A DNA stretch of 64,000 nt, from contig JAADFU010000002.1 of the NCBI GenBank assembly GCA_013152715.1, forward strand, positions 1-64,000, in the 5' to 3' direction. Of the stretch, positions 1 to 64,000 are shown one piece after another (within the stretch, counting starts at the first letter, position 1; the number at the start of each line of letters is the position of its first letter). Below the pieces are notes generated by a model. That model had not been told where the DNA came from. It was given only the letters and a program-made list of their open reading frames with translations, and did not search any database. The DNA is from Calditrichota bacterium (GTDB lineage Bacteria > Zhuqueibacterota > Zhuqueibacteria > Thermofontimicrobiales > Thermofontimicrobiaceae). A program made the translations under genes and the position numbers.

Positions 1-3000
1 CCTGCCGTTTGCGGCGTTTTTGGCTCGAAAATTACTGAAGAACCAGTGTTCGGCGAGATCGGATCCAGCGTGCCGGTAACGCCCCAGGTAGCAAAAACAT
101 CATGGGAATAATTATCATAATTGTCAAACCCGGCCGCGTACAGCGTGAGTTTATCTTTTGAGGTCAGAGATGTGGCGCCGATTTCCTGACCGGTACCGCC
201 GGCGGCATCCATTATTTTCAAATAAGAAACCTGCGCTGCATTGACATTAAAATAATTAGACTGCCCGAATTTGCCCAATTGCGTCGCGCGAATGTAAACA
301 TTTTGTCTCTTTTTAGTAATGGTGATTTGTCCGGCCCATTCCCCATTGATGAAATTAGTGGTTGCCGAGGGACTGATCGTACCGGTGTTGTCCGTCAAAG
401 AGACAGTGGAAAAGAAAGACGTCACCGTATTTTCCATGGAATCTTTAGCGGCAATCGTCACCGAGAAAGGTTGACCAGCGATTTGCGGGGAAAAAATTTC
501 AGACAATGCAAAATGATCAAGCGCGCCCGGAAGCACATTGAACAAATTCGACTCGCCTGATTTTCCTATTCCAGACGCAAATATGCGGTTGTAAGAATAT
601 GTTTTCGTAATTTTGACGGTGCCGCTCCAAATGCCGTTGGAGAAAGCAGTCGTCGTGGCCGGCGTAATTGTGCCGGTCAAATCTGTCAGCGAAACGGTGC
701 CGGTAAACGTGGGCACAAGATTTCCTGTTCCGTCAATTGCAGAAATTGTAACGGAAATGGGCACGCCCGCCGTCTGCGACGTGCCGATCACTGAAAACTC
801 AAAATGATCCACGGTTCCGGCTTCGACGTCAAACACGTTGGAAATGCCGGATTCTGTGCCATTGGTTTTTACCACAGAAATGCGATTGTTATTTTGCGCC
901 TGACTGACGACGACATTTCCCGACCATGTTCCGTTCCCAAAATTTCCGCTCCTCGTCGGAGACACACTTCCGGAAATATCAGAAATATCCACCGTTCCCG
1001 TAAAAGCATCGACAACATTTTCGTACAAATCCCTCGCCGAAACCGAAAGCAAAAATGGCACTCCCGCGAACTGGTCTTCGAGGGGAGCAATTGTGAAATG
1101 ATCCAGCGCTCCCGACTGAACGTTGAAATCATTGGAAACGCCCTGTTTCCCGCTGCCGGTTGCTGTAATGCTCACGTCATTCTGCTTTTTTGTAATGGAA
1201 ACGTTTCCCGTCCAGACGCCGGCAGTGAAATTCCCCGTCGTAATCGGAGAAAGGGTTCCTGTGTTGTCCGATAAATTTACCGAAGAAGTGTAGTTCAAAA
1301 CAGTATTTTCGTAAACATCTTTTGCAGTAATGGTAAGCGAAAAAGCGGTTCCTGCCACCTGCGGCGATCCGATGCTGCTCAGTTCAAAATGATCCAGAGA
1401 ATTGGGATTGACATCGAAAGCGTTGGAAAATCCGGATTCACCCAGCGCCGTTACCGTGATTTTGTCGGAAACATAGTAGCCGGTGATTGTGACCTGTCCC
1501 GTCCAGACGCCGTTCACGAAATTTCCCGTGGTCTGCGGGGAAATTGTTCCGCTCAGATCGGACAGATTTGCCACACCGTTAAAATTTGTTACCGTATTCA
1601 AATCCGCATCTTTGGCGGTAATGGTGACAGAAAAAGGAACACCGGCAGTTTTCGGCGAGCTGATTGTGCTCACCACAAAAGTATCAACCCGGGAAGAAAT
1701 GACGTCGAACGAATTCGACTGTCCGGTTTCGGTGCCATTGGTTCGCGTCACGGTGATGACATCGCCGCTGTTGGCCTGACGAATCATCACATTTCCCGAC
1801 CACACACCGCTGATGAAATTATTGCTAATCTGCGGCTCGATGGTTCCGGAATTGTCGGAAATGTCGACAGTGCCGGTGAATTGTGTGGCAATGTTGGCAA
1901 AATTATCCCGCGCTGTTACGGTAACCAAAAAAGATTTCCCTGCCTGCTGAGTACTCACGGGATCCAGATCAAAACTCGCCAAGGCGCCTGGATTGACATT
2001 AAAATAATTAGAAATTCCTTGCTTACCGTTGTAAGCCGCTGTAATGCGCACATCGTTTTGCGCCTTGGTAATGGTCACATTTCCGGTCCAGCTTCCGGCG
2101 CTGAAGTTTCCCGTTGTCGCCGGAGTTAACGTGCCGCTATTGTCAGACAAATTTGCTGCATGTGTGAAAGAGGTGATTTTATTTTCATACGCGTCACGGG
2201 CAGTAATGGTAATCGAAAACGCTGTTCCGGCTATTTGCGGTGAATTGACCGGCTGAATTTCAAAATGATCCAGCGCATTGGGAGCGACGTTGAAATAATT
2301 GGAAACACCGGACTCGCCCAGCGCATTCACAAAAATCTGATTTGAACTGTATGATTTCGTAATTGAGACCTGGCCTGTCCAGACGCCATTGGAGAAATTT
2401 CCCGTGGTTTGCGGTGAAATTGTCCCGCTCAAATCCGACAAATTTGCCGTGCCGGAAAAACTGGTCACGGTATTCAAATCCGCGTCTTTGGCAGTAATCG
2501 TAATCGTGAATTGCGCCCCTGCCGTCTGCGGAGATGAAATCGAGCTAATGACAAAAGTGTCCACCTGACTGGAAATGACGTCAAACGCATTGGATTGTCC
2601 ATTTTCCGTACCGCTGGTTCGCGTCACAGTAATGACGTCGTTGGAAGTCGCCTGCCGCACCAGCACATTTCCCGACCACATTCCATTGACAAAGTTGCTG
2701 CTCACCTGCGGCTCGATAGTTCCGGTCAAATCCGACAGATCGACGGTTCCCGAAAAATCATCCACCACATTTGCCTGGGCATCGCGCGCCGTGACCGTCA
2801 GCAAAAACGGGACGCCGGCTTTTTGAGTGCCCAAATTTGAAACATCAAAATTGGCTAAAGCGCCAGGGTCAACGTTGAAGTAATTTGACATCCCCTGTTT
2901 TCCGCTGTAGCTGGCAGTAATTCTCACGTCAGTTTGCGATTTCGTTATTGTTACATTCCCTGTCCAGACGCCGGAGCTAAAATTGCCTGACGTCACCGGT

Positions 3001-6000
3001 GAAATCGTGCCGGTATTATCGGACAAACTAACCGGCGCCGTGTGGCTCGTTACGGTGTTTTCGTAAACATCTTTTGCTGTAATTGTGACGGAAAAAGCCG
3101 ATGCGGCTGTTTGCGGAGAATTAATCTCCTGAAAACTGAAATGATCCAGCGTCGCCGGAGAAACAGTGAAAGAATTGGACACTCCCACGTGGCTGGCATC
3201 GGTAGCGGTTATCTTGTCGGCGGAGTAACTTTTGGTGACGACAACATTTCCCGTCCATGTTCCGCCGGAAAAATTCCCGCTGTTCACCGGTGAAATCGTG
3301 CCACTCAAATCCGACAAAGAAACCGTGCCCGTAAATCCTGTGACTAAATTATTTGAAGCGTCCTCAGCGCGGATGGTCACAGAAAATTGCGTTCCGGCGG
3401 TTTGATTACCGATGGTTGAAATTGCAAAATGATCGACATTCACAGAGACCACATCAAAATTGTTGGAATAGCCGTCTTCGCTGCCACCCTGTCTGACAAC
3501 GTGAATCCGGTCGCTGGTGTACGCTTGAGAAATGGTTAAGCTCCCGGACCACTGTCCCTGAGAAAAACTTCCGCTGAGCCCGGGCGAAATCGTTCCCGTT
3601 AAATCTGAGATCGTTACTTTTCCGGTAAATTGTGCGGCAGTGTTGCCGTATTGGTCTTTGGCAATTACTGTAATGGAAAATGGCTCGTTCGTCGTCTGGG
3701 TGCTGACGGCGCTGATTTCAAAATGATCGAGCGTTGTCGGGGAAACAGTAAAATTATTCGACGTTCCGGCTATCGCACTGCGTGTGGCACTAATTTGGTT
3801 GTCAACCTGACTCTGCGTAATGGTAACATTTCCGGTCCACGTTCCCGACGAGAAATTTCCCGTCACAGCCGGTGTCAACGTTCCGGTCAAATCTGACAAA
3901 TTCGCGGTATTGGCAAAACTGGTAACAATGTTTTCGTAAACATCCCTTGCTTCAATGGTCAGGGAAAACGGTTGTCCCGCTGTCTGGGGGCTGGAGATTG
4001 TCGCAAAAGTGAAATGGTCAATGCTCGCGGATTGCACAGTGAAAGCATTGGACTCGCCCGATTTTCCTGCCCCGGCAACGGAAATTTTATTATTGGAGAA
4101 TGATTTCGTTACCGTCAGATTTCCCGTCCACGCGCCGCCGGAAAAATTTCCCGTAACCGTGGGCGACAGGGTTCCGGTTAAATCGTACAAATTAACAGTC
4201 CCGGTGAAATTCGTCACTGTCTGGTTATTGGCATCCTGAGCCGTGATCGTTACAGAAAATGGCGTCCCGGCAGTCTGCGGCGATGAAATTGCTGAAATTT
4301 GAAAATGATCCACATTTCCCGCGACAACGTCGAACAAGTTCGACGAACCCGTTTGTGTCCCTCCGGAACGCGTAACGGTGATGCGGTCGCTGCTCATCAC
4401 TTGTGTGATCGTTACAGCGCCGCTCCATTGTCCCTGATCAAAATTTCCGCTCGCCGTCGGGCTGATCGTGCCGGTTAAATCGGTGATGTCCACGGTTCCG
4501 CTAAAATCTGTTACGCGGTTGCTGTAAAAATCCAAGCCCGTCACTGTAATTGTGAACGACTCTCCCGCTGCTTGCGTGCCAATTGTGGAAACTGAAAATC
4601 TTTCCAATGGCGCCGGCACAACATTAAAATAGTTGGACGCGCCTTGTTTTCCGCTGCCCGAGGCGGTAATTCTCACGTCAGTCTGACTTTTGGTGATACT
4701 CACGTTTCCTGTCCAGACGCCATTGCTAAAATTCCCGGTTGTTACCGGCGAAATTGTCCCCGTATTGTCGAATAAATTCACCGGCGTCGTGTAAGTATCC
4801 ACTAAATTGCCGTAAGTGTCGCGCGCGCGAATTGTAATCGAAAATGGCGTGCCTGCAATTTGAGGGCTTCCGATGGAGCTGATTTCAAAATAATCCAGCG
4901 CTGCGGCGTCAACATCAAAATTGTTTGAAGTTCCGGTTTTGTTGCCGCTGGTGGCCGTGATGCGATTAGATGGTTGGCTCTGCGTAATGGTCACGGTTCC
5001 CGACCAGACGCCGCCGGAAAAATTTCCCGTTACACCGGGATTTACCGTACCCGTTAAATCCGACAAACCAGCAGTACCGCTAAAACTACTTACCGTGTTA
5101 TTGTTGGCGTCCATCGCGGTGATTGTGATGCTAAATCCCAGACCTGCTGTTTGCGGAGAGGCGATCGAATTAAACGCAAAATGATCCAGCGGCCCGGGCT
5201 GCACATTGAAAGCATTCGACTGACCGGACTCGACTTGAGTAGATGTGCGCACTACAGTAATTTTGTCCCCCGACTGCGTGGTTGCAATGGTTACATCGCC
5301 AGTCCAAATTCCCTGTGAAAAATTGCCGCTCACCGTGGGAGAAATTGTTCCGGTTAAATCGGAAATATCAGCCGTCTCGGTGAAATTCTCCACCGTATTT
5401 CCGTACTGATCCTGAGCCGTCACTTGAATTGAAAACGGCGCGCCGGCGGTTTGGTTGGCGATAGTGGAAATGGAAAAATTTGCCAGCGCCGCCGACTGCA
5501 TGTTGAATAAATTTGACGAACTAACAATCGCGCCATAAGTAGCAATAATTGCCACATCTTTTCTCGCCTGAGTCATGGAAACATTTCCCGTCCACTGACC
5601 GGCGACAAAATTTCCCGTAACTGTGGGCGAAATTGTGCCAGTGCTGTCAGACAGATTCACGATGTCAGTGAAATCTGTTACCTGATTTCCCTGCGCATCA
5701 GCGGCGGTGATGGTTACAGAAAAAGCGGCTCCGGCGGTTTGCGGGCTGGAAATTGTCTGAAAAGTAAAATGATCCAGACTCCCGGCATTGACGTTGAAAT
5801 TGTTCGATGTTCCGGCGATATTCTGATACGTTGCAGTAATGTTGTCGTTTTGGTAGCTCTGATTAATCACGACGGTGCCGCTCCAGACGCCTGACGAGAA
5901 ACTTGTCGTCGTGGTTGGCGACAGCGTGGCGCTTAAATCCGAAAGAGTTACTGTATTGGAGAAAGTTTCGACCGTGTTACCGTAATTGTCCACAGCAGTA

Positions 6001-6563
6001 ATTGTAATCGCAAAACCAGCACCGGCAGTCTGATTACCGATAGGCGCAAAATTGAACGTCGCCAGCGAGCCATGTGTGACAGTGAAATTCGCTGAAGTTC
6101 CGGAATCTATTTGTGTGTCATCGGAAAGGCGGGTTTCCATTTGCACTTGGTAAGTCGTAGCGGCAGTCTGATGATTTCCGACAACGGCAACTTTTAAACC
6201 GACGGCAGTGTTTCCCGCAATGACTGAACCGGTGCCGTCTCTCGTAACAAAAATTGTATCACCGGACACCGTTGTGGTCAAACCGCCATCCAGTACGCCC
6301 AAGTCTGTTGATTGCGCCAGCTCAGCGCTGGTCAAATCAAATCCCGCGGGAAAAATGATCACAACTTTTCCGTCCGCAGGAATTCCCACGTCCACACCGT
6401 TGCCGGTGGCAGAAGTTGTGAAACCAAAAGTGTAAATTGTCGGCGCACCGGCGGCGTTATTGCTGGGAGTAACAGTCACCGAAGTGAGTTGCCCTGCCAG
6501 CGTCATTTTTGCAAAAACAACTATCAAAAAGATTGCTAACGAAAATATTCTTCGCCCGTTCAT
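1..6563 (-). CDS. Giant secreted Ig-like repeat protein (partial, C-terminus off the left edge)
   Basis: The reading frame is open from an ATG at 6563 to the window edge, about 2187 codons. GAGGG lies 5 nt upstream of this ATG; an in-frame ATG at 6575 is an alternative. A hydrophobic signal peptide (about residues 1-23) is followed by a ~140-residue N-domain containing IPADGK and FPAGF. Then come about 20 Ig-like repeats of ~97 residues from residue ~165. Each reads roughly LDHF, then I-x-x-PQTAG, then D-x-x-GN, LSDLTGT, NF-x-x-G-x-WTG and G-x-SN-x-F. The last ~75 visible residues start a different domain with a YAAGFD motif, also found in the paralogue at 59216. I checked the frame at about 18 repeat junctions and all agree, so no frameshift is apparent. 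The likely role is an extracellular fibre or adhesin; this is inferred from architecture only, and no catalytic motif was seen. Confidence 0.9.
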   Translation of the reverse strand, partial: MNGRRIFSLAIFLIVVFAKMTLAGQLTSVTVTPSNNAAGAPTIYTFGFTTSATGNGVDVGIPADGKVVIIFPAGFDLTSAELAQSTDLGVLDGGLTTTVSGDTIFVTRDGTGSVIAGNTAVGLKVAVVGNHQTAATTYQVQMETRLSDDTQIDSGTSANFTVTHGSLATFNFAPIGNQTAGAGFAITITAVDNYGNTVETFSNTVTLSDLSATLSPTTTTSFSSGVWSGTVVINQSYQNDNITATYQNIAGTSNNFNVNAGSLDHFTFQTISSPQTAGAAFSVTITAADAQGNQVTDFTDIVNLSDSTGTISPTVTGNFVAGQWTGNVSMTQARKDVAIIATYGAIVSSSNLFNMQSAALANFSISTIANQTAGAPFSIQVTAQDQYGNTVENFTETADISDLTGTISPTVSGNFSQGIWTGDVTIATTQSGDKITVVRTSTQVESGQSNAFNVQPGPLDHFAFNSIASPQTAGLGFSITITAMDANNNTVSSFSGTAGLSDLTGTVNPGVTGNFSGGVWSGTVTITQSQPSNRITATSGNKTGTSNNFDVDAAALDYFEISSIGSPQIAGTPFSITIRARDTYGNLVDTYTTPVNLFDNTGTISPVTTGNFSNGVWTGNVSITKSQTDVRITASGSGKQGASNYFNVVPAPLERFSVSTIGTQAAGESFTITVTGLDFYSNRVTDFSGTVDITDLTGTISPTASGNFDQGQWSGAVTITQVMSSDRITVTRSGGTQTGSSNLFDVVAGNVDHFQISAISSPQTAGTPFSVTITAQDANNQTVTNFTGTVNLYDLTGTLSPTVTGNFSGGAWTGNLTVTKSFSNNKISVAGAGKSGESNAFTVQSASIDHFTFATISSPQTAGQPFSLTIEARDVYENIVTSFANTANLSDLTGTLTPAVTGNFSSGTWTGNVTITQSQVDNQISATRSAIAGTSNNFTVSPTTLDHFEISAVSTQTTNEPFSITVIAKDQYGNTAAQFTGKVTISDLTGTISPGLSGSFSQGQWSGSLTISQAYTSDRIHVVRQGGSEDGYSNNFDVVSVNVDHFAISTIGNQTAGTQFSVTIRAEDASNNLVTGFTGTVSLSDLSGTISPVNSGNFSGGTWTGNVVVTKSYSADKITATDASHVGVSNSFTVSPATLDHFSFQEINSPQTAASAFSVTITAKDVYENTVTSHTAPVSLSDNTGTISPVTSGNFSSGVWTGNVTITKSQTDVRITASYSGKQGMSNYFNVDPGALANFDVSNLGTQKAGVPFLLTVTARDAQANVVDDFSGTVDLSDLTGTIEPQVSSNFVNGMWSGNVLVRQATSNDVITVTRTSGTENGQSNAFDVISSQVDTFVISSISSPQTAGAQFTITITAKDADLNTVTSFSGTANLSDLSGTISPQTTGNFSNGVWTGQVSITKSYSSNQIFVNALGESGVSNYFNVAPNALDHFEIQPVNSPQIAGTAFSITITARDAYENKITSFTHAANLSDNSGTLTPATTGNFSAGSWTGNVTITKAQNDVRITAAYNGKQGISNYFNVNPGALASFDLDPVSTQQAGKSFLVTVTARDNFANIATQFTGTVDISDNSGTIEPQISNNFISGVWSGNVMIRQANSGDVITVTRTNGTETGQSNSFDVISSRVDTFVVSTISSPKTAGVPFSVTITAKDADLNTVTNFNGVANLSDLSGTISPQTTGNFVNGVWTGQVTITGYYVSDKITVTALGESGFSNAFDVNPNSLDHFELSSIGSPQVAGTAFSLTITAKDVYENTVLNYTSSVNLSDNTGTLSPITTGNFTAGVWTGNVSITKKQNDVSITATGSGKQGVSNDFNVQSGALDHFTIAPLEDQFAGVPFLLSVSARDLYENVVDAFTGTVDISDISGSVSPTRSGNFGNGTWSGNVVVSQAQNNNRISVVKTNGTESGISNVFDVEAGTVDHFEFSVIGTSQTAGVPISVTISAIDGTGNLVPTFTGTVSLTDLTGTITPATTTAFSNGIWSGTVKITKTYSYNRIFASGIGKSGESNLFNVLPGALDHFALSEIFSPQIAGQPFSVTIAAKDSMENTVTSFFSTVSLTDNTGTISPSATTNFINGEWAGQITITKKRQNVYIRATQLGKFGQSNYFNVNAAQVSYLKIMDAAGGTGQEIGATSLTSKDKLTLYAAGFDNYDNYSHDVFATWGVTGTLDPISPNTGSSVIFEPKTPQTA
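510..5766 (-). repeat. Higher-order tandem repeat: six 876-nt units of three Ig-like domains
   Basis: The codon for the F of LDHF-like motifs falls (plus coordinates) at 510, 1386, 2262, 3138, 4011, 4887 and 5766 for one domain type. A second type falls at 801, 2553, 3426, 4302 and 5178, and a third at 1095, 2847, 3720 and 5475. The spacing within a type is 873-879 nt, almost always 876. The second type carries a longer loop just before the next domain (TRT-x-GTE-x-G-x-SN); the third carries DVRITA and GKQG-x-SNYFNV. So the array grew by duplication of a 292-residue, three-domain unit. Copies near 1389 and 2265 look about three-quarters identical by eye; copies nearer the N-terminus have drifted more. 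Confidence 0.85.
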
Positions 6564-6937
6564 GTATGCCCTCATCTATGTTCATATTTTCATTTTCGGA
6601 AAGAGTTGGCTGAAGTTCATGGGTGTGAAATGGATTAGTCTGTGCCAGGATGCAATTTTTTCTCGTTGGGTGCCATCTCTAAATTTTTCTAAAGCTTAAT
6701 TCAATTTTGTTACAAAAAGTATGCCTTTTTCGCGCCACCCCGAGAATTTATGTTAATTGTCTAATTTTTAAAAGCTAAACGTAGCGCCCAAATTAACAAC
6801 CTGTAACTTTTAGCCAGCGCCATCTGTGCAAAGCTGGAACAGTTGAGCGACTTTCGGGCGATTCTGATCATCTGCGCGCCTCAGATAAATTTCTTAAAAA
6901 ACAAATATTTTGCCGTGCGCTAAATCACGTTTTCCGG
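6564..6937. other. Intergenic region between yjbQ and the giant repeat gene
   Basis: These ~370 nt separate the end of the envelope operon from the start of the giant gene, both on the minus strand. I see an AT-rich stretch around 6660-6780 that could hold the giant gene's promoter, but no convincing -35/-10 pair. A weak GCCG/CGGC hairpin followed by T-rich sequence lies just downstream of the yjbQ stop on the minus strand and could be a poor terminator. I do not recognise a riboswitch or small RNA. Confidence 0.4.
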
Positions 6938-7336
6938 CTAAATTATCTTAATCCAGACGCGTCTGCTCCGCGGTCCGTCAAATTCGCAGAAAAATACCGA
7001 TTGCCAGGTGCCCAATTTTGCTCTGCCATTTTCCACAATCACTGTCTCGGAGCAACCCACAAGACTCGATTTAATGTGCGCCGCGGAATTTCCTTCGCTG
7101 TGATGATAGCCGTCGCTGAGGGGAATCACTTTGTTGATTTCAAACAGAAAATCGCGCACCACGCTCGGGTCAGCGCCTTCGTTGATGGTAACCGCCGCTG
7201 TGGTGTGCGGAATAAAAATTTCACAAATCCCGTCTTTGATGCCGCTTTCCTCGATAGCGCGATTCACCAGATGATCAATTTTCACCAGTTCGGTTTGAGA
7301 ATTCGTTCTTACGTTAAATTCAAACATCCTGTCCAT
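6938..7336 (-). CDS. yjbQ: YjbQ / UPF0047 family protein
   Basis: This 132-residue protein has the full set of UPF0047 (COG0432) hallmarks: PHTTAAVTINEG near residue 45, H and GNSAAHIKSSLVG near residues 79-92, LGTWQ near 109, and the terminal DGPRSRRVWIKI. The family is annotated as a secondary thiamine-phosphate synthase on the basis of weak activity; its true role is unsettled. The start at 7336 has AGAGG eight bases upstream and its ATG overlaps the previous gene's stop by one base (TAATG), implying translational coupling. A second in-frame ATG lies three codons on. It is the last gene of the minus-strand envelope operon. Confidence 0.92.
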   Translation of the reverse strand: MDRMFEFNVRTNSQTELVKIDHLVNRAIEESGIKDGICEIFIPHTTAAVTINEGADPSVVRDFLFEINKVIPLSDGYHHSEGNSAAHIKSSLVGCSETVIVENGRAKLGTWQSVFFCEFDGPRSRRVWIKII

Positions 7337-8613
7337 TATGTTTTCCTCTTTTTTTTCTTTGCCGCCGGAAATAAAATGTTATTCAAAATCAAACGATAGC
7401 CAGGAGAATTTTTGTGCAGCGAAAGCTGCGTCTTGGGATCGCCGACGAAATGGCGATAATCTTCCGGGTCGTGTCCCCCGTAAAAAGTGAATGTCCCCTT
7501 TCCTAAATTCCCGTGTAAATATTTGACCTGCTCCGTACCTTCGGTCTCCGCCATGATGACCACAGACCTTTTGATGAGACTTTTTCTGAAGCCGGTCGTC
7601 TGCCCCATAAATCCCTTGATTACTGAAACGTGGCACTGAGTGAGCATGGTCGGAACCGGGTCGTATTTGGCGGAAAATTCAAAAAGCGTGAAATAGTCCG
7701 TGGATTCGTCGCGCAAAATCGGATTGTTGCTCGGCGGAATGTCGATGTCGGAATATTCGTAAACCAACGGATCCGTGATCACTTTGAAATTCTGAAATGC
7801 GAGACATTTTGAGTAGTCCAATTTTTGCTGGAAATTCGGGTCCACCGGATCGCCGTCAAAAACCGCGGCGCAAATATCGGTGTTCGCGGCCGCCAATGCA
7901 ATATCATAAGTGTCCGTGCCGGAACACATGGCAAACAAAAACCCACCGCGCAGAACATATTCCTTGATCATTTTCACCACGGCTAATTTTAATTGGGAAA
8001 CTTTTTTGAATCCCATCTCGCGCGCCATGGCTTCGTTCAATTTGACCGTTTCCACATACCACGGCGTATTACGGTAATTTCGATAAAATTTTCCGTACTG
8101 TCCCGTGAAATCTTCGTGATGCAAATGGAGCCAATCGTATTTGTCCAGTTCTCCGGTCAGAACTTCCTTGTCCCACAATTTAGCGTAAGGAATTTCAGCG
8201 TAATCCAGAGCCAGCGCTACGGCGTCATCCCATTTGGTCTCGCGTGGTGACTGGTAAACGGCAACCGCCGGCGCTTTTTCCAGCAGGACAACGTCCATGT
8301 TGTTTTGCTCAATTTCTGCATAAATCCTCGCTGCAGCAGAGCCGGAAATCACCGAATAAGAAACGCCGCGGATACGCAATTCCCGTTCCACATCCGGGTT
8401 AAAATCAATGAAAAATGATCCGCCGCGATAATTCAGCAACCATTCGACTTTCAGACTTTTCTCCAGCGCCCAGTAAGCCACGCCGTACGCTTTCAGGTGG
8501 TCGTTTTGCTTTAAATCCATGTACACGAGTATTTTTTGCGCAAACGCCAGCCCTGCGAGAGTGAAAATTATTATGATTGACACAACGAAAATCCGCAACA
8601 CCTTTTTCAGCAT
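7336..8613 (-). CDS. Conserved secreted protein of the Bacteroidota 'asparagine synthetase B' type (function unknown)
   Basis: The protein has 425 residues with an N-terminal signal peptide ending near LAFAQ (residues 21-25), so it is probably periplasmic. Its conserved opening reads DHLKAYGVAYWAL (38-50) and EWLLNYRGGSF (57-67). From memory, Bacteroidota homologues with this opening are often labelled asparagine synthetase B, but I see no PP-loop or synthetase domain. GGFLFAMCSGTD (223-234) and the Rossmann-like segment before it resemble a glutamine-amidotransferase-like fold, with C230 at the position of a nucleophile; that is a weak inference. A basic KKKKRK tail ends the protein. It starts 14 nt after the TPR gene with AGGG 5 nt upstream, and overlaps yjbQ by one base. 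Confidence 0.8.
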   Translation of the reverse strand: MLKKVLRIFVVSIIIIFTLAGLAFAQKILVYMDLKQNDHLKAYGVAYWALEKSLKVEWLLNYRGGSFFIDFNPDVERELRIRGVSYSVISGSAAARIYAEIEQNNMDVVLLEKAPAVAVYQSPRETKWDDAVALALDYAEIPYAKLWDKEVLTGELDKYDWLHLHHEDFTGQYGKFYRNYRNTPWYVETVKLNEAMAREMGFKKVSQLKLAVVKMIKEYVLRGGFLFAMCSGTDTYDIALAAANTDICAAVFDGDPVDPNFQQKLDYSKCLAFQNFKVITDPLVYEYSDIDIPPSNNPILRDESTDYFTLFEFSAKYDPVPTMLTQCHVSVIKGFMGQTTGFRKSLIKRSVVIMAETEGTEQVKYLHGNLGKGTFTFYGGHDPEDYRHFVGDPKTQLSLHKNSPGYRLILNNILFPAAKKKKRKT

Positions 8614-8627
8614 GACGCCCTGCCCGG

Positions 8628-10484
8628 TTAATTTATTTTCTGTTCTTCTATCCGACGAATTTTTTCCCGAACTTCTTCGAGATAAATGGAATCGGGATAA
8701 TTCACCAACACGTGCTCGTACGCTTTCATCGCGTTTGTTTTGTCCTGAAATCCCTGCGCGTAAATGTCGCCAATTCGTTTTTGCGCCAGGTCCGCCAGCA
8801 GACTTTGCGGCACTTCCTCGATCACACGCTCAAAATCAGAAAGCGCAGAGGCATATTTTTTATTTTGAAAATGAATTTCTCCCAATTTGACAAGGATGCG
8901 ATCTTTCATTTGCGCCCCGTTTTTCGATGTGAGCATTTTCTTCAAAATATCAATCGCCCGAGAAAATTCTCTCTGCTCCGTTTTCAGTTCCGCACGCGCA
9001 AAATTTTTCAACACTTCTTTTTGTTGACTATTTTCCTGAATGAGCATGACGTACTCAATGGCATCGTTCACAAAAAGGCCCTCATTCTTTTGCGGCACAA
9101 AAATCGGCGCATCAATGATTTCCTGAAAAATCTTTTGCGCGGCGTCAAATTCCCCCAACCAAAAATTTACCCGCGCTTGGTTAAATTTGGCTCTCATGCG
9201 ATTGGTCTTCCTAAGGTCTGAGCGCTTCAAAATTTGCCCGAACCATTTCAGCGCCGGCTTCAGTTCATCTCTTTGAATGTAACAATCCCCAATGCGAAAA
9301 CGCGCCTGAATGTCCAGGGAATTCGCCGGCTTCAAATTTAGTACCCGGCGAAATGATTTTTCAGCCCCCACCGGATCGTTCAAATCCTCCAACTGAATTT
9401 CCCCGATACGAAAATAGCACGTTTTTTCAATCTCCCGGTTCTTCCTTTCAACCGCCACTCTTTCATAGTGAGCGATGGCTTCGGGAAATTGTTTCAACCG
9501 TCGCAGACACTGGCCTATGCCCAATTCCGCGCTTGCGGCGTACGAAGATTTCGGATAACGCTGCGCCACCAAGCGAAATCCTTGTAACGCATATTCAAAA
9601 GCACCGTCATTCAGGGCATTTTGGGCGAACTGATACAATTCTCGGCCTAATCGGTTTTTTTCTGATTTTTTTCGAGTCAAAATATATTCGTCAATCGCAG
9701 TGTATTCGCTCAGCGCCGCCTGATAATTTGCCGTGCGGAAATAGGATGCTGCCAGCAAATGCCGGAGCTGCACGTTTTTGGGATTTTTTTTCACCCGCTC
9801 TTGCAAAATTTTAACAATGTCCTCGGCATAGTCGGGATTTGACGCCAGAGAGATGATATTGGATTCAACAAAAGAATATTGTTTCGGGAATGCTTCCAAA
9901 TAGCTCAAATACTGTCGCGCGGCATTGAGATAGTCCATTTGCGAGCGATAAACATTTGCCATGTCGATTAAAAAAAGACGTTTATTTTTCAATCGTTTTT
10001 GTCCCAAACGATAAACTTGGATCGCCCGATCGAATTGCGAATTCTTCTGCATCGCCAACGCCACAATTTGATAACTGCTCTGGCTTTTAGGTCTGGCCGC
10101 TAAAATCTGATCCCAGACAGCAAATGCCTCATCTTCCCGCCCCATCTTGAAATAAACATCTCCCAAATCCGCTTGCACCAAATCTGATTTTGTGAATTGG
10201 AGCATCTGTTTGACCGTGCTCTCCGCTTCAGCAAAACGCCCCAGCCGAATGAGATTGTTCAACACGCCGCGATAGTAATTGATATTTGTCCGCGAGTTAT
10301 TCCACAATTGCCGATACACATCAAGCGAAAGGTCGAACCGGCCTATTTGTTCAAGATTTCTCGCCCGCAGCAAAAGCTGCTCGTTATATTTTCGCTGGGC
10401 ATCATTTTGCTGAGCCAACGAAACATTTGCCAGCAAAAGCAACGCGCTAATTATGATTCGGAATTGTATTTTCATCGGCCGCAT
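8628..10484 (-). CDS. Secreted TPR-repeat protein
   Basis: This 618-residue protein begins with a signal peptide (hydrophobic ISALLLLANVSLAQ, cleavage near residue 25). It then consists almost entirely of degenerate tetratricopeptide helices. Clear units include the ones around AELGIGQCLRRLKQFPEAIAHY and the C-terminal LVKLGEIHFQNKKYASALSDF region. It resembles YbgF/BamD-like periplasmic TPR scaffolds, and a protein-protein role is inferred. The first ATG (10484) overlaps the end of the DUF4175 gene by 38 nt; an ATG at 10475 is equally plausible, as neither has a good ribosome binding site. The overlap suggests coupled translation with the DUF4175 protein. Confidence 0.85.
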   Translation of the reverse strand: MRPMKIQFRIIISALLLLANVSLAQQNDAQRKYNEQLLLRARNLEQIGRFDLSLDVYRQLWNNSRTNINYYRGVLNNLIRLGRFAEAESTVKQMLQFTKSDLVQADLGDVYFKMGREDEAFAVWDQILAARPKSQSSYQIVALAMQKNSQFDRAIQVYRLGQKRLKNKRLFLIDMANVYRSQMDYLNAARQYLSYLEAFPKQYSFVESNIISLASNPDYAEDIVKILQERVKKNPKNVQLRHLLAASYFRTANYQAALSEYTAIDEYILTRKKSEKNRLGRELYQFAQNALNDGAFEYALQGFRLVAQRYPKSSYAASAELGIGQCLRRLKQFPEAIAHYERVAVERKNREIEKTCYFRIGEIQLEDLNDPVGAEKSFRRVLNLKPANSLDIQARFRIGDCYIQRDELKPALKWFGQILKRSDLRKTNRMRAKFNQARVNFWLGEFDAAQKIFQEIIDAPIFVPQKNEGLFVNDAIEYVMLIQENSQQKEVLKNFARAELKTEQREFSRAIDILKKMLTSKNGAQMKDRILVKLGEIHFQNKKYASALSDFERVIEEVPQSLLADLAQKRIGDIYAQGFQDKTNAMKAYEHVLVNYPDSIYLEEVREKIRRIEEQKIN

Positions 10485-13400
10485 TTTTCTTGATTAGTGC
10501 TTCAAAATATTTTTTAATTAATTGCTGATAATCTTTGGAATAGCCTTCTTTCAAAGCGCGTAACAAATCTTTTTGCATGGACTGCATTTTTTCTCCCAGA
10601 TTTGCCGGTAATTTTCCCGGGTTCACCGCCGGATAAAATTTGCCCGTTTCAGCGCGCCGCTTGCGACTGAAATCCTGTCGCCGCGCTGACCGCTGTGCAT
10701 CCAAAAGCCGTTGCAAAATTTTTTGCTGGCGCTGAATAGTGTGCCTGTTCACTCTCTTTGCCTGCAAATCTTTCACAACATCATCCATCTGTTTTCCGAT
10801 GCCGTCTAATCTGCCTAAAATATCTGATCGTTCACCAAATTCTTTTTGCAGTTGTTCCATCGTTTTGCGCAACGCCTGTTGCTGTGCCGCCAAACGAGCC
10901 ATTTGCGCCTGTTGACTCAGAGAAAATGGAATTTGTCCCGGTCCCATTTGCAAAGTCTGCTGATTGATGCCCTGCTGCTTGCCAGACATTTGCGCTAATT
11001 TTTGCATCATCTCTTCCAGTCCGGTAGCGGACTGCGCATTCGCCAAATCTTTCATGGCAGACATCATCTGTTTTGCCGCATCGTTCAAACTGAGCATTGC
11101 GCGCTGCTGATTTCTGCCGCTCTGTCCGATATTTCTCTGCTCGAATTGCGACAGCGCCTGAGACATGAACTGCATCGCCTGGCCCACAGCGCGCGCCATT
11201 TGCGGAGAGACAAAAAATGTTTTCTGCGACAAACCAGCCATTTTGTCTGCATTGCGATTCACCGCATTCAAAATGTTTTGCTGCTGATCTGCGATTTTAT
11301 TCAATTGCGGACTATTGGGACTCAATTTCTCCGTTTTTTTGAGCAATTGTTCCTGGCGGTCAGACAGCAAAACAAAATTATGAGTCAGACGCCGCAGCTC
11401 GCGCATGATTTCCCGCTTCTGTTTTTGGATCATTTGCTGCTTCGCCTGATTCATGTTACTCAGCATGTTAGAAAGAGAATTCATCGCCTTCTGCGAACGA
11501 CTTTGCGCTTCCTGCTGATTTCCCGCGCGCAACTGTTTTCCGACCTGACTCATGTTTTCCAGCAAACCTTCTCGCTTCGCCTGCTCCAACAATGCCTCAA
11601 GCGCCTCGTCCGGCATGTCCGGAAATTCTTTCATGGCGTCTGCCAACTGCTGAGTGTCGTCCATCAGGTTGCTGGTTTTCTCTTTCGCCTTTTGCTGATT
11701 CTGACAAATTTTGTCGGTCTCGTTCTGGTCAATATTTTTGTTAAGCTGCTCACTGATTTTTTGCTGTTCATTGATGAGTTGCTCCATTTTGCGCGCCAGC
11801 TCATCCATCTTTTGTTCTATTTGAATGCGTTTAAAAATTTCCAGCGTTTTTTCAATATTCTTTAAAAATTCTTCCTGAGAAAAATTCAACTGCTCCATCG
11901 CCTGTTTGATCAGTTCAGGGTCCATTTTCTCAGCCGCTTGCTGCAATTTCTTCAGCGCCTCTTTCAATTCATCGGTCAAAATCTCCTGCAATAAATTCTG
12001 CAACTCTGCGTATTTTTTCAACGTTTCCAGGCTGACGAGATCATTTTTCTCCATGCGCTCAAGCATTTGATCCAATTGCTGCTGCACTTCCGCGAGCGAT
12101 TTTTCTACATCTTTCTGATTTTTCAGCACATCGTTGACTTGCTGCTTTTGCTCCCATTTCATTTCGGGATTTTTCTTCAGCTCCTGCACCAATTTGTCAA
12201 TGTCCTGCTTGAGCGCTTTGCTTTTTTCGTACAAACCCTCGACGCTCTGATAAGTCTCCTCCTGTTCGGAATTTGCCGCAGCGTAAATTTCTTCCAGCGT
12301 TGGAAATCTCGCGGAATAAATCATCGATTTCATGCTTTTGGGACCGGAAATATCGTCGTTGTCAAAAACCTCGGCAAAATAACGCACGATATCTCCGGGA
12401 AACAAATTCAACGGAGTCAATTCCCAGACAAAGTCATTGAACAATTTTGTCTTTTGAAAAACCTCATATTTCAGCGGCAAAAACTGCCACGTTGTGTCTT
12501 GGTTGGGCGAATCAGAACGAAGAATTTTGTAGCCCAAGCGCAGCGCTGTAAATCCGAAATCATCCTCGGCCTCGATTTGCAGCGGCAGCACTAAATCTTC
12601 AGACAAATCTACGTCCTGGCCGGGTACTTTAATCGTGATCGTGGGATAGACATCTTCAATGATGGAAATGCGATACCGGATGGGATCTTTATTTTCCATT
12701 TCCTCGGCATCTTTCAGACGAATAAAATAAACCCCCGAATCGCGCACGCGAAATCCGCCCTGAGCGCGCATTCCGGAGAGGGACAAAGAAAATTCTTTTT
12801 TTTCATTCAAAACAATCTTCGCGCTTGTCAAAATTTTATTCGCCGCGATTTTCAACGAAGCGTATGAACCGCGCAGACAACTAAAGTCACCGACATTTTC
12901 TTCCAACGGCGTTGCTTTCATTCCCGAATATGTCGGAGGAATAATTGTCACCTTGAGCTGCCGAATCAACGGTAACTCCACAACATCGAGTTGAAAACGG
13001 GCGCTGTTGTTCTCTTTTGCCGAAAAATAATAAATTGTCGTGTCCTGAATGTGCGGAATGGTGTAGTAAAACTCACTTCCGTTTTTGGCAGTCAACGGAT
13101 ATTCCTGGTGAAACGCGCCGTGGATACCTTCCAGATGCAGGGAAATTTCATCAATTCGCTCCCCCGTCACTCGCGCTGAAATGGCGACAGATTCATTTTT
13201 TATGACCCGCCCGTTACCTGGCGTTACTTCAAAACTAATTTTCGGCGCATTTTTGAATGGCGTTCGCGGATGCAATAACCGATTTGCAGCACTTGAAAAC
13301 GAAGAAGAAAAAACGATTTGCAAAAAAAGAAAACCGACCAGTGCAATTGACAGAAACTTTCCCCACTGCATCGCCGGACGCCAGGAAACTGCCTCGAGGA

Positions 13401-13845
13401 ATTTTTTTTCTTTTGTCTGTTCGTAAATTTCTTCAACGCTCAAATCCGTCAGCTCGGACGACAGACCAAGTTCAGCATCGTCCCGCAGCCGAAAAACCTG
13501 AAGCGCATTAGCAAGACGATCGGAAATGCCGGGAAAATGACCCCCGATTTGCCGGGCAACTTCTACATCCTTGGGCTTATTTCGGGCCAACACAAGCGAC
13601 AGCAAAGGCCTAATCAAAAAATAAACAGCCGCGGCCAATGCGCCAAGCACCAATACAACCATCAGCACGGTTCTTCCCATCGTGTCAAAACGGAAGACTG
13701 ACTCCAAAATCTGCATCAGCAAAAAAGCGAGTGTAAGAAGAAAAACGAAAATAATACTACTTTTGACAAGCTCAATGATTTTGCTTTTCCGCCGAACCGC
13801 GCCGATTCTTTCCAATAAATTTTGATATTTTTCCTGAACAGTCAT
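10447..13845 (-). CDS. DUF4175-like large membrane protein with long coiled coils
   Basis: From the ATG at 13845 this protein has about 1132 residues. The frame is open further upstream, but that part lies inside the preceding DUF4159 gene. Two transmembrane helices lie at about 29-48 and 58-78, and a third near 170-190. A beta-rich, Ig-like extracytoplasmic part (about 200-500) follows. The second half is an extremely Gln/Lys/Glu/Met-rich coiled-coil region (about 530-1100). This layout matches DUF4175 family proteins, whose function is unknown. It begins 7 nt after the DUF4159 stop, with GGGGAG just before the start. A mechanical or scaffolding role at the envelope is inferred only. Confidence 0.82.
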   Translation of the reverse strand: MTVQEKYQNLLERIGAVRRKSKIIELVKSSIIFVFLLTLAFLLMQILESVFRFDTMGRTVLMVVLVLGALAAAVYFLIRPLLSLVLARNKPKDVEVARQIGGHFPGISDRLANALQVFRLRDDAELGLSSELTDLSVEEIYEQTKEKKFLEAVSWRPAMQWGKFLSIALVGFLFLQIVFSSSFSSAANRLLHPRTPFKNAPKISFEVTPGNGRVIKNESVAISARVTGERIDEISLHLEGIHGAFHQEYPLTAKNGSEFYYTIPHIQDTTIYYFSAKENNSARFQLDVVELPLIRQLKVTIIPPTYSGMKATPLEENVGDFSCLRGSYASLKIAANKILTSAKIVLNEKKEFSLSLSGMRAQGGFRVRDSGVYFIRLKDAEEMENKDPIRYRISIIEDVYPTITIKVPGQDVDLSEDLVLPLQIEAEDDFGFTALRLGYKILRSDSPNQDTTWQFLPLKYEVFQKTKLFNDFVWELTPLNLFPGDIVRYFAEVFDNDDISGPKSMKSMIYSARFPTLEEIYAAANSEQEETYQSVEGLYEKSKALKQDIDKLVQELKKNPEMKWEQKQQVNDVLKNQKDVEKSLAEVQQQLDQMLERMEKNDLVSLETLKKYAELQNLLQEILTDELKEALKKLQQAAEKMDPELIKQAMEQLNFSQEEFLKNIEKTLEIFKRIQIEQKMDELARKMEQLINEQQKISEQLNKNIDQNETDKICQNQQKAKEKTSNLMDDTQQLADAMKEFPDMPDEALEALLEQAKREGLLENMSQVGKQLRAGNQQEAQSRSQKAMNSLSNMLSNMNQAKQQMIQKQKREIMRELRRLTHNFVLLSDRQEQLLKKTEKLSPNSPQLNKIADQQQNILNAVNRNADKMAGLSQKTFFVSPQMARAVGQAMQFMSQALSQFEQRNIGQSGRNQQRAMLSLNDAAKQMMSAMKDLANAQSATGLEEMMQKLAQMSGKQQGINQQTLQMGPGQIPFSLSQQAQMARLAAQQQALRKTMEQLQKEFGERSDILGRLDGIGKQMDDVVKDLQAKRVNRHTIQRQQKILQRLLDAQRSARRQDFSRKRRAETGKFYPAVNPGKLPANLGEKMQSMQKDLLRALKEGYSKDYQQLIKKYFEALIKKNAADENTIPNHN

Positions 13846-13852
13846 CTCTCCC

Positions 13853-14533
13853 CTAATGCGTGAGCGCATAAACAATAATGTTGGTGCCCATTTTGAAAGC
13901 CTCTCTGCGAACTTCTTCCGGATCGCCGTGAACTTCTGGATCCACCCAGCCGTCTGAAATGTTTGTGTTGAAAGAGTAAAACACGACCATTCTGCCCTCA
14001 TGGAAAAAGGCATACCCGTGAGGCGGACCGCCATAGTGTTCGTGAATCTTGGGCAAGCCGCTGCTAAATTGAAACTGGCAATGATAAATCGGATGACTGA
14101 ACGGCAGCTCGACCAGTTCTTTGTCGGGAAAAACTTTTTTCATCGCTGCGCGAAAAAATTTATCCATACCATAATCATCGTCCGCGTACAAAAAGCCCCC
14201 GTGCGTCAGGTAATTTCTCAATCGTGCTGCCTCTTCGTCAGAAAACTCGATTCTGCCGTGGCCTGTCATAAAAATAACGGGATAAGAAAACAATTCCTGA
14301 TCCATAATTCCCACGCGTTGCTCATCTTCAGCCACTTGCAGCGTGGTGTGCTGTTTCATGAATTGAAGCAAGTTTGGTATGGCTGACGGGTCATTGTACC
14401 AGTCGCCGCCGCCGCGATATTTCAACCGCCCCACAGTAAACTTGCTGGACGGCTCGCGCAACTGAGCGAACAGAGCCGGCGCTGAAAACAAAATTAACAA
14501 GGCAACAATTGTCTTTTTCCAATGAATAGACAT
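13853..14533 (-). CDS. DUF4159 domain protein, secreted
   Basis: The product has 226 residues with a signal peptide ending near ALFAQ. It then carries the DUF4159 signature: FTVGRLKYRGGGDWY, the segment MTGHGRIEFSDEE, the LRNYLTHGGFLYADD loop, and a late YYSFN-like segment (VVFYSFNTNISDGW). The fold is thought to be related to class I glutamine amidotransferases, but no catalytic Cys is evident. The ATG at 14533 is preferred because AGAAG lies six bases upstream; a TTG two codons earlier is too close to it. DUF4159 genes are often next to DUF4175 and MoxR/BatA-type genes; here only DUF4175 is adjacent. Confidence 0.85.
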   Translation of the reverse strand: MSIHWKKTIVALLILFSAPALFAQLREPSSKFTVGRLKYRGGGDWYNDPSAIPNLLQFMKQHTTLQVAEDEQRVGIMDQELFSYPVIFMTGHGRIEFSDEEAARLRNYLTHGGFLYADDDYGMDKFFRAAMKKVFPDKELVELPFSHPIYHCQFQFSSGLPKIHEHYGGPPHGYAFFHEGRMVVFYSFNTNISDGWVDPEVHGDPEEVRREAFKMGTNIIVYALTH

Positions 14534-14567
14534 TGACAACTTCTTTCGAGAAAATTATTTGTCTGTT

Positions 14568-14771
14568 TTACTCAAAATCATTTCTCACAAAAAGAGAACA
14601 TTCTATTTTACTGAACAGCAAATTCATCTGTTCCCTGTTTCCTTTTGATTTGCCTTCTAAAATCACAATGATCTTTTTTTGTAAACAAGACTCAATAGAT
14701 TTAGCCCCATACAAAGTAAGCCCTGTGGATAACAGAATCCAAGGGCTTGTCTTCGCCAAAGAATTTTTCAT
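14568..14771 (-). CDS. Small uncharacterised protein
   Basis: A 67-codon ORF begins 9 nt after the SurA stop and ends about 34 nt before the DUF4159 start, filling the gap in a tightly packed operon. That spacing is the main evidence that it is real; no clear Shine-Dalgarno sequence is seen. The peptide has one hydrophobic stretch (WILLSTGLTLYGA) and a KKIIVILEGKSKGN segment. The beta-alpha pattern faintly recalls L7Ae-like RNA-binding proteins, but I would not assign that. Confidence 0.45.
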   Translation of the reverse strand: MKNSLAKTSPWILLSTGLTLYGAKSIESCLQKKIIVILEGKSKGNREQMNLLFSKIECSLFVRNDFE

Positions 14772-14780
14772 AATCGAAAA

Positions 14781-16100
14781 TCAATTCAGAAGCAAACTGC
14801 GGTAATCAGAATCTTTCATTTTTATTTCAACGTAAACATTTTTCTTATAATCATCCAGCCATTTCTGAAACTCTCTCTGCTGTTTAATTTTCAGCGCCCA
14901 GGCTTCCAATTGATCCCAATCTTTTTCAATGGAGATCTTTCTCGCATCCTGTCTGTCGTTTAATTTTAAAATATGCCAGCCGAATCGCGTTTTAAAAGGC
15001 TGGGAAATTTCTCCCACTTCAAGCGACTCTATCACATTCTTAAATTCTTTTTCCTGCAAATTGTCAACTTCAAACTTCCCCAAATGACCGCCCTGATCCC
15101 GGCTCGTTTCGTCGTCGGAATATTTTTTAGCGATCTCCGCGAAATCAGCACCCGGCTCGTCGAGCATTTTTCTTATTTTCAAGGCTTTTTCGTAGGTGCG
15201 TTTTTCGTCCTCTTTTGTCGGCTGCAACAAAATGAGCAAATGGCGCACGTTGATTTTGTCGCCGCGACGTTCGATGCATTGAATAATGTGATAGCCAAAA
15301 CGCGTCTTTACAATATCGGAAATTTCTCCGGGCTTCAACATGAAAGCGACTTCTTCAAATTCCGGTACAAAATCGCCGCGCTGAATGAAACCCAATTCTC
15401 CGCCACGCGCTTTGCTGCCTGGATCTTCTGAGTATTGTCGACACAACTCAGCAAAATCTTCGCCCGCCTGAATTCGTTTTTGCAATTCCTTGATTCTCGC
15501 TAGTGCTTCTTTTTCCGCAGCTTCTCCGGGTTTGACATTCAATAAAATATGACTGATGTCCACTGTTTCTTTTATTTCAGGAATACTGTCCTTCATTGTC
15601 TTGTAAAATTCTTCCACTTCGCGACGTGAGATAGTTATTTTCTGAGACATCGTTCCGCGTAGTCGCTCCACCCTTAAATTATTTCTCACATCATCGCGAA
15701 ATTTGCGTTTTATCTTTCCAATAGACATGCCTAATTGTTTTTCCAATTCAGCTTCAGAACCCACTCTTTTAATCATATTCTTGATTTGTTCCTCAAGCAC
15801 GCTGTCTACTTGGCGTTCATCAACCTCAACGCTATCCTCTTCCGCCTTCGCCAGCAAAATTTTCTGATTGATCAAATTCTGCAACGTCCGCTTTTCCAGT
15901 TGTACAAATTTATCCGGATTTTTTCTCGGGTCAATTCCTAACTGAAAAGCCATGTTGAGGGAATACTGTGTCAGCTCTGAAGATAAAATAACATCATCTT
16001 CGACAATCGCGGCGATTCTATCAATTACCTGCTGAGAAAATAACCCGTTGACAGTACCCACGCAAAGAAGAATCGCCCATAAAAATATTTTGTTTTTCAT
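14781..16100 (-). CDS. surA: SurA-type periplasmic peptidyl-prolyl isomerase/chaperone
   Basis: This 439-residue exported protein has the SurA order: signal peptide, a SurA_N helical domain (VIDRIAAIVEDDVILSSEL), then two parvulin domains. The first contains ISHILLN and a GGELGFIQRGDFVPEFE stretch and ends RFGYHIIQ. The second contains VRHLLILLQP and GGHLGKF and ends RFGWHILKL. SurA escorts unfolded outer-membrane proteins across the periplasm. I prefer the ATG at 16100, which has GGAG nine bases upstream, over one seven codons earlier (16121) with no binding site. It is the third foldase gene in a row and probably serves the many outer-membrane and secreted proteins encoded nearby. Confidence 0.88.
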   Translation of the reverse strand: MKNKIFLWAILLCVGTVNGLFSQQVIDRIAAIVEDDVILSSELTQYSLNMAFQLGIDPRKNPDKFVQLEKRTLQNLINQKILLAKAEEDSVEVDERQVDSVLEEQIKNMIKRVGSEAELEKQLGMSIGKIKRKFRDDVRNNLRVERLRGTMSQKITISRREVEEFYKTMKDSIPEIKETVDISHILLNVKPGEAAEKEALARIKELQKRIQAGEDFAELCRQYSEDPGSKARGGELGFIQRGDFVPEFEEVAFMLKPGEISDIVKTRFGYHIIQCIERRGDKINVRHLLILLQPTKEDEKRTYEKALKIRKMLDEPGADFAEIAKKYSDDETSRDQGGHLGKFEVDNLQEKEFKNVIESLEVGEISQPFKTRFGWHILKLNDRQDARKISIEKDWDQLEAWALKIKQQREFQKWLDDYKKNVYVEIKMKDSDYRSLLLN

Positions 16101-16123
16101 CAAAAAAATCTCCATTATCAAAA

Positions 16124-16987
16124 TTATGGCATTTTTTTCGCGGCAGCAGAATCACCGTACATTTGATTAATAAAAGATTCGTTCTTTTCCACTGCAATTT
16201 TTTGACGCAGATCAGAAATCAAACTGCGATATGCCTGTTTCTTTTTGCCGGCGCGCAAACGTTCATAAATTTGATTCTTGACATCATCAAATTTTCGAAA
16301 GGTGCCTCTTTCTCGCCTGGCTAATATTTTAAAAATATGATAACCAAATTCTGATTTGATCGGCCGGGTCACAGAACCAACGCGATACGAAAAAACCTTG
16401 TTCGCGACCTCCCGAACAACGTCGTCCTTATTAAAATAACCTAAATCGATTCGACCGCGGTCACGATAATCGACAGACAAATCTCGCGCCACCTTTTCGA
16501 AGTCCTCGCCGGCACCGATGCGTTTTAGCGCCTGATTTGCGATCTCAATCGTCGGCGCCAGTATGTGCAAAGCGTGGATTTCGGTCTTGGGAACAATAAA
16601 AGTGTCTTTATTTTTTTGGTAAAACGCCAACGCTTCATCCTCTGAAACTTGAGCGTCTTTGGTCAATAAATAACTTTCTAAAAATTTCCGCACCAAGAGC
16701 TCTTTTTTCATCTTTTCCAATTCCTGGAAATAATCCGCGTCCAAATCCATTCCCATTTTCACTGCCGCCTGATATAAAAGCTCCTGATCTATCCATTGCT
16801 GGATATAAATACCAACTTCCTCGTGCGACATTTTTCCCTTCAAATTATCCGGAATCTCTCGCGATAACATGCCCCAGGTCAACTTTTCGTTGCCAACACT
16901 TACAATAACTTGTTTCGATTCTTCTTTTTTCTTGGAGCAGGCAAAAAATGAAACAATTAACAGGAAAATAAAAAATCGGGTTTTCAT
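16124..16987 (-). CDS. Lipoprotein of the parvulin/SurA family
   Basis: The product has 287 residues. It starts with a lipoprotein signal peptide ending FFAC (Cys about residue 17) and then Lys/Glu-rich linker. A SurA_N-like helical part follows (about 25-130), then one parvulin domain (about 140-235) with EIHALHILAP, a GRIDLGYFNKDDV stretch and FGYHIFKI. It resembles PrsA-type foldases. It lies between the larger parvulin lipoprotein and SurA, with its stop 3 nt before the earlier possible SurA start. It is probably attached to the inner membrane, facing the periplasm. Confidence 0.85.
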   Translation of the reverse strand: MKTRFFIFLLIVSFFACSKKKEESKQVIVSVGNEKLTWGMLSREIPDNLKGKMSHEEVGIYIQQWIDQELLYQAAVKMGMDLDADYFQELEKMKKELLVRKFLESYLLTKDAQVSEDEALAFYQKNKDTFIVPKTEIHALHILAPTIEIANQALKRIGAGEDFEKVARDLSVDYRDRGRIDLGYFNKDDVVREVANKVFSYRVGSVTRPIKSEFGYHIFKILARRERGTFRKFDDVKNQIYERLRAGKKKQAYRSLISDLRQKIAVEKNESFINQMYGDSAAAKKMP

Positions 16988-17062
16988 TTATTTTAACATC
17001 CTTTAGCTTTCTAAAATTTTGCAAAATCTCTTTTATTAATAAAGAAAAAGACTACTCCTTCT

Positions 17063-18826
17063 TCAATCCACAGCCACAATATCAGGCCCAACATATTTTT
17101 TGCCTGTTTGCTTCAGCGCATTTTCATAGACAACAACATCGATTCTTTGTCTCAACGATTCCAGCCATTGTTTTTCCAGGCTGTCTTTTTTAATTCGGCG
17201 CAGTCGCGATTGCACCAAGCGCTTCGCCTCATCGTAGCTTTGCAGCGTCGCTGGTTTTTCGCCCAGAACCTTGATAATGCTATAGCCTTTGCCAATCAGA
17301 ATCGGATCGGTCACGCCGCCAACTTTCACCTTGAAGGCCGGTTTTCCGATTCCTCCGCGGCCCCGTGAAATAAACCCAATTTTGCCTTTGTTTTTCTCCA
17401 AAGACTTCTTTTTATTGTACTGCTCGAACAAGCGGGTAAAATTTCTCCCGGCGCGAGCTAATTGAACAACTTTAGCGGCTATTTCTTTCGAGTTCACATA
17501 AATTTCCTGAACATCGCGCATGGGCGGATTTTTGAAATCCTCTCGATGTTCCTCGAAATATTTCTGATAATCTGCCTCTGTTAAATTCAATTTTTTGGAG
17601 ACGCGATCGCGGTAAATCATCTGAATCAACTGCGCCTCTTTGAAATTTTTCACCTGCTCCTTGACTATCGGATCTTTTTTAAGATCGTTTACATTAATCT
17701 CTTTTTCCAGTAAGTACTTTTGCGCCACTCTTTCGTCTAAAAAAGTTTTCACGTCGTCAAGCGTTCGAAATCGGGGTCTGCGGTGTGACGGATAAATGCT
17801 CAACACATCCACTACGTCTCTGACCGAAATGGTCGTGAACGATAATTCCGCAATGACCCGACTCAGTTCTGCCGCAGAAAATCGTTGTTCAAGCTTTTTG
17901 GGTTTTGATTTTTCCCCTGCCGGCGAACTCGGCTTTTGATTTATCCGATCCAAGAACATTTGCATCACTGCTGACTTATATTTCAGACGATACTTCTTCT
18001 TTAATTGGTCTAAATAATCATAAAAACCCTGTTCAATCTCCCGATTATGAACGCGCCAAATCGCCTGTTTAATTTGCTCCTTCTGCTGTTCATAAGGAGG
18101 CGCAGGATACTTTTTGATGTGAACAACCTTGACGATATAAAACGCGCTTCCTACTTCAATAGGATCGGAAATCTCATTTTCTTTTAAATCGAACACCGCG
18201 ACGTAAAGCGGATTTTTATAAGAAGTGGGTCCCCATTTCAAATAGCCCATGATGCCGCCCTGGGAAGCGGTTTTGGCGTCGTCGGATTCGCTCTTTGCAA
18301 TTTTATCAAACCTATCGCCTGATTTTAATTTACGAACAATCGCGCGCGCCCGCTGCAAAGCGCGAGAACGTGAATCAGGAACGTTGGGATCAAATTTCAC
18401 TACGATCTGTCGAATTTTCACCTCACGGTTCGCTTTGTGGTAGTAATCTTTCACGCGCGATTCCGGTACTATTTTTTCCACGACTTTCTTTTCCACGAGA
18501 CGGCGAAACATAATAGCGCGAGATCGCTCGTCCAGTCTCTTTTGAAAGAGAGTATCTAAATCCAACTTGCTTTGATAGGCGTCGATCAATTTGAGAGCAT
18601 TGTTAATCATGCCATTGAGATGCTTCTTTTTTTCTTCAAGCGTGGCTCCGCGCACCTGATTAGTCTTTTTATTTCTGGCAAAAGATTTGATAAAATCTTC
18701 TGCAGAAATTTTTTGACCGCCGACGCGTGCGACGAGTCGCTTATTTCTATCGCCGCAAGAAAATAATGTGACCAGCAACATCGCAGACAATGCAAGCGCC
18801 CAACCAAAACGACCGGAAATTTTCAT
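17063..18826 (-). CDS. Large parvulin-domain lipoprotein (PpiC/PrsA-like)
   Basis: This 587-residue protein has a signal peptide with a lipobox-like LFSC (Cys about 24). It has two parvulin-like segments. The first (about 135-240) contains VRQ/KIRQIVVKF, GGIMGYLKWG and AFYIVKVVHI. The second (about 445-545) contains MRDVQEIYVNS, KGKIGFISRGRGG and KGYSIIKVLGEKP. Between them is a long helical insertion with a second SurA_N-like stretch. Some catalytic parvulin residues look degenerate, so it may be a chaperone more than an isomerase; this is inference. It is the first gene of the foldase series after a ~140-nt gap from mfd. Confidence 0.82.
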   Translation of the reverse strand: MKISGRFGWALALSAMLLVTLFSCGDRNKRLVARVGGQKISAEDFIKSFARNKKTNQVRGATLEEKKKHLNGMINNALKLIDAYQSKLDLDTLFQKRLDERSRAIMFRRLVEKKVVEKIVPESRVKDYYHKANREVKIRQIVVKFDPNVPDSRSRALQRARAIVRKLKSGDRFDKIAKSESDDAKTASQGGIMGYLKWGPTSYKNPLYVAVFDLKENEISDPIEVGSAFYIVKVVHIKKYPAPPYEQQKEQIKQAIWRVHNREIEQGFYDYLDQLKKKYRLKYKSAVMQMFLDRINQKPSSPAGEKSKPKKLEQRFSAAELSRVIAELSFTTISVRDVVDVLSIYPSHRRPRFRTLDDVKTFLDERVAQKYLLEKEINVNDLKKDPIVKEQVKNFKEAQLIQMIYRDRVSKKLNLTEADYQKYFEEHREDFKNPPMRDVQEIYVNSKEIAAKVVQLARAGRNFTRLFEQYNKKKSLEKNKGKIGFISRGRGGIGKPAFKVKVGGVTDPILIGKGYSIIKVLGEKPATLQSYDEAKRLVQSRLRRIKKDSLEKQWLESLRQRIDVVVYENALKQTGKKYVGPDIVAVD

Positions 18827-18967
18827 TCCCTTCCTCCAAGTTTGTTAACCAACTGAAATTAAAGAGGTTAATCCACTATTATTTTTTAGAAACACACAAG
18901 CCCAATATAAACAAATAGTTACCATTTATTTTGGGGCGTTAAATTATCCTAAAAAAAGCTTCAACCG

Positions 18968-21900
18968 CTAATTTAAATTCATCAAGAAGTTTTTCCCATA
19001 CTCGAGCGGATCCGCTTCCTTTTCTGGAATAAGAATTTTTATGCCAAAGCCCTCTTCTTTTCCCTGCACAAATTGATACTCACCATGTGCTTTGTCTATT
19101 ATCCAACTGATTTTATTTTCAATTAGTTCCCGACTCGCTGCCTTGGCAATACGATCGCTGAAAAAGCACAACAGTTCTTGCGGGAAAAACTTGATTACTT
19201 TGAAATCATTTCTTTGCGCCAGCAATTTCAAAACAACAAAATTGAATAAATTTTTTGCGGGTTCAGGCATTCTGCCGAAGCGATCAATGACCTCTTCGCG
19301 AATCTGCTCCACTTTTTCGACTTCTGCCGCATTCGCCAGACGGCGATAAATATCCACTTTAAATTCCGGTCGGTCAATGTATTTGTCCGGCAGATAGGCG
19401 TCTTTTTCAAAAATAATTTTCACTTCTGTCCGCGGCTTGATTTCGGCAACCGGTTTTCCTTCCTGTTCCGCCTTTAATTCTTGAATCGCCTCATCGATTA
19501 TCTTGGTGTACAGATCAAATCCCAGCGCCACAATATGGCCGCTTTGTTCTGTCCCCAAAAGATTTCCCGCGCCTCTGATTTCCAAATCCCGCATCGCGAT
19601 ATTGAAACCAGCGCCCAAATCCGCAAATTCTTCAATAATTCGTAGCCGTTTGAGCGCACCTCGGGTCAGACTTTTAATCGACGGCGCCAGCAAATATGCA
19701 AATGCCTGCTGATCCGAGCGCCCCACACGGCCGCGCAATTGATACAATTGAGACAAACCAAATCGATCTGCACGATTAATAATCATAGTATTCACATTGG
19801 GAATGTCCAGACCGGACTCGATAATCATCGTGGAAACAAGGCAATGGTACTTGCGCGTGGCAAAATCCCACATCACTTTTTCCAACTGCCGCTCATCCAT
19901 CTGTCCGTGCGCTACAGCGACACTAATTTCCGGTACATGGCGGCGAATGATATTTGCCATCGACTCGATCGTGCCCACGCGATTGTGTACAAAAAAAACC
20001 TGTCCTCCGCGATCGACTTCTTTTAAAATAGCGCTCCGAATCAAATCCAAATTAAACGGCGCAATCTCGGTATGAATTGAGCGCCTGTTTTGCGGAGCCG
20101 TTGCGATTAAAGACATGTCCCGAATGCCCAGCAGCGCCATGTTTAACGTTCTCGGTATTGGCGTCGCCGACATGGATAAAACATCTACATTCACGTACTT
20201 CGTTTTGAGCTGTTCTTTTTTGTTGACGCCAAATCGATGTTCTTCATCGATGATCAGCAATCCCAAATTTTTGAATTGAACATCTTTGGACAGCAGCCGA
20301 TGTGTGCCGATGACGACGTCTATTTTTCCCTGCGCCAATTTTTCGATGATGTACTTCTGCTCCGAACGTGAACGAAAACGAGAAAGCATCTCTATTCTCA
20401 CAGGAAATTTTTCCAGCCGCTTCTTGAATAATTCATAATGCTGCAGCGCAAGAATGGTCGTCGGCACTAAAACAGCCGCTTGTTTGTTATCATTAACCGC
20501 TTTAAAAGCGGCGCGAATGGCGACCTCGGTTTTTCCGTAACCCACATCGCCACAAATGACGCGATCCATGGGGTAGGTTTTCTCCATGTCTCTTTTTACC
20601 TCTATCGTCGCTTTGCGCTGATCCGGCGTGTCTTCGAACTCAAAAGAGGCTTCCAATTCCTTTTGCCACAAACTGTCTTCGGAAAAAGCGTGTCCAGACT
20701 GGAGTTTTCTTTTCGCGTAAAGTACTGTGAGTTTCCGCGCGATATCTTTGATTCGCTTTTTGGTCCGTTTTTTTAAGCGATCCCAATCTTTGGAGCCCAA
20801 TTTTGAAATTGTGGGAATGGCTCCTTCTTTGGCGGAATATTTCTGGATGCGATCCATTCGCTCCAGCGGCACATACAGCATGTCTCCGTCGCGATATTCG
20901 ATACTCAGACACTCGCGCTCGTGGCCCAAAACGGTGATTTTTTTCAGCCCGCGATAAATGCCGATCCCTTTATCCACATGCACCACAAAATCGCCGACGC
21001 TCAATGTATTGAGTTGCTGCACCGTCAAGCCCTGAGGTATTTTTTTCCTCTTTCTCCAGCGAGAACGGCGACCGTAAAATTGATTATCGGTTAAAACGAC
21101 AATTTGCCCCTGCCGAAAAATGAATCCCTGACTCAACCCCGAAACGACAAATTGCATTTTATCGAGATTTACACCGGCGTCTTCGAACAATTCGCTCAGC
21201 CTTTCTACTTGTTCTGCCCGTGCGCACAAAAAGAAAATTTGATTCTCGCTCCTCCCCGAATTGGTCATTCCGGCATAAGCGGCTACTTTTGTCTTCAGCA
21301 GTTTAACGTTTCCGTGCAGCGACTCCTGTTCCTGGGCGCCAAAATCAATGACTTCGGAAAAATCTCTGTCAGGAAGAAAAGAATTGTGTTCGATACGAGT
21401 GAATTTTTCGAGCTTTTGTTTAATTTTCTCCCAGGGAAAAAACAAATCACCCATATTTGTTTGTTTTTTAATGAGTTGTGTCGTTTGCTGCGGATTGTAC
21501 CCAAAAAATTCTTCAAGATTTCTCTCGATAAGCGGCTTTTCGTCGACAACCACAATGGCAGTATCATCAAAATAGTCAAGAATTGACTTTTCAAAGGAAA
21601 GTGAATTTTCATCGGTCTGTTCAGGAAATTGAGAATAAACCGCTAATTCATGAATCTTGTTAACCGAGCGTTGCGTAACCGGGTCGTAGCTTCTGATCGA
21701 TTCGATTTTATCGCCAAAAAATTCTACGCGGTACGGCGAGTCGCTTCCATAAGGAAAAATATCCACGATGCCGCCGCGAACGCTCATCTCGCCCCAGCTT
21801 TCTGCCAAATATTCGCGCACAAAGCCCAGATCAGATAGCATTTTTTTGACAAATTCAAAATCCAAAATTTTCCCGACTTCAAAATATAGTCTTTGCGCGC

Positions 21901-22309
21901 GGAAATCAGCCAACGAAGGAAATTTGTGCGCTAATGTTTTTGCCGGCAAAATAGTGATAAATTTTTTCTTTTCCAGAAGCTTCTGAATTGCTGACAACAG
22001 TTCGTTTTTGAGATGATCGTCGTAAAGAGAGCCTTTCGCAGCAAATTCTCTCAGACGAGGGAACGAAGCGACTCGGCTCTGGCCTAACAGAGATTCCAAA
22101 TCGTCGCGAAAAAGCTCTTCGCTCCCTTCTTCGCCCGTAATAAAAATAATCGGGCGATGCAGGTTTTTGTACAGCGCCGCTAAAAAAAGAGCTCGCAACG
22201 AACCTGCCAGCCCTTTGATGTAAATCTCTCTTTTCGATTGAATACCAGAAAGAATCCGCTTTACCGGGTGAGATTTTTCAACAATATGTAAAATGTCTTC
22301 TACTGTCAT
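18968..22309 (-). CDS. mfd: Transcription-repair coupling factor Mfd
   Basis: At 1113 residues the protein matches full-length Mfd. It displaces RNA polymerase stalled at DNA lesions and recruits UvrA. The order is the UvrB-like N-terminal module (RGGIVDIFPYGSDSPYRVEFFG near 180-205), the RNA-polymerase-interacting domain (VGDFVVHVDKGIGIYRGL near 436), the helicase core with Walker A GDVGYGKTEVA near 585 and DEEHR near 688, and the C-terminal TRCF domain. The ATG is 7 nt after the murQ stop, so the two are probably co-transcribed, an unusual pairing. Confidence 0.97.
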   Translation of the reverse strand: MTVEDILHIVEKSHPVKRILSGIQSKREIYIKGLAGSLRALFLAALYKNLHRPIIFITGEEGSEELFRDDLESLLGQSRVASFPRLREFAAKGSLYDDHLKNELLSAIQKLLEKKKFITILPAKTLAHKFPSLADFRAQRLYFEVGKILDFEFVKKMLSDLGFVREYLAESWGEMSVRGGIVDIFPYGSDSPYRVEFFGDKIESIRSYDPVTQRSVNKIHELAVYSQFPEQTDENSLSFEKSILDYFDDTAIVVVDEKPLIERNLEEFFGYNPQQTTQLIKKQTNMGDLFFPWEKIKQKLEKFTRIEHNSFLPDRDFSEVIDFGAQEQESLHGNVKLLKTKVAAYAGMTNSGRSENQIFFLCARAEQVERLSELFEDAGVNLDKMQFVVSGLSQGFIFRQGQIVVLTDNQFYGRRSRWRKRKKIPQGLTVQQLNTLSVGDFVVHVDKGIGIYRGLKKITVLGHERECLSIEYRDGDMLYVPLERMDRIQKYSAKEGAIPTISKLGSKDWDRLKKRTKKRIKDIARKLTVLYAKRKLQSGHAFSEDSLWQKELEASFEFEDTPDQRKATIEVKRDMEKTYPMDRVICGDVGYGKTEVAIRAAFKAVNDNKQAAVLVPTTILALQHYELFKKRLEKFPVRIEMLSRFRSRSEQKYIIEKLAQGKIDVVIGTHRLLSKDVQFKNLGLLIIDEEHRFGVNKKEQLKTKYVNVDVLSMSATPIPRTLNMALLGIRDMSLIATAPQNRRSIHTEIAPFNLDLIRSAILKEVDRGGQVFFVHNRVGTIESMANIIRRHVPEISVAVAHGQMDERQLEKVMWDFATRKYHCLVSTMIIESGLDIPNVNTMIINRADRFGLSQLYQLRGRVGRSDQQAFAYLLAPSIKSLTRGALKRLRIIEEFADLGAGFNIAMRDLEIRGAGNLLGTEQSGHIVALGFDLYTKIIDEAIQELKAEQEGKPVAEIKPRTEVKIIFEKDAYLPDKYIDRPEFKVDIYRRLANAAEVEKVEQIREEVIDRFGRMPEPAKNLFNFVVLKLLAQRNDFKVIKFFPQELLCFFSDRIAKAASRELIENKISWIIDKAHGEYQFVQGKEEGFGIKILIPEKEADPLEYGKNFLMNLN

Positions 22310-22316
22310 AATTTGA

Positions 22317-23234
22317 TTAAAAATTGCCTTCGATTGCCTTTCTTACAAATCCGTCCGATAAATTTAACCGCCTCTGCGCTTCTTTTTTATCCACGCCCTT
22401 CAAAATCATCACTAACGCCGTTTTTACATGACCTTCCGCTTCTTTGAGTACTTTTTTCGCCGTATCGTAGTCGACTCCCGTGACCATGATCACTGTCCTT
22501 TTGGAGCGCTCTTCCAATTTTTTTGACGTCATCTGCAGATCGACCATCATATTGTTGTAAACTTTTCCCAGACGAATCATGGTCGTCGTGGTCAACATAT
22601 TTAACACCAATTTTTGCGCGGTGCCGGCCTTCATCCGCGTAGAGCCCATAATTACTTCCGGGCCGACAACAGGGCAAATCGCGACATCGACATCCAACTC
22701 CAATTGTTCGCGATGAGTACAGGTCACGTACAGCGTCTTGGCACCTATTTTTCGCGCTTGTTCGATTGCTCCGACGACGTAAGGAGTAATTCTGCTGGCG
22801 GAAATTCCGCACGCGACATCTTTAGCCGTAAAGCCAATTGCCATCAAATCGCGGGCTCCGTCCTCTTTTCTGTCCTCGGCGCCTTCCTGGGCTTCCACTA
22901 ACGCCCTATTTCCGCCGGCAATGATTCCCCGAACCAAATTTTTATCCGCTCCAAAAGTAGGAGGAATTTCCGAGGCATCTAAAACACCGAGTCTGCCGCT
23001 GGTGCCGGCGCCTACGTAAATTAGCCGGCCGCCATTTTTTATTGCATTTACGACGATTTCCACTGCCTGCGCAATGTAAGGAATTTGTTTCTCTACTACC
23101 AGGGGAACGGTTTTATCTTGTTTGTTGATCACGAGCAAAATTTCTTCCACACTCATTGAATCCAGCCCCATTGTGTCAGGATTCTGCTTTTCAGTTACCA
23201 ACGTTTTCAACTTCTCATATAAATTTGATTCCAA
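22317..23234 (-). CDS. murQ: N-acetylmuramic acid 6-phosphate etherase MurQ
   Basis: MurQ cleaves the lactyl ether of MurNAc-6-phosphate, giving GlcNAc-6-phosphate and lactate in cell-wall recycling. The family motifs are clear: a SIS-domain segment YVGAGTSGRLGVLDASE near residue 70, GGNRALVEAQEGAEDR, and GSTRMKAGTAQK. I start it at a TTG (23234) because GGAGGAG lies exactly 7 nt upstream and the resulting 305 residues match the family's ~300. The ATG at 23276 would add 14 unconserved residues inside rsmG. Its usual neighbours (transporter, amidase) are absent; related kinases are at 45088 and 46058. Confidence 0.93.
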   Translation of the reverse strand: MESNLYEKLKTLVTEKQNPDTMGLDSMSVEEILLVINKQDKTVPLVVEKQIPYIAQAVEIVVNAIKNGGRLIYVGAGTSGRLGVLDASEIPPTFGADKNLVRGIIAGGNRALVEAQEGAEDRKEDGARDLMAIGFTAKDVACGISASRITPYVVGAIEQARKIGAKTLYVTCTHREQLELDVDVAICPVVGPEVIMGSTRMKAGTAQKLVLNMLTTTTMIRLGKVYNNMMVDLQMTSKKLEERSKRTVIMVTGVDYDTAKKVLKEAEGHVKTALVMILKGVDKKEAQRRLNLSDGFVRKAIEGNF

Positions 23235-23241
23235 CTTACAA

Positions 23242-23248
23242 CTCCTCC
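23242..23248 (-). promoter_or_regulatory. Strong Shine-Dalgarno sequence fixing the murQ TTG start
   Basis: On the minus strand GGAGGAG ends 7 nt before TTG at 23234. It is the best ribosome binding site in this neighbourhood and decides the murQ start. Confidence 0.8.
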
Positions 23249-23251
23249 ATT

Positions 23252-23911
23252 TTAGACTTTCACGTACACAAGGCATCTTTTTCTTGCCGGATCTACTAAT
23301 TGATGATCCATTTCTTTGCTTTTCACCGTTTCGATTAGATGGTTTTGCTTCAATTCTTCAATTTCCGAATTCACATCTCCGCCTTTCCAGGCGATGAAAA
23401 ATCCTTCTTTTTTCAACAATGCTTTTGTCCAACCAAAAACGACAGCGAGTTTTGCCACGGCTCGCGTCACGACAAAATCAAAAGAATGAACTAAGTTATC
23501 TTCCCGCCGCAGATTTTCACAGCGATCCATTATCACGCGCACATTTTTTAAATCCAAACCTTCAGCCACTTCCTTCAAAAAAAGCGCTTTCATTCGTTTC
23601 GATTCATTGAGAAAAACCTCAAGTTCAGGACGCAAAATAGCAATGGGAATGCCTGGAAAGCCGCCGCCGCTGCCAACGTCTAACATTTTTCCTTTGTTTG
23701 GAACAAAAAAATCAGCGAAGATAGCCAGCGACTCGGCAAAATGGTGCTCAACAATGTGAGCCGTATCGCTGCGAGAAATCAGATTTGTGCGCTGATTCCA
23801 TTGCTGCAATAACTGATAATAACGCGCAAAACGGCTAATCTGAAAAGCAGAACCCGGTTCGCCTATCAGAGCAAAAATATTCTCTAATTTCTCTCTATCC
23901 TCGTTTCTCAT
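23252..23911 (-). CDS. rsmG: 16S rRNA (guanine-N7) methyltransferase RsmG (GidB)
   Basis: This 219-residue protein methylates the N7 of G527 in 16S rRNA. It shows the RsmG SAM-binding motif LDVGSGGGFPG (77-87), the WNQRTNLIS element (38-46) that precedes it in the family, and FDFVVTRAVAKL later. It lies downstream of mnmG, the common mnmG-rsmG arrangement, with a parS-like site in the 30-nt gap. In many bacteria parAB follow; here murQ does. Confidence 0.96.
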   Translation of the reverse strand: MRNEDREKLENIFALIGEPGSAFQISRFARYYQLLQQWNQRTNLISRSDTAHIVEHHFAESLAIFADFFVPNKGKMLDVGSGGGFPGIPIAILRPELEVFLNESKRMKALFLKEVAEGLDLKNVRVIMDRCENLRREDNLVHSFDFVVTRAVAKLAVVFGWTKALLKKEGFFIAWKGGDVNSEIEELKQNHLIETVKSKEMDHQLVDPARKRCLVYVKV

Positions 23912-23923
23912 TCTCTTTCAAAT

Positions 23924-23939
23924 TGTTTCACGTGGAACA
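23924..23939. promoter_or_regulatory. parS-like centromere site 1
   Basis: TGTTTCACGTGGAACA is the exact reverse complement of TGTTCCACGTGAAACA, the widely conserved ParB-binding parS consensus. It sits in the mnmG-rsmG gap, about 7 kb from the origin. Confidence 0.88.
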
Positions 23940-23941
23940 TT

Positions 23942-25828
23942 TTAACCAGCCATCTTTTTCATGGCAACCAATAACACGGCGATATCCGAAGGAGATACTC
24001 CGGCAATACGAGAAGCCTGACCTATGGAACGCGGCTGTATTTTTTTTAATTTCTCCCGCGATTCTCGGGAAAGAGACGCCACATCTTCAAAATTGAAACC
24101 CGCCGGGATTTTCTTGTTTTCCAACTTGCGAAATTTTTCCACCTGCGCTTGCTGTCTTTTTAGATATCCCTCGTATTTGATTTCAATCTCCACTTGCTCG
24201 CAAACTGATTTCAGCAGCGAATCTTTTTCCGCTTTAAAAAGCGGGTGGTCTAAAATTCCCCCGAAATCCTCTAATTTTAATTCAGGCCGCTTGAGCAAAT
24301 GGTACAGCGATGCCTTTTCAGAAATCGTTGACCGCTGTCTTTGCTGCAGAATCGGATTAATATCTTCAGGCGCGATCATTGTTTTTTTGAATTCTTCAAT
24401 GTAACGAGCGATGAGTTGTTTCTTTTGTGTGACGCGTCGGTAAAAATTTTCGGGTATCAGTCCAAACCCATGCCCGAAATGCGACAGTCGTAAATCCGCA
24501 TTATCCTGGCGCAGCAGCAGGCGATACTCTGACAGCGAGGTAAAAATACGATATGGCTCATCGATTTCGCGATTAATCAAATCGTCGATCAAAACGCCAA
24601 TGTATGCCTGAGATCTATCGAGAATGAAAGGCGATTCATGGCGTAATTTTCGTGTTGCATTTACCGCAGCCACAAATCCCTGCACTGCTGCCTCTTCGTA
24701 ACCGGACGTGCCATTTATCTGACCAGCAAAATAGAGATTTTCCACCAACTTGGTTTCCAGTGTTGCTTTCAATTGGTTGGGCGGAAAAAAATCATATTCG
24801 ATGGCGTAGCCCAGACGAGTTACCTTGACATTTTCCAGCCCCGGCACGGTGCGCAAACCTAAAATTTGCGTATCTTCGGGCAAAGAAGTAGAAAATCCGT
24901 TCACGTAATACTCGCTTGTATCCCTGCCTTCGGGTTCGAGATAAAGCTGATGACTAATTCTGTCGGGAAATTGATCCAGCTTGGTCTCTATTGAAGGACA
25001 ATAGCGCGGGCCCACGCCGATTATTTTCCCGGCAAACAGCGGCGACCGGACAAATCCAGAACGGAGAATTTCGTGAGTCTTTTCGTTAGTCGCCGTCAAA
25101 AAACACGGCACCTGCTGCTGGGTAATTTTTTCCGTTTGAAAAGAAAACGGTACCGGCTCCGGGTCTCCGGGCTGTTCGACCATTTTGGTGAAATCAGCCG
25201 TTCTGCCGTCGATGCGCGGCGGTGTTCCCGTTTTAAGTCTGCCGGCACGAAAACCGATTTTCACAAGACTCTCAGTGATCCCGGTCGCGGCAAATTCCCC
25301 GGCTCGCCCAGCAGGAAAACTCGTCATGCCAATATGTACCAGCCCATTCAAAAAAGTACCCGCCGTCAGAATCACTGCTTTGCCACGAATCTCGCTGCCG
25401 GTAAAAATACGAACGCCAACACATTTGTTTTTTTCTACAAGCACCTCAGTGGCCATCGCCTGCAGTAAATCCAGATTCTCTTGCTTTTCTATGGCACGAC
25501 GCATACGCACGCTGTAGCCCAGTCGATCCGCCTGAGCGCGCAGAGACCACACAGCCGGGCCTTTGGATTTATTCAACATGCGAAATTGGATTCCTTCGTC
25601 ATCGATAGCTTTTCCCATTTCTCCGCCCAAAGCATCTAGCTCGCGCACCAAATGTCCTTTGGCCAGACCTCCGATTGCCGGGTTGCAGGACATCTGGGCA
25701 ATGGTAAAAATATTCATGGTGATGAGAAGTGTTTTCATTCCCATTCTCGCCGCAGCAAGGGCAGCCTCACTTCCGGCGTGCCCCCCGCCAACAACGATGA
25801 CGTCGTACTGTTCTCTGAAATTGCTCAT
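23942..25828 (-). CDS. mnmG: tRNA uridine-34 carboxymethylaminomethyl synthase, FAD subunit MnmG (GidA)
   Basis: The 628-residue length and motifs fit MnmG: the N-terminal FAD-binding VVGGGHAGSEAALAAARMG (from about residue 12), CNPAIGGLAKGHLVRE near 48-63, a LKTGTPPRIDGRT segment near 200, PSIETKLD near 270, and the helical C-terminal tail. With MnmE it installs cmnm5 on U34 of certain tRNAs. It lies between mnmE and rsmG, flanked on each side by a parS-like site. Confidence 0.97.
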   Translation of the reverse strand: MSNFREQYDVIVVGGGHAGSEAALAAARMGMKTLLITMNIFTIAQMSCNPAIGGLAKGHLVRELDALGGEMGKAIDDEGIQFRMLNKSKGPAVWSLRAQADRLGYSVRMRRAIEKQENLDLLQAMATEVLVEKNKCVGVRIFTGSEIRGKAVILTAGTFLNGLVHIGMTSFPAGRAGEFAATGITESLVKIGFRAGRLKTGTPPRIDGRTADFTKMVEQPGDPEPVPFSFQTEKITQQQVPCFLTATNEKTHEILRSGFVRSPLFAGKIIGVGPRYCPSIETKLDQFPDRISHQLYLEPEGRDTSEYYVNGFSTSLPEDTQILGLRTVPGLENVKVTRLGYAIEYDFFPPNQLKATLETKLVENLYFAGQINGTSGYEEAAVQGFVAAVNATRKLRHESPFILDRSQAYIGVLIDDLINREIDEPYRIFTSLSEYRLLLRQDNADLRLSHFGHGFGLIPENFYRRVTQKKQLIARYIEEFKKTMIAPEDINPILQQRQRSTISEKASLYHLLKRPELKLEDFGGILDHPLFKAEKDSLLKSVCEQVEIEIKYEGYLKRQQAQVEKFRKLENKKIPAGFNFEDVASLSRESREKLKKIQPRSIGQASRIAGVSPSDIAVLLVAMKKMAG

Positions 25829-25848
25829 TCTTATTTTTCTAAAAAATT

Positions 25849-25864
25849 TGTTCCACGTGAAACA
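25849..25864. promoter_or_regulatory. parS-like centromere site 2
   Basis: TGTTCCACGTGAAACA matches the parS consensus TGTTNCACGTGAAACA at every position. It lies in the mnmE-mnmG gap, about 5 kb from the origin, in inverted orientation to site 1. Confidence 0.9.
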
Positions 25865-25885
25865 ATTAAGTTAACGATTCGATTC

Positions 25886-27271
25886 TTATTTTCCAATACA
25901 AAATTGAGAAAAGATGTGATTTAAAATATCCTCACTGGTCACTTTGCCGCTGATTTCTCCCAGATGATCAAGGGCGTCTCTGAGATAGACAGCGATGAAT
26001 TCAGAGGAAAGCCCTTTTTTTAATTCTTCTTTTACTTTTTCTAAATCGTCCGCAGCGTTTTTCAGTGCTGAAAAATGGCGCAGGTTTGTCACCATTACTT
26101 CCGAATTTTGCAATGGCGCAAAACTTTTCACTAATGAAATTATTTCATTTTCAAACTGCTTAATGCCTATTTTTTTTAATGCGGAAAGTTGCAATATTCT
26201 GACATTATTTTTAAATAGCTCTTTTTTTTCGATTTTTTGTGGTAAATCGCTCTTGTTTATTGCTCGAACATAACCTGCCGGCTGCTGCCGATCGATGAAA
26301 TCCATAATTTCAACATCTTCGCGGGAAATATTTTCTGATCCGTCAAAGACGTGCACGACGATATCCGCGCCTCGCAAATATTCTCTGGCGCGGCGAATCC
26401 CCTCTTGCTCGATAACATCATCGGATTTTTTGATGCCAGCGGTGTCAAAAATGCGAAATAAAATTCCCTGAATATCCAGTCTCACTTCCAGCGCATCTCT
26501 CGTCGTTCCCGGAATGTCAGTCACAATGGCACGTTCCTCATTAGCCAGTGCGTTCAACAAACTCGATTTTCCGACATTCGGTTTGCCGACGATAACCAAT
26601 TTCACGCCGTCACGAGCAATTCTGCCAGCTTGGTAAGTGTCAATTAATTGTACCAGCTCCTCGCGAATTTTATCCACTTGGGCGATGAACTCAGCGCGAT
26701 CGACAAATTCCACATCTTCTTCGGCAAAGTCCAACTCCAATTCCAACAAAGAAAGTGCATGAATGAGCTGCTCGTAAATTTCCCGAATTCGCAGGGAAAG
26801 TTTTCCCTCCAACTGTCGCAGCGACGCCTGCAAACTAAATTCGGTTTGCGACTGAATCAAATCAGAGACGGCTTCCGCCTGAGATAAATCGACTCTGCCG
26901 TTCAAAAATGCTCTCAGCGTAAATTCCCCGGGCTCCGCCAATCGCGCGCCGCTTTCAACGAGTAATTCCAAAATTCGCTGGCTGACGTACACGCCGCCGT
27001 GGCAATTTATCTCGACCAAGTCTTCGCCGGTGAAAGAATGAGGCGCCTGAAATTTCATAACAATCACTTCGTCGACGAGATTTTCGCCGTCATAAATTTT
27101 TCCGTAAGTCGCTTTCCAATTTTCAATCTCATCGAAATTGCTCTGGCAGCGAAAAATGCGTTTCACGATTTCAAAACTCTTCTCACCGCTGAGGCGGACG
27201 ATAGCAATTGCTCCCTGTCCAAAAGGAGTGGCAATCGCGGCAATTGTATCTTCAGTTTGGTACTTTTTCAT
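25886..27271 (-). CDS. mnmE: tRNA modification GTPase MnmE (TrmE)
   Basis: The protein has 461 residues. It has the N-terminal tetrahydrofolate-binding domain (DTIAAIATPFGQGAIAIVRLSG, HSFTGEDLVEINCHGG) and a helical domain interrupted by a G domain. G1 is GKPNVGKSS near 225, G3 DTAG near 272, G4 NKSD near 335. It ends in the family's diagnostic C-terminal FCIGK with the catalytic Cys. It works with MnmG. It follows a terminator-like hairpin after yidC, so it may have its own promoter. Confidence 0.97.
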   Translation of the reverse strand: MKKYQTEDTIAAIATPFGQGAIAIVRLSGEKSFEIVKRIFRCQSNFDEIENWKATYGKIYDGENLVDEVIVMKFQAPHSFTGEDLVEINCHGGVYVSQRILELLVESGARLAEPGEFTLRAFLNGRVDLSQAEAVSDLIQSQTEFSLQASLRQLEGKLSLRIREIYEQLIHALSLLELELDFAEEDVEFVDRAEFIAQVDKIREELVQLIDTYQAGRIARDGVKLVIVGKPNVGKSSLLNALANEERAIVTDIPGTTRDALEVRLDIQGILFRIFDTAGIKKSDDVIEQEGIRRAREYLRGADIVVHVFDGSENISREDVEIMDFIDRQQPAGYVRAINKSDLPQKIEKKELFKNNVRILQLSALKKIGIKQFENEIISLVKSFAPLQNSEVMVTNLRHFSALKNAADDLEKVKEELKKGLSSEFIAVYLRDALDHLGEISGKVTSEDILNHIFSQFCIGK

Positions 27272-27293
27272 AAATCAAAACAATCTGATATAC

Positions 27294-27324
27294 AAAAAGC
27301 CCCACCAGAGTCATAGGGCTTTTT
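27294..27324 (-). terminator. Rho-independent terminator after yidC
   Basis: The arms AAAAAGCCC (27294-27302) and GGGCTTTTT (27316-27324) pair perfectly around a 13-nt loop. On the minus strand the hairpin ends in a T-run, between yidC and mnmE. Confidence 0.75.
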
Positions 27325-27350
27325 GAAATGAGAAAAATTTTTCTCGAAGT

Positions 27351-29222
27351 CTATTTTCGATTTCTTTTCTTTTTATTGCGGTCTACAGGTTTCATGACTA
27401 CCGGTTTTGTCACCACAACTTGCTCTGGTGTCGCCTTATTTTCCGGAATATATTTTTGCTGTATCATCGAAAAGAGATTAAATAAAGTGTAATACAAATT
27501 CAGCCCGCTGGGAAATGAATTAAATAACAGCGTAAAAAACGCGGGCATCATGTAAACCATCGCTTTCTGTTTCGGATCGCGCATGGTCATTTTTTGCTGC
27601 AAAAACATAGTCACACCCATCAAAATCGGCAGCACATTCACCAGATTTCCGTAAAACGGAATGGAGAAAGGCAACACGGCAATCGTGTCTGGCGCGGACA
27701 AATCTTTTATCCACCAGATGAATGACGCATCGCGCAACTCAATTGTATTGCGAAAAATGATAAAAATGGCAAACAACAACGGCATCTGTAACAATTGCGG
27801 CAGACAGCCGCTCACCGGATTGACGCCTTCCGTTTTGTACAATTTCATCGTCTCTTTATTCAATCGCTGCGGATCTTTGCCGTATTTCTCCTTCAGTTCA
27901 TTTAACTTGGGCTGCAAACTCTGCATACGATGCATGGACCCATAACTTTTTCGCGTCAGCGGCCAGACGATAATTTTAATCAAAATGGCAAACAGAATCA
28001 AAACTACGCCGTAATTGGGAATAAATTTGTGCATAAAAATAAATACTTTCAATACCAATTTGGCGAACGGCCTGATGACTGACATGCCAAAATCCATCAG
28101 TTTTGCTAATGTGGGATGGTATTTTTTCAAGCGAAAATAATCCATCGGCCCAATGTAGACGCGATAACGATAAGAAACAATGTTGGCATTGGACGTCGGC
28201 GGAAATTGATTTTTTAGATGAATCGCATATTTTTTTAACACGCGATTTCTTAAATCTTTTTCTTTATAAATTTCAGACGTCTCGCCGTACAACGTGGGTT
28301 CAATTTCTTTATCCGTCTCCGGAATAATGATCATGGTGAAATATTTAGTACGAATCGCGGTCCAATCCACGCTACCGCTAAAATCAGACCTCTGCTTGCG
28401 AATACCCGGTTTGTCTGGCAATTTCAATTCCTCTTTTTCACCGCCCTGATAAACGTAAGCTTTGGAATAGTTGACATCCTCTTTGCTGATATGACCCTGA
28501 TAATCGAGTTCAGCATATTTGAGACCTGATTCCCAATTCAGGAAATAAATACCGTTATCAAAAAAGTTTGTCAAATTTTTAAATGTTAAATACAGATCGA
28601 TAAGATACTCATCTCGATGAAAAACGAGTGTTTTTATGATTTGACGATTTCTTCCCAGATCTAAAGTAAATTTCAGCGTATCTGTCATTTTTCCGTCTGA
28701 AAAGTCTATTTTACGCTTATTTGGAGTGAAAATCGCGTCATACGTATTCAAAGTATCGCCCTGATAAATGAAAGCGACACCTAAATTTCCGTATCCGTGA
28801 TTTTGAATTAATTCGACTTTTTGATCGCCGTCATAATTGTATTTTTTTAACGTCCACTGTGAAATAACGGCGCCGCGGGGATTAATTTTCGCTACATAGT
28901 TATCAGTTTCAATCGTGATGTCGCTGACATACACATTTTTCCCTGCCGCCAACTTTTCAGCAAGAGGGCTGGACGGCAAAGATTTATTCTGTTGTTCCTT
29001 ATTCTCAATCTGAACCGCTGCGACGGGAGCGGTACGCTGTGCTTCTTTTTTCGCTTCAGTTCTGATGCTATCTGCAATTGCACTCCGCGCACTATCGCTG
29101 GCCACGCTTTGTGTCAAATCTGCCGGCGACATTTTTAACACTTTCTCTTTATAAAATTTCGTCTGCATAAGAACGAGAATCAAGCCAATTAATACGAACG
29201 CCGCTATAGTTTTTTTATCCAT
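27351..29222 (-). CDS. yidC: Membrane protein insertase YidC
   Basis: This 623-residue protein has the Gram-negative YidC layout. An N-terminal anchor (about 5-23) is followed by a large periplasmic beta domain (about 90-350), then the conserved core. The core includes YGVVLILFAILIKIIVWPLT, the cytoplasmic KSYGSMHRMQSLQPKL segment and further transmembrane helices around GCLPQLLQMPLLFAIF. A basic tail (RNKKKRNRK) may contact ribosomes. YidC inserts and folds inner-membrane proteins with or without Sec. It is in the standard rpmH-rnpA-yidD-yidC order, with a terminator following. Confidence 0.97.
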   Translation of the reverse strand: MDKKTIAAFVLIGLILVLMQTKFYKEKVLKMSPADLTQSVASDSARSAIADSIRTEAKKEAQRTAPVAAVQIENKEQQNKSLPSSPLAEKLAAGKNVYVSDITIETDNYVAKINPRGAVISQWTLKKYNYDGDQKVELIQNHGYGNLGVAFIYQGDTLNTYDAIFTPNKRKIDFSDGKMTDTLKFTLDLGRNRQIIKTLVFHRDEYLIDLYLTFKNLTNFFDNGIYFLNWESGLKYAELDYQGHISKEDVNYSKAYVYQGGEKEELKLPDKPGIRKQRSDFSGSVDWTAIRTKYFTMIIIPETDKEIEPTLYGETSEIYKEKDLRNRVLKKYAIHLKNQFPPTSNANIVSYRYRVYIGPMDYFRLKKYHPTLAKLMDFGMSVIRPFAKLVLKVFIFMHKFIPNYGVVLILFAILIKIIVWPLTRKSYGSMHRMQSLQPKLNELKEKYGKDPQRLNKETMKLYKTEGVNPVSGCLPQLLQMPLLFAIFIIFRNTIELRDASFIWWIKDLSAPDTIAVLPFSIPFYGNLVNVLPILMGVTMFLQQKMTMRDPKQKAMVYMMPAFFTLLFNSFPSGLNLYYTLFNLFSMIQQKYIPENKATPEQVVVTKPVVMKPVDRNKKKRNRK

Positions 29223-29250
29223 TGATTAAACCTAATTTTTTTGTGATGAA

Positions 29251-29460
29251 TTATTTTACCGGATCGTACCCGCCTTTGTTAAAAGGATTACATCTTAAAA
29301 TTCGCCAAATCGCCATCAGCAATCCTTTGATCGCCCCATGCTTTTGTATGGCCTGAAAAGAATACTGCGAGCATGTCGGATAGAATCGACAGGACGGTAA
29401 AAAAAAAGGCGAAATCGCCTTTTGATAAAACCGAATAAGAAACATGAAAACGTATTTCAT
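29251..29460 (-). CDS. yidD: Membrane protein insertion efficiency factor YidD
   Basis: The 69-residue peptide has the family core: an amphipathic start, FYQKAISPF, the cysteine motif [21 protein letters not shown], and [16 protein letters not shown]. YidD is thought to aid YidC-dependent insertion. Its place between rnpA and yidC is the conserved one. Confidence 0.96.
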
Positions 29461-29527
29461 AACAGACGCTTCTTTAAGATGTTTGTTCAGTCAATTAAAT
29501 ATCAAAAGAAATAAATCACGAGAACTA

Positions 29528-29890
29528 TTATTCGCCAATCTTTTCTGTCCGCCTCATTTCTGATACTAATTCTAAAATTTGATTTTTCAATTCTTGAAAA
29601 TCATAACTCGTTCCCCTGGCCAATAAAATACAGTGATATTTTTCTGGAAAAAAATTCTTGTTCTGGCGGTAGATTTCTCTCAATTTTCTCTTCAATCGAT
29701 TTCTGTGAACTGCTTTCCTGATTCGTTTGGAAACGACAAAACCGATTCTTTTTTCATCTGCTTTCAAATAAAATAGAATGGTATGGGATTTTTGCAACGA
29801 ACGCCCGTTTTTAAAAACCAGATCAAAAGAACCGTATCCTCTTAAAATTTCGTTTTTCAAAAGCCTCGCTTTTTTTCGGGAAGACCCCAT
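29528..29890 (-). CDS. rnpA: Ribonuclease P protein component
   Basis: The 120-residue basic protein carries the RNR signature RNRLKRKLREIYR near residues 63-75, preceded by RIGFVVSKRIRKAVHRN. It binds the catalytic RNase P RNA and helps process tRNA 5' ends. It starts 11 nt after rpmH, as is typical. Confidence 0.95.
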   Translation of the reverse strand: MGSSRKKARLLKNEILRGYGSFDLVFKNGRSLQKSHTILFYLKADEKRIGFVVSKRIRKAVHRNRLKRKLREIYRQNKNFFPEKYHCILLARGTSYDFQELKNQILELVSEMRRTEKIGE

Positions 29891-29901
29891 ACCAGTAAAT
29901 T

Positions 29902-30045
29902 TTATTCATCGCTGACAGTTAATCTTTTCCGGCCTTTAGCGCGACGTCGTTTCAAAACCAGTCTGCCGGCCTTGGAACTCATTCGCGCTCGAAAGCCATG
30001 TTTATTCACTCTTTTTCTGTTGCTCGGCTGAAAAGTCCGTTTCAT
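29902..30045 (-). CDS. rpmH: Ribosomal protein bL34
   Basis: A 47-residue ORF on the minus strand begins [18 protein letters not shown] and continues [22 protein letters not shown], matching bL34 throughout. It is short but unmistakable, and is the first gene of the leftward operon from the origin. Confidence 0.97.
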
Positions 30046-30104
30046 TTTTCTCTCACCTCTTCTTTCTGCTCATATTTTCTTATTCCATAATTTTTCAAAC
30101 TCTA

Positions 30105-30133
30105 AAAATATTAAAAATATTGGAAAAAGTCAA
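30105..30133 (-). promoter_or_regulatory. Probable rpmH operon promoter
   Basis: On the minus strand TTGACT (30133-30128) and TATTTT (30110-30105) are separated by 17 nt, about 60 nt upstream of the rpmH start. Confidence 0.55.
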
Positions 30134-30164
30134 GTTTTTTTTCAAGTTATTTCAATTTGGCACA

Positions 30165-30544
30165 TGACAAAATTGTCAAATTAAAATTATCACGTTTTAT
30201 CATTGACTTTGACAGATTTTTTTTTAAATTAGAGTTGTGGGAAAAGCTTACTTCTATTTAAGAAATTGTGGATAACTACAACGGATATTGATTTTGAGTT
30301 TTCCATTCCGACTTTCCAAAAAACAAATACCCAAATTTTATTATTAAAGTCATATTTTTTAACGCTATATTTTTTTGTTTTTAATGAAGTTATGTTTAAT
30401 TAATATTAAACGCTGAATTATTCTTGTCGTGATTGCGGTTAAATTGACACAAAATTTTTAACCGATAAATTTTTAAGCCTTTACAACGGTTTTGTGAATA
30501 AGTTGTGGACATTGTGAGTAAACTTAGCAATATGGAGTTTTAAA
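30165..30544. other. rpmH-dnaA intergenic region: dnaA promoter and DnaA boxes (origin, left part)
   Basis: This ~380-nt AT-rich region holds an inverted repeat TGACAA-AA-TTGTCA (30165-30178) and two overlapping -35-like elements, TTGACT (30203-30208) and TTGACA (30209-30214). No good -10 follows at the standard spacing. DnaA boxes on the minus strand read TGTGGATAA (30267-30275, perfect) and TGTGAATAA (30493-30501, perfect TTATNCACA); TGTGAGTAA (30513-30521) has one mismatch. The two boxes near the dnaA start suggest autoregulation. No gene is seen. The dnaA ribosome binding site GGAG is 7 nt before the ATG. Confidence 0.7.
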
Positions 30545-31909
30545 ATGCCAGTCAATCATGTGGACATCTGGTCGAATATTTTGGAGATCATCCGGCCAAA
30601 ATTAAACGAGCAAGCATTTATGACCTGGTTCCATCCGATCAAGCCGATTAACGTACTCGACAACCAATTGACTGTACAAGTGCCTAGCCAATTTTTTTAT
30701 GAATTTTTAGAATCACACTACAAAGAAATTATCGACGCGGCGACTGTTGAAGAGATGGGAAACGGAGCAAAAATTATTTATTCCATCGTTGTCGATCAAA
30801 ACACTTCCGCCGACGTCAATCAGCCTCCACTGAAATTGCCGGAAAAAGCTCAAGATAAAATGTCGCTTTATTTGAATCGACTCAATGAAAGATACACCTT
30901 TGATAATTTTGTCGAAGGAAGCAATAACCAATTCGCCCGGGCGGCGTCCCTTGCCGTTGCCAACGATCCTGGCGGCACCAGTTTTAATCCTCTGGTTATT
31001 TACGGCGGCGTCGGCTTAGGCAAAACACATCTAATCCAGGCTATCGGAAATTACTTGCTGCGAAACACAAACGGCAAGACAAAACGAGTGCTTTATATTT
31101 CCAGCGAAAAGTTCACAATTGATTTCATTGATTCTATTCAGAATAACAAAATGACCGAATTCAGTAATCACTACCGAAATGTCGATGTGTTGCTTGTGGA
31201 TGATATTCAATTTCTTACTAATAAAGAGAGAACGCAGGAAGAATTTTTTCACACTTTCAACACCATCCACCAAAACAAAAAGCAAATTGTGCTGACATCC
31301 GATAGACCGCCAAAAGAATTAAAGGGAATAGAGGAGCGCCTCATCTCTCGTTTTCAATGGGGATTGGTCACCGATATTCAAGCGCCGGATCTGGAAACCC
31401 GCATCGCTATTTTACAGAAAAAAGCGGAGGAAAATCAACTGACGTTGCCTAAAGAAATAATCCATCTTTTCGCGACAAACATCACCACTAACATTCGCGA
31501 GTTGGAGGGTTCATTGATTCGGCTGTTAGCCGCTTCGTCTTTGACAGGAAAAGACATCAACGTCGAGTTGGCAAAAAATGTATTGAAAGATTTGCGTCTG
31601 GTCAGGAAAAGACAAATGAGTATCGAAGATATCCAGCGCATTGTGTGCGACCATTACAGCATTCCCGAAGATTTAATCCGCGCAAAAAACAGAAAGAAGG
31701 AAATTGCTCTTGCGCGACAAATCGCCATGTTTCTTTGCAAAAAATACACCAATCACAGCTACATCACCATCGGCTTGCATTTCGGAGGCCGCGACCATTC
31801 AACGGTAATTCACGCCATCAAAACCGTTGAGAATTTCATAAAAACCAATAAAAAAACAAAAGAAAACGTGCAGGCGCTCGAAAGAAAAATAGAATTAGAG
31901 AGCATTTGA
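30545..31909 (+). CDS. dnaA: Chromosomal replication initiator DnaA
   Basis: The 454-residue protein has all four DnaA domains. Domain I spans about 1-85 (WSNILEIIRPKLNEQAFMTWF) and a short linker follows. The AAA+ domain has Walker A GGVGLGKTHL near 154 and Walker B VLLVDDIQF near 213. The C-terminal helix-turn-helix carries GGRDHSTVIHAIKTV near 414. It binds DnaA boxes and melts the origin. Boxes occur on both sides of the gene. Confidence 0.98.
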   Translation: MPVNHVDIWSNILEIIRPKLNEQAFMTWFHPIKPINVLDNQLTVQVPSQFFYEFLESHYKEIIDAATVEEMGNGAKIIYSIVVDQNTSADVNQPPLKLPEKAQDKMSLYLNRLNERYTFDNFVEGSNNQFARAASLAVANDPGGTSFNPLVIYGGVGLGKTHLIQAIGNYLLRNTNGKTKRVLYISSEKFTIDFIDSIQNNKMTEFSNHYRNVDVLLVDDIQFLTNKERTQEEFFHTFNTIHQNKKQIVLTSDRPPKELKGIEERLISRFQWGLVTDIQAPDLETRIAILQKKAEENQLTLPKEIIHLFATNITTNIRELEGSLIRLLAASSLTGKDINVELAKNVLKDLRLVRKRQMSIEDIQRIVCDHYSIPEDLIRAKNRKKEIALARQIAMFLCKKYTNHSYITIGLHFGGRDHSTVIHAIKTVENFIKTNKKTKENVQALERKIELESI

Positions 31910-32456
31910 TGTGCAAATTAAGCTCGAAAAAAATCGATGGCTATCAGCACCAGAAAACGGCAAAGTTAAATGCAACTGTTATCCACAATCAAAAATGAGA
32001 GAGTCGACTTTTTTATTGATTAATTGTCTAAAAAATAAGTCATTCTCTTCTGCAATTCTTATCGACATTTTACCCACATTCCCGCATCATTTTCCAAAAC
32101 AAGGTGTGCATAACTCACGATTTTTTTGTGACAATATTTTTAATCCACAATACCCTATGCTTTATTCACAATGAGTTCACAAACAAACAGATGTTATCAA
32201 CAGTCAATGATTTTTTTAGCAGGCTATTTCTATTGTATTTCTTTGACGAAAATTGAGGTTATCCACCTTACCCACATCTCTATTACAATAACTAATTTTT
32301 TATCTCTCTATTATTATATTTATTAAAAACAAAACTTCAAAACAATGTTAATCTATCCAAAAAGAAAAAAATTCATTGATAATCTTGAAAATATTTATTA
32401 TATTAATTGATACTATTTTCAGGTGAGAAAGTAAAGTAATTTACAAGGAGATGAAC
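31910..32456. other. Putative oriC between dnaA and dnaN
   Basis: No credible gene occupies these ~547 nt. Perfect DnaA boxes are TTATCCACA (31979-31987), TGTGCATAA (32105-32113, reverse) and TTATTCACA (32162-32170). One-mismatch copies are TTATCAACA (32194-32202) and TTATCCACC (32259-32267). Downstream, about 32280-32420 is almost pure A/T with several TTATTA-type stretches, suitable as the unwinding element. The box density, the AT-rich block and the change of gene direction make this the best candidate for the main origin. The dnaN binding site AAGGAG ends the region. Confidence 0.78.
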
Positions 32457-33590
32457 ATGCACTTTACCGTTAACAGAAGTGTGATGCAAAAAGGTCTTCA
32501 AAAAGTTGTCGGCGTTATTCCGACGAAGACGACCATTCCTATTTTAGAAAATGTTCTGCTGGAATTACAGGAAAACAAACTGAAATTGACCGGTACAGAT
32601 TTAGAAATTTGCACAGCAACGGAAATCAGCGTCAATGGCGAGGTTGATGGTGCGTGTGCTATTCCGGCAAAATCTTTCAATGAAATTCTTCGTGAACTTC
32701 CGGATATTCCCATTGACGTAGAATTGAACGATCAGAGCAAGGTGACCATCAAAACGCCAAATGGTACTTACAAACTAAGCAGTCAACCTCGGGAAGAATA
32801 TCCGCGAATCGAATTAGAAGAGAGTGAAAACCAGATTGAGATTGAAGCGAATATCTTGGCACGAATGGTGGATAAGACAATTTTTGCCGTCTCTACCGAC
32901 GAGTTGCGCGTTATTTTGATGTCCGTCTATTTCCAATTTATGGAAGATGAATTTCGCTGTGTGGCAACCGACGGCCATCGGTTGGTTCGATTTGTCAATT
33001 ACAAAATCAAATCACCCGATTTTATCAAAAACGTGCTTGTTCCCACTAAGGCGCTGTCTCTTTTCTTGCGCAACATTGACGCCCTGGAGCAACCTGATAA
33101 GACTAAAGTAAATCTTTCCATTGGAGAAAATCACATTGTTTTTAAATTTGAAGATACATTCATCTATTCGAAATTGGTTGAAGGCGAGTATCCGAAATAT
33201 GAAAATGTGATTCCCCTTGACAATGACAAAAAATTGATTGTAGCAAAAGACGAACTGATAGCTGCGGCAAAACGCGTATCGATTTTTTCCAATTCGTTTA
33301 CTCATCAGATAAAATTTATGATCCAAGGCAATAAAATGGATATCAGCTCCAAAGATGCAGAATTTGGTGGAGAAGGGAACGAGCAAATCGATGTAACATT
33401 TGACGGCGATAGCCTCGAAGTTGCTTATAACGGCGTTTATATTCTCGATTTGTTAAGACATGTCGATACAGATGACGTTGTTTTTAAGTTGAAAGATTCT
33501 GTTAGCGCCGCGATCATTCAGCCGTCCGTGCAAATGGACAACGAACAACTGACGATGCTGATTATGCCGATTCGTTTAAATGAAGGTTAA
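32457..33590 (+). CDS. dnaN: DNA polymerase III beta sliding clamp
   Basis: The protein of 377 residues opens MHFTVNRSVMQKGLQ and shows typical clamp sequence: PIPILENVLLEL-like (TIPILENVLLEL), GTDLEICTA, a DGHRLVRF segment in the second domain, and the C-terminal TMLIMPIRL, matching the PMRL ending of clamps. The clamp tethers the replicase and other partners to DNA. I choose the ATG at 32457 because AAGGAG (32445-32450) is six bases upstream; the ATG at 32451 directly abuts that binding site. Confidence 0.97.
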   Translation: MHFTVNRSVMQKGLQKVVGVIPTKTTIPILENVLLELQENKLKLTGTDLEICTATEISVNGEVDGACAIPAKSFNEILRELPDIPIDVELNDQSKVTIKTPNGTYKLSSQPREEYPRIELEESENQIEIEANILARMVDKTIFAVSTDELRVILMSVYFQFMEDEFRCVATDGHRLVRFVNYKIKSPDFIKNVLVPTKALSLFLRNIDALEQPDKTKVNLSIGENHIVFKFEDTFIYSKLVEGEYPKYENVIPLDNDKKLIVAKDELIAAAKRVSIFSNSFTHQIKFMIQGNKMDISSKDAEFGGEGNEQIDVTFDGDSLEVAYNGVYILDLLRHVDTDDVVFKLKDSVSAAIIQPSVQMDNEQLTMLIMPIRLNEG

Positions 33591-33599
33591 TTTGCGCGC

Positions 33600-34720
33600 A
33601 TGAGAATTCATTCGCTTGAGTTAATAAATTTTCGCAATTACCAGAAACAAGCTGTGCAATTCGGAAATGAAAAGAATTTTTTCATCGGAAAAAACGCACA
33701 GGGAAAAACGAATTTATTAGAAGCTATTCACTTATTATGTCTGACAAAAAGTTTTCGCACCAGGCATAACAAAGAAGCAATTTCTTTTTCTACTGAGGAA
33801 TTTATATTAAAGGGCAAATTTGAGTTAGACAACGGAAATCCGCAACGGATAGTATTAACTTATTCACGAAAGGAAGGAAAGCAGCTTTCGATTAATAGGA
33901 AACGAGTCAATCGACTTGCAGAATTTGTCGGCAATTTGCCAGTAGTAATTTCGTCTCCTGATGAATATGAAATTACAATCGGTCCGCCACCTGAACGAAG
34001 AAAGTTTTTTGATATTTTAATATCACAAATTGATCGACGCTATCTTCATTATTTAATAGAATATCTCCGGATTGTAAAACAAAAGAGTGCTATTTTCCAG
34101 CAGTGGAAACAGAAAAGGACAATTAATCCGAAAGTCATTGAGCCCTGGAACGAGCGATTGGCTAATATCGGCGCGCAAGTTATTAATCGACGTCATCAAT
34201 TTACAAGCAGACTTTCTCTGCATTTAAATCATATTTACGCTTCCTTTACTCAATCCCGGGAGAAGCTGGAAATTTTATATCGGCCCAATCTGGCATATCA
34301 GGACTTGGCCGACATTCAAGCTGCTTTTGCAAAAGAACTGAAAGAAAATTTGTCACGAGAAATTCAGCGCGGACTTTGTTTAATCGGACCGCATCGCGAT
34401 GATTTTATTTTCAAAATTAACGGACATGAGCTTAAAAAATACGGCTCCCGCGGTCAACACAAGACAGTGTTGATCGCTCTGGCATTAGCGGAATTTGATT
34501 TGATATTTGAAGTCAAGAACGAAAAGCCGATTATTTTAATTGATGATTTGTTCTCCGAACTGGATAATGAACGAGAGGAATTAATTTTAAATAAATTAGC
34601 GAACACAGGCCAAATCTTTTTAACGGCTACTGAAATACAGAGTAATATTAAAAATGAACAAGCCGCTTTTTTTGTCGTTGAAGATGGGAAAGTTATTCCG
34701 CAACGGGAGTTGTTGAAATA

Positions 34721-34721
<1 letters not shown>
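33600..34721 (+). CDS. recF: DNA replication and repair protein RecF
   Basis: This 373-residue SMC-like ATPase has Walker A GKNAQGKTNLLEAI near 30, LIGPHRDDF near 261, the ABC signature region YGSRGQHKTV near 281, and Walker B IILIDDLFSELD near 315. It loads RecA at single-strand gaps with RecO and RecR. It starts 9 nt after dnaN, and its stop overlaps the next start (TAATG). Confidence 0.96.
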
Positions 34722-36951
<2,230 letters not shown>

Positions 36952-36992
36952 CCGAAGGCTGAACAGATAATTTGGAGAGAAAACAGTAGCAG

Positions 36993-39419
36993 ATGAAAAG
37001 AGAAAAAGTTATTCCCATATTTATTGAAGAAGAAATGAAGGATTCCTACATTGATTATTCGATGTCGGTTATTGTCGCACGCGCTTTGCCGGATGTGAGA
37101 GACGGACTGAAACCTGTGCACCGGCGAGTGTTGTATGGGATGCATGAATTGGGTCTGCGGCCTAATTCTCAATTTAAAAAAAGCGCGCGTATCGTCGGTG
37201 AAGTTTTGGGTAAATATCATCCGCACGGAGACTCTGCGGTTTACGACACCATGGTGCGCATGGTGCAGAATTTTTCTCTACGCTACCCATTGGTGACCGG
37301 ACAGGGAAATTTCGGTTCGGTGGACGGAGATGCGCCGGCAGCCATGCGTTACACCGAGGCAAAAATGGCTCCCATTGCCGAAGAACTTTTGCGAGATCTG
37401 GACAAAGATACAGTCGATTTTGCGCCTAATTTTGACGAAACGCTGAAGGAACCCACTGTTTTGCCTTCGGTGCTTCCTACGTTGTTAGTGAATGGTTCCT
37501 CGGGAATCGCCGTGGGAATGGCAACAAATATTCCGCCTCACAATCTGGGAGAAGTCGTTGATGCGTTGGCGGCTATGATTGATAATCCGGAAATTTCCAT
37601 CGATGAATTGAAGGAATATGTGTTGGGACCTGATTTTCCGACCGGCGGCATAATTTATGGCCGCAGCGGAATCGATGAGGCCTATTTGACCGGCCGCGGT
37701 AAAGTTCTCATCCGCGCACTCGCAAATATTGAATCTGTGCGCAGCGGAAGGGAAAATATTATCATTACGGAAATTCCCTACATGGTCAATAAAGCGAATC
37801 TGATAGAAAAAATCGCTGCGCTGGTTAATGCAAAGAAATTAGACGGGATCACCGAAATTCGCGACGAATCCGATAAAGATGGCATGAGAATCGTTCTGGA
37901 ATTGCGTCGCGATGTCCAGCCGCACGTGATTCTCAATCAGCTTTACAAACACACTCAGATGCAAGTGACTTTTGGTATCATTATGTTGGCGCTGGTTCAC
38001 GGAGTGCCGAAAGTACTGAACCTGCAACAAATATTGAAATATTTCATTGAATTCCGGCATGGGATTGTGGTTCGGCGGACAAAATATGATCTGGCTAAAG
38101 CGGAAAAACGCGCGCATATTTTGGAAGGATTAAAAATTGCGCTGGATAATATTGATGAAATTATTGCGTTGATAAAAAAATCGCGCAATCCGGAGACCGC
38201 GAAAGAAAATTTAATGAAAAGATTCAAGTTGTCCGAAATTCAAGCGCAAGCGATTTTGGACATGCGTTTACAGCGATTGACCGGTTTGGAGCGCAAGAAA
38301 ATCGAAGAAGAATATTTGGCGACGATCAAGTTAATCAATAAATTGAAGGCAATTTTGGAAAGCAAGCAACTGCGGATGCAAATTATCAAGGATGAATTGA
38401 GCGAATTGAAGAAAAAATACAACGATGCCCGCCGCACTGATATTATTGAAAAAATTGAAGAATTCTCCATTGAAGATATGATTGCGGAAGAAGACATGGT
38501 GATTACGATTTCTCATAATGGTTTCATCAAGCGATTTCCTGTTTCCGGTTTTCGCCGCCAATCAAGAGGGGGCACAGGATCTTCCGGCGCATCAACGCGG
38601 GCAGAAGATTTTCTCGAACATCTTTTCATTGCCTCGACGCATCATTTTATTTTGATTTACACGGACAAAGGTCGTTGTTACTGGCTAAAAGTGCATGAAA
38701 TTCCTCAGGCAGGCAAAGGGTCTCGTGGCAGATCAATCGTAAATTTGATTGAAAAGCAGAAAGATGAAAACATTAGCGCTATCGTTAACGTTCGCGATTT
38801 TGACAACGAGCATTTTGTCATCATGGCGACAAAAAAAGGACTGGTGAAAAAAACAGTACTGTCCGCCTTTGGAAACCCCCGCCGCGGAGGCATTAATGCC
38901 ATCACTATTCGCGAAGGAGACGATCTAATTACGGCGAAAATTACAGATGGCAATCACGATATTGTCCTGGGGACATTTCATGGCAAAGCGATTCGTTTTC
39001 ATGAATCAGACGTCAGACCAATGGGGAGACAGGCTGCGGGAGTCACGGGAATTTCTCTGGCAAAAGATGATTTTGTTGTCGGTATGGTCACCGCGAAAAG
39101 AGGTTCAAATTTGCTCGTCGTGACTAAAAATGGTTATGGAAAACGAACGCCGATCGATGATTATCGCGTGACTCGTAGAGGCGGCAAAGGCATCGTGACG
39201 GTAAAAATTACTGATAGGGTGGGGTCCATGATTACCATTAAAGAAGTTCAAGACGACGACGATCTGATGATTATCACAACGAGCGGAAAAGTCATCCGAC
39301 AAAGTGTAAAACAAATTCGTAAGATGGGAAGATCCACACAAGGAATTCGTTTAATTCGCCTTTCAAAAAATGACCAAATAGGCGACGTTGCGCGTATTGT
39401 CAAAGAGAATAACTATTAA
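36993..39419 (+). CDS. gyrA: DNA gyrase subunit A
   Basis: The product has 808 residues. The catalytic tyrosine is Y120 in [10 protein letters not shown]. The quinolone-determining region reads [15 protein letters not shown], with S81 and D85 at the sites of E. coli S83 and D87, so no classic resistance change is present. The C-terminal pinwheel contains TRRGGKG near 727, a close form of the GyrA box, which supports gyrase over topoisomerase IV. The gene is immediately downstream of gyrB. Confidence 0.96.
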
Positions 39420-39465
39420 CTAAAGCGCATCTGCTCGGGCGACACCGGGAATTTGAGGATCGGAG

Positions 39466-40737
39466 ATGACAGCATCAATTGAGGAAACAGAAAAGAAACT
39501 ACTTGCCGAGCGCGTTCAGGAAAGACTTATTGGCTCAAAAAACAGTGTTCTTTATTCTGATTTATTAAATGAAACGATACCGACTTTTTTAAAAAATTAT
39601 CTGCAAAATTCAGTAAAAAGGATGGTTAATACGGAGGAGCCGGTACAATTTAAAAATTCAAAACGGTTTGATTTTGATCATCCAAAAATTAAGCAATTGC
39701 GAAATTCGCTGTTACAGGCATTTGAAGAAGTAACAATTTTTCCGCGCGAGGAATTGATTGAGGCGATTAATAAAACTGTTCGTTTGCAATTTGATTTGAT
39801 CGTTCGCCCCAGTACGACGTTAATGACAATATTTTACCGTAATAAATCGGACCGCACAAAAAACGAAATATTGCAGATACTCGAAGCGCTACATGACGAT
39901 CGCGTTTATCTGAATGAAGTTATTGCTAAAATAAAAGGTTTCGATCAGTTTCATGTCGTTGAAGCAGATTTTAGAAAATTGCTCACAGAGACTGAAACAG
40001 AAATCTACAAGGAAAAATTTTTAGACGTTTTTCTTTCAGAAGTAAAAACGTTCATCAAATTTTTAGGCATGATCCACGGCTTTAACAGTTGGGAAATAAA
40101 ATTAGAGTTAGTTAAATTATTATTAGACGAAAGAAATTTGAACGGCGTCGCACAAGCGTTTGCGCATTATCAGTCAAGCGCAATAGATATTGCTGATTTA
40201 AAGCATTTATTAGAATTATTTATCAAAGAAAAAGAGAACGGGCCGGGGGGAAACGGCGGTGACGAAAGTGACAATTTTATCATGTATTCATCCACAAACC
40301 CGGACGTGAAAACTGAAAGGATCACTGTTGTGAATGGCCACACTGAACTTGACTCTACTTCTGCGAACAATCCACTAGTAGAACCCGTTGCTAATGAAAA
40401 AAGAAAGAGGGTTCAGATCATCAATAGCCACGATCAGGCTGATGATTGGATCATTGATCGCACTAAAATTGAACAACGCCCAGAAGGCCCGCTGGAACCG
40501 TTGGAAAAATTGATCGATGAGAAAAGCCGAAAATTTATTGTTAAAAAGATTTTTGACCAGGACTGTTCGGCTTATGAAAATTTCATTTCCAGATTGAATG
40601 AAATTGATAATTGGAAAAATGCTAAAGAGGTGATCGAAATCGAGCTGCACCAACGTCACGTCATGCCTTTTTCCAGAGAAGCTTTACGATTGGGGGATTT
40701 AGCTTTTACAAGATATTTTCCGGAAAAACAAATTTAA
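39466..40737 (+). CDS. Uncharacterised 423-residue cytoplasmic protein
   Basis: I do not recognise a family. There is no signal peptide or membrane segment. Residues ~1-260 are mostly helical and charged; a low-complexity Gly-rich loop (ENGPGGNGGDESDN near 257-270) then leads to a linker and a second helical part (about 345-423). A good GAGG site is seven bases before the ATG. It begins 47 nt after gyrA and is followed 17 nt later by the FecR-domain gene, so the two may be co-transcribed. Confidence 0.85.
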   Translation: MTASIEETEKKLLAERVQERLIGSKNSVLYSDLLNETIPTFLKNYLQNSVKRMVNTEEPVQFKNSKRFDFDHPKIKQLRNSLLQAFEEVTIFPREELIEAINKTVRLQFDLIVRPSTTLMTIFYRNKSDRTKNEILQILEALHDDRVYLNEVIAKIKGFDQFHVVEADFRKLLTETETEIYKEKFLDVFLSEVKTFIKFLGMIHGFNSWEIKLELVKLLLDERNLNGVAQAFAHYQSSAIDIADLKHLLELFIKEKENGPGGNGGDESDNFIMYSSTNPDVKTERITVVNGHTELDSTSANNPLVEPVANEKRKRVQIINSHDQADDWIIDRTKIEQRPEGPLEPLEKLIDEKSRKFIVKKIFDQDCSAYENFISRLNEIDNWKNAKEVIEIELHQRHVMPFSREALRLGDLAFTRYFPEKQI

Positions 40738-40754
40738 AATTTAAAGAGGTAATT

Positions 40755-41534
40755 ATGAGTAAAAATCCTTTCAATCGTTTGAATTTTGGTGGGGGATTGC
40801 TGATTGTTTTGTTGAGCAGTCTGCTAATCTTTTCTTTTGCCGGCGACAAAGAGAAATTTATGAGCAAAGAAAAAAAGGGGCTGATAACTTACAGCAATGG
40901 TCGCGTGCGTAAAAAACAGATCAATGCCGCAGAATGGAAGCCAGCAGCGGTAAATACCTCTGTTGTGAGCGGGGATAAAGTTCGCACTTACAAAAAGTCC
41001 AGAGCGGAATTGGAATTGATGAAATTAGATATTATTCGTATGGCTCCGGAGACGATCATCGATGTAGTTAAACTTTACGAAGAAACAAAAGACCAAAAAA
41101 AACAAACGCAAATTGCGCTACAGCAAGGGGATATCTGGGCAAAGATAAAAAAGAAAGGCAAAAATGCCAAATTTGACATCAATGCGCCGGTTGCCGTGGC
41201 GGCAATAACCGGAACTGTTCTGCGCATGAATGTGGACGCTGATTCTTCGACCGAGCTGAAAGTTTACAACGGAGAAGTGCATATTACCAATGCGCCGGAA
41301 AAAACGAACCTCACGCCGCATTTTATCGGCGTATATGAAGTCCCCGGACCTCACGAAATCCCCGGACCGCACGAGGTTTCTGCGGAACAATGGGTTTACA
41401 TTGTCAAAAACATGCAGAAAATCAAATTGGACAAAAAGGGGAAAGTGAAAGAAGTCGGTGATTTCAGTCTGAATGATAAAGACGAACAAACGGACTGGGT
41501 GAAGTGGAATCTGCAGCGAGATAAAATGAAATAG
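40755..41534 (+). CDS. FecR-domain secreted protein
   Basis: The 259-residue protein starts with a hydrophobic signal or anchor (LLIVLLSSLLIFSFA, about 15-30). A FecR-like beta domain follows: VVSGDKVRTYKKSRAELEL, QQGDIWAKIKKK and the typical VAAITGTVLRMNV, then LKVYNGEVHI. Such domains bind or sense at the periplasmic face. Near the C-terminus an 18-nt tandem duplication (41340-41375) encodes VPGPHE then IPGPHE. AGAGG precedes the ATG. A strong terminator follows. Confidence 0.85.
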   Translation: MSKNPFNRLNFGGGLLIVLLSSLLIFSFAGDKEKFMSKEKKGLITYSNGRVRKKQINAAEWKPAAVNTSVVSGDKVRTYKKSRAELELMKLDIIRMAPETIIDVVKLYEETKDQKKQTQIALQQGDIWAKIKKKGKNAKFDINAPVAVAAITGTVLRMNVDADSSTELKVYNGEVHITNAPEKTNLTPHFIGVYEVPGPHEIPGPHEVSAEQWVYIVKNMQKIKLDKKGKVKEVGDFSLNDKDEQTDWVKWNLQRDKMK

Positions 41535-41553
41535 TTTTTTGTATTAGTGCGAG

Positions 41554-41577
41554 GCCGGATTTTCGTGCAAATCCGGC
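41554..41577. terminator. Rho-independent terminator between convergent genes
   Basis: GCCGGATTT and AAATCCGGC form a perfect 9-bp stem around a 6-nt loop. A T-rich tract follows within 20 nt on the plus strand. It lies between the FecR gene and the convergent patatin gene and could serve both. Confidence 0.85.
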
Positions 41578-41600
41578 TTCTCATTCTTTTTTTTGTAAAA

Positions 41601-44258
41601 CTAAAAATCAAACCCTGCGCTAAAATATGCCACTATTTTCCCTCTATTCGATCTACCGAGAGCGAAAGAAATAGGTCCAGCCGGAGTACTGACAGAAATT
41701 TGCGCGCCAACGCCTTGAACAAAATCTCTGGAACTAATGTCCACGTAATTTTTCCACGTAGCGCCGATGTCGTACCTGGCGCTAACATAAAAATCGAACG
41801 GAAAACCAAATGGAAAGCGATAGCGATATTCGAGACTGCCTTCGATTAAATGCCTGCCGATGTTTTCACGCTCGTTAAGGCCGTAAAACGAAGACTCGCC
41901 GCCAAGGGAAAAGAATTCAAAAAAAGGCGTGGACAAATCAGACGTCCCCCACAAAGTACGCAGATGAAAAGTATTCCTTTTGAGTGCTGTTGCAAAAAAG
42001 TCCAGAGATGAAAAAAGTTTAAAATAAGAGATCTGGCTATTCAAAATAGTTGCCGACGATAATTTGTATTGAAAAAAATAGTATTTTCCATTGTTGGGAA
42101 ACGGATATTTATCCTGGGTATCGACGATAGATCGAATTTCAATAGTTTTTATGTCGTAATTTGCTATCGGAAAGCCGTCTCCGTAAATGGGCGTCAGCGC
42201 AACTTGTTTGACAGACGAGATAATGGAAAAAATTCCTAATCGTTCGATTTGTTGTCCCAGAGAAATTGAAAACCCATTTTCGCGCTGGCGATACTCTCCC
42301 TGGACAGATGAGTTGTTGTACACAAAATAATCATTTTCCTGCAAAAAAGCGTAAATTGAATTTGTCAAAAAAGTATTCAAAATTCGATCAGATCTGTATT
42401 TGAATGAAAGCGATTTATCCCGAGCGCCATACTGAACCTGAAAGGAGAGCGGATTGCTCAAACCAAGGAAGTTTTCTTCCGTCAACTCGATTAGCGTCTT
42501 ATTTTTTCGTTCAAGATTGTAGCGATAGCTAAAACGAAAAATTGTAAACGCCTTTTCCTCAAGATTGATTTTTATTCGAGCTTGGTTATTCTCATCTTTG
42601 TTTACATCAATGGAAACAGTTTTAAATAGATTGGTACTGTAAATATTATTTAGCCCTGTTTTTATTTTATTAATGTTAAAATAGTCACCGGATTTCAAAG
42701 GAAATTCCCGATAAATGACAAAATTTTTTGTACGGTTATTGCCCGCGACGTCGATGGAAGAAATTTTTCCCTCGTCAACGCGGATAGTGAGCGTATCATG
42801 GCGTAGCACTACAGATGAAATGGTCATAAAACTGTAGCCGTGGTCGCGATAAAATTTAAGGACATCTCTGATATCGGCGACGGATCGTTTGTGGTTTATT
42901 GGCTTTTCCGGTTGGCTATGGATAAGTGGTCGCAAAATTGAATCAGGAAAGACAATATTGTTGGAAAAGCGTACGCTGCGAAAAAGTGGGTTCAATTCCG
43001 TGAGCAAGTTTACACGCAATGTGTCCTGTCGTTCGAGGCATTTGGCTTCTATATTTTGAAAATAGCCGGTCTCATAAATTTTTCTCAAGCATAAGCGAAC
43101 GTCGGACAAACGCCGCAAGGAAAGTGAATTTATCAGCGAATCGGTGAGAGAATTCACCGGTTCTGGCAACGCCTGTTTTTCTATTTTGATTTGAGAATAA
43201 ACTTTATCGTCTTTGCTCGGCAACTCTTTTTGGAGAATGAGTTTTTTAATTTGAGAAATTTTTTGCCGCGCGGCAAATTCTCCCATTTGTATCAACTCGT
43301 CAGCGAACTGAAAATTATCAGATTTAAAATTTTGCAACTTTGGCTGAATGAGCACATCCGCCCGTTTTCTTTGGCGTCTGTTTTTTTCTTGCTGCATGAT
43401 AGTCGTCACCTGATCCGCCATCTTCCAGGGCACGTTCAGTTGATCGGGTTCATTTAAATCAGAAGTGGTATCAATCGCTAAAATGATATCCACATTATAT
43501 TTGGCGACTTCGTCAACAGGAATGTTGTTCACCAGCCCGCCGTCCGCGAGCAGTTCGCCATTCAAGGGGACAGGCGCAAAAAGCAAAGGAATCGCTGAAG
43601 AGGCTTTCATGGCAATGGCAAGACTGCCGTTTTTTAGAAGCACTTTTTTGCCGGACAAAAGATCGCAGGCCACGGCGCGGAATGGGATAGGAAGCTGATC
43701 AAAATCAGAATCGGATTGAAAATCGGCGCCGATGGTCAAATTCGTGAGCATGGAAATGAGTCTTTGTCCGGGCGTAATCGCTTTTGGTAAATCAATCTTC
43801 AATCCTTTGAAACGGATTTGGAGAATTGTTTTGCTTCGTTCTTGTTTTTGTCCGATAAAGAGTTGGGTTCTCGGCGGCTTATCGGACATAATGTGACGCC
43901 ATTCTGCGTTGTGCGCTATTTTTTCAATTTCCGCCGCTGAATAGCCGGCGGCATAAAGTCCGCCGACGATGCTTCCCATGCTGGCGCCGACGATAAAGTC
44001 GATGGGGATATTGTTCTCCTCAAATACTTTTAAGGCGCCGATTTGGGCAAACCCTCTGGCGCCTCCCCCGCTGAGGGCGAGACCTATTCGCGGTCGGTGA
44101 AGTTTTTTGTGAGGAATAAAACACGCCGGAGGTTTTTCGACGCGATCAAAAGTAAGCTTAATGAAAAACGAATCCGATGCCGTTTGTCCCAATGCAGAAG
44201 AAAAGTAAATTAGCACGATAATCAATGCTAAATAAAAGCGAAAGTCGGTTTTTGTCAT
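41601..44258 (-). CDS. Patatin-like phospholipase fused to POTRA and Omp85-type barrel
   Basis: The 885-residue protein has a signal peptide (to about 24). The patatin domain (about 57-270) has the oxyanion loop GGGARG (64-69), nucleophile Ser93 in GASMG, and the catalytic Asp in LLADGG near 247, so the dyad is intact. POTRA-like repeats lie at about 375-540, for example RLSDVRLCLRKIYETGYFQNI. A surface-antigen beta barrel (about 545-885) ends in an aromatic F (FSAGFDF), the usual signal for Bam insertion. This is the type Vd (PlpD-like) architecture. It is the only gene in the right half on the lagging strand. Confidence 0.92.
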   Translation of the reverse strand: MTKTDFRFYLALIIVLIYFSSALGQTASDSFFIKLTFDRVEKPPACFIPHKKLHRPRIGLALSGGGARGFAQIGALKVFEENNIPIDFIVGASMGSIVGGLYAAGYSAAEIEKIAHNAEWRHIMSDKPPRTQLFIGQKQERSKTILQIRFKGLKIDLPKAITPGQRLISMLTNLTIGADFQSDSDFDQLPIPFRAVACDLLSGKKVLLKNGSLAIAMKASSAIPLLFAPVPLNGELLADGGLVNNIPVDEVAKYNVDIILAIDTTSDLNEPDQLNVPWKMADQVTTIMQQEKNRRQRKRADVLIQPKLQNFKSDNFQFADELIQMGEFAARQKISQIKKLILQKELPSKDDKVYSQIKIEKQALPEPVNSLTDSLINSLSLRRLSDVRLCLRKIYETGYFQNIEAKCLERQDTLRVNLLTELNPLFRSVRFSNNIVFPDSILRPLIHSQPEKPINHKRSVADIRDVLKFYRDHGYSFMTISSVVLRHDTLTIRVDEGKISSIDVAGNNRTKNFVIYREFPLKSGDYFNINKIKTGLNNIYSTNLFKTVSIDVNKDENNQARIKINLEEKAFTIFRFSYRYNLERKNKTLIELTEENFLGLSNPLSFQVQYGARDKSLSFKYRSDRILNTFLTNSIYAFLQENDYFVYNNSSVQGEYRQRENGFSISLGQQIERLGIFSIISSVKQVALTPIYGDGFPIANYDIKTIEIRSIVDTQDKYPFPNNGKYYFFQYKLSSATILNSQISYFKLFSSLDFFATALKRNTFHLRTLWGTSDLSTPFFEFFSLGGESSFYGLNERENIGRHLIEGSLEYRYRFPFGFPFDFYVSARYDIGATWKNYVDISSRDFVQGVGAQISVSTPAGPISFALGRSNRGKIVAYFSAGFDF

Positions 44259-44372
44259 GGCCTAAATTTTGAAGTAAATGATAGGTTCTTGATAGTCAGC
44301 GGCATTATGCCTTTGTACTTCAAAACAATTAATAAGTTCAAAAAAGAGCGTGGGCAAAAAATAGAATTGACT

Positions 44373-44401
44373 TTGACAGATTTTTTTTGTAATTTTATTC
44401 T
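44373..44401 (+). promoter_or_regulatory. Probable bioY promoter
   Basis: TTGACA (44373-44378) and TATTCT (44396-44401) are 17 nt apart, 30 nt before the bioY start. The segment around the -35, ATTGACTTTGACAGA plus eight T, also occurs upstream of dnaA at 30202. Confidence 0.65.
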
Positions 44402-44430
44402 AATTTTATTTTTATGGTAAAGATTAACAA

Positions 44431-45063
44431 ATGAAATCTCATCGATCATTAATTTTGACCGGCTTGTTTGCCGCGTTGACGGCGGTTGGCGCCTATTTGA
44501 AAATTCCTTTGCCCGGCGTACCCATAACTCTCCAGACTTTTTTTGTGTATTTGAGCGCCAACGTTTTAGGAGCCTATTATGGCGCCTTGAGTCAAATTTT
44601 ATATTTATTGATCGGCCTGATCGGAATTCCCGTTTTCGCTTTTGGCGGCGGTCCCGGTTATCTGTTTCAGCCGACGTTCGGATATTTGCTTAGCTATCCG
44701 ATCAGCGTCTTTTTCATTGGCAAAGCTTTGAACGCTTTTAGAGTCAATCGCAGTGGATCGCCAAAAAAGCTATCACATCTTTTTCTGAGATTCGTTGCCG
44801 CTGATTTGGTAGGTGTTGTTGTTATTTTTTTCTTTGGTTTGGGATATATGTATTGCAATTTGCACTGGGGATTATATCTGAAGTTTAATGAAAGCGCCGC
44901 TTCAAATTTATTGAGCTGGAAAAATTTGCTTCGCACGACGATGCTGATTTTTGTTCCAATAGATTTGATAAAGGTTTTTCTGGCGTCGCTGGTCTCAACA
45001 CGATTATTTCAAAAATATTCTTTTGTAAAATTGCCTGTTATTAAAAAGGCAGAAGTTAGCTAA
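44431..45063 (+). CDS. bioY: Biotin transporter BioY (ECF S component)
   Basis: This 210-residue membrane protein has the BioY hallmark region GVPITLQTFFVYLSANVLG near residues 29-47, then YLLIGLIGIPVFAFGGGPGY and a PTFGYLLSYP segment. About six membrane helices are visible. BioY captures biotin and may work alone or with an ECF ATPase/T-component pair; none is seen here. It has its own promoter and no biotin-synthesis neighbours. Confidence 0.93.
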   Translation: MKSHRSLILTGLFAALTAVGAYLKIPLPGVPITLQTFFVYLSANVLGAYYGALSQILYLLIGLIGIPVFAFGGGPGYLFQPTFGYLLSYPISVFFIGKALNAFRVNRSGSPKKLSHLFLRFVAADLVGVVVIFFFGLGYMYCNLHWGLYLKFNESAASNLLSWKNLLRTTMLIFVPIDLIKVFLASLVSTRLFQKYSFVKLPVIKKAEVS

Positions 45064-45087
45064 AGTGATGCGAGAGAGGAAGGTAAA

Positions 45088-46074
45088 ATGTCGTTTTTTA
45101 TTGGTGTAGATGGCGGTGGAACAAAAACAGAATTGGTTTTGCTCGACGCTGAAGGAAACTTGATCGTGAAAACTCGTGTAGGAAGCACTAACTATCAAGC
45201 CGTTGGCGCAAGTCGTGTGAAACAAGAATTATTGAACGGATTCCAGCAATTGCTCAAAAAAAGCAAGGTGGATGTAAAACGAGTGGCAGATATTTTTCTG
45301 GGATTAGCGGGGGCCGGACGGAAAAACGATCAAATCGAAGTTAAAAAACTTTTTGATGGTACGCCGTATCAAGGAAAAATTTTTGTTGATACGGACGCAG
45401 TGATTGCCCTTGCCGGGGCCTTTGGCACAAAACCCGGGATAGTCATCATTTCCGGCACCGGGTCCATCTGTTTTGGTAAAAATAGTCAGGGTCAATTCAT
45501 TCGCGCCGGCGGCTGGGGTTATTTGCTTGGAGACGAAGGCAGCGGCTATTTTATCGGCAGCAGCGCTATCATCGCCGCGCTAAAAGATTTTGACGGGCGG
45601 GGTGACCGAACTCAGCTCCTTCAGGAGATTACTTCCCATTTTCAGTTGAAATCAATAGACGAGATCATTCCGCTCATTTACCAAAATAAAATTGATCGCA
45701 TAAAAATTGCGGATTTAGCGCCGTTGGTTTTTCGCGTCGCGAAACAGGGAGACCTGATTGCCGAAGAAATCATCAAAACTACGGGCAAGGAATTGGGAAT
45801 GTTGGCGCGCGCCGTAGCGGTAAGACTTGGCTTTAGCGGCGAAGAAGTGAAAGTCGCTCTCATTGGCAGCATTTTTAAACAGCGCGATTATCTGATTAAT
45901 CATATTTCCAAGGAATTGTATGAAATTTCCTGGAATGTGTCCATTACTGACGCCATGTTTCAACCATCATTCGGCGCGGCTTTGCTGGCGATGCAGCGGT
46001 CAAATATTGAAATAAACGAAATGTTGCTGGAAAATTTGAAAAAATCGATCAGCATGTATGTTGAAAACGATTAA
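45088..46074 (+). CDS. BadF/BadG-type amino-sugar kinase (GlcNAc or MurNAc kinase)
   Basis: This 328-residue ASKHA-fold kinase shows the phosphate-1 motif GVDGGGTKTELVLLD (6-20), GLAGAGR, DTDAVIALAG near 95, ISGTGSICFG near 117 and GGWGYLLGDEGSGYFIG near 139. Members of this family phosphorylate N-acetylglucosamine; the clostridial MurK accepts both MurNAc and GlcNAc. Overlap with anmK by 17 nt, and murQ elsewhere in the window, suggest a role in murein-sugar recycling. The exact substrate is not readable from sequence. AGGAAGG precedes the start. Confidence 0.88.
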   Translation: MSFFIGVDGGGTKTELVLLDAEGNLIVKTRVGSTNYQAVGASRVKQELLNGFQQLLKKSKVDVKRVADIFLGLAGAGRKNDQIEVKKLFDGTPYQGKIFVDTDAVIALAGAFGTKPGIVIISGTGSICFGKNSQGQFIRAGGWGYLLGDEGSGYFIGSSAIIAALKDFDGRGDRTQLLQEITSHFQLKSIDEIIPLIYQNKIDRIKIADLAPLVFRVAKQGDLIAEEIIKTTGKELGMLARAVAVRLGFSGEEVKVALIGSIFKQRDYLINHISKELYEISWNVSITDAMFQPSFGAALLAMQRSNIEINEMLLENLKKSISMYVEND

Positions 46075-47266
46075 CGAGCATCCGCTCATCCGTCTGTTGG
46101 AAGATAAGCGGAGCAAATTTGTCATCGGTTTGATGTCCGGAACTTCCATGGACGGCATTGACGTTGCGCTTGTGAAAATTGACGGTTTCGGACTGCAAAC
46201 GCGCGTGGATTTGATAGCCTTTGACACTGTGAGTTACTCGAAGGAGCTTAAAAACAAATTATTGTCAATTGCCACGGCGCGCAGAGAAAGCGTGGACGAT
46301 ATTTGTCGCTTAAATGTTGTTGTCGGCGAATATTTTTTGGATGCAATTTATCATATATGTCAAAAAAGTGGAACTGATATCAAAAGCATCGATCTCGTTG
46401 GAACTCACGGCCAGACAGTGCGTCATTTACCAGAAGAGGCGGAGCTGTTCGGGAAAAAAGTTCGCTCCACTTTACAAATCGGAGATCCGGCGATAATTTC
46501 AGCGCGCACGGGAATTGTTACTGTCGGATTGTTTCGAAATTCCGATATGGCGCTCGGTGGCCAAGGAGCGCCGTTGGTTCCCTATTTTGATTATTTGCTT
46601 TTTCGGTCGCGGGAAAAAAATCGCGTTGTTGTCAATATCGGCGGAATTGCCAACATCACTCTGCTGCCCAAAAACTGTCAACCGGAAGAAGTTGTCGCTT
46701 TTGATAGCGGCCCCGGAAACATGGTCATCGACGGTTTAATGCGGCGACTTTTTCAGCAGGAGTTTGATCGGAACGGCGAAACGGCCGCGGACGGGAACAT
46801 TTCCGTTGATTTGTTAGAAAAATTATTAGCGCATTCTTATTTTCGAAAATTGCCGCCAAAATCCACTGGCCGCGAAGAGTTCGGGGAAGCTTTTATTGAA
46901 TTTGTATTGGGCCTGGCGGAAAAAGAACGACTCGCCGCGAAAGACGTCATCGCCACGGCGACTGAATTAACGGCAAGGACAATTAAAAATTCCGTGGAGC
47001 TTATTTCCGCTTCTGCAAATGCAGTCGATGAAGTCATCGTCGGCGGAGGCGGAATTTACAATAAAAATTTGATGAAACGACTGGTAAAATTATTTTCAAC
47101 GAGTTCCGTTTTAGCGACCGATGAAGTGGGAATTTCCTCCGATGCAAAAGAAGCAATCTGTTTTGCAGTTTTGGCGAATGAGACGGTTCACGGCGTTCCC
47201 GCGAGTTTGCCCTCGGCAACGGGCGCCACACGACCGTCAATTTTGGGCGCAATTTATTTGGGTTAA
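46058..47266 (+). CDS. anmK: Anhydro-N-acetylmuramic acid kinase AnmK
   Basis: The 402-residue protein bears the AnmK signature FVIGLMSGTSMDGIDVALV starting near residue 21. It also has VGTHGQTVRH, NIGGIANIT, FDSGPGNMVID and, near the end, GGGGIYN. AnmK hydrates and phosphorylates 1,6-anhydroMurNAc to MurNAc-6-phosphate, the substrate of MurQ. The ATG lies inside the 3' end of the preceding kinase gene, implying translational coupling. Confidence 0.96.
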   Translation: MLKTINEHPLIRLLEDKRSKFVIGLMSGTSMDGIDVALVKIDGFGLQTRVDLIAFDTVSYSKELKNKLLSIATARRESVDDICRLNVVVGEYFLDAIYHICQKSGTDIKSIDLVGTHGQTVRHLPEEAELFGKKVRSTLQIGDPAIISARTGIVTVGLFRNSDMALGGQGAPLVPYFDYLLFRSREKNRVVVNIGGIANITLLPKNCQPEEVVAFDSGPGNMVIDGLMRRLFQQEFDRNGETAADGNISVDLLEKLLAHSYFRKLPPKSTGREEFGEAFIEFVLGLAEKERLAAKDVIATATELTARTIKNSVELISASANAVDEVIVGGGGIYNKNLMKRLVKLFSTSSVLATDEVGISSDAKEAICFAVLANETVHGVPASLPSATGATRPSILGAIYLG

Positions 47267-47334
47267 TTTCCAATTGCAAAAAATTGTACACTTTTATTCA
47301 GCGGATCATTCTATTGACGAAGAAGCAGAAATCA

Positions 47335-48066
47335 GTGGCGCCATACACAAAATTGCCGCTAATTTACGACGAGGTTATGGCTCATGTGGATTACAACTTG
47401 TGGGCGGAATATTCGAAAAAAATAATTAGAAAACTTGGCGAGAAGCCGCGTCGTTTTTTGGACATCTCTTGTGGAACCGGCAGCTTTTTGCTGTCATTTT
47501 ATGAAGCGGGTCATTTGTATTTTGGATGCGACTTTTCTTTGGAAATGCTTCGCATTGCGAAGACCAAAACGCAACAGAAAACCATTCGTCTGTTTCAAGC
47601 GGATATGACATCTTTTTCCGTTAGCAAAGAAATGGACGTGATTTTTTGCCTTTATGACAGCATAAATTATTTGAACAGTTTTGCGTTATGGAAGAAAACT
47701 TTTGCTTGCGTCCATAATGCCTTACGCGCCAAAGGGCTATTTGTTTTCGATATTTGCACGGAATTGAATTCTATTGAATATTTTGACGGCATGGTGGAGA
47801 AAAACACAGGTCGCGGCTACAAATACATTCGCGAAAGTTTTTTCGACAGAAACAGACGGATACATCATAATAAATTTTTTATTAATTTTGCCGGCGATTC
47901 GATTGAATATATCGAAGATCATCAACAGACCATTTATCGCGTGAGTGACGTCATTGCATTGATCGAATCGTCTCCGTTTGAGTTCGTGGGTGCTTATGAC
48001 GGATTTACGTTTCAGCCGGGAGACGAAAATTCTTTGCGAGTTCATTTTGTATTGAGAAAGCGGTAA
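47335..48066 (+). CDS. Class I SAM-dependent methyltransferase
   Basis: From a GTG at 47335 this gives 243 residues. Motif I is FLDISCGTGSFLLSF, with a following acidic GCDFSLEML, then QADMTSF and FCLYDSINYL. The opening YTKLPLIYDEVMAHVDYNLW is typical of small-molecule methyltransferases related to ubiquinone/sarcosine types; the substrate is unknown. The frame is open back to a TTG at 47284, but the added residues look like non-coding extension. Neither start has a strong binding site, so the start is uncertain. ftsE begins 1 nt after its stop. Confidence 0.82.
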   Translation: MAPYTKLPLIYDEVMAHVDYNLWAEYSKKIIRKLGEKPRRFLDISCGTGSFLLSFYEAGHLYFGCDFSLEMLRIAKTKTQQKTIRLFQADMTSFSVSKEMDVIFCLYDSINYLNSFALWKKTFACVHNALRAKGLFVFDICTELNSIEYFDGMVEKNTGRGYKYIRESFFDRNRRIHHNKFFINFAGDSIEYIEDHQQTIYRVSDVIALIESSPFEFVGAYDGFTFQPGDENSLRVHFVLRKR

Positions 48067-48067
48067 A

Positions 48068-48715
48068 ATGATAGAATTGTCAAATGCAAAAGCAAAATAT
48101 CCGGGCGGCGACGGTTTGGAATTGGTAAATTTGTCCGTCCGTCCGGGAGAATTCGTCTATTTAATAGGCCCGTCCGGCGCCGGAAAGAGTAGTGTTTTGA
48201 AGCTTATTTACATGGACATTTTCCCTCAATCCGGCTATGTAAAAGTTGACGGCTACAATTCGCTAACGATTAAAAAGCGCCAGATTCCCTATTTGCGCCG
48301 AAGATTAGGGATTATTTTTCAGGATTTTAAGCTTCTGACCGATCGCGATGTTTATGAAAATGTCGCTTTCACGCTGCATGTGACAAATACGCGACGTCAA
48401 GAAATCAAGCGCCGCGTATTGCGCGCGTTAGCGGAGGTGGGTCTGAGTCACAAAAGGTCAAAAATGCCGCATGAACTTTCCGGGGGGGAACAGCAAAGAG
48501 CGGCCATTGCTCGCGCGTTGGTAAACGAACCCATTATTTTGCTGGCGGATGAAATTACCGGAAATTTAGATGCGGAATCCGAAGATGAAATCGTGCAGTT
48601 ACTGGAAAAAATAAACGCAAAAGGGACAGCGATTTTGATGGCGACTCACGATGATCGTCTCGTCCGCGGTCGAAAGCGAAAAATTGTAAACATCATAAAA
48701 GGAAGAACCTTATAA
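48068..48715 (+). CDS. ftsE: Cell-division ATP-binding protein FtsE
   Basis: The 215-residue ABC ATPase has Walker A GPSGAGKSS (34-42), Q-loop IIFQDFKLL, signature LSGGEQQR near 138, Walker B IILLADEITGNLD near 155 and the H-loop ATHD. Sequence around the Q-loop and the following ftsX identify FtsE over other ABC ATPases. FtsEX links divisome activity to periplasmic murein hydrolases. Confidence 0.95.
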   Translation: MIELSNAKAKYPGGDGLELVNLSVRPGEFVYLIGPSGAGKSSVLKLIYMDIFPQSGYVKVDGYNSLTIKKRQIPYLRRRLGIIFQDFKLLTDRDVYENVAFTLHVTNTRRQEIKRRVLRALAEVGLSHKRSKMPHELSGGEQQRAAIARALVNEPIILLADEITGNLDAESEDEIVQLLEKINAKGTAILMATHDDRLVRGRKRKIVNIIKGRTL

Positions 48716-49576
48716 TTGTTTCGCGGGATGATATATTCTATCACTGAAGGATTGCGAGGATTAAGACGGGCGCGCTTTTCCACGACCGTTTCAATTTTCA
48801 CTATTTTTTTGTCATTGATACTCATTGCCATTTTTTTGATTATTATTCTGAATGTGCGGGCCATTGTCCAGCAAATACAGTCCAGAATGGAATTAGAAGC
48901 GTTTATCGATGAATCTTTTTCACAGGAACAAATTGAAAATTTGCAGAGTCAAATAAAAGATTTGCCGGGCATTGAGCAGGTGAATTATATTTCCAAAGAG
49001 AAAGCGGCGGAAATTTTTCGCAAGCAAGTGGGGCATGATATTTTTGAGATTCTTGACGAAAATCCACTGCCGGCGTCGTTTCAAATCCGGTTGACGCCGA
49101 TGTATCGTTCCGCGAATAGAGCGAAGCTTTTATTTGATCAAATTTTGTCGTTGGACGGAATAGACGAAATTATCTACCGCCACGATTTGCTTGTGCTGTT
49201 GGAAAAATACATGCATATATTTGTGCTGGTCATTGCAACTTTAGGCGCGCTGTTAGCGCTAAGTTCTATCGTCCTGGTTTCTAATACAATTAAGCTGGTA
49301 ATTTTTTCGCGGCGAAAAATCATTGAAATCATGAAATTAGCAGGCGCGACGCGGGGTTTTATCAGACGTCCGTATATCGTGGAAGGTGTCTTACAAGGAC
49401 TTAGCGGCGGCGCTTTCGCATCATTGTTCATTTATTTCGTTTTCAAAATTATGAACATTGAAATTCCCGAATTAATTTTAATTGATCAACGCATTTATTG
49501 GGTGCTGGTTTTATTAGGCGGGTTTTTCGGTTTTGTGGGCAGCTTTATTGCATTGCGGAAATTTTTAAAATATTAA
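48716..49576 (+). CDS. ftsX: Cell-division permease-like protein FtsX
   Basis: The 286-residue protein has the FtsX fold. Transmembrane helix 1 is near residue 25-50 and a periplasmic loop spans about 50-160. Three C-terminal helices follow the conserved RRKIIEIMKLAGATRGFIRRPYIVEG cytoplasmic region (only key parts: MKLAGA and FIRRPY). It starts directly after the ftsE stop with a TTG; AGGAAG about ten bases upstream supports this, while the ATG four codons later has no site. Confidence 0.93.
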   Translation: MFRGMIYSITEGLRGLRRARFSTTVSIFTIFLSLILIAIFLIIILNVRAIVQQIQSRMELEAFIDESFSQEQIENLQSQIKDLPGIEQVNYISKEKAAEIFRKQVGHDIFEILDENPLPASFQIRLTPMYRSANRAKLLFDQILSLDGIDEIIYRHDLLVLLEKYMHIFVLVIATLGALLALSSIVLVSNTIKLVIFSRRKIIEIMKLAGATRGFIRRPYIVEGVLQGLSGGAFASLFIYFVFKIMNIEIPELILIDQRIYWVLVLLGGFFGFVGSFIALRKFLKY

Positions 49577-49653
49577 GAGAGGACAGAATCTGTTTTTGTG
49601 AAAAAAATCAATTCTCTGAAGAGGCAAAAGGGTCGTTAATGCATAAATTTTAC

Positions 49654-49709
49654 TTGACAATAGAATTAAAAATTGTTATCTTTAAATTGTATTAAAATAA
49701 TATTTTAAT
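49654..49709 (+). promoter_or_regulatory. hrcA promoter with AT-rich palindrome
   Basis: TTGACA (49654-49659) and TATCTT (49677-49682) are 17 nt apart. Just downstream, covering the expected start of transcription, lies the perfect inverted repeat ATTAAAATA-A-TATTTTAAT (49691-49709). No CIRCE element (TTAGCACTC...GAGTGCTAA) is present, so the palindrome is the best candidate operator. The palindrome's composition is low-complexity, which tempers the call. Confidence 0.6.
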
Positions 49710-49746
49710 TTGAACTTAGAGGAAAATTTTACGAAATAGCAGAAGA

Positions 49747-50787
49747 ATGTTTAAGATGCAATTGCCAGAATTGACATACAAAGAGAGCTCAATTTTAAAT
49801 AATTTGGTAAAAAATTTTGTCAAATCGGCGACGCCGATAGGGTCAAAATTTCTATCTGCCCAACTGCATGGTCGAATGAGTCCGGCAACAATTCGAAATG
49901 TTTTAATGACTTTGGAGAAAAAGGGGTTGGCGCATCAACCACATACATCAGCGGGCAGAATGCCCACGGATCTTGGCTATCGCTATTATGTGAATGATTT
50001 GATGAAAATCGAACGGTTGAGCCAAACAGAGAAGCGGTCAATTGATGCCAATTTGAAACATATCGCTGATGAAAATGTCGATACGATTTTAGACAAAGCC
50101 TGCGAAGTGCTGTCAGAAATTTCCAATCAATTGGGCGTCGTATTAGAGCCGCGATTTTACAAAGGTGTTTTTCAAAAATTACAATTATTTCGTTTGAGTG
50201 AAAGTAAACTGTTGGTGGTCATTTCCTTATCGGATGGATTTGTGCGCACGATTTTGATGGAGATAAAGTTTTCTATTCCGGACAATAAAATCAGGGAGAC
50301 CGAACGAATTTTGAACGAGCGCCTGTCAGGCCTGGCGCTGAAGACCATTCGAAAAACGATCAAAAAGCGCGTCAGAAATGTGAATTATGGCGATCCGGCC
50401 CTTATTCATCAAGTTGCGGATTTGGCAGATAGCTTATTTACTGTGGATAGCAATCAGGTGCATTTTAAAGGCGCGTTGAAAATTCTCTCCCAGCCTGAAT
50501 TTTCAGAAAAAGAACATCTGGCAAAAATATTGCAGCTTATTGACAATCGGGATATTTTAGTGCATATTGTCAAAAATTCTTCGAGAAAGGGCGACAGAAT
50601 TTCCATCACCATCGGCCAGGAGCATCGAGATGAACTCGTGAAAAATTGCAGCTTGATCTCTGCACCCTACAAAATAGGCGACATAACCGGGACGATAGCG
50701 GTGATAGGCCCGACGAGGATACAGTATGAAAAAATGGCCGCGTTGGTTGATTATATTGCAAAGGGAATTAATCAATTGTTTAGCTAA
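49747..50787 (+). CDS. hrcA: Heat-inducible transcription repressor HrcA
   Basis: This 346-residue repressor has the N-terminal winged helix with ATPIGSKFLS, SPATIRNVLMTLEKKGLAHQ and PHTSAGRMPTDLGYRYYV (about residues 28-80), then a GAF-like and dimerisation region ending in IGPTRIQYEKMAALVDYI. HrcA normally represses groE and dnaK operons through CIRCE. It heads hrcA-grpE-dnaJ here. Confidence 0.96.
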   Translation: MFKMQLPELTYKESSILNNLVKNFVKSATPIGSKFLSAQLHGRMSPATIRNVLMTLEKKGLAHQPHTSAGRMPTDLGYRYYVNDLMKIERLSQTEKRSIDANLKHIADENVDTILDKACEVLSEISNQLGVVLEPRFYKGVFQKLQLFRLSESKLLVVISLSDGFVRTILMEIKFSIPDNKIRETERILNERLSGLALKTIRKTIKKRVRNVNYGDPALIHQVADLADSLFTVDSNQVHFKGALKILSQPEFSEKEHLAKILQLIDNRDILVHIVKNSSRKGDRISITIGQEHRDELVKNCSLISAPYKIGDITGTIAVIGPTRIQYEKMAALVDYIAKGINQLFS

Positions 50788-50826
50788 TGCATTTGAAAGG
50801 CATGTAATTTAAGATGAGTTGAAAGC

Positions 50827-51363
50827 ATGGCAGAGAAACAAAAGAGCAAAAAGAAAAAATTTTCAGACGCCACACAAAAAAGAAAATCACAAAAGGAACA
50901 AATAAAAAAATTAACTAACGAAATAGAAAAATTAAGCGCTCAATTAGCGGAAACCAATGACAAATATTTGCGCATGATGGCGGAATTTAATAATTTTAAG
51001 AAGCGCAAGGAAAAAGAATTTGCTAATTTGCTAAGTGGTGCCAATCGCGAAGTTATTTTGGAGTTGCTTCCGGTAATAGATGATTTTGAGCGATCGTTGA
51101 ATAAAAAGACCAAAAAACAAAGTCTGAAGTCATTTCGGGAAGGGATTGAGTTAATTTACAAAAAGGTGACCCGGATTTTGCAAAAATTTGGTCTCGAGCC
51201 GATCGATTCGCTGGATCGTCCGTTTGATCCCGAGCTACACGATGCGCTGTTGCAAGTGGAAATACAAGATAAAGAGTCGAACATTGTCGTGGAAGAAATT
51301 GAAAAGGGCTATAAGTTAAAAGACAATGTGCTCCGTCATGCAAAAGTGATCGTGACCAAGTAG
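50827..51363 (+). CDS. grpE: Nucleotide exchange factor GrpE
   Basis: The 178-residue protein has a Lys-rich start, a long coiled coil (about 20-80) containing YLRMMAEFNNFKKRKEKE, then the beta-wing domain with GLEPIDSLDRPFDPELHDAL and the terminal VLRHAKVIV. It exchanges ADP on DnaK. dnaK, often next to grpE, is absent from this cluster. Confidence 0.95.
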   Translation: MAEKQKSKKKKFSDATQKRKSQKEQIKKLTNEIEKLSAQLAETNDKYLRMMAEFNNFKKRKEKEFANLLSGANREVILELLPVIDDFERSLNKKTKKQSLKSFREGIELIYKKVTRILQKFGLEPIDSLDRPFDPELHDALLQVEIQDKESNIVVEEIEKGYKLKDNVLRHAKVIVTK

Positions 51364-51419
51364 ATTTTTGTAGTAATGTTTTTTAGATTGTCATTTGGTT
51401 GAGGAAGAACAGCAGCATT

Positions 51420-52568
51420 ATGGATAGAGATTATTATGAAATTTTAGGAATATCCCGAGAAGCAAATGAGAGTGAGGTAAAAAAAGCATATCGAAAGTTG
51501 GCGTTACAGTTTCATCCGGATAAAAATCCCGGCGATAAAGCAGCAGAAGAAAAGTTTAAAGAAATTTCTGAAGCTTATGAAGTGTTGAAAGATCCGGAGA
51601 AGAGAAAGCGCTACGATATGTACGGCAAATCCGGCATGAAGGGCGGTTTTGAAGGATTTGGCGGGTTTGATTTTGATCTGAGCGATGCGTTACGGACGTT
51701 TATGTCCGAGGGTTTTGGCTTTGGCGATTTTTCTGATTTTTTTGGAACGTCTTCGCGTTCGCAACGGCGTGCGTCGCGAACTCGCGGTGCTGATTTACAA
51801 ATTCGGTTGCGGTTGACGTTGGAAGAAATCGCAGAGGGAGCGACAAAAAAAATCAAGCTTAAGCGATATGTCCCCTGCGTTGCATGTGGAGGAAGCGGAG
51901 CAAAAAAGGGGAGCGCGGTGACGACGTGTCCTGTTTGTCATGGTAGCGGTGAAATCCGCCAGACGGCCAGGACGATCTTCGGCCAGATGGTCAACGTGAC
52001 CACATGTACGCACTGCGGCGGAGAAGGTCGAGTGATTAGGGATCGTTGTCCTCTATGCAACGGAGAAGGACGTACCAAAGAAGAAAGTACTCTTTCGGTG
52101 AATATTCCGGCTGGCGTCGCCACAGGAAATTATATTACGTTGCGCGGCGAGGGACATGCGGGACCTCGCGGAGGCGCGACTGGTAATGCGATTATTATTA
52201 TTGAGGAAGAGGAGCACCCCTATTTTGAGCGCCATGGCGATGACATTTTGTACGATTTGTACGTCAGTTTTAGTCAAGCCGCTCTGGGAGATGGCGTGGA
52301 AGTTCCGACTCTAAAAGGAAAAGCAAAATTGGTTATTCCGGCGGGGACACAGTCCGGGAAAATTTTGCGGATGCGAGGAAAGGGCATTGGCCATTTGCAC
52401 AACCATAGCCGCGGCGACCAGTTGGTTCGTATTTTGGTGTGGACGCCGACCAAGTTGTCGGAAAAAGAGAAACAGCTTTTTAGCAAATTAGCGGAGATGG
52501 AAAACATCCATCCGCCTAAAGGCGATAAGAGTTTTTTCAAAAAAATCAAACAAGCGCTCTTTGAATGA
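51420..52568 (+). CDS. dnaJ: Chaperone DnaJ
   Basis: From ATG 51420 the protein has 382 residues. The J domain opens [15 protein letters not shown] and has HPD at 32-34. A Gly/Phe-rich region (about 75-115) follows, then four zinc-binding repeats ([32 protein letters not shown]) and the two C-terminal beta domains. It is therefore a full type I DnaJ. An upstream in-frame TTG at 51399 would add seven unconserved residues. Its stop overlaps the next start (ATGA). Confidence 0.96.
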
Positions 52569-52999
52569 TCGAATTATTTACGCGACAGGAACGAATTGTC
52601 TTACTTTTTCTGGTTTTCGGTGTAGTGGTTGGTGCTGCGATTAAGTTATTCAAACCAGAGTACAAAAGCGCGGCGGTTGCGAGAAAAGCGCATGAAGAAT
52701 TTCAGCGTCACATTGAGGCCATGACGACGTCTCAAAACCAATTAAAATCTTTGCAAAATGCGAAGAAACCGGCTGCCCAAAAGGGCGCTTATGATTTTAA
52801 AATAAATATAAATACTGCATCGGTCGATGAAATTGTTCGGCTTCCAAAGGTAGGGCCTGTATTGGCAAGCCGTATTGTAAAATACCGGGAGCAAAACGGC
52901 TATTTTCAGACGCCGGAAGAATTAATCAAAGTTAAAGGAATCGGCAAGAAGACTTTAGAAAAGTTGAAACCATTTATTTTTGTAACTCCAATGGAATAA
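52565..52999 (+). CDS. ComEA-like helix-hairpin-helix protein
   Basis: This 144-residue protein has one N-terminal membrane anchor ([16 protein letters not shown], about 11-26) and a short linker. The ComEA helix-hairpin-helix domain spans about 80-140: [20 protein letters not shown], then [10 protein letters not shown] and [17 protein letters not shown]. Such proteins bind incoming DNA in the periplasm during transformation. It overlaps dnaJ by 4 nt and precedes a pseudopilin/PilM/PilN group, which supports a DNA-uptake or pilus-like role. Confidence 0.9.
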
Positions 53000-53042
53000 C
53001 AATTTATCTGTATTTATCAAAGTAATATTTTAAGGAGGGAAG

Positions 53043-53939
53043 ATGGCAAAAGACATGTCAAAGGGCTCCATAATTCTTGAAATTCTCATTGTGATTCTTG
53101 TTGTCGCCCTGATAGCGACAATTTTGTATCCTAAGAAAATTTGGGAGCAGGAAGAGAAAAACACGCAACTGTGCCGGTCAAATATGGATCGCATACTAAA
53201 AGCAGAGCTTGTTTTTCAAAAGTATCATAACACTTATACAGATAGCTTGCCGGAATTGGTTAGTTTTATTCGCGATGATAGCACCAAGCAGGCGCTCAGG
53301 GACTACTTCTATGCTGATACGGCTCTTGCCGAAAATTTATTAACAATGTTGCGGGACAAGGAAGCGAATGCAAATTTGCTTGTAGAGAATATTTTGGCTG
53401 ACACACTGTTTTTCTCGATCATGGAGAATGTAAACTATGATTCAAATTTGGCGCATGTCTTGCTCAATCGGCTGACGAACACGGACCTGGCGGACACGAT
53501 CAAGGCCTGGCGCCAAAGCGATAGTTCAGAAGTTGTTGTTTTCAAGCAGGTGAAAAGACAATTCCCAGCGCTGAGTTTGTACAATCCGATGCGCGATGAC
53601 GACTCTCTCAAATTGGTCTTTGCGCGCATGATGCCGGAAGTTTCCACGGGGTTTCTGTTGGATACTTTGTATGCGACCAACGCAGAATGGGCAAAAAAAG
53701 TCGATAGCGCGGTGGCGCACACATTAGAAAATTTTGTCACCTGTCCGACTGTGGGGCGCGAATACATTATTACCGTGACAGACACATCGGTGATTAAATA
53801 CGTCAGCATTGCCTGTCCATTGGATTCCACTGATATTGAAGCAAGCAAAAAAGATTTTGTAAAATATCATCTGGGTCATTTACGTTTGAAAAACCATGGT
53901 CGCATTTCAGAAACAGGCGAGAAAAGTTGGACTAAATAA
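53043..53939 (+). CDS. Pseudopilin-like protein with a large C-terminal domain
   Basis: The 298-residue protein starts with a short basic leader, then G-S-I-I-L-E followed by ILIVILVVALIATILYP. That gives Gly at -1 and Glu at +5 of a prepilin peptidase site, and a hydrophobic stalk as in type IV pilins. The remaining ~260 residues are unlike standard pilins; many Asp/Thr/Leu repeats recur (ADTALAENLLTMLRD and similar), and cysteines occur near residues 41, 239 and 262. AAGGAGG precedes the start. No function is known to me. Confidence 0.8.
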   Translation: MAKDMSKGSIILEILIVILVVALIATILYPKKIWEQEEKNTQLCRSNMDRILKAELVFQKYHNTYTDSLPELVSFIRDDSTKQALRDYFYADTALAENLLTMLRDKEANANLLVENILADTLFFSIMENVNYDSNLAHVLLNRLTNTDLADTIKAWRQSDSSEVVVFKQVKRQFPALSLYNPMRDDDSLKLVFARMMPEVSTGFLLDTLYATNAEWAKKVDSAVAHTLENFVTCPTVGREYIITVTDTSVIKYVSIACPLDSTDIEASKKDFVKYHLGHLRLKNHGRISETGEKSWTK

Positions 53940-53992
53940 TTTCCCTTTGAACCGCGGGTTCAGTTGGTAAATCCATAATCAGAGGGAGTTCT

Positions 53993-54976
53993 ATGAAAGA
54001 GAGCAAAGGAGCAGTTAGGTCGGGAATATTCGTTTCTGAAAATGATTTTAAATATGTTGAAGTCGAGCGTTCCGCGCTAAATCAAGTGCGAATCAAAAAA
54101 ATATTTCAGACGTCTCTGGAGTCTCCTCTGAACTTGTTCACGATTCAGAACGATTCTATTGTTGAGCAGGTTGGGCTGCAAATCCGAGAAATTTTGGATG
54201 CTTTGCAAATTCGGCTCAACAAAGTTGTTTTTGCTTTAGACAGCTCTTTTGCTCTCATCAAGAAAATAATAATCGATAGTGATCTTTCTGAAGAAGATTT
54301 AATCGATCAAGTCGATTGGGAGGTCAAGCAATTTTCCTATTCTCCCGACGATGAATATATTGTCGATTTTGATAAAATTGATCGGCTAAACGCTGCTGAT
54401 GACCAGCAAGATTTAGTTATTGTTTCAGTGCGGGAAAAAATAGTTCAGCAATTGCGAAAACTATTTCGCGCGGGTAGATTGTCGGTGGGCGTTATTGATC
54501 TGGATTTATTTGCGGCAATTCGGACCGTCGATTTTAATTATGGGCTTAGAGCCGGTGAGGATGCGGCAATTGTTGATGCCAGCAATCGAGCGATAAAGTT
54601 TACGCTGCTCAAAGGGAAAGAATTTTACAACTACCATGAAGTTTTACCCACGAAAAGCGGAGATCGAATAGAATCGTTTTCTTCTTTGGATGAAAACAAT
54701 TTGTTCAACATTGTTGCTACAGAATTAAAAAAATTCGTTTTGAATTCGCGATTTAGCGATCAAATTGAAAACATTAGCAGAATATTCTTGCATGGTAATT
54801 TGGTCAGAGAGAATATTTTAGAAATGCTGCGGAATAGCTATAATGTTCGTATTGATATGGTAAACCCCTTCAGAGATATAAAAATGACGCAATCAGTGAC
54901 GGTTGATGAAAAAATTAGCGTTCACCCGGAAACATTTACCGTCTGTGTGGGGTCGGCACTGCGAACAAAAGACTAA
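53993..54976 (+). CDS. PilM-like actin-fold protein
   Basis: The 327-residue protein fits PilM: an early strand pair (GIFVSENDFKYVEVE), VVFALDSSFALIKKI, and the PilM-like ED(L)IDQVDWEVKQFSYSPDDEYIVDF region near 102-125. It then has IDLDLFAAIR, DAAIVDASNRAIKF and FLHGNL, matching the order of actin/FtsA-type subdomains. PilM binds the cytoplasmic tail of PilN. The next gene encodes a protein with a PilN-type start, which supports this assignment. Confidence 0.8.
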   Translation: MKESKGAVRSGIFVSENDFKYVEVERSALNQVRIKKIFQTSLESPLNLFTIQNDSIVEQVGLQIREILDALQIRLNKVVFALDSSFALIKKIIIDSDLSEEDLIDQVDWEVKQFSYSPDDEYIVDFDKIDRLNAADDQQDLVIVSVREKIVQQLRKLFRAGRLSVGVIDLDLFAAIRTVDFNYGLRAGEDAAIVDASNRAIKFTLLKGKEFYNYHEVLPTKSGDRIESFSSLDENNLFNIVATELKKFVLNSRFSDQIENISRIFLHGNLVRENILEMLRNSYNVRIDMVNPFRDIKMTQSVTVDEKISVHPETFTVCVGSALRTKD

Positions 54977-55064
54977 TTGGCTTCATAAAAATTCACCCCA
55001 GGGATATTTGAAAGATTATTTTTTTATGAGAATAATTTCAAATTAATCGATTTAAGGAGGAGTC

Positions 55065-56099
55065 ATGGTTGACATCAATCTGATCGGGGATGACCAGACT
55101 CAGTTTGAGCCGGATGAAAATGAAAAAAATTTTCAGGATGCGTATAGTGCTGACAGCGGAGACTTTTCGCAGAATTCATTTATGCGAAATGACTCTTTTG
55201 AAAATTCAGACTATACCAAGGTTATCCACAAAAGCGGTTCCAGAGTTGGGGTGATCGTTCTTTTTATCATCGTGTTGGGCTTATTGGCGATCACGGCTTA
55301 TATTTTGTTTAAGCCGGCAAAAACGCAGCGCATCGCGTCTGTTGATAACGCAGATATGGAATCGGCAGTTGAAGCGATTCCGGCCGGAGATTCTACCCTG
55401 ACTCCAGTCGAAGATGGCGCGAACACGTCTGCCACCCCGGCGGGGGGACAAGCAGCGTCAATGTCGACAACAGCTATTCCGGCAACGATACTCGATCGAA
55501 TTACCAGATCTTACAGCGGATTCAATACCATAAATCAATTGGTAAACTCTATTCCTCCTGCGGCGAATTTTACAATGATCACTTACAGCGACGGCAGAGT
55601 TATCTTTGAATTACTGTCTGAAGACGCAACGACTCTTTCCGATATTGACGCGGTTTTGCGACAACGGATGCCTTCAGCGAATCTGGAAAAAGTATCGGGA
55701 AGTAGCAAAATCATTAAAGGGAAGAAATATTTTCAGGCATTGATTAAAGGGGAAATTGATAGCAGGCAATTCGCCGGACAGCCGCCAGTATCCTCGACGC
55801 CTAGATTTTTGGACGCGGCTGAAATGCAGCAATTGCTCAAACGTGTTTGCGAACAGAACGGAGCCCGTCTGCTCGAACTGTCTCAGGGAACTGAAAAAAT
55901 CGAAAAGGGTCTCGCCGTTTCGCCGCTGACGGTGCGAATTTCCGGACTGAAAAGCAATCTGTTGCAGACAATGAAAAACATATTGGACGAAAATGTGAAT
56001 ATTAGCTTTGTCAAAATTTCCTTGATTGCTAAAGAAATGGAGTTAGGAAATCCGGAAATGACGCTGGTATTGCATGTGTCCATGTACAGAAATGCTTAA
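55065..56099 (+). CDS. PilN-like bitopic membrane protein
   Basis: The 344-residue protein opens VDINLIGDD, resembling the INLLP motif by which PilN docks to PilM. A ~55-residue acidic cytoplasmic part is followed by one membrane helix (VGVIVLFIIVLGLLAITAYILF, about 61-82). Next come an Ala/Thr-rich linker and a periplasmic domain (about 145-344) with alternating strands and helices as in PilN/PilO (GRVIFELLSEDATTLSDID and similar). No separate PilO is seen; this protein may cover both roles. AAGGAGG precedes the ATG. Confidence 0.78.
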   Translation: MVDINLIGDDQTQFEPDENEKNFQDAYSADSGDFSQNSFMRNDSFENSDYTKVIHKSGSRVGVIVLFIIVLGLLAITAYILFKPAKTQRIASVDNADMESAVEAIPAGDSTLTPVEDGANTSATPAGGQAASMSTTAIPATILDRITRSYSGFNTINQLVNSIPPAANFTMITYSDGRVIFELLSEDATTLSDIDAVLRQRMPSANLEKVSGSSKIIKGKKYFQALIKGEIDSRQFAGQPPVSSTPRFLDAAEMQQLLKRVCEQNGARLLELSQGTEKIEKGLAVSPLTVRISGLKSNLLQTMKNILDENVNISFVKISLIAKEMELGNPEMTLVLHVSMYRNA

Positions 56100-56114
56100 T
56101 GTTATGGATTTTTT

Positions 56115-56705
56115 ATGCGGGTGATTGCCGGTCAGTGCAAGGGGAGAACATTATTTTGTCCCAAAAGCAGCGCCATTCGACCGACGTCAGATCGCATAAA
56201 AGAATCCGTTTTCAATTTTATCGGCGATCAGATTGTTGGGCAAAGGACGCTGGATCTCTTTGCCGGCACAGGAAATTTGTCAATTGAAGCGCTCAGCCGC
56301 GGTGCACGGCAAGCGGTGTTAGTGGACAGATCTCGGGAAGCTGTCGCAATCATTTACAAAAATGTAAAGTTGACCGGATTCGCGGACAAGTGCCGCGTGC
56401 TGCGATCAGATGTATTTCGCTATCTCAACTATGCGATTAAAACGAACGAACAATTTGGCGTGATTTTTGCTGATCCACCTTATTTGCAGAATGTGATTGG
56501 GTCACTCGTGGAGAAAATCGACCTGAGCTCTTTGCTAAATAATGGTGGATTATTTGTTTTAGAGCGTGACGCAAAAAAGGAATTTAATCCGTCGTTGAAT
56601 TCATTTGTTGTAATCAGAGAAAAAAACTACGGAACTACGACAGTCACCATTTTTCGAAAAAACGAGGAAATCAGTGCGAATAGCCATCTATCCGGGGACA
56701 TTTGA
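56115..56705 (+). CDS. rsmD: 16S rRNA m2G966 methyltransferase RsmD
   Basis: This 196-residue protein has RVIAGQCKGRTL (2-13), the RPTSDRIKESVFN motif (22-34), SAM motif I TLDLFAGTGNLSIEALSRGA (45-64) and the catalytic DPPY (120-123). The last ~10 codons overlap coaD. The rsmD-coaD pair is common in bacteria. Confidence 0.95.
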   Translation: MRVIAGQCKGRTLFCPKSSAIRPTSDRIKESVFNFIGDQIVGQRTLDLFAGTGNLSIEALSRGARQAVLVDRSREAVAIIYKNVKLTGFADKCRVLRSDVFRYLNYAIKTNEQFGVIFADPPYLQNVIGSLVEKIDLSSLLNNGGLFVLERDAKKEFNPSLNSFVVIREKNYGTTTVTIFRKNEEISANSHLSGDI

Positions 56706-57156
56706 CCCGATCACTAACGGCCATATTGACATTATAAAACGGGCCGCTACTCTTTTCGACAAGGTTGTTGTCGCAGTGACAACAAATCCATCGAAGAAGC
56801 CGTTGTTCAGCGTTCAGGAACGAGTGGATATGGCTGAACAAGCAGCAGGCGAAATTGAAAATGCAGAATTCGATAGCTTTAATGATTTATTAGTTAATTA
56901 TGCGCTGCGAAAAAATGCCGTAGCGATAATTCGCGGATTACGAGCGATTTCTGATTTTGAATATGAATTTCAAATGGCGCTGTTCAATCGAAAATTGTCG
57001 GAAGAATTAGTGACAGTTTTTCTGATGCCCAACGAACGCTACACTTATTTGAACTCAAAAATTGTCAGAGAGGTCGCCAGCTTTCACGGCGACGTGAGTT
57101 GTTTCGTCCCTGAATATGTGCACCAGAAACTCAAAGAAAAGTTTTCAACAACTTAA
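56674..57156 (+). CDS. coaD: Phosphopantetheine adenylyltransferase CoaD
   Basis: The 160-residue enzyme carries out the fourth step of CoA synthesis. It has YPGTFDPITNGHIDII (6-21), RGLRAISDFEYEFQMALFNR and the YLNSKIVREVA motif in the SSTLVKE position. It starts at a GTG inside rsmD, with GAGG six bases upstream. Confidence 0.96.
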   Translation: MRIAIYPGTFDPITNGHIDIIKRAATLFDKVVVAVTTNPSKKPLFSVQERVDMAEQAAGEIENAEFDSFNDLLVNYALRKNAVAIIRGLRAISDFEYEFQMALFNRKLSEELVTVFLMPNERYTYLNSKIVREVASFHGDVSCFVPEYVHQKLKEKFSTT

Positions 57157-57175
57157 TTGCAGGCGAGGTGTGAGG

Positions 57176-58303
57176 ATGGAAAATATCGGCTTTAACAACG
57201 ATGTTCAAGTCGGCGGAAAGATTTTTCATGTCCAGACTGAGTACATGGAACCCACAGAAAAGGCCGTTTCCAGCGTATTTGAGGACGGCCGGTTGATCAT
57301 GAAAAAGAATCTGGAACTATCAGCGTCACAGCCGGCGGCGCAAATTCGCAAACAAGTGGACCTGATTCACAGTCAAATGATGCAGGAAATTGAGATCATG
57401 TTTTACATCTCGGATAAGGTTCGCACCATCCGTCATGCGCCGTCGAATTACAAGCTGGGGCTGTTATTTTTTAGCCGAAATTTATTTGAAGAAGCCATCG
57501 ACGAATTCAGAAAAGCCGTCGCGATTGATCCTGAATTTGCGGAAGCTTATTTGCAATTGGGTCGTTCTTACCTTAAGGCAAATCTGCTGCAACAGGCTAA
57601 AGAAACGCTTGTTGAAGGATTAAGCAGGAAAAAAGATTTTGCTGATCTTCATTTTTATCTGGGCTATGCTTATTTTTTGCTCAACCTCCCGCATGAAGCG
57701 TTGAAAGAATTTAATAGCGCCTTGGCAATAAACCCAACTTACGCCAAAGCACAGTTTTGGATTAGTTATCTCTATTTTAAAACCATTATTGACAATCTTC
57801 AAGATAATGTGTTGCCCCCGAAAATAGAGCGTTTGAACTCGGCGAAGGAAAATTTGAAAAAGATATTAGAGCAAGGATCTCTTTTCAAAGCGAAGCATCT
57901 TCAAAAGGCGCTGGAGGCCATCGAAGAAAATGATTTTGAAAAAGTTTTAGCTGCCCTGGACAAAGCTGCCGAAGACAGCGACGGGCCTTCCGAGGCGGAA
58001 ATAGAAAATGAGTTTTACCTCAAATTCATGTTTGGCGGAAAAGGAAAAGACGACCAATTCATACTTGATTACACCGCAAAACTAAAAGAACTGTTGGGAA
58101 AATATCCGGACTATCCCGATTTGCACAATCAGTTGGGAATTGCTTATCTCATTCAATGCCGCAACCTGTTTCTCAATGCTCTTGAGGAATTTCGTCATGC
58201 TTTAACTCTCAATTCCGATTTTTCCCGGGCGCAGAAAAATCTAAAATTGGCGGAAAACGACGGAAAAGGGTTTCTGATTTTACTGCGCGCAATTTTGAAA
58301 TAG
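57176..58303 (+). CDS. TPR protein with N-terminal 'FHVQTE' domain
   Basis: From ATG 57176 (GAGG seven bases upstream) the protein has 375 residues; an upstream ATG inside coaD (57116) is unlikely. The N-domain (about 1-60) has GGKIFHVQTEYMEP and SSVFEDGRLIMKK; from memory similar segments occur in other bacterial envelope and regulatory proteins. TPR units start near residue 95 (LGLLFFSRNLFEEAIDEFRKA) and recur near 115-195, then after a helical insertion at 290-365. No signal peptide is seen, so it is probably cytoplasmic. Confidence 0.85.
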   Translation: MENIGFNNDVQVGGKIFHVQTEYMEPTEKAVSSVFEDGRLIMKKNLELSASQPAAQIRKQVDLIHSQMMQEIEIMFYISDKVRTIRHAPSNYKLGLLFFSRNLFEEAIDEFRKAVAIDPEFAEAYLQLGRSYLKANLLQQAKETLVEGLSRKKDFADLHFYLGYAYFLLNLPHEALKEFNSALAINPTYAKAQFWISYLYFKTIIDNLQDNVLPPKIERLNSAKENLKKILEQGSLFKAKHLQKALEAIEENDFEKVLAALDKAAEDSDGPSEAEIENEFYLKFMFGGKGKDDQFILDYTAKLKELLGKYPDYPDLHNQLGIAYLIQCRNLFLNALEEFRHALTLNSDFSRAQKNLKLAENDGKGFLILLRAILK

Positions 58304-58631
58304 TCGTCATTGTGGTAAGAAAATTGTAGCATAAATTTCTGCTTGCATCGTGGGTATGTGGGATTGCCGACAATCTTTTTATCTCCTTCAGCACGCATCC
58401 AATGGCCAGCCATAGCGAGTAAATTGTCAACATGGTATAATTTTTGCTCAGAGTGTTACTTATGTACATAGCTTTTATAATTTATTAAACTTATGCGTTG
58501 TTTGGCGAAGGTTTTCTTGCAAAAATTGGTTACTGACGTTTGAGTGAACAATTTTTATTCAATTTGTTGCAACGGCTTAACAAGCGAATTATATGAGACG
58601 GTGAAAAGTCATAGGTTAAAGGAGTAAACTG
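58304..58631. other. Intergenic region with extended -10 promoter
   Basis: No credible gene lies in these ~330 nt. TGGTATAAT (58433-58441) is an extended -10 element (TG-N-TATAAT) on the plus strand without a good -35, about 190 nt before the small secreted protein. The long leader may hold further control, but I recognise no riboswitch. AAAGGAG (about 58618-58624) is the ribosome binding site of the next gene. Confidence 0.55.
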
Positions 58632-59129
58632 ATGTCTCTGAATGAAACATTTAGAACAAATGAGACAAAATTTTTTAAATTTTTCTTGTTGGCGCTCGTT
58701 TTTCTCACAGTGGGAGGCTGGCAATTTGCCCTGGCACAGGATCAAGCGATTCTGTTGCCAAAAGATTCAACCCAAAAAGCAGAGACGATTTATTACCTGA
58801 AATTAGCTTTGAGTAAACCCATTCCGGCGGACGCGGTTTTTATTTTTCAATTTGACGCCGCTTTTGACCTGTCAAACACGGAAATCGCCGGGTCGTCATC
58901 AATTAACGGCGGGTTTGAAATAAAAGTTGACGGGCAAAAATTGACGATCAGCCGCACCGGACTGGGCGAAGAAATTCCCGCAAAAAAGAAAGTGGAATTA
59001 AAATTTGCTCTGGTGAAAAATCCGGATCAGGCGGCGAAAGATTTTCCGGTAGACATTGAAATTCAGGGCGGTGACGTTGGAGTGTTGCTAAAAACGCGCG
59101 TGACTATTTCGATTGAAGCAAAAAAATAA
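58632..59129 (+). CDS. Small secreted protein related to the N-domain of the giant repeat proteins
   Basis: The 165-residue protein has an N-terminal signal peptide (hydrophobic FFLLALVFLTVGGWQFALAQ, cleavage near residue 36). The rest resembles the ~140-residue N-domain of the giant proteins at 6563 and 59216. Common points in order are a YYLKLALSKPIPAD start, a FQFDAAFDL strand, INGGFEIKVDGQKLTISRTG, and E-E-I-PAKKKVELKFALV. The order and spacing of these elements agree with IPADGK, FPAGF, GGF, VTVTRD-x-TG and GVSVAISLA in the giants. No repeats follow. It precedes the second giant gene by 86 nt, suggesting a shared system. Confidence 0.78.
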   Translation: MSLNETFRTNETKFFKFFLLALVFLTVGGWQFALAQDQAILLPKDSTQKAETIYYLKLALSKPIPADAVFIFQFDAAFDLSNTEIAGSSSINGGFEIKVDGQKLTISRTGLGEEIPAKKKVELKFALVKNPDQAAKDFPVDIEIQGGDVGVLLKTRVTISIEAKK

Positions 59130-59215
59130 TTTTTAATAAAACAAACAGACATTAAAAAAAGCATCGGGGGGCGCTCACACGAACTGCTAATCGCTAACTT
59201 TGGAATTTGCATCTG

Positions 59216-62200
59216 ATGAAAATGAGACATCTGTGGGTTAGTTTTATCACAATTGTTGTTTTGGGATTGACGAACGCGGCGTTCGCGACGGGAAATTTGA
59301 GCAGTATCACCGTGGCTGCTTCAGATGATTCTGTCGGCGAAGCGGCAATTTACCGATTTTATTTCACAACAGGCGCGGGAAACGATACAGTTAAGGGCAT
59401 ACCTGCGGACGGAAAAATTGAGTTTTACTTTCCTGCCGGATTTAATGTCTCCGGCGTGGAAGTGGTGTCGTCGCAAGATACCAATTTGACTGGTGGATTT
59501 TTGGTTCCGGAAATAAACGGGCAGATCGTGACGGTGACTCGTGACAGTACAGGAAATGAGGTGGGACAGGGAGTCTCGGTGGCGATCAGTCTGGCGATGG
59601 TCGGAAATGCGACCGGTGCCGGCAGTTATAATTTTGCTTTCGTGACCAAAACTGCGGCAGGAGATTCTATTGATTCCGGCGTTTATAACGGATTTGTGCT
59701 GACGCCGGCAGGTCTGGAGCATTTTCAAGTCGACGTTTCCGGAAATGCTACGGCCGGACAGGATTATTCGATTATAATTTCTGCGAGAGATGCGTACGAC
59801 AACTTGGTAACATCGCACACGGCATCTGTTTCGCTGCTTGACGACACAGGAACTATTTCGCCGACAGAAAGCGGAGCTTTTGTTGGCGGCAGTGTAACTT
59901 TGAATGTGACATTCCAGAAAGCAATGACAGCGAACAAAATAACAGTAACCTACAACAACAAGAGCGGACAATCGGCTGATTTTGATGTTTTGCCGGCGGC
60001 GCTCTACCATTTTGTTTTTGATGATATTTCCAGCCCGAAAATTGCCGGAACACCATTTTCGGTGAACATTACAGCGTATGATCAATTTGAAAATCAAGTA
60101 ACCACTTTCAATGATAAAGTGCAGCTTACCGATTTGTCTGGTTCACTGGATATTGAATCAGCAAATTTTTCCAGCGGACAATTGTTAAACCAGAGCGTTA
60201 CAATTACCAGTAGCCAGACAGACAATTACATTACGGCGACGCACAGCGCTTCAGGAAAATCCGGTCAATCGAATTTATTCAATGTCAATGCCGGCAATTT
60301 GGCCAAATTTTATATCAATCCTATTGCTTCGCCGCAGACCGCTGGGGAATATTTTTCCATTACCATTGTGGCGCAAGACAATTGGGATAATACGGTTACG
60401 GATTTTGCGAGTAAAGTTTCGATCAGCGATTTGAGCGGTACGATTACGCCAGTAGAAAGCGCCAACTTCATTGGCGGACAATGGACGGGAAACGTGAAGG
60501 TTCGCTCTGCCTATGCCAATGATCAAATTACAGTGACAAAATTTGCCGGCAGCGAAAATGGAACATCTACTGTTTTTGACGTGGCAGCCGGAGCCCTGGA
60601 CCATTTTTCAATCAGCGCCATTGCAACACCTCAACAAGCTGGACAGGCTTTCGGCGTAACTATTCAGGCGTTGGATACGGAAAATAATCTGGTCGAATCT
60701 TTCACCGGAAAAGTGGATGTGGCGGATTTGACTAACACCGTTTCACCGACACAAACAGAAAATTTCACTAACGGTCAATGGTCGGGCACGATTACCATTA
60801 CCAAAGCCATTGCCAGCGATAAATTGTTTGTTTCCGACAGTGAAAAATCCGGCGAGTCGAATTCGTTCGAAGTCGCTGCCGCGGATCTTGACCACTTTAC
60901 TTTTGAGACAATTGGCGCTCAAGAGGCGGGTGTAAATTTTTCCGTTACCGTTCATGCTCACGATGCTTTTGGAAATGTAGTTTCTTCTTTTAATGACGAC
61001 GTGACGCTTTCGGACAAAACAGGGACGCTCTCCCCAACCAGCTTAACTCTGGCCGGGGGAACAGGAAGTGAAAATGTTGCTATTTTTCAATCCGGCCAGG
61101 ACAATTTAATTACGGCGACACATGCAGCGAGCGGAAAAACAGGTAACGCCAATTTTTTTAACGTTGCGCCGTCTGCAGTACATCAAATTGTCATTCGAGA
61201 CAATCCCGGCGGACTGGGCGTTGAAGTGGGCGATTTAAATTTCAACCTCCACGATCAACTTCGGCTTTACGCCGCCGGCTATGATCAATGGGGAAATTAT
61301 GTAAGAGAAGTGACAGCAGATTGGAGCGCCGACGGAAATTTGGATGCGCCGTCACCGGCACTCGGAAATTCAACTTTGTTTCAGGCGGAGACGCCGCTTT
61401 CTTCGGGAAAAATTCGAGCGGACAGCATCGGTCTGGTGGCAGATCTGACGGGTACGTTCACGGTTGCTTCCATTGCCACAATAAAAATTCTCGACCAACC
61501 CGACGGTCTCGGCAATGAAGTCACAGACTTGAACACAACCACAGACGACACGCTCAAGCTATACGCCGCTGGGTTTGACGCAGCGGATCATTTCGTGGGG
61601 ACGGTTGTTGTGGACTGGAGTTCCGACGGCGCCCTGTCTCCTGCCGTAACCGGTTCAGATACCATGTTTGCTTTCGATGCGGATTTGTCCGGCGTTTCCG
61701 GCCATATTTTGGCCGCTTACAATGACTCTTTGCACGCGACGACCGGAACAATTACCGTCAGTCCGGGCGCACCCTACGGTGAAATGGAGCTGCATCCGAA
61801 TCCGGCAATTATCGCCGCGCATCCGGACTCATTTTCCATGATTTTATCGGATAAAATTACCGACAGAGATGGAAATTACGTCGGTGCCGGAAAATATTTT
61901 ATCGTCACCACTACTGCGGGTACGATCACAACGCCTGACGAGAAGCCCGATTTAGACGGACATTGGATTGCGACAAATTCTTACAGTCGCCTCTATTTTC
62001 AATTAAACGGATCGTCCGAAGGCGGCGCCGCGCTTGTTTCTGCTCACAGCGCCGGCGAGGGAAGCGCTTTCGGCGATACCCTGGTGATCATTTCCGGTCT
62101 GGATATTGTTTCCATTGAGGCTGGCGCAGAAAAAGCGACTCAGGGACAGAAAAAAATTCCTGTCAACATGGTGGTGCAAAACAGGGGCACGTTGGACATC

Positions 62201-64000
62201 TCAGTCGATGCCGCGGGCCTGGAATTTTGGGGTCCAGCGCCGACATATTCGCTTTTGACAAATAAATTTACCATTGCCAGAACGGATACAATAAGCAAAA
62301 TTATCGCACAAACGCAAGAGACAATTAGTTTTGAAATTGACGTACTTGCTGACACGCCGGCAGAGCCTATTACCATTGATGGCTACGTCGTTGGGACACT
62401 GAACGGCGAAACTGTTCGCGACGATTCGGCGAGCACGGTCGATCAAATTTTAGTGCAGATCGCCCCCAATTTGATTCTGGAAAATATTTCCGTTTACGTG
62501 GATACCGTCATTCAGGGAACGAGCACCACGGTGAGCGCAACAGTGCGTAATACCGGCGATGCCCCGGCGCTGATTCAGACGGACAGTCTTTTTTTCTGGG
62601 CAGTGGGAAATAATTTCGATGTGACAGATGAATACGGACAAATTTCGTTTCCGTCAAATGTGGAGAAAATTGACGGCCATTCAGTTGCAACGTTAAATTA
62701 CACTGTCGCTGCCGGGACAAATGCCACAATTGACACGATTGCTCTGTCCGGCGAGATTGTCGCCACAGATGAAAATAGTGGCGATGCGGTCAATTTCCAG
62801 TCTTTCGAGCCGGAATATGACGGCTGGTGGGTGCGACAGGCATCTGACGTGGAAATCGTTGATTTCAAAGCAAGCCAATTCACTGTTACGCGAGGTCAGA
62901 CAGAAGACTGGTTTTTGCAAATGGTCGTGGAGAATCGCGGCGGAATTGATTTGCTGCTGGATAGTGTGGTGGTAAATTTTACCTTGGGAGGCCAGGCGAT
63001 TTCCGATGAATATCGCGTGAGCAAACCGGTTTCTTTTCTGCACAGCGGAGATGACACTTTGCGCACCGGAGCGACGGACACTTTGACTGTTACCGTTGAT
63101 ACTACCGGTACATCGCTGGGAATTGTGACTGTCGAAGGTACAGTTTTCCTGAATGACAAAATCAGCGGACAAATTGTCAAATCGACGGCGACGGGAGTGA
63201 CGGTTCAATCTGAAGCGGAAATATCGATCAATTTTATTCATCTGTCGCAGAATGAGGTTACTGTCGGGCAAACGCAGCCGTGGACGATTACCCTGGGCAT
63301 CACCAACAACGGCGGCGGCGATATTGCGATGGATTCGACTCGGCTGGGCGAGTTTGTTGCTTTTGGTAATGATACAAATTATCGCGTAACTGCACCGGTG
63401 CACTTTGCCGGTTCCGCAGATTTTGTGCTCGGAAGCAGCGATTCGGATAGTTTGATTTTTACGGTGGACACAACGGGGACCAAACCCGGAACGCGCAATG
63501 TTTTTGCCCATGTTTTTGCGCGAGAGATTAACAGCCATCGGCTGGTGCAAGCTCTGGATACGACAAAACTAATTGTCGAGTTACCCCCGGCGGTGAAGAT
63601 TTTATCAGTGAAAAACATGGCGGCAAATGCGCCTTTTGTGGATACCGATCGACAATTTCCCGTTTCAGTGATTTTGGAGAATATTGGAGAAGATGCAGCG
63701 CAGAAAGTTTTTCTCTCGTTGACGAGCGACAGTGTTTCAACCGTGCTCGTTCCAAATCAGACAGCGCAACGAATAAAATCCGGCGAACGCGACACTGTTA
63801 ATTTTGATGTGCGGGCATTTTCCGGGAAAATTGTTGATGAAATTTTTACCGCGACGATTGATTCCTTGGTAGCTGAAAATACGCCGGAAAAAGACAAGGC
63901 GACGATTTTACCGGCGGACGACTCCACAGCCGTGGCGACAGTGCAACTACCGGCTATTGCAAAAGTGGAAAGTGTTTATGTTTCCGCCGACACGGTGAAG
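59216..64000 (+). CDS. Second giant secreted repeat protein (partial, C-terminus off the right edge)
   Basis: The frame is open from ATG 59216 to the window edge, exactly 1595 codons. A signal peptide (about 1-25, ending AAFA) is followed by the shared N-domain (IPADGK, FPAGF, VTVTRD). Five Ig-like repeats run from about residue 166 to 655, with LDHF-type starts near 166, 262, 361, 461 and 558. Two YAAG domains (about 655-755 and 755-853; DQLRLYAAGYD, DTLKLYAAGFD) come next, then an invasin-like linker. Finally, CARDB-like repeats start near 960, 1086, 1212, 1337, 1460 and 1582. It is paralogous to the protein at 6563. A long surface adhesin or scaffold is inferred; a C-terminal sorting domain would lie outside the window. 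Confidence 0.9.
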   Translation, partial: MKMRHLWVSFITIVVLGLTNAAFATGNLSSITVAASDDSVGEAAIYRFYFTTGAGNDTVKGIPADGKIEFYFPAGFNVSGVEVVSSQDTNLTGGFLVPEINGQIVTVTRDSTGNEVGQGVSVAISLAMVGNATGAGSYNFAFVTKTAAGDSIDSGVYNGFVLTPAGLEHFQVDVSGNATAGQDYSIIISARDAYDNLVTSHTASVSLLDDTGTISPTESGAFVGGSVTLNVTFQKAMTANKITVTYNNKSGQSADFDVLPAALYHFVFDDISSPKIAGTPFSVNITAYDQFENQVTTFNDKVQLTDLSGSLDIESANFSSGQLLNQSVTITSSQTDNYITATHSASGKSGQSNLFNVNAGNLAKFYINPIASPQTAGEYFSITIVAQDNWDNTVTDFASKVSISDLSGTITPVESANFIGGQWTGNVKVRSAYANDQITVTKFAGSENGTSTVFDVAAGALDHFSISAIATPQQAGQAFGVTIQALDTENNLVESFTGKVDVADLTNTVSPTQTENFTNGQWSGTITITKAIASDKLFVSDSEKSGESNSFEVAAADLDHFTFETIGAQEAGVNFSVTVHAHDAFGNVVSSFNDDVTLSDKTGTLSPTSLTLAGGTGSENVAIFQSGQDNLITATHAASGKTGNANFFNVAPSAVHQIVIRDNPGGLGVEVGDLNFNLHDQLRLYAAGYDQWGNYVREVTADWSADGNLDAPSPALGNSTLFQAETPLSSGKIRADSIGLVADLTGTFTVASIATIKILDQPDGLGNEVTDLNTTTDDTLKLYAAGFDAADHFVGTVVVDWSSDGALSPAVTGSDTMFAFDADLSGVSGHILAAYNDSLHATTGTITVSPGAPYGEMELHPNPAIIAAHPDSFSMILSDKITDRDGNYVGAGKYFIVTTTAGTITTPDEKPDLDGHWIATNSYSRLYFQLNGSSEGGAALVSAHSAGEGSAFGDTLVIISGLDIVSIEAGAEKATQGQKKIPVNMVVQNRGTLDISVDAAGLEFWGPAPTYSLLTNKFTIARTDTISKIIAQTQETISFEIDVLADTPAEPITIDGYVVGTLNGETVRDDSASTVDQILVQIAPNLILENISVYVDTVIQGTSTTVSATVRNTGDAPALIQTDSLFFWAVGNNFDVTDEYGQISFPSNVEKIDGHSVATLNYTVAAGTNATIDTIALSGEIVATDENSGDAVNFQSFEPEYDGWWVRQASDVEIVDFKASQFTVTRGQTEDWFLQMVVENRGGIDLLLDSVVVNFTLGGQAISDEYRVSKPVSFLHSGDDTLRTGATDTLTVTVDTTGTSLGIVTVEGTVFLNDKISGQIVKSTATGVTVQSEAEISINFIHLSQNEVTVGQTQPWTITLGITNNGGGDIAMDSTRLGEFVAFGNDTNYRVTAPVHFAGSADFVLGSSDSDSLIFTVDTTGTKPGTRNVFAHVFAREINSHRLVQALDTTKLIVELPPAVKILSVKNMAANAPFVDTDRQFPVSVILENIGEDAAQKVFLSLTSDSVSTVLVPNQTAQRIKSGERDTVNFDVRAFSGKIVDEIFTATIDSLVAENTPEKDKATILPADDSTAVATVQLPAIAKVESVYVSADTVK

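Follow-up and report, generated by a model that had tools for sequence, protein, structure and literature searches.

A phylum-wide three-domain super-repeat in a giant, probably type IX-secreted Ig-like protein of KSB1 bacteria

The window analysed here is a stretch of 64,000 nucleotides, corresponding to positions 1-64000 of contig C2 in a draft genome of 4.15 Mb. Its beginning is occupied, on the minus strand, by the gene of a giant secreted protein of 2191 aa (3..6575, from the ORF list), which starts with the ATG at 6575 and runs down to position 3, where it is cut by the end of the contig (window base 1) and not by a stop codon, so that the C-terminus is missing. By inspection of the sequence, the protein opens with a signal-peptide-like N-terminus (6504..6575; MRAYMNGRRIFSLAIFLIVVFAKM), whose hydrophobic run extends into TLAG. 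This is followed by an N-terminal beta-sandwich domain (6066..6503), delimited by its structure model and its relatives, which ends at residue 170 and is found in giants, in short paralogues and in relatives throughout the phylum. The model of this domain (pLDDT 90.4, pTM 0.86) shows weak fold similarity to cohesins, pilins and adhesins, with a TM of about 0.5. Just upstream of the giant lies a gene named by eye as YjbQ-like (6938-7336, minus strand), which is also found there in G001 and G009, and the downstream genes vary by lineage.

Residues 171-2115 of the giant (window 231-6065) form an array of 20 Ig-like repeats (R1 to R20) of 96-99 aa each. According to the repeat alignment, the array is made up of six triplets, all on the minus strand: R1, R2 and R3, of types A, B and C, respectively (5190..6065), R4-R6 (4314..5189), R7-R9 (3438..4313), R10-R12 (2565..3437), R13-R15 (1689..2564), and R16-R18 (813..1688). 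They are followed by an incomplete terminal unit A-B (R19 and R20, 231..812), assigned by repeat alignment and type profiles, and the order of types in the whole array is (ABC)6-AB. The initial annotation had described a super-repeat of six cycles at 510-5766 inside a giant secreted protein; the super-repeat is real and its six cycles are all there, with an extent that is slightly wider (231-6065). The last part of the sequence (3..230, minus strand) encodes the beginning of another kind of domain (bacterial Ig-like), which is interrupted where the contig ends. The Big-like domain found after the triplet array forms long arrays in L055 (G024:C43) and L056 (G044:C269), with a spacing of ~600 nt. 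A third protein of the same genome (L009:3816-5552, plus strand), also cut by a contig end, holds a single C-like repeat and then a domain that by eye is of the lamin-tail type.

A second locus in the window encodes a short paralogue of 2699 aa (59207..64000, plus strand, continuing to about C2:67306), with the same N-domain, five repeats reading A-B-C-A-B, and an FlgD/T9SS-like C-terminal tail. Just upstream of it is a small secreted protein of 165 aa related to the N-domain (58632..59129, plus strand), and directly downstream a PorV/PorQ-family protein (144 bits against a cutoff of 90). The three form an operon-like set (L008; 58632-64000, plus strand, and on to about C2:69257) consisting of the N-domain-only protein, the paralogue, and the PorV/PorQ-family protein, which carries TPRs. 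In G033, a member of family f10, it is the giant itself, with 14 repeats, that is linked to PorV, and therefore the giant array is found at different loci in different lineages.

The period of the array was established by several kinds of comparison. Self-identity of the protein reaches 0.41 at a lag of 292 residues, whereas it is only 0.25 at lag 97, over a background of 0.083 (sd 0.024), in agreement with the earlier proposal that this is not a plain 97-residue repeat. At the DNA level the peak lies at lag 876 (0.48 vs 0.25). Repeats of the same type start every 291-293 aa, equivalent to 873-879 nt and mostly 876, exactly as had been claimed for three recurring types. Mean identity between repeats situated 3, 6, 9 and 12 positions apart is 0.58, 0.55, 0.55 and 0.53, whereas every other offset up to 14 gives 0.44-0.47 (in summary, 0.55 for every third repeat vs 0.46), meaning that repeats are more alike at a fixed offset of three (lag 292) than they are to their neighbours. 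The clustering of every third repeat in a domain tree, suggested by the initial annotation as a check, was also observed, as the type label changes only 2 (FastTree) or 4 (IQ-TREE) times in the tree of the 20 repeats vs 9.9 times after shuffling, and none of 1000 shuffles gave a value as low. These results confirm that types A, B and C follow one another in strict rotation along the 20 Ig-like domains.

A different picture was obtained for the distribution of conservation, which had been thought to increase towards the C-terminal side. Identity between adjacent triplets starts at 0.54 (R1-R3), reaches its maximum of 0.70 around R11-R15, and drops to 0.52 at the C-terminal end, with the highest similarity between neighbouring triplets around triplets 4-5. 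This mid-array peak, which rules out a steady rise, was seen in four of five giants compared. In domain repeats in general, growth by duplication of multi-domain blocks is known to occur often in the middle of the array (PMC1553488).

The repeats belong to an Ig-like family that is not covered by Pfam or NCBIfam. Searches with the repeats in Pfam, NCBIfam and PDB sequences retrieved no credible relative, and none of them matched Pfam Big_1 or Invasin_D3 above the gathering score, the sub-threshold Invasin_D3 match being located outside the array. The fold was recognized by modelling: the five-domain model of R13-R17 (pLDDT 96.8, pTM 0.70) is all-beta, with Ig-like beta-sandwich domains, and its matches in the PDB include FdeC (4e9l; 18% identity, TMt 0.45), titin I65-I70, and fragment 6 of GhpA.

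Each type exhibits its own signature. Type C is the clearest clade in the 20-repeat tree (98% support) and is distinguished by an A-B turn without its Pro, by an F-G hairpin of greater length (R-T/S-G-G-x-E), and by the residues Val23 and Ile42, positions held by Ile and Leu in A and B. An Asp-Val in the E-F loop marks type B, while type A commonly holds Asn-Asn in the B-C loop, after a conserved Asp. The strongest type-specific columns map mainly to the A-B turn, the E-F loop, the F strand and F-G hairpin, and the linker. A concentration of type-specific residues in loops or interfaces was considered and discarded, as their mean excess information does not differ between strands and loops (p = 0.83), with no loop enrichment. 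In a test of covariation across domain boundaries, the top offset-1 pairs (54-84) lie at 7.8 sd, not clearly above those at offsets 4 and 5 (7.1 and 6.5). Neither the distribution over strands and loops nor the covariation demonstrates interface-based selection for the triplet.

Profiles for A, B and C, built from the window protein alone, were then run on the domains of its relatives. The arrays of G005 and G010 read (ABC)6AB and (ABC)4AB with no error, that of G009 reads (ABC)11AB with one error, and that of G007 (ABC)7AB with two. The array of the congener, KSB1 bacterium 4484_87 (G001), which was the only match in a protein search of genome contigs, is in ABC phase throughout, and short paralogues read ABCAB or near it. 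In a tree of 153 domains, the type label changes five times vs 72 after shuffling, and the types keep their order between species. Within the order, the giants have 20, 20, 23, 35 and 14 repeats (the 20 of the congener being an inferred count, with a contig gap in R2-R4) and the short paralogues have 5, all of them 2 mod 3. The chance of five distinct counts sharing the same residue is by itself ~0.01, and together with the phase this evidence is convincing. Growth by whole triplets, as initially proposed, is supported by these data, with the phase kept across genera and counts within the order differing by multiples of three.

The phase extends further in the phylum, where a triplet query at E <= 1e-25 found matches in 30 of 82 genomes. 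Members of other classes hold nine repeats (G071, G072, G074, G075, and G079), six (G078) or five (G064 and G065), mostly in ABC phase; the tree of these domains shows 4 label changes vs 28.9 shuffled, and the nearest type coincides with the phase in 51 of 61 domains. Exceptions are the irregular start of the G066 array and several first repeats in other classes, which are mistyped. The sister family f10, which belongs to the same class, repeats a similar triplet of its own, in which one domain is longer (about 96, 98, and 102-108 aa). This triplet may descend from ABC or may have originated in parallel; a weak resemblance to C is seen in one of its types. Arrays of this family hold 14 repeats in three genomes and 12 in G052, differing at the N-terminal end, which indicates that array size can also change by steps other than whole threes. 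Another protein family of the same class (L052 in G009, L053 in G015, and L054 in G027) carries a two-domain super-repeat of ~216 aa (121+95); units of two as well as of three domains are therefore produced in this lineage.

Regarding the age of the unit, adjacent triplets of the window protein share 0.52-0.70 protein identity (up to 0.77 in G005), but only 55-67% DNA identity (71% at most in G005), a divergence that makes a collapse of the array in the draft assembly unlikely. Fourfold-site identity between adjacent triplets is about 0.25-0.42, near random and hence saturated, and 16 of 16 comparable repeats correspond one-to-one with those of the congener. Because of both observations, the growth by triplets is considered old, even though lineage-specific blocks are present in the tree, such as R10-R15 of G005. 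Moreover, since the types are kept despite saturated fourfold sites, the differences between them are held by purifying selection and not by recency. These comparisons indicate that the unit is ancient and preserved, and not a recent length switch. Given that purifying selection keeps the types apart at saturated distance, it is plausible that the triplet is a structural unit as well.

The way in which the protein leaves the cell can be approached through its relatives. The complete orthologue of G005 has 4168 aa and ends, like others, in a conserved tail (YPNPF...LNGVY) that resembles type IX secretion system (T9SS) C-terminal domains, with 35.9 bits for PorZ and 29.8 for PorU, as well as Por_Secre_tail. 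In this orthologue the tail scores 22.7 bits for TIGR04183, against a cutoff of 23, and CHU_C, Por_Secre_tail and FlgD_ig fall below the Pfam cutoffs. The genome of the window (G000) encodes a homologue of the translocon component SprA (SprA_N 118.7 bits), which was found in none of 14 control genomes, along with 123 FlgD_ig-like tail matches. According to the orthologue tails, this translocon and the PorV/PorQ-family protein beside the paralogue, the window copy is likely to be secreted by the type IX (Por) system; both the secretion route and the anchoring rest on orthologues because its own C-terminus is missing. A literature search retrieved no paper dealing with both KSB1 and type IX secretion.

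Taking all these data together, the reading that we favor, with a probability of about two in three, is that the repeat array forms the stalk of a fibrillar surface protein that a KSB1 bacterium secretes by the type IX system, and that three domains together constitute its evolutionary unit, whose types are preserved. Its architecture would also suit an adhesive role. Same-type domains, lying three positions from each other, are the most similar partners available, and unequal recombination between them would therefore lengthen and shorten the arrays; changes violating the A-B, B-C or C-A neighbour rule would be purged, so that the three domains would behave as a single block in the construction of a long filament. 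A bolder formulation, which we regard as unlikely, is that three non-equivalent Ig-like domains act as an obligate register across the KSB1 phylum, with lengthening only in ~12 nm steps and type-specific contacts with neighbours or with a periodic partner, in a bacterial version of the logic of titin.

The period could alternatively be a neutral legacy, in which an early block of three diverged domains was duplicated and recombination between domains of the same type has kept the period ever since, with no function of the triplet. Duplication of multi-domain blocks is the usual route for domain repeats (PMC1553488), similarity also peaks mid-array here, and type-specific positions are not concentrated in loops, all of which fit this history. 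However, drift alone would erode the type signatures, which are kept across classes at saturated synonymous distances, and a recombination bias needs a DNA identity higher than that of adjacent triplets; we therefore consider this history somewhat improbable. The triplet could instead serve as a titin-like ruler, giving the register for a repeating partner such as a surface lattice or filament, with A, B and C sites every ~12 nm. The strict phase, the counts in threes and the phylum-wide conservation speak for it, and in titin the super-repeats are matched to the thick filament in a comparable manner (PMC10665226). Nevertheless, the partner is hypothetical and the total length is not fixed, with 14-35 repeats between genera, which makes the ruler very improbable.

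Length variation within populations deserves separate consideration, as phase variation had been raised in the initial annotation. In a phase- or size-variable stalk of the Periscope kind, repeat number would shift within populations, exposing or hiding the tip, and a surface protein with a long tandem array whose repeat counts vary between genera has the appearance of one. The definition of Periscope proteins, however, rests on repeats of high coding identity and on variation within populations (PMC9704523), while adjacent triplets here share 55-67% of their nucleotides, with fourfold sites at about 0.3. Both this saturation and the one-to-one orthology of repeats with the congener (a single congener having been compared) speak against phase variation, and a Periscope-like stalk is scarcely credible.

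In comparison with known systems, the giant shares with other giant Ig-like adhesins, such as A. baumannii BAP, FdeC and the Mobiluncus 51-Ig adhesin, a long secreted array of domains of 80-110 aa, and FdeC is among the closest solved structures to the window repeats. A. baumannii BAP also carries several module types (PMC4647330). In contrast to these adhesins, the domain described here is unrecognised by Pfam and NCBIfam, holds a strict ABC phase across the phylum, and is probably secreted by the type IX system and not by the routes of those families. Aureispira GhpA (PDB 9flw) is likewise a giant multi-domain beta-sandwich protein that matches the five-domain fold (TM 0.34), but the match is confined to the generic fold string (12% identity), and hook assembly has no support here. 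GhpA is a protein of a type IX-secreting lineage. Periscope proteins resemble the giant as surface stalks of tandem beta-sandwich domains; given that its repeats are not near-identical in coding sequence and that repeat number appears stable within the genus, the giant is not a Periscope protein by these features.

It is usual to regard the Ig-like stalks of bacteria as chains of equivalent beads. The three bead types of this protein keep their order across classes at saturated synonymous distance, and sizes change by threes in most lineages, offering a testable case of whether selection on a bacterial surface filament acts on a supra-domain unit or on the single domain, in an Ig-like family outside Pfam and NCBIfam carried by KSB1 bacteria with a type IX translocon. 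Super-repeats themselves are known from the titin A-band (Ig/FnIII) and from nebulin, with its seven-domain super-repeat, where fixed domain types were duplicated as blocks, and the most recent similarity of the titin C-zone is in the middle (PMC10665226, PMC1553488). The one described here is bacterial and phylum-wide. Like titin and nebulin, it consists of related domains that cycle through fixed types and are duplicated as blocks; unlike them, it draws its three domains from a single family and occurs in a secreted protein of bacteria, with neither a known partner periodicity nor a sequence relationship to them, which makes it a natural comparison for the super-repeats of both muscle proteins.
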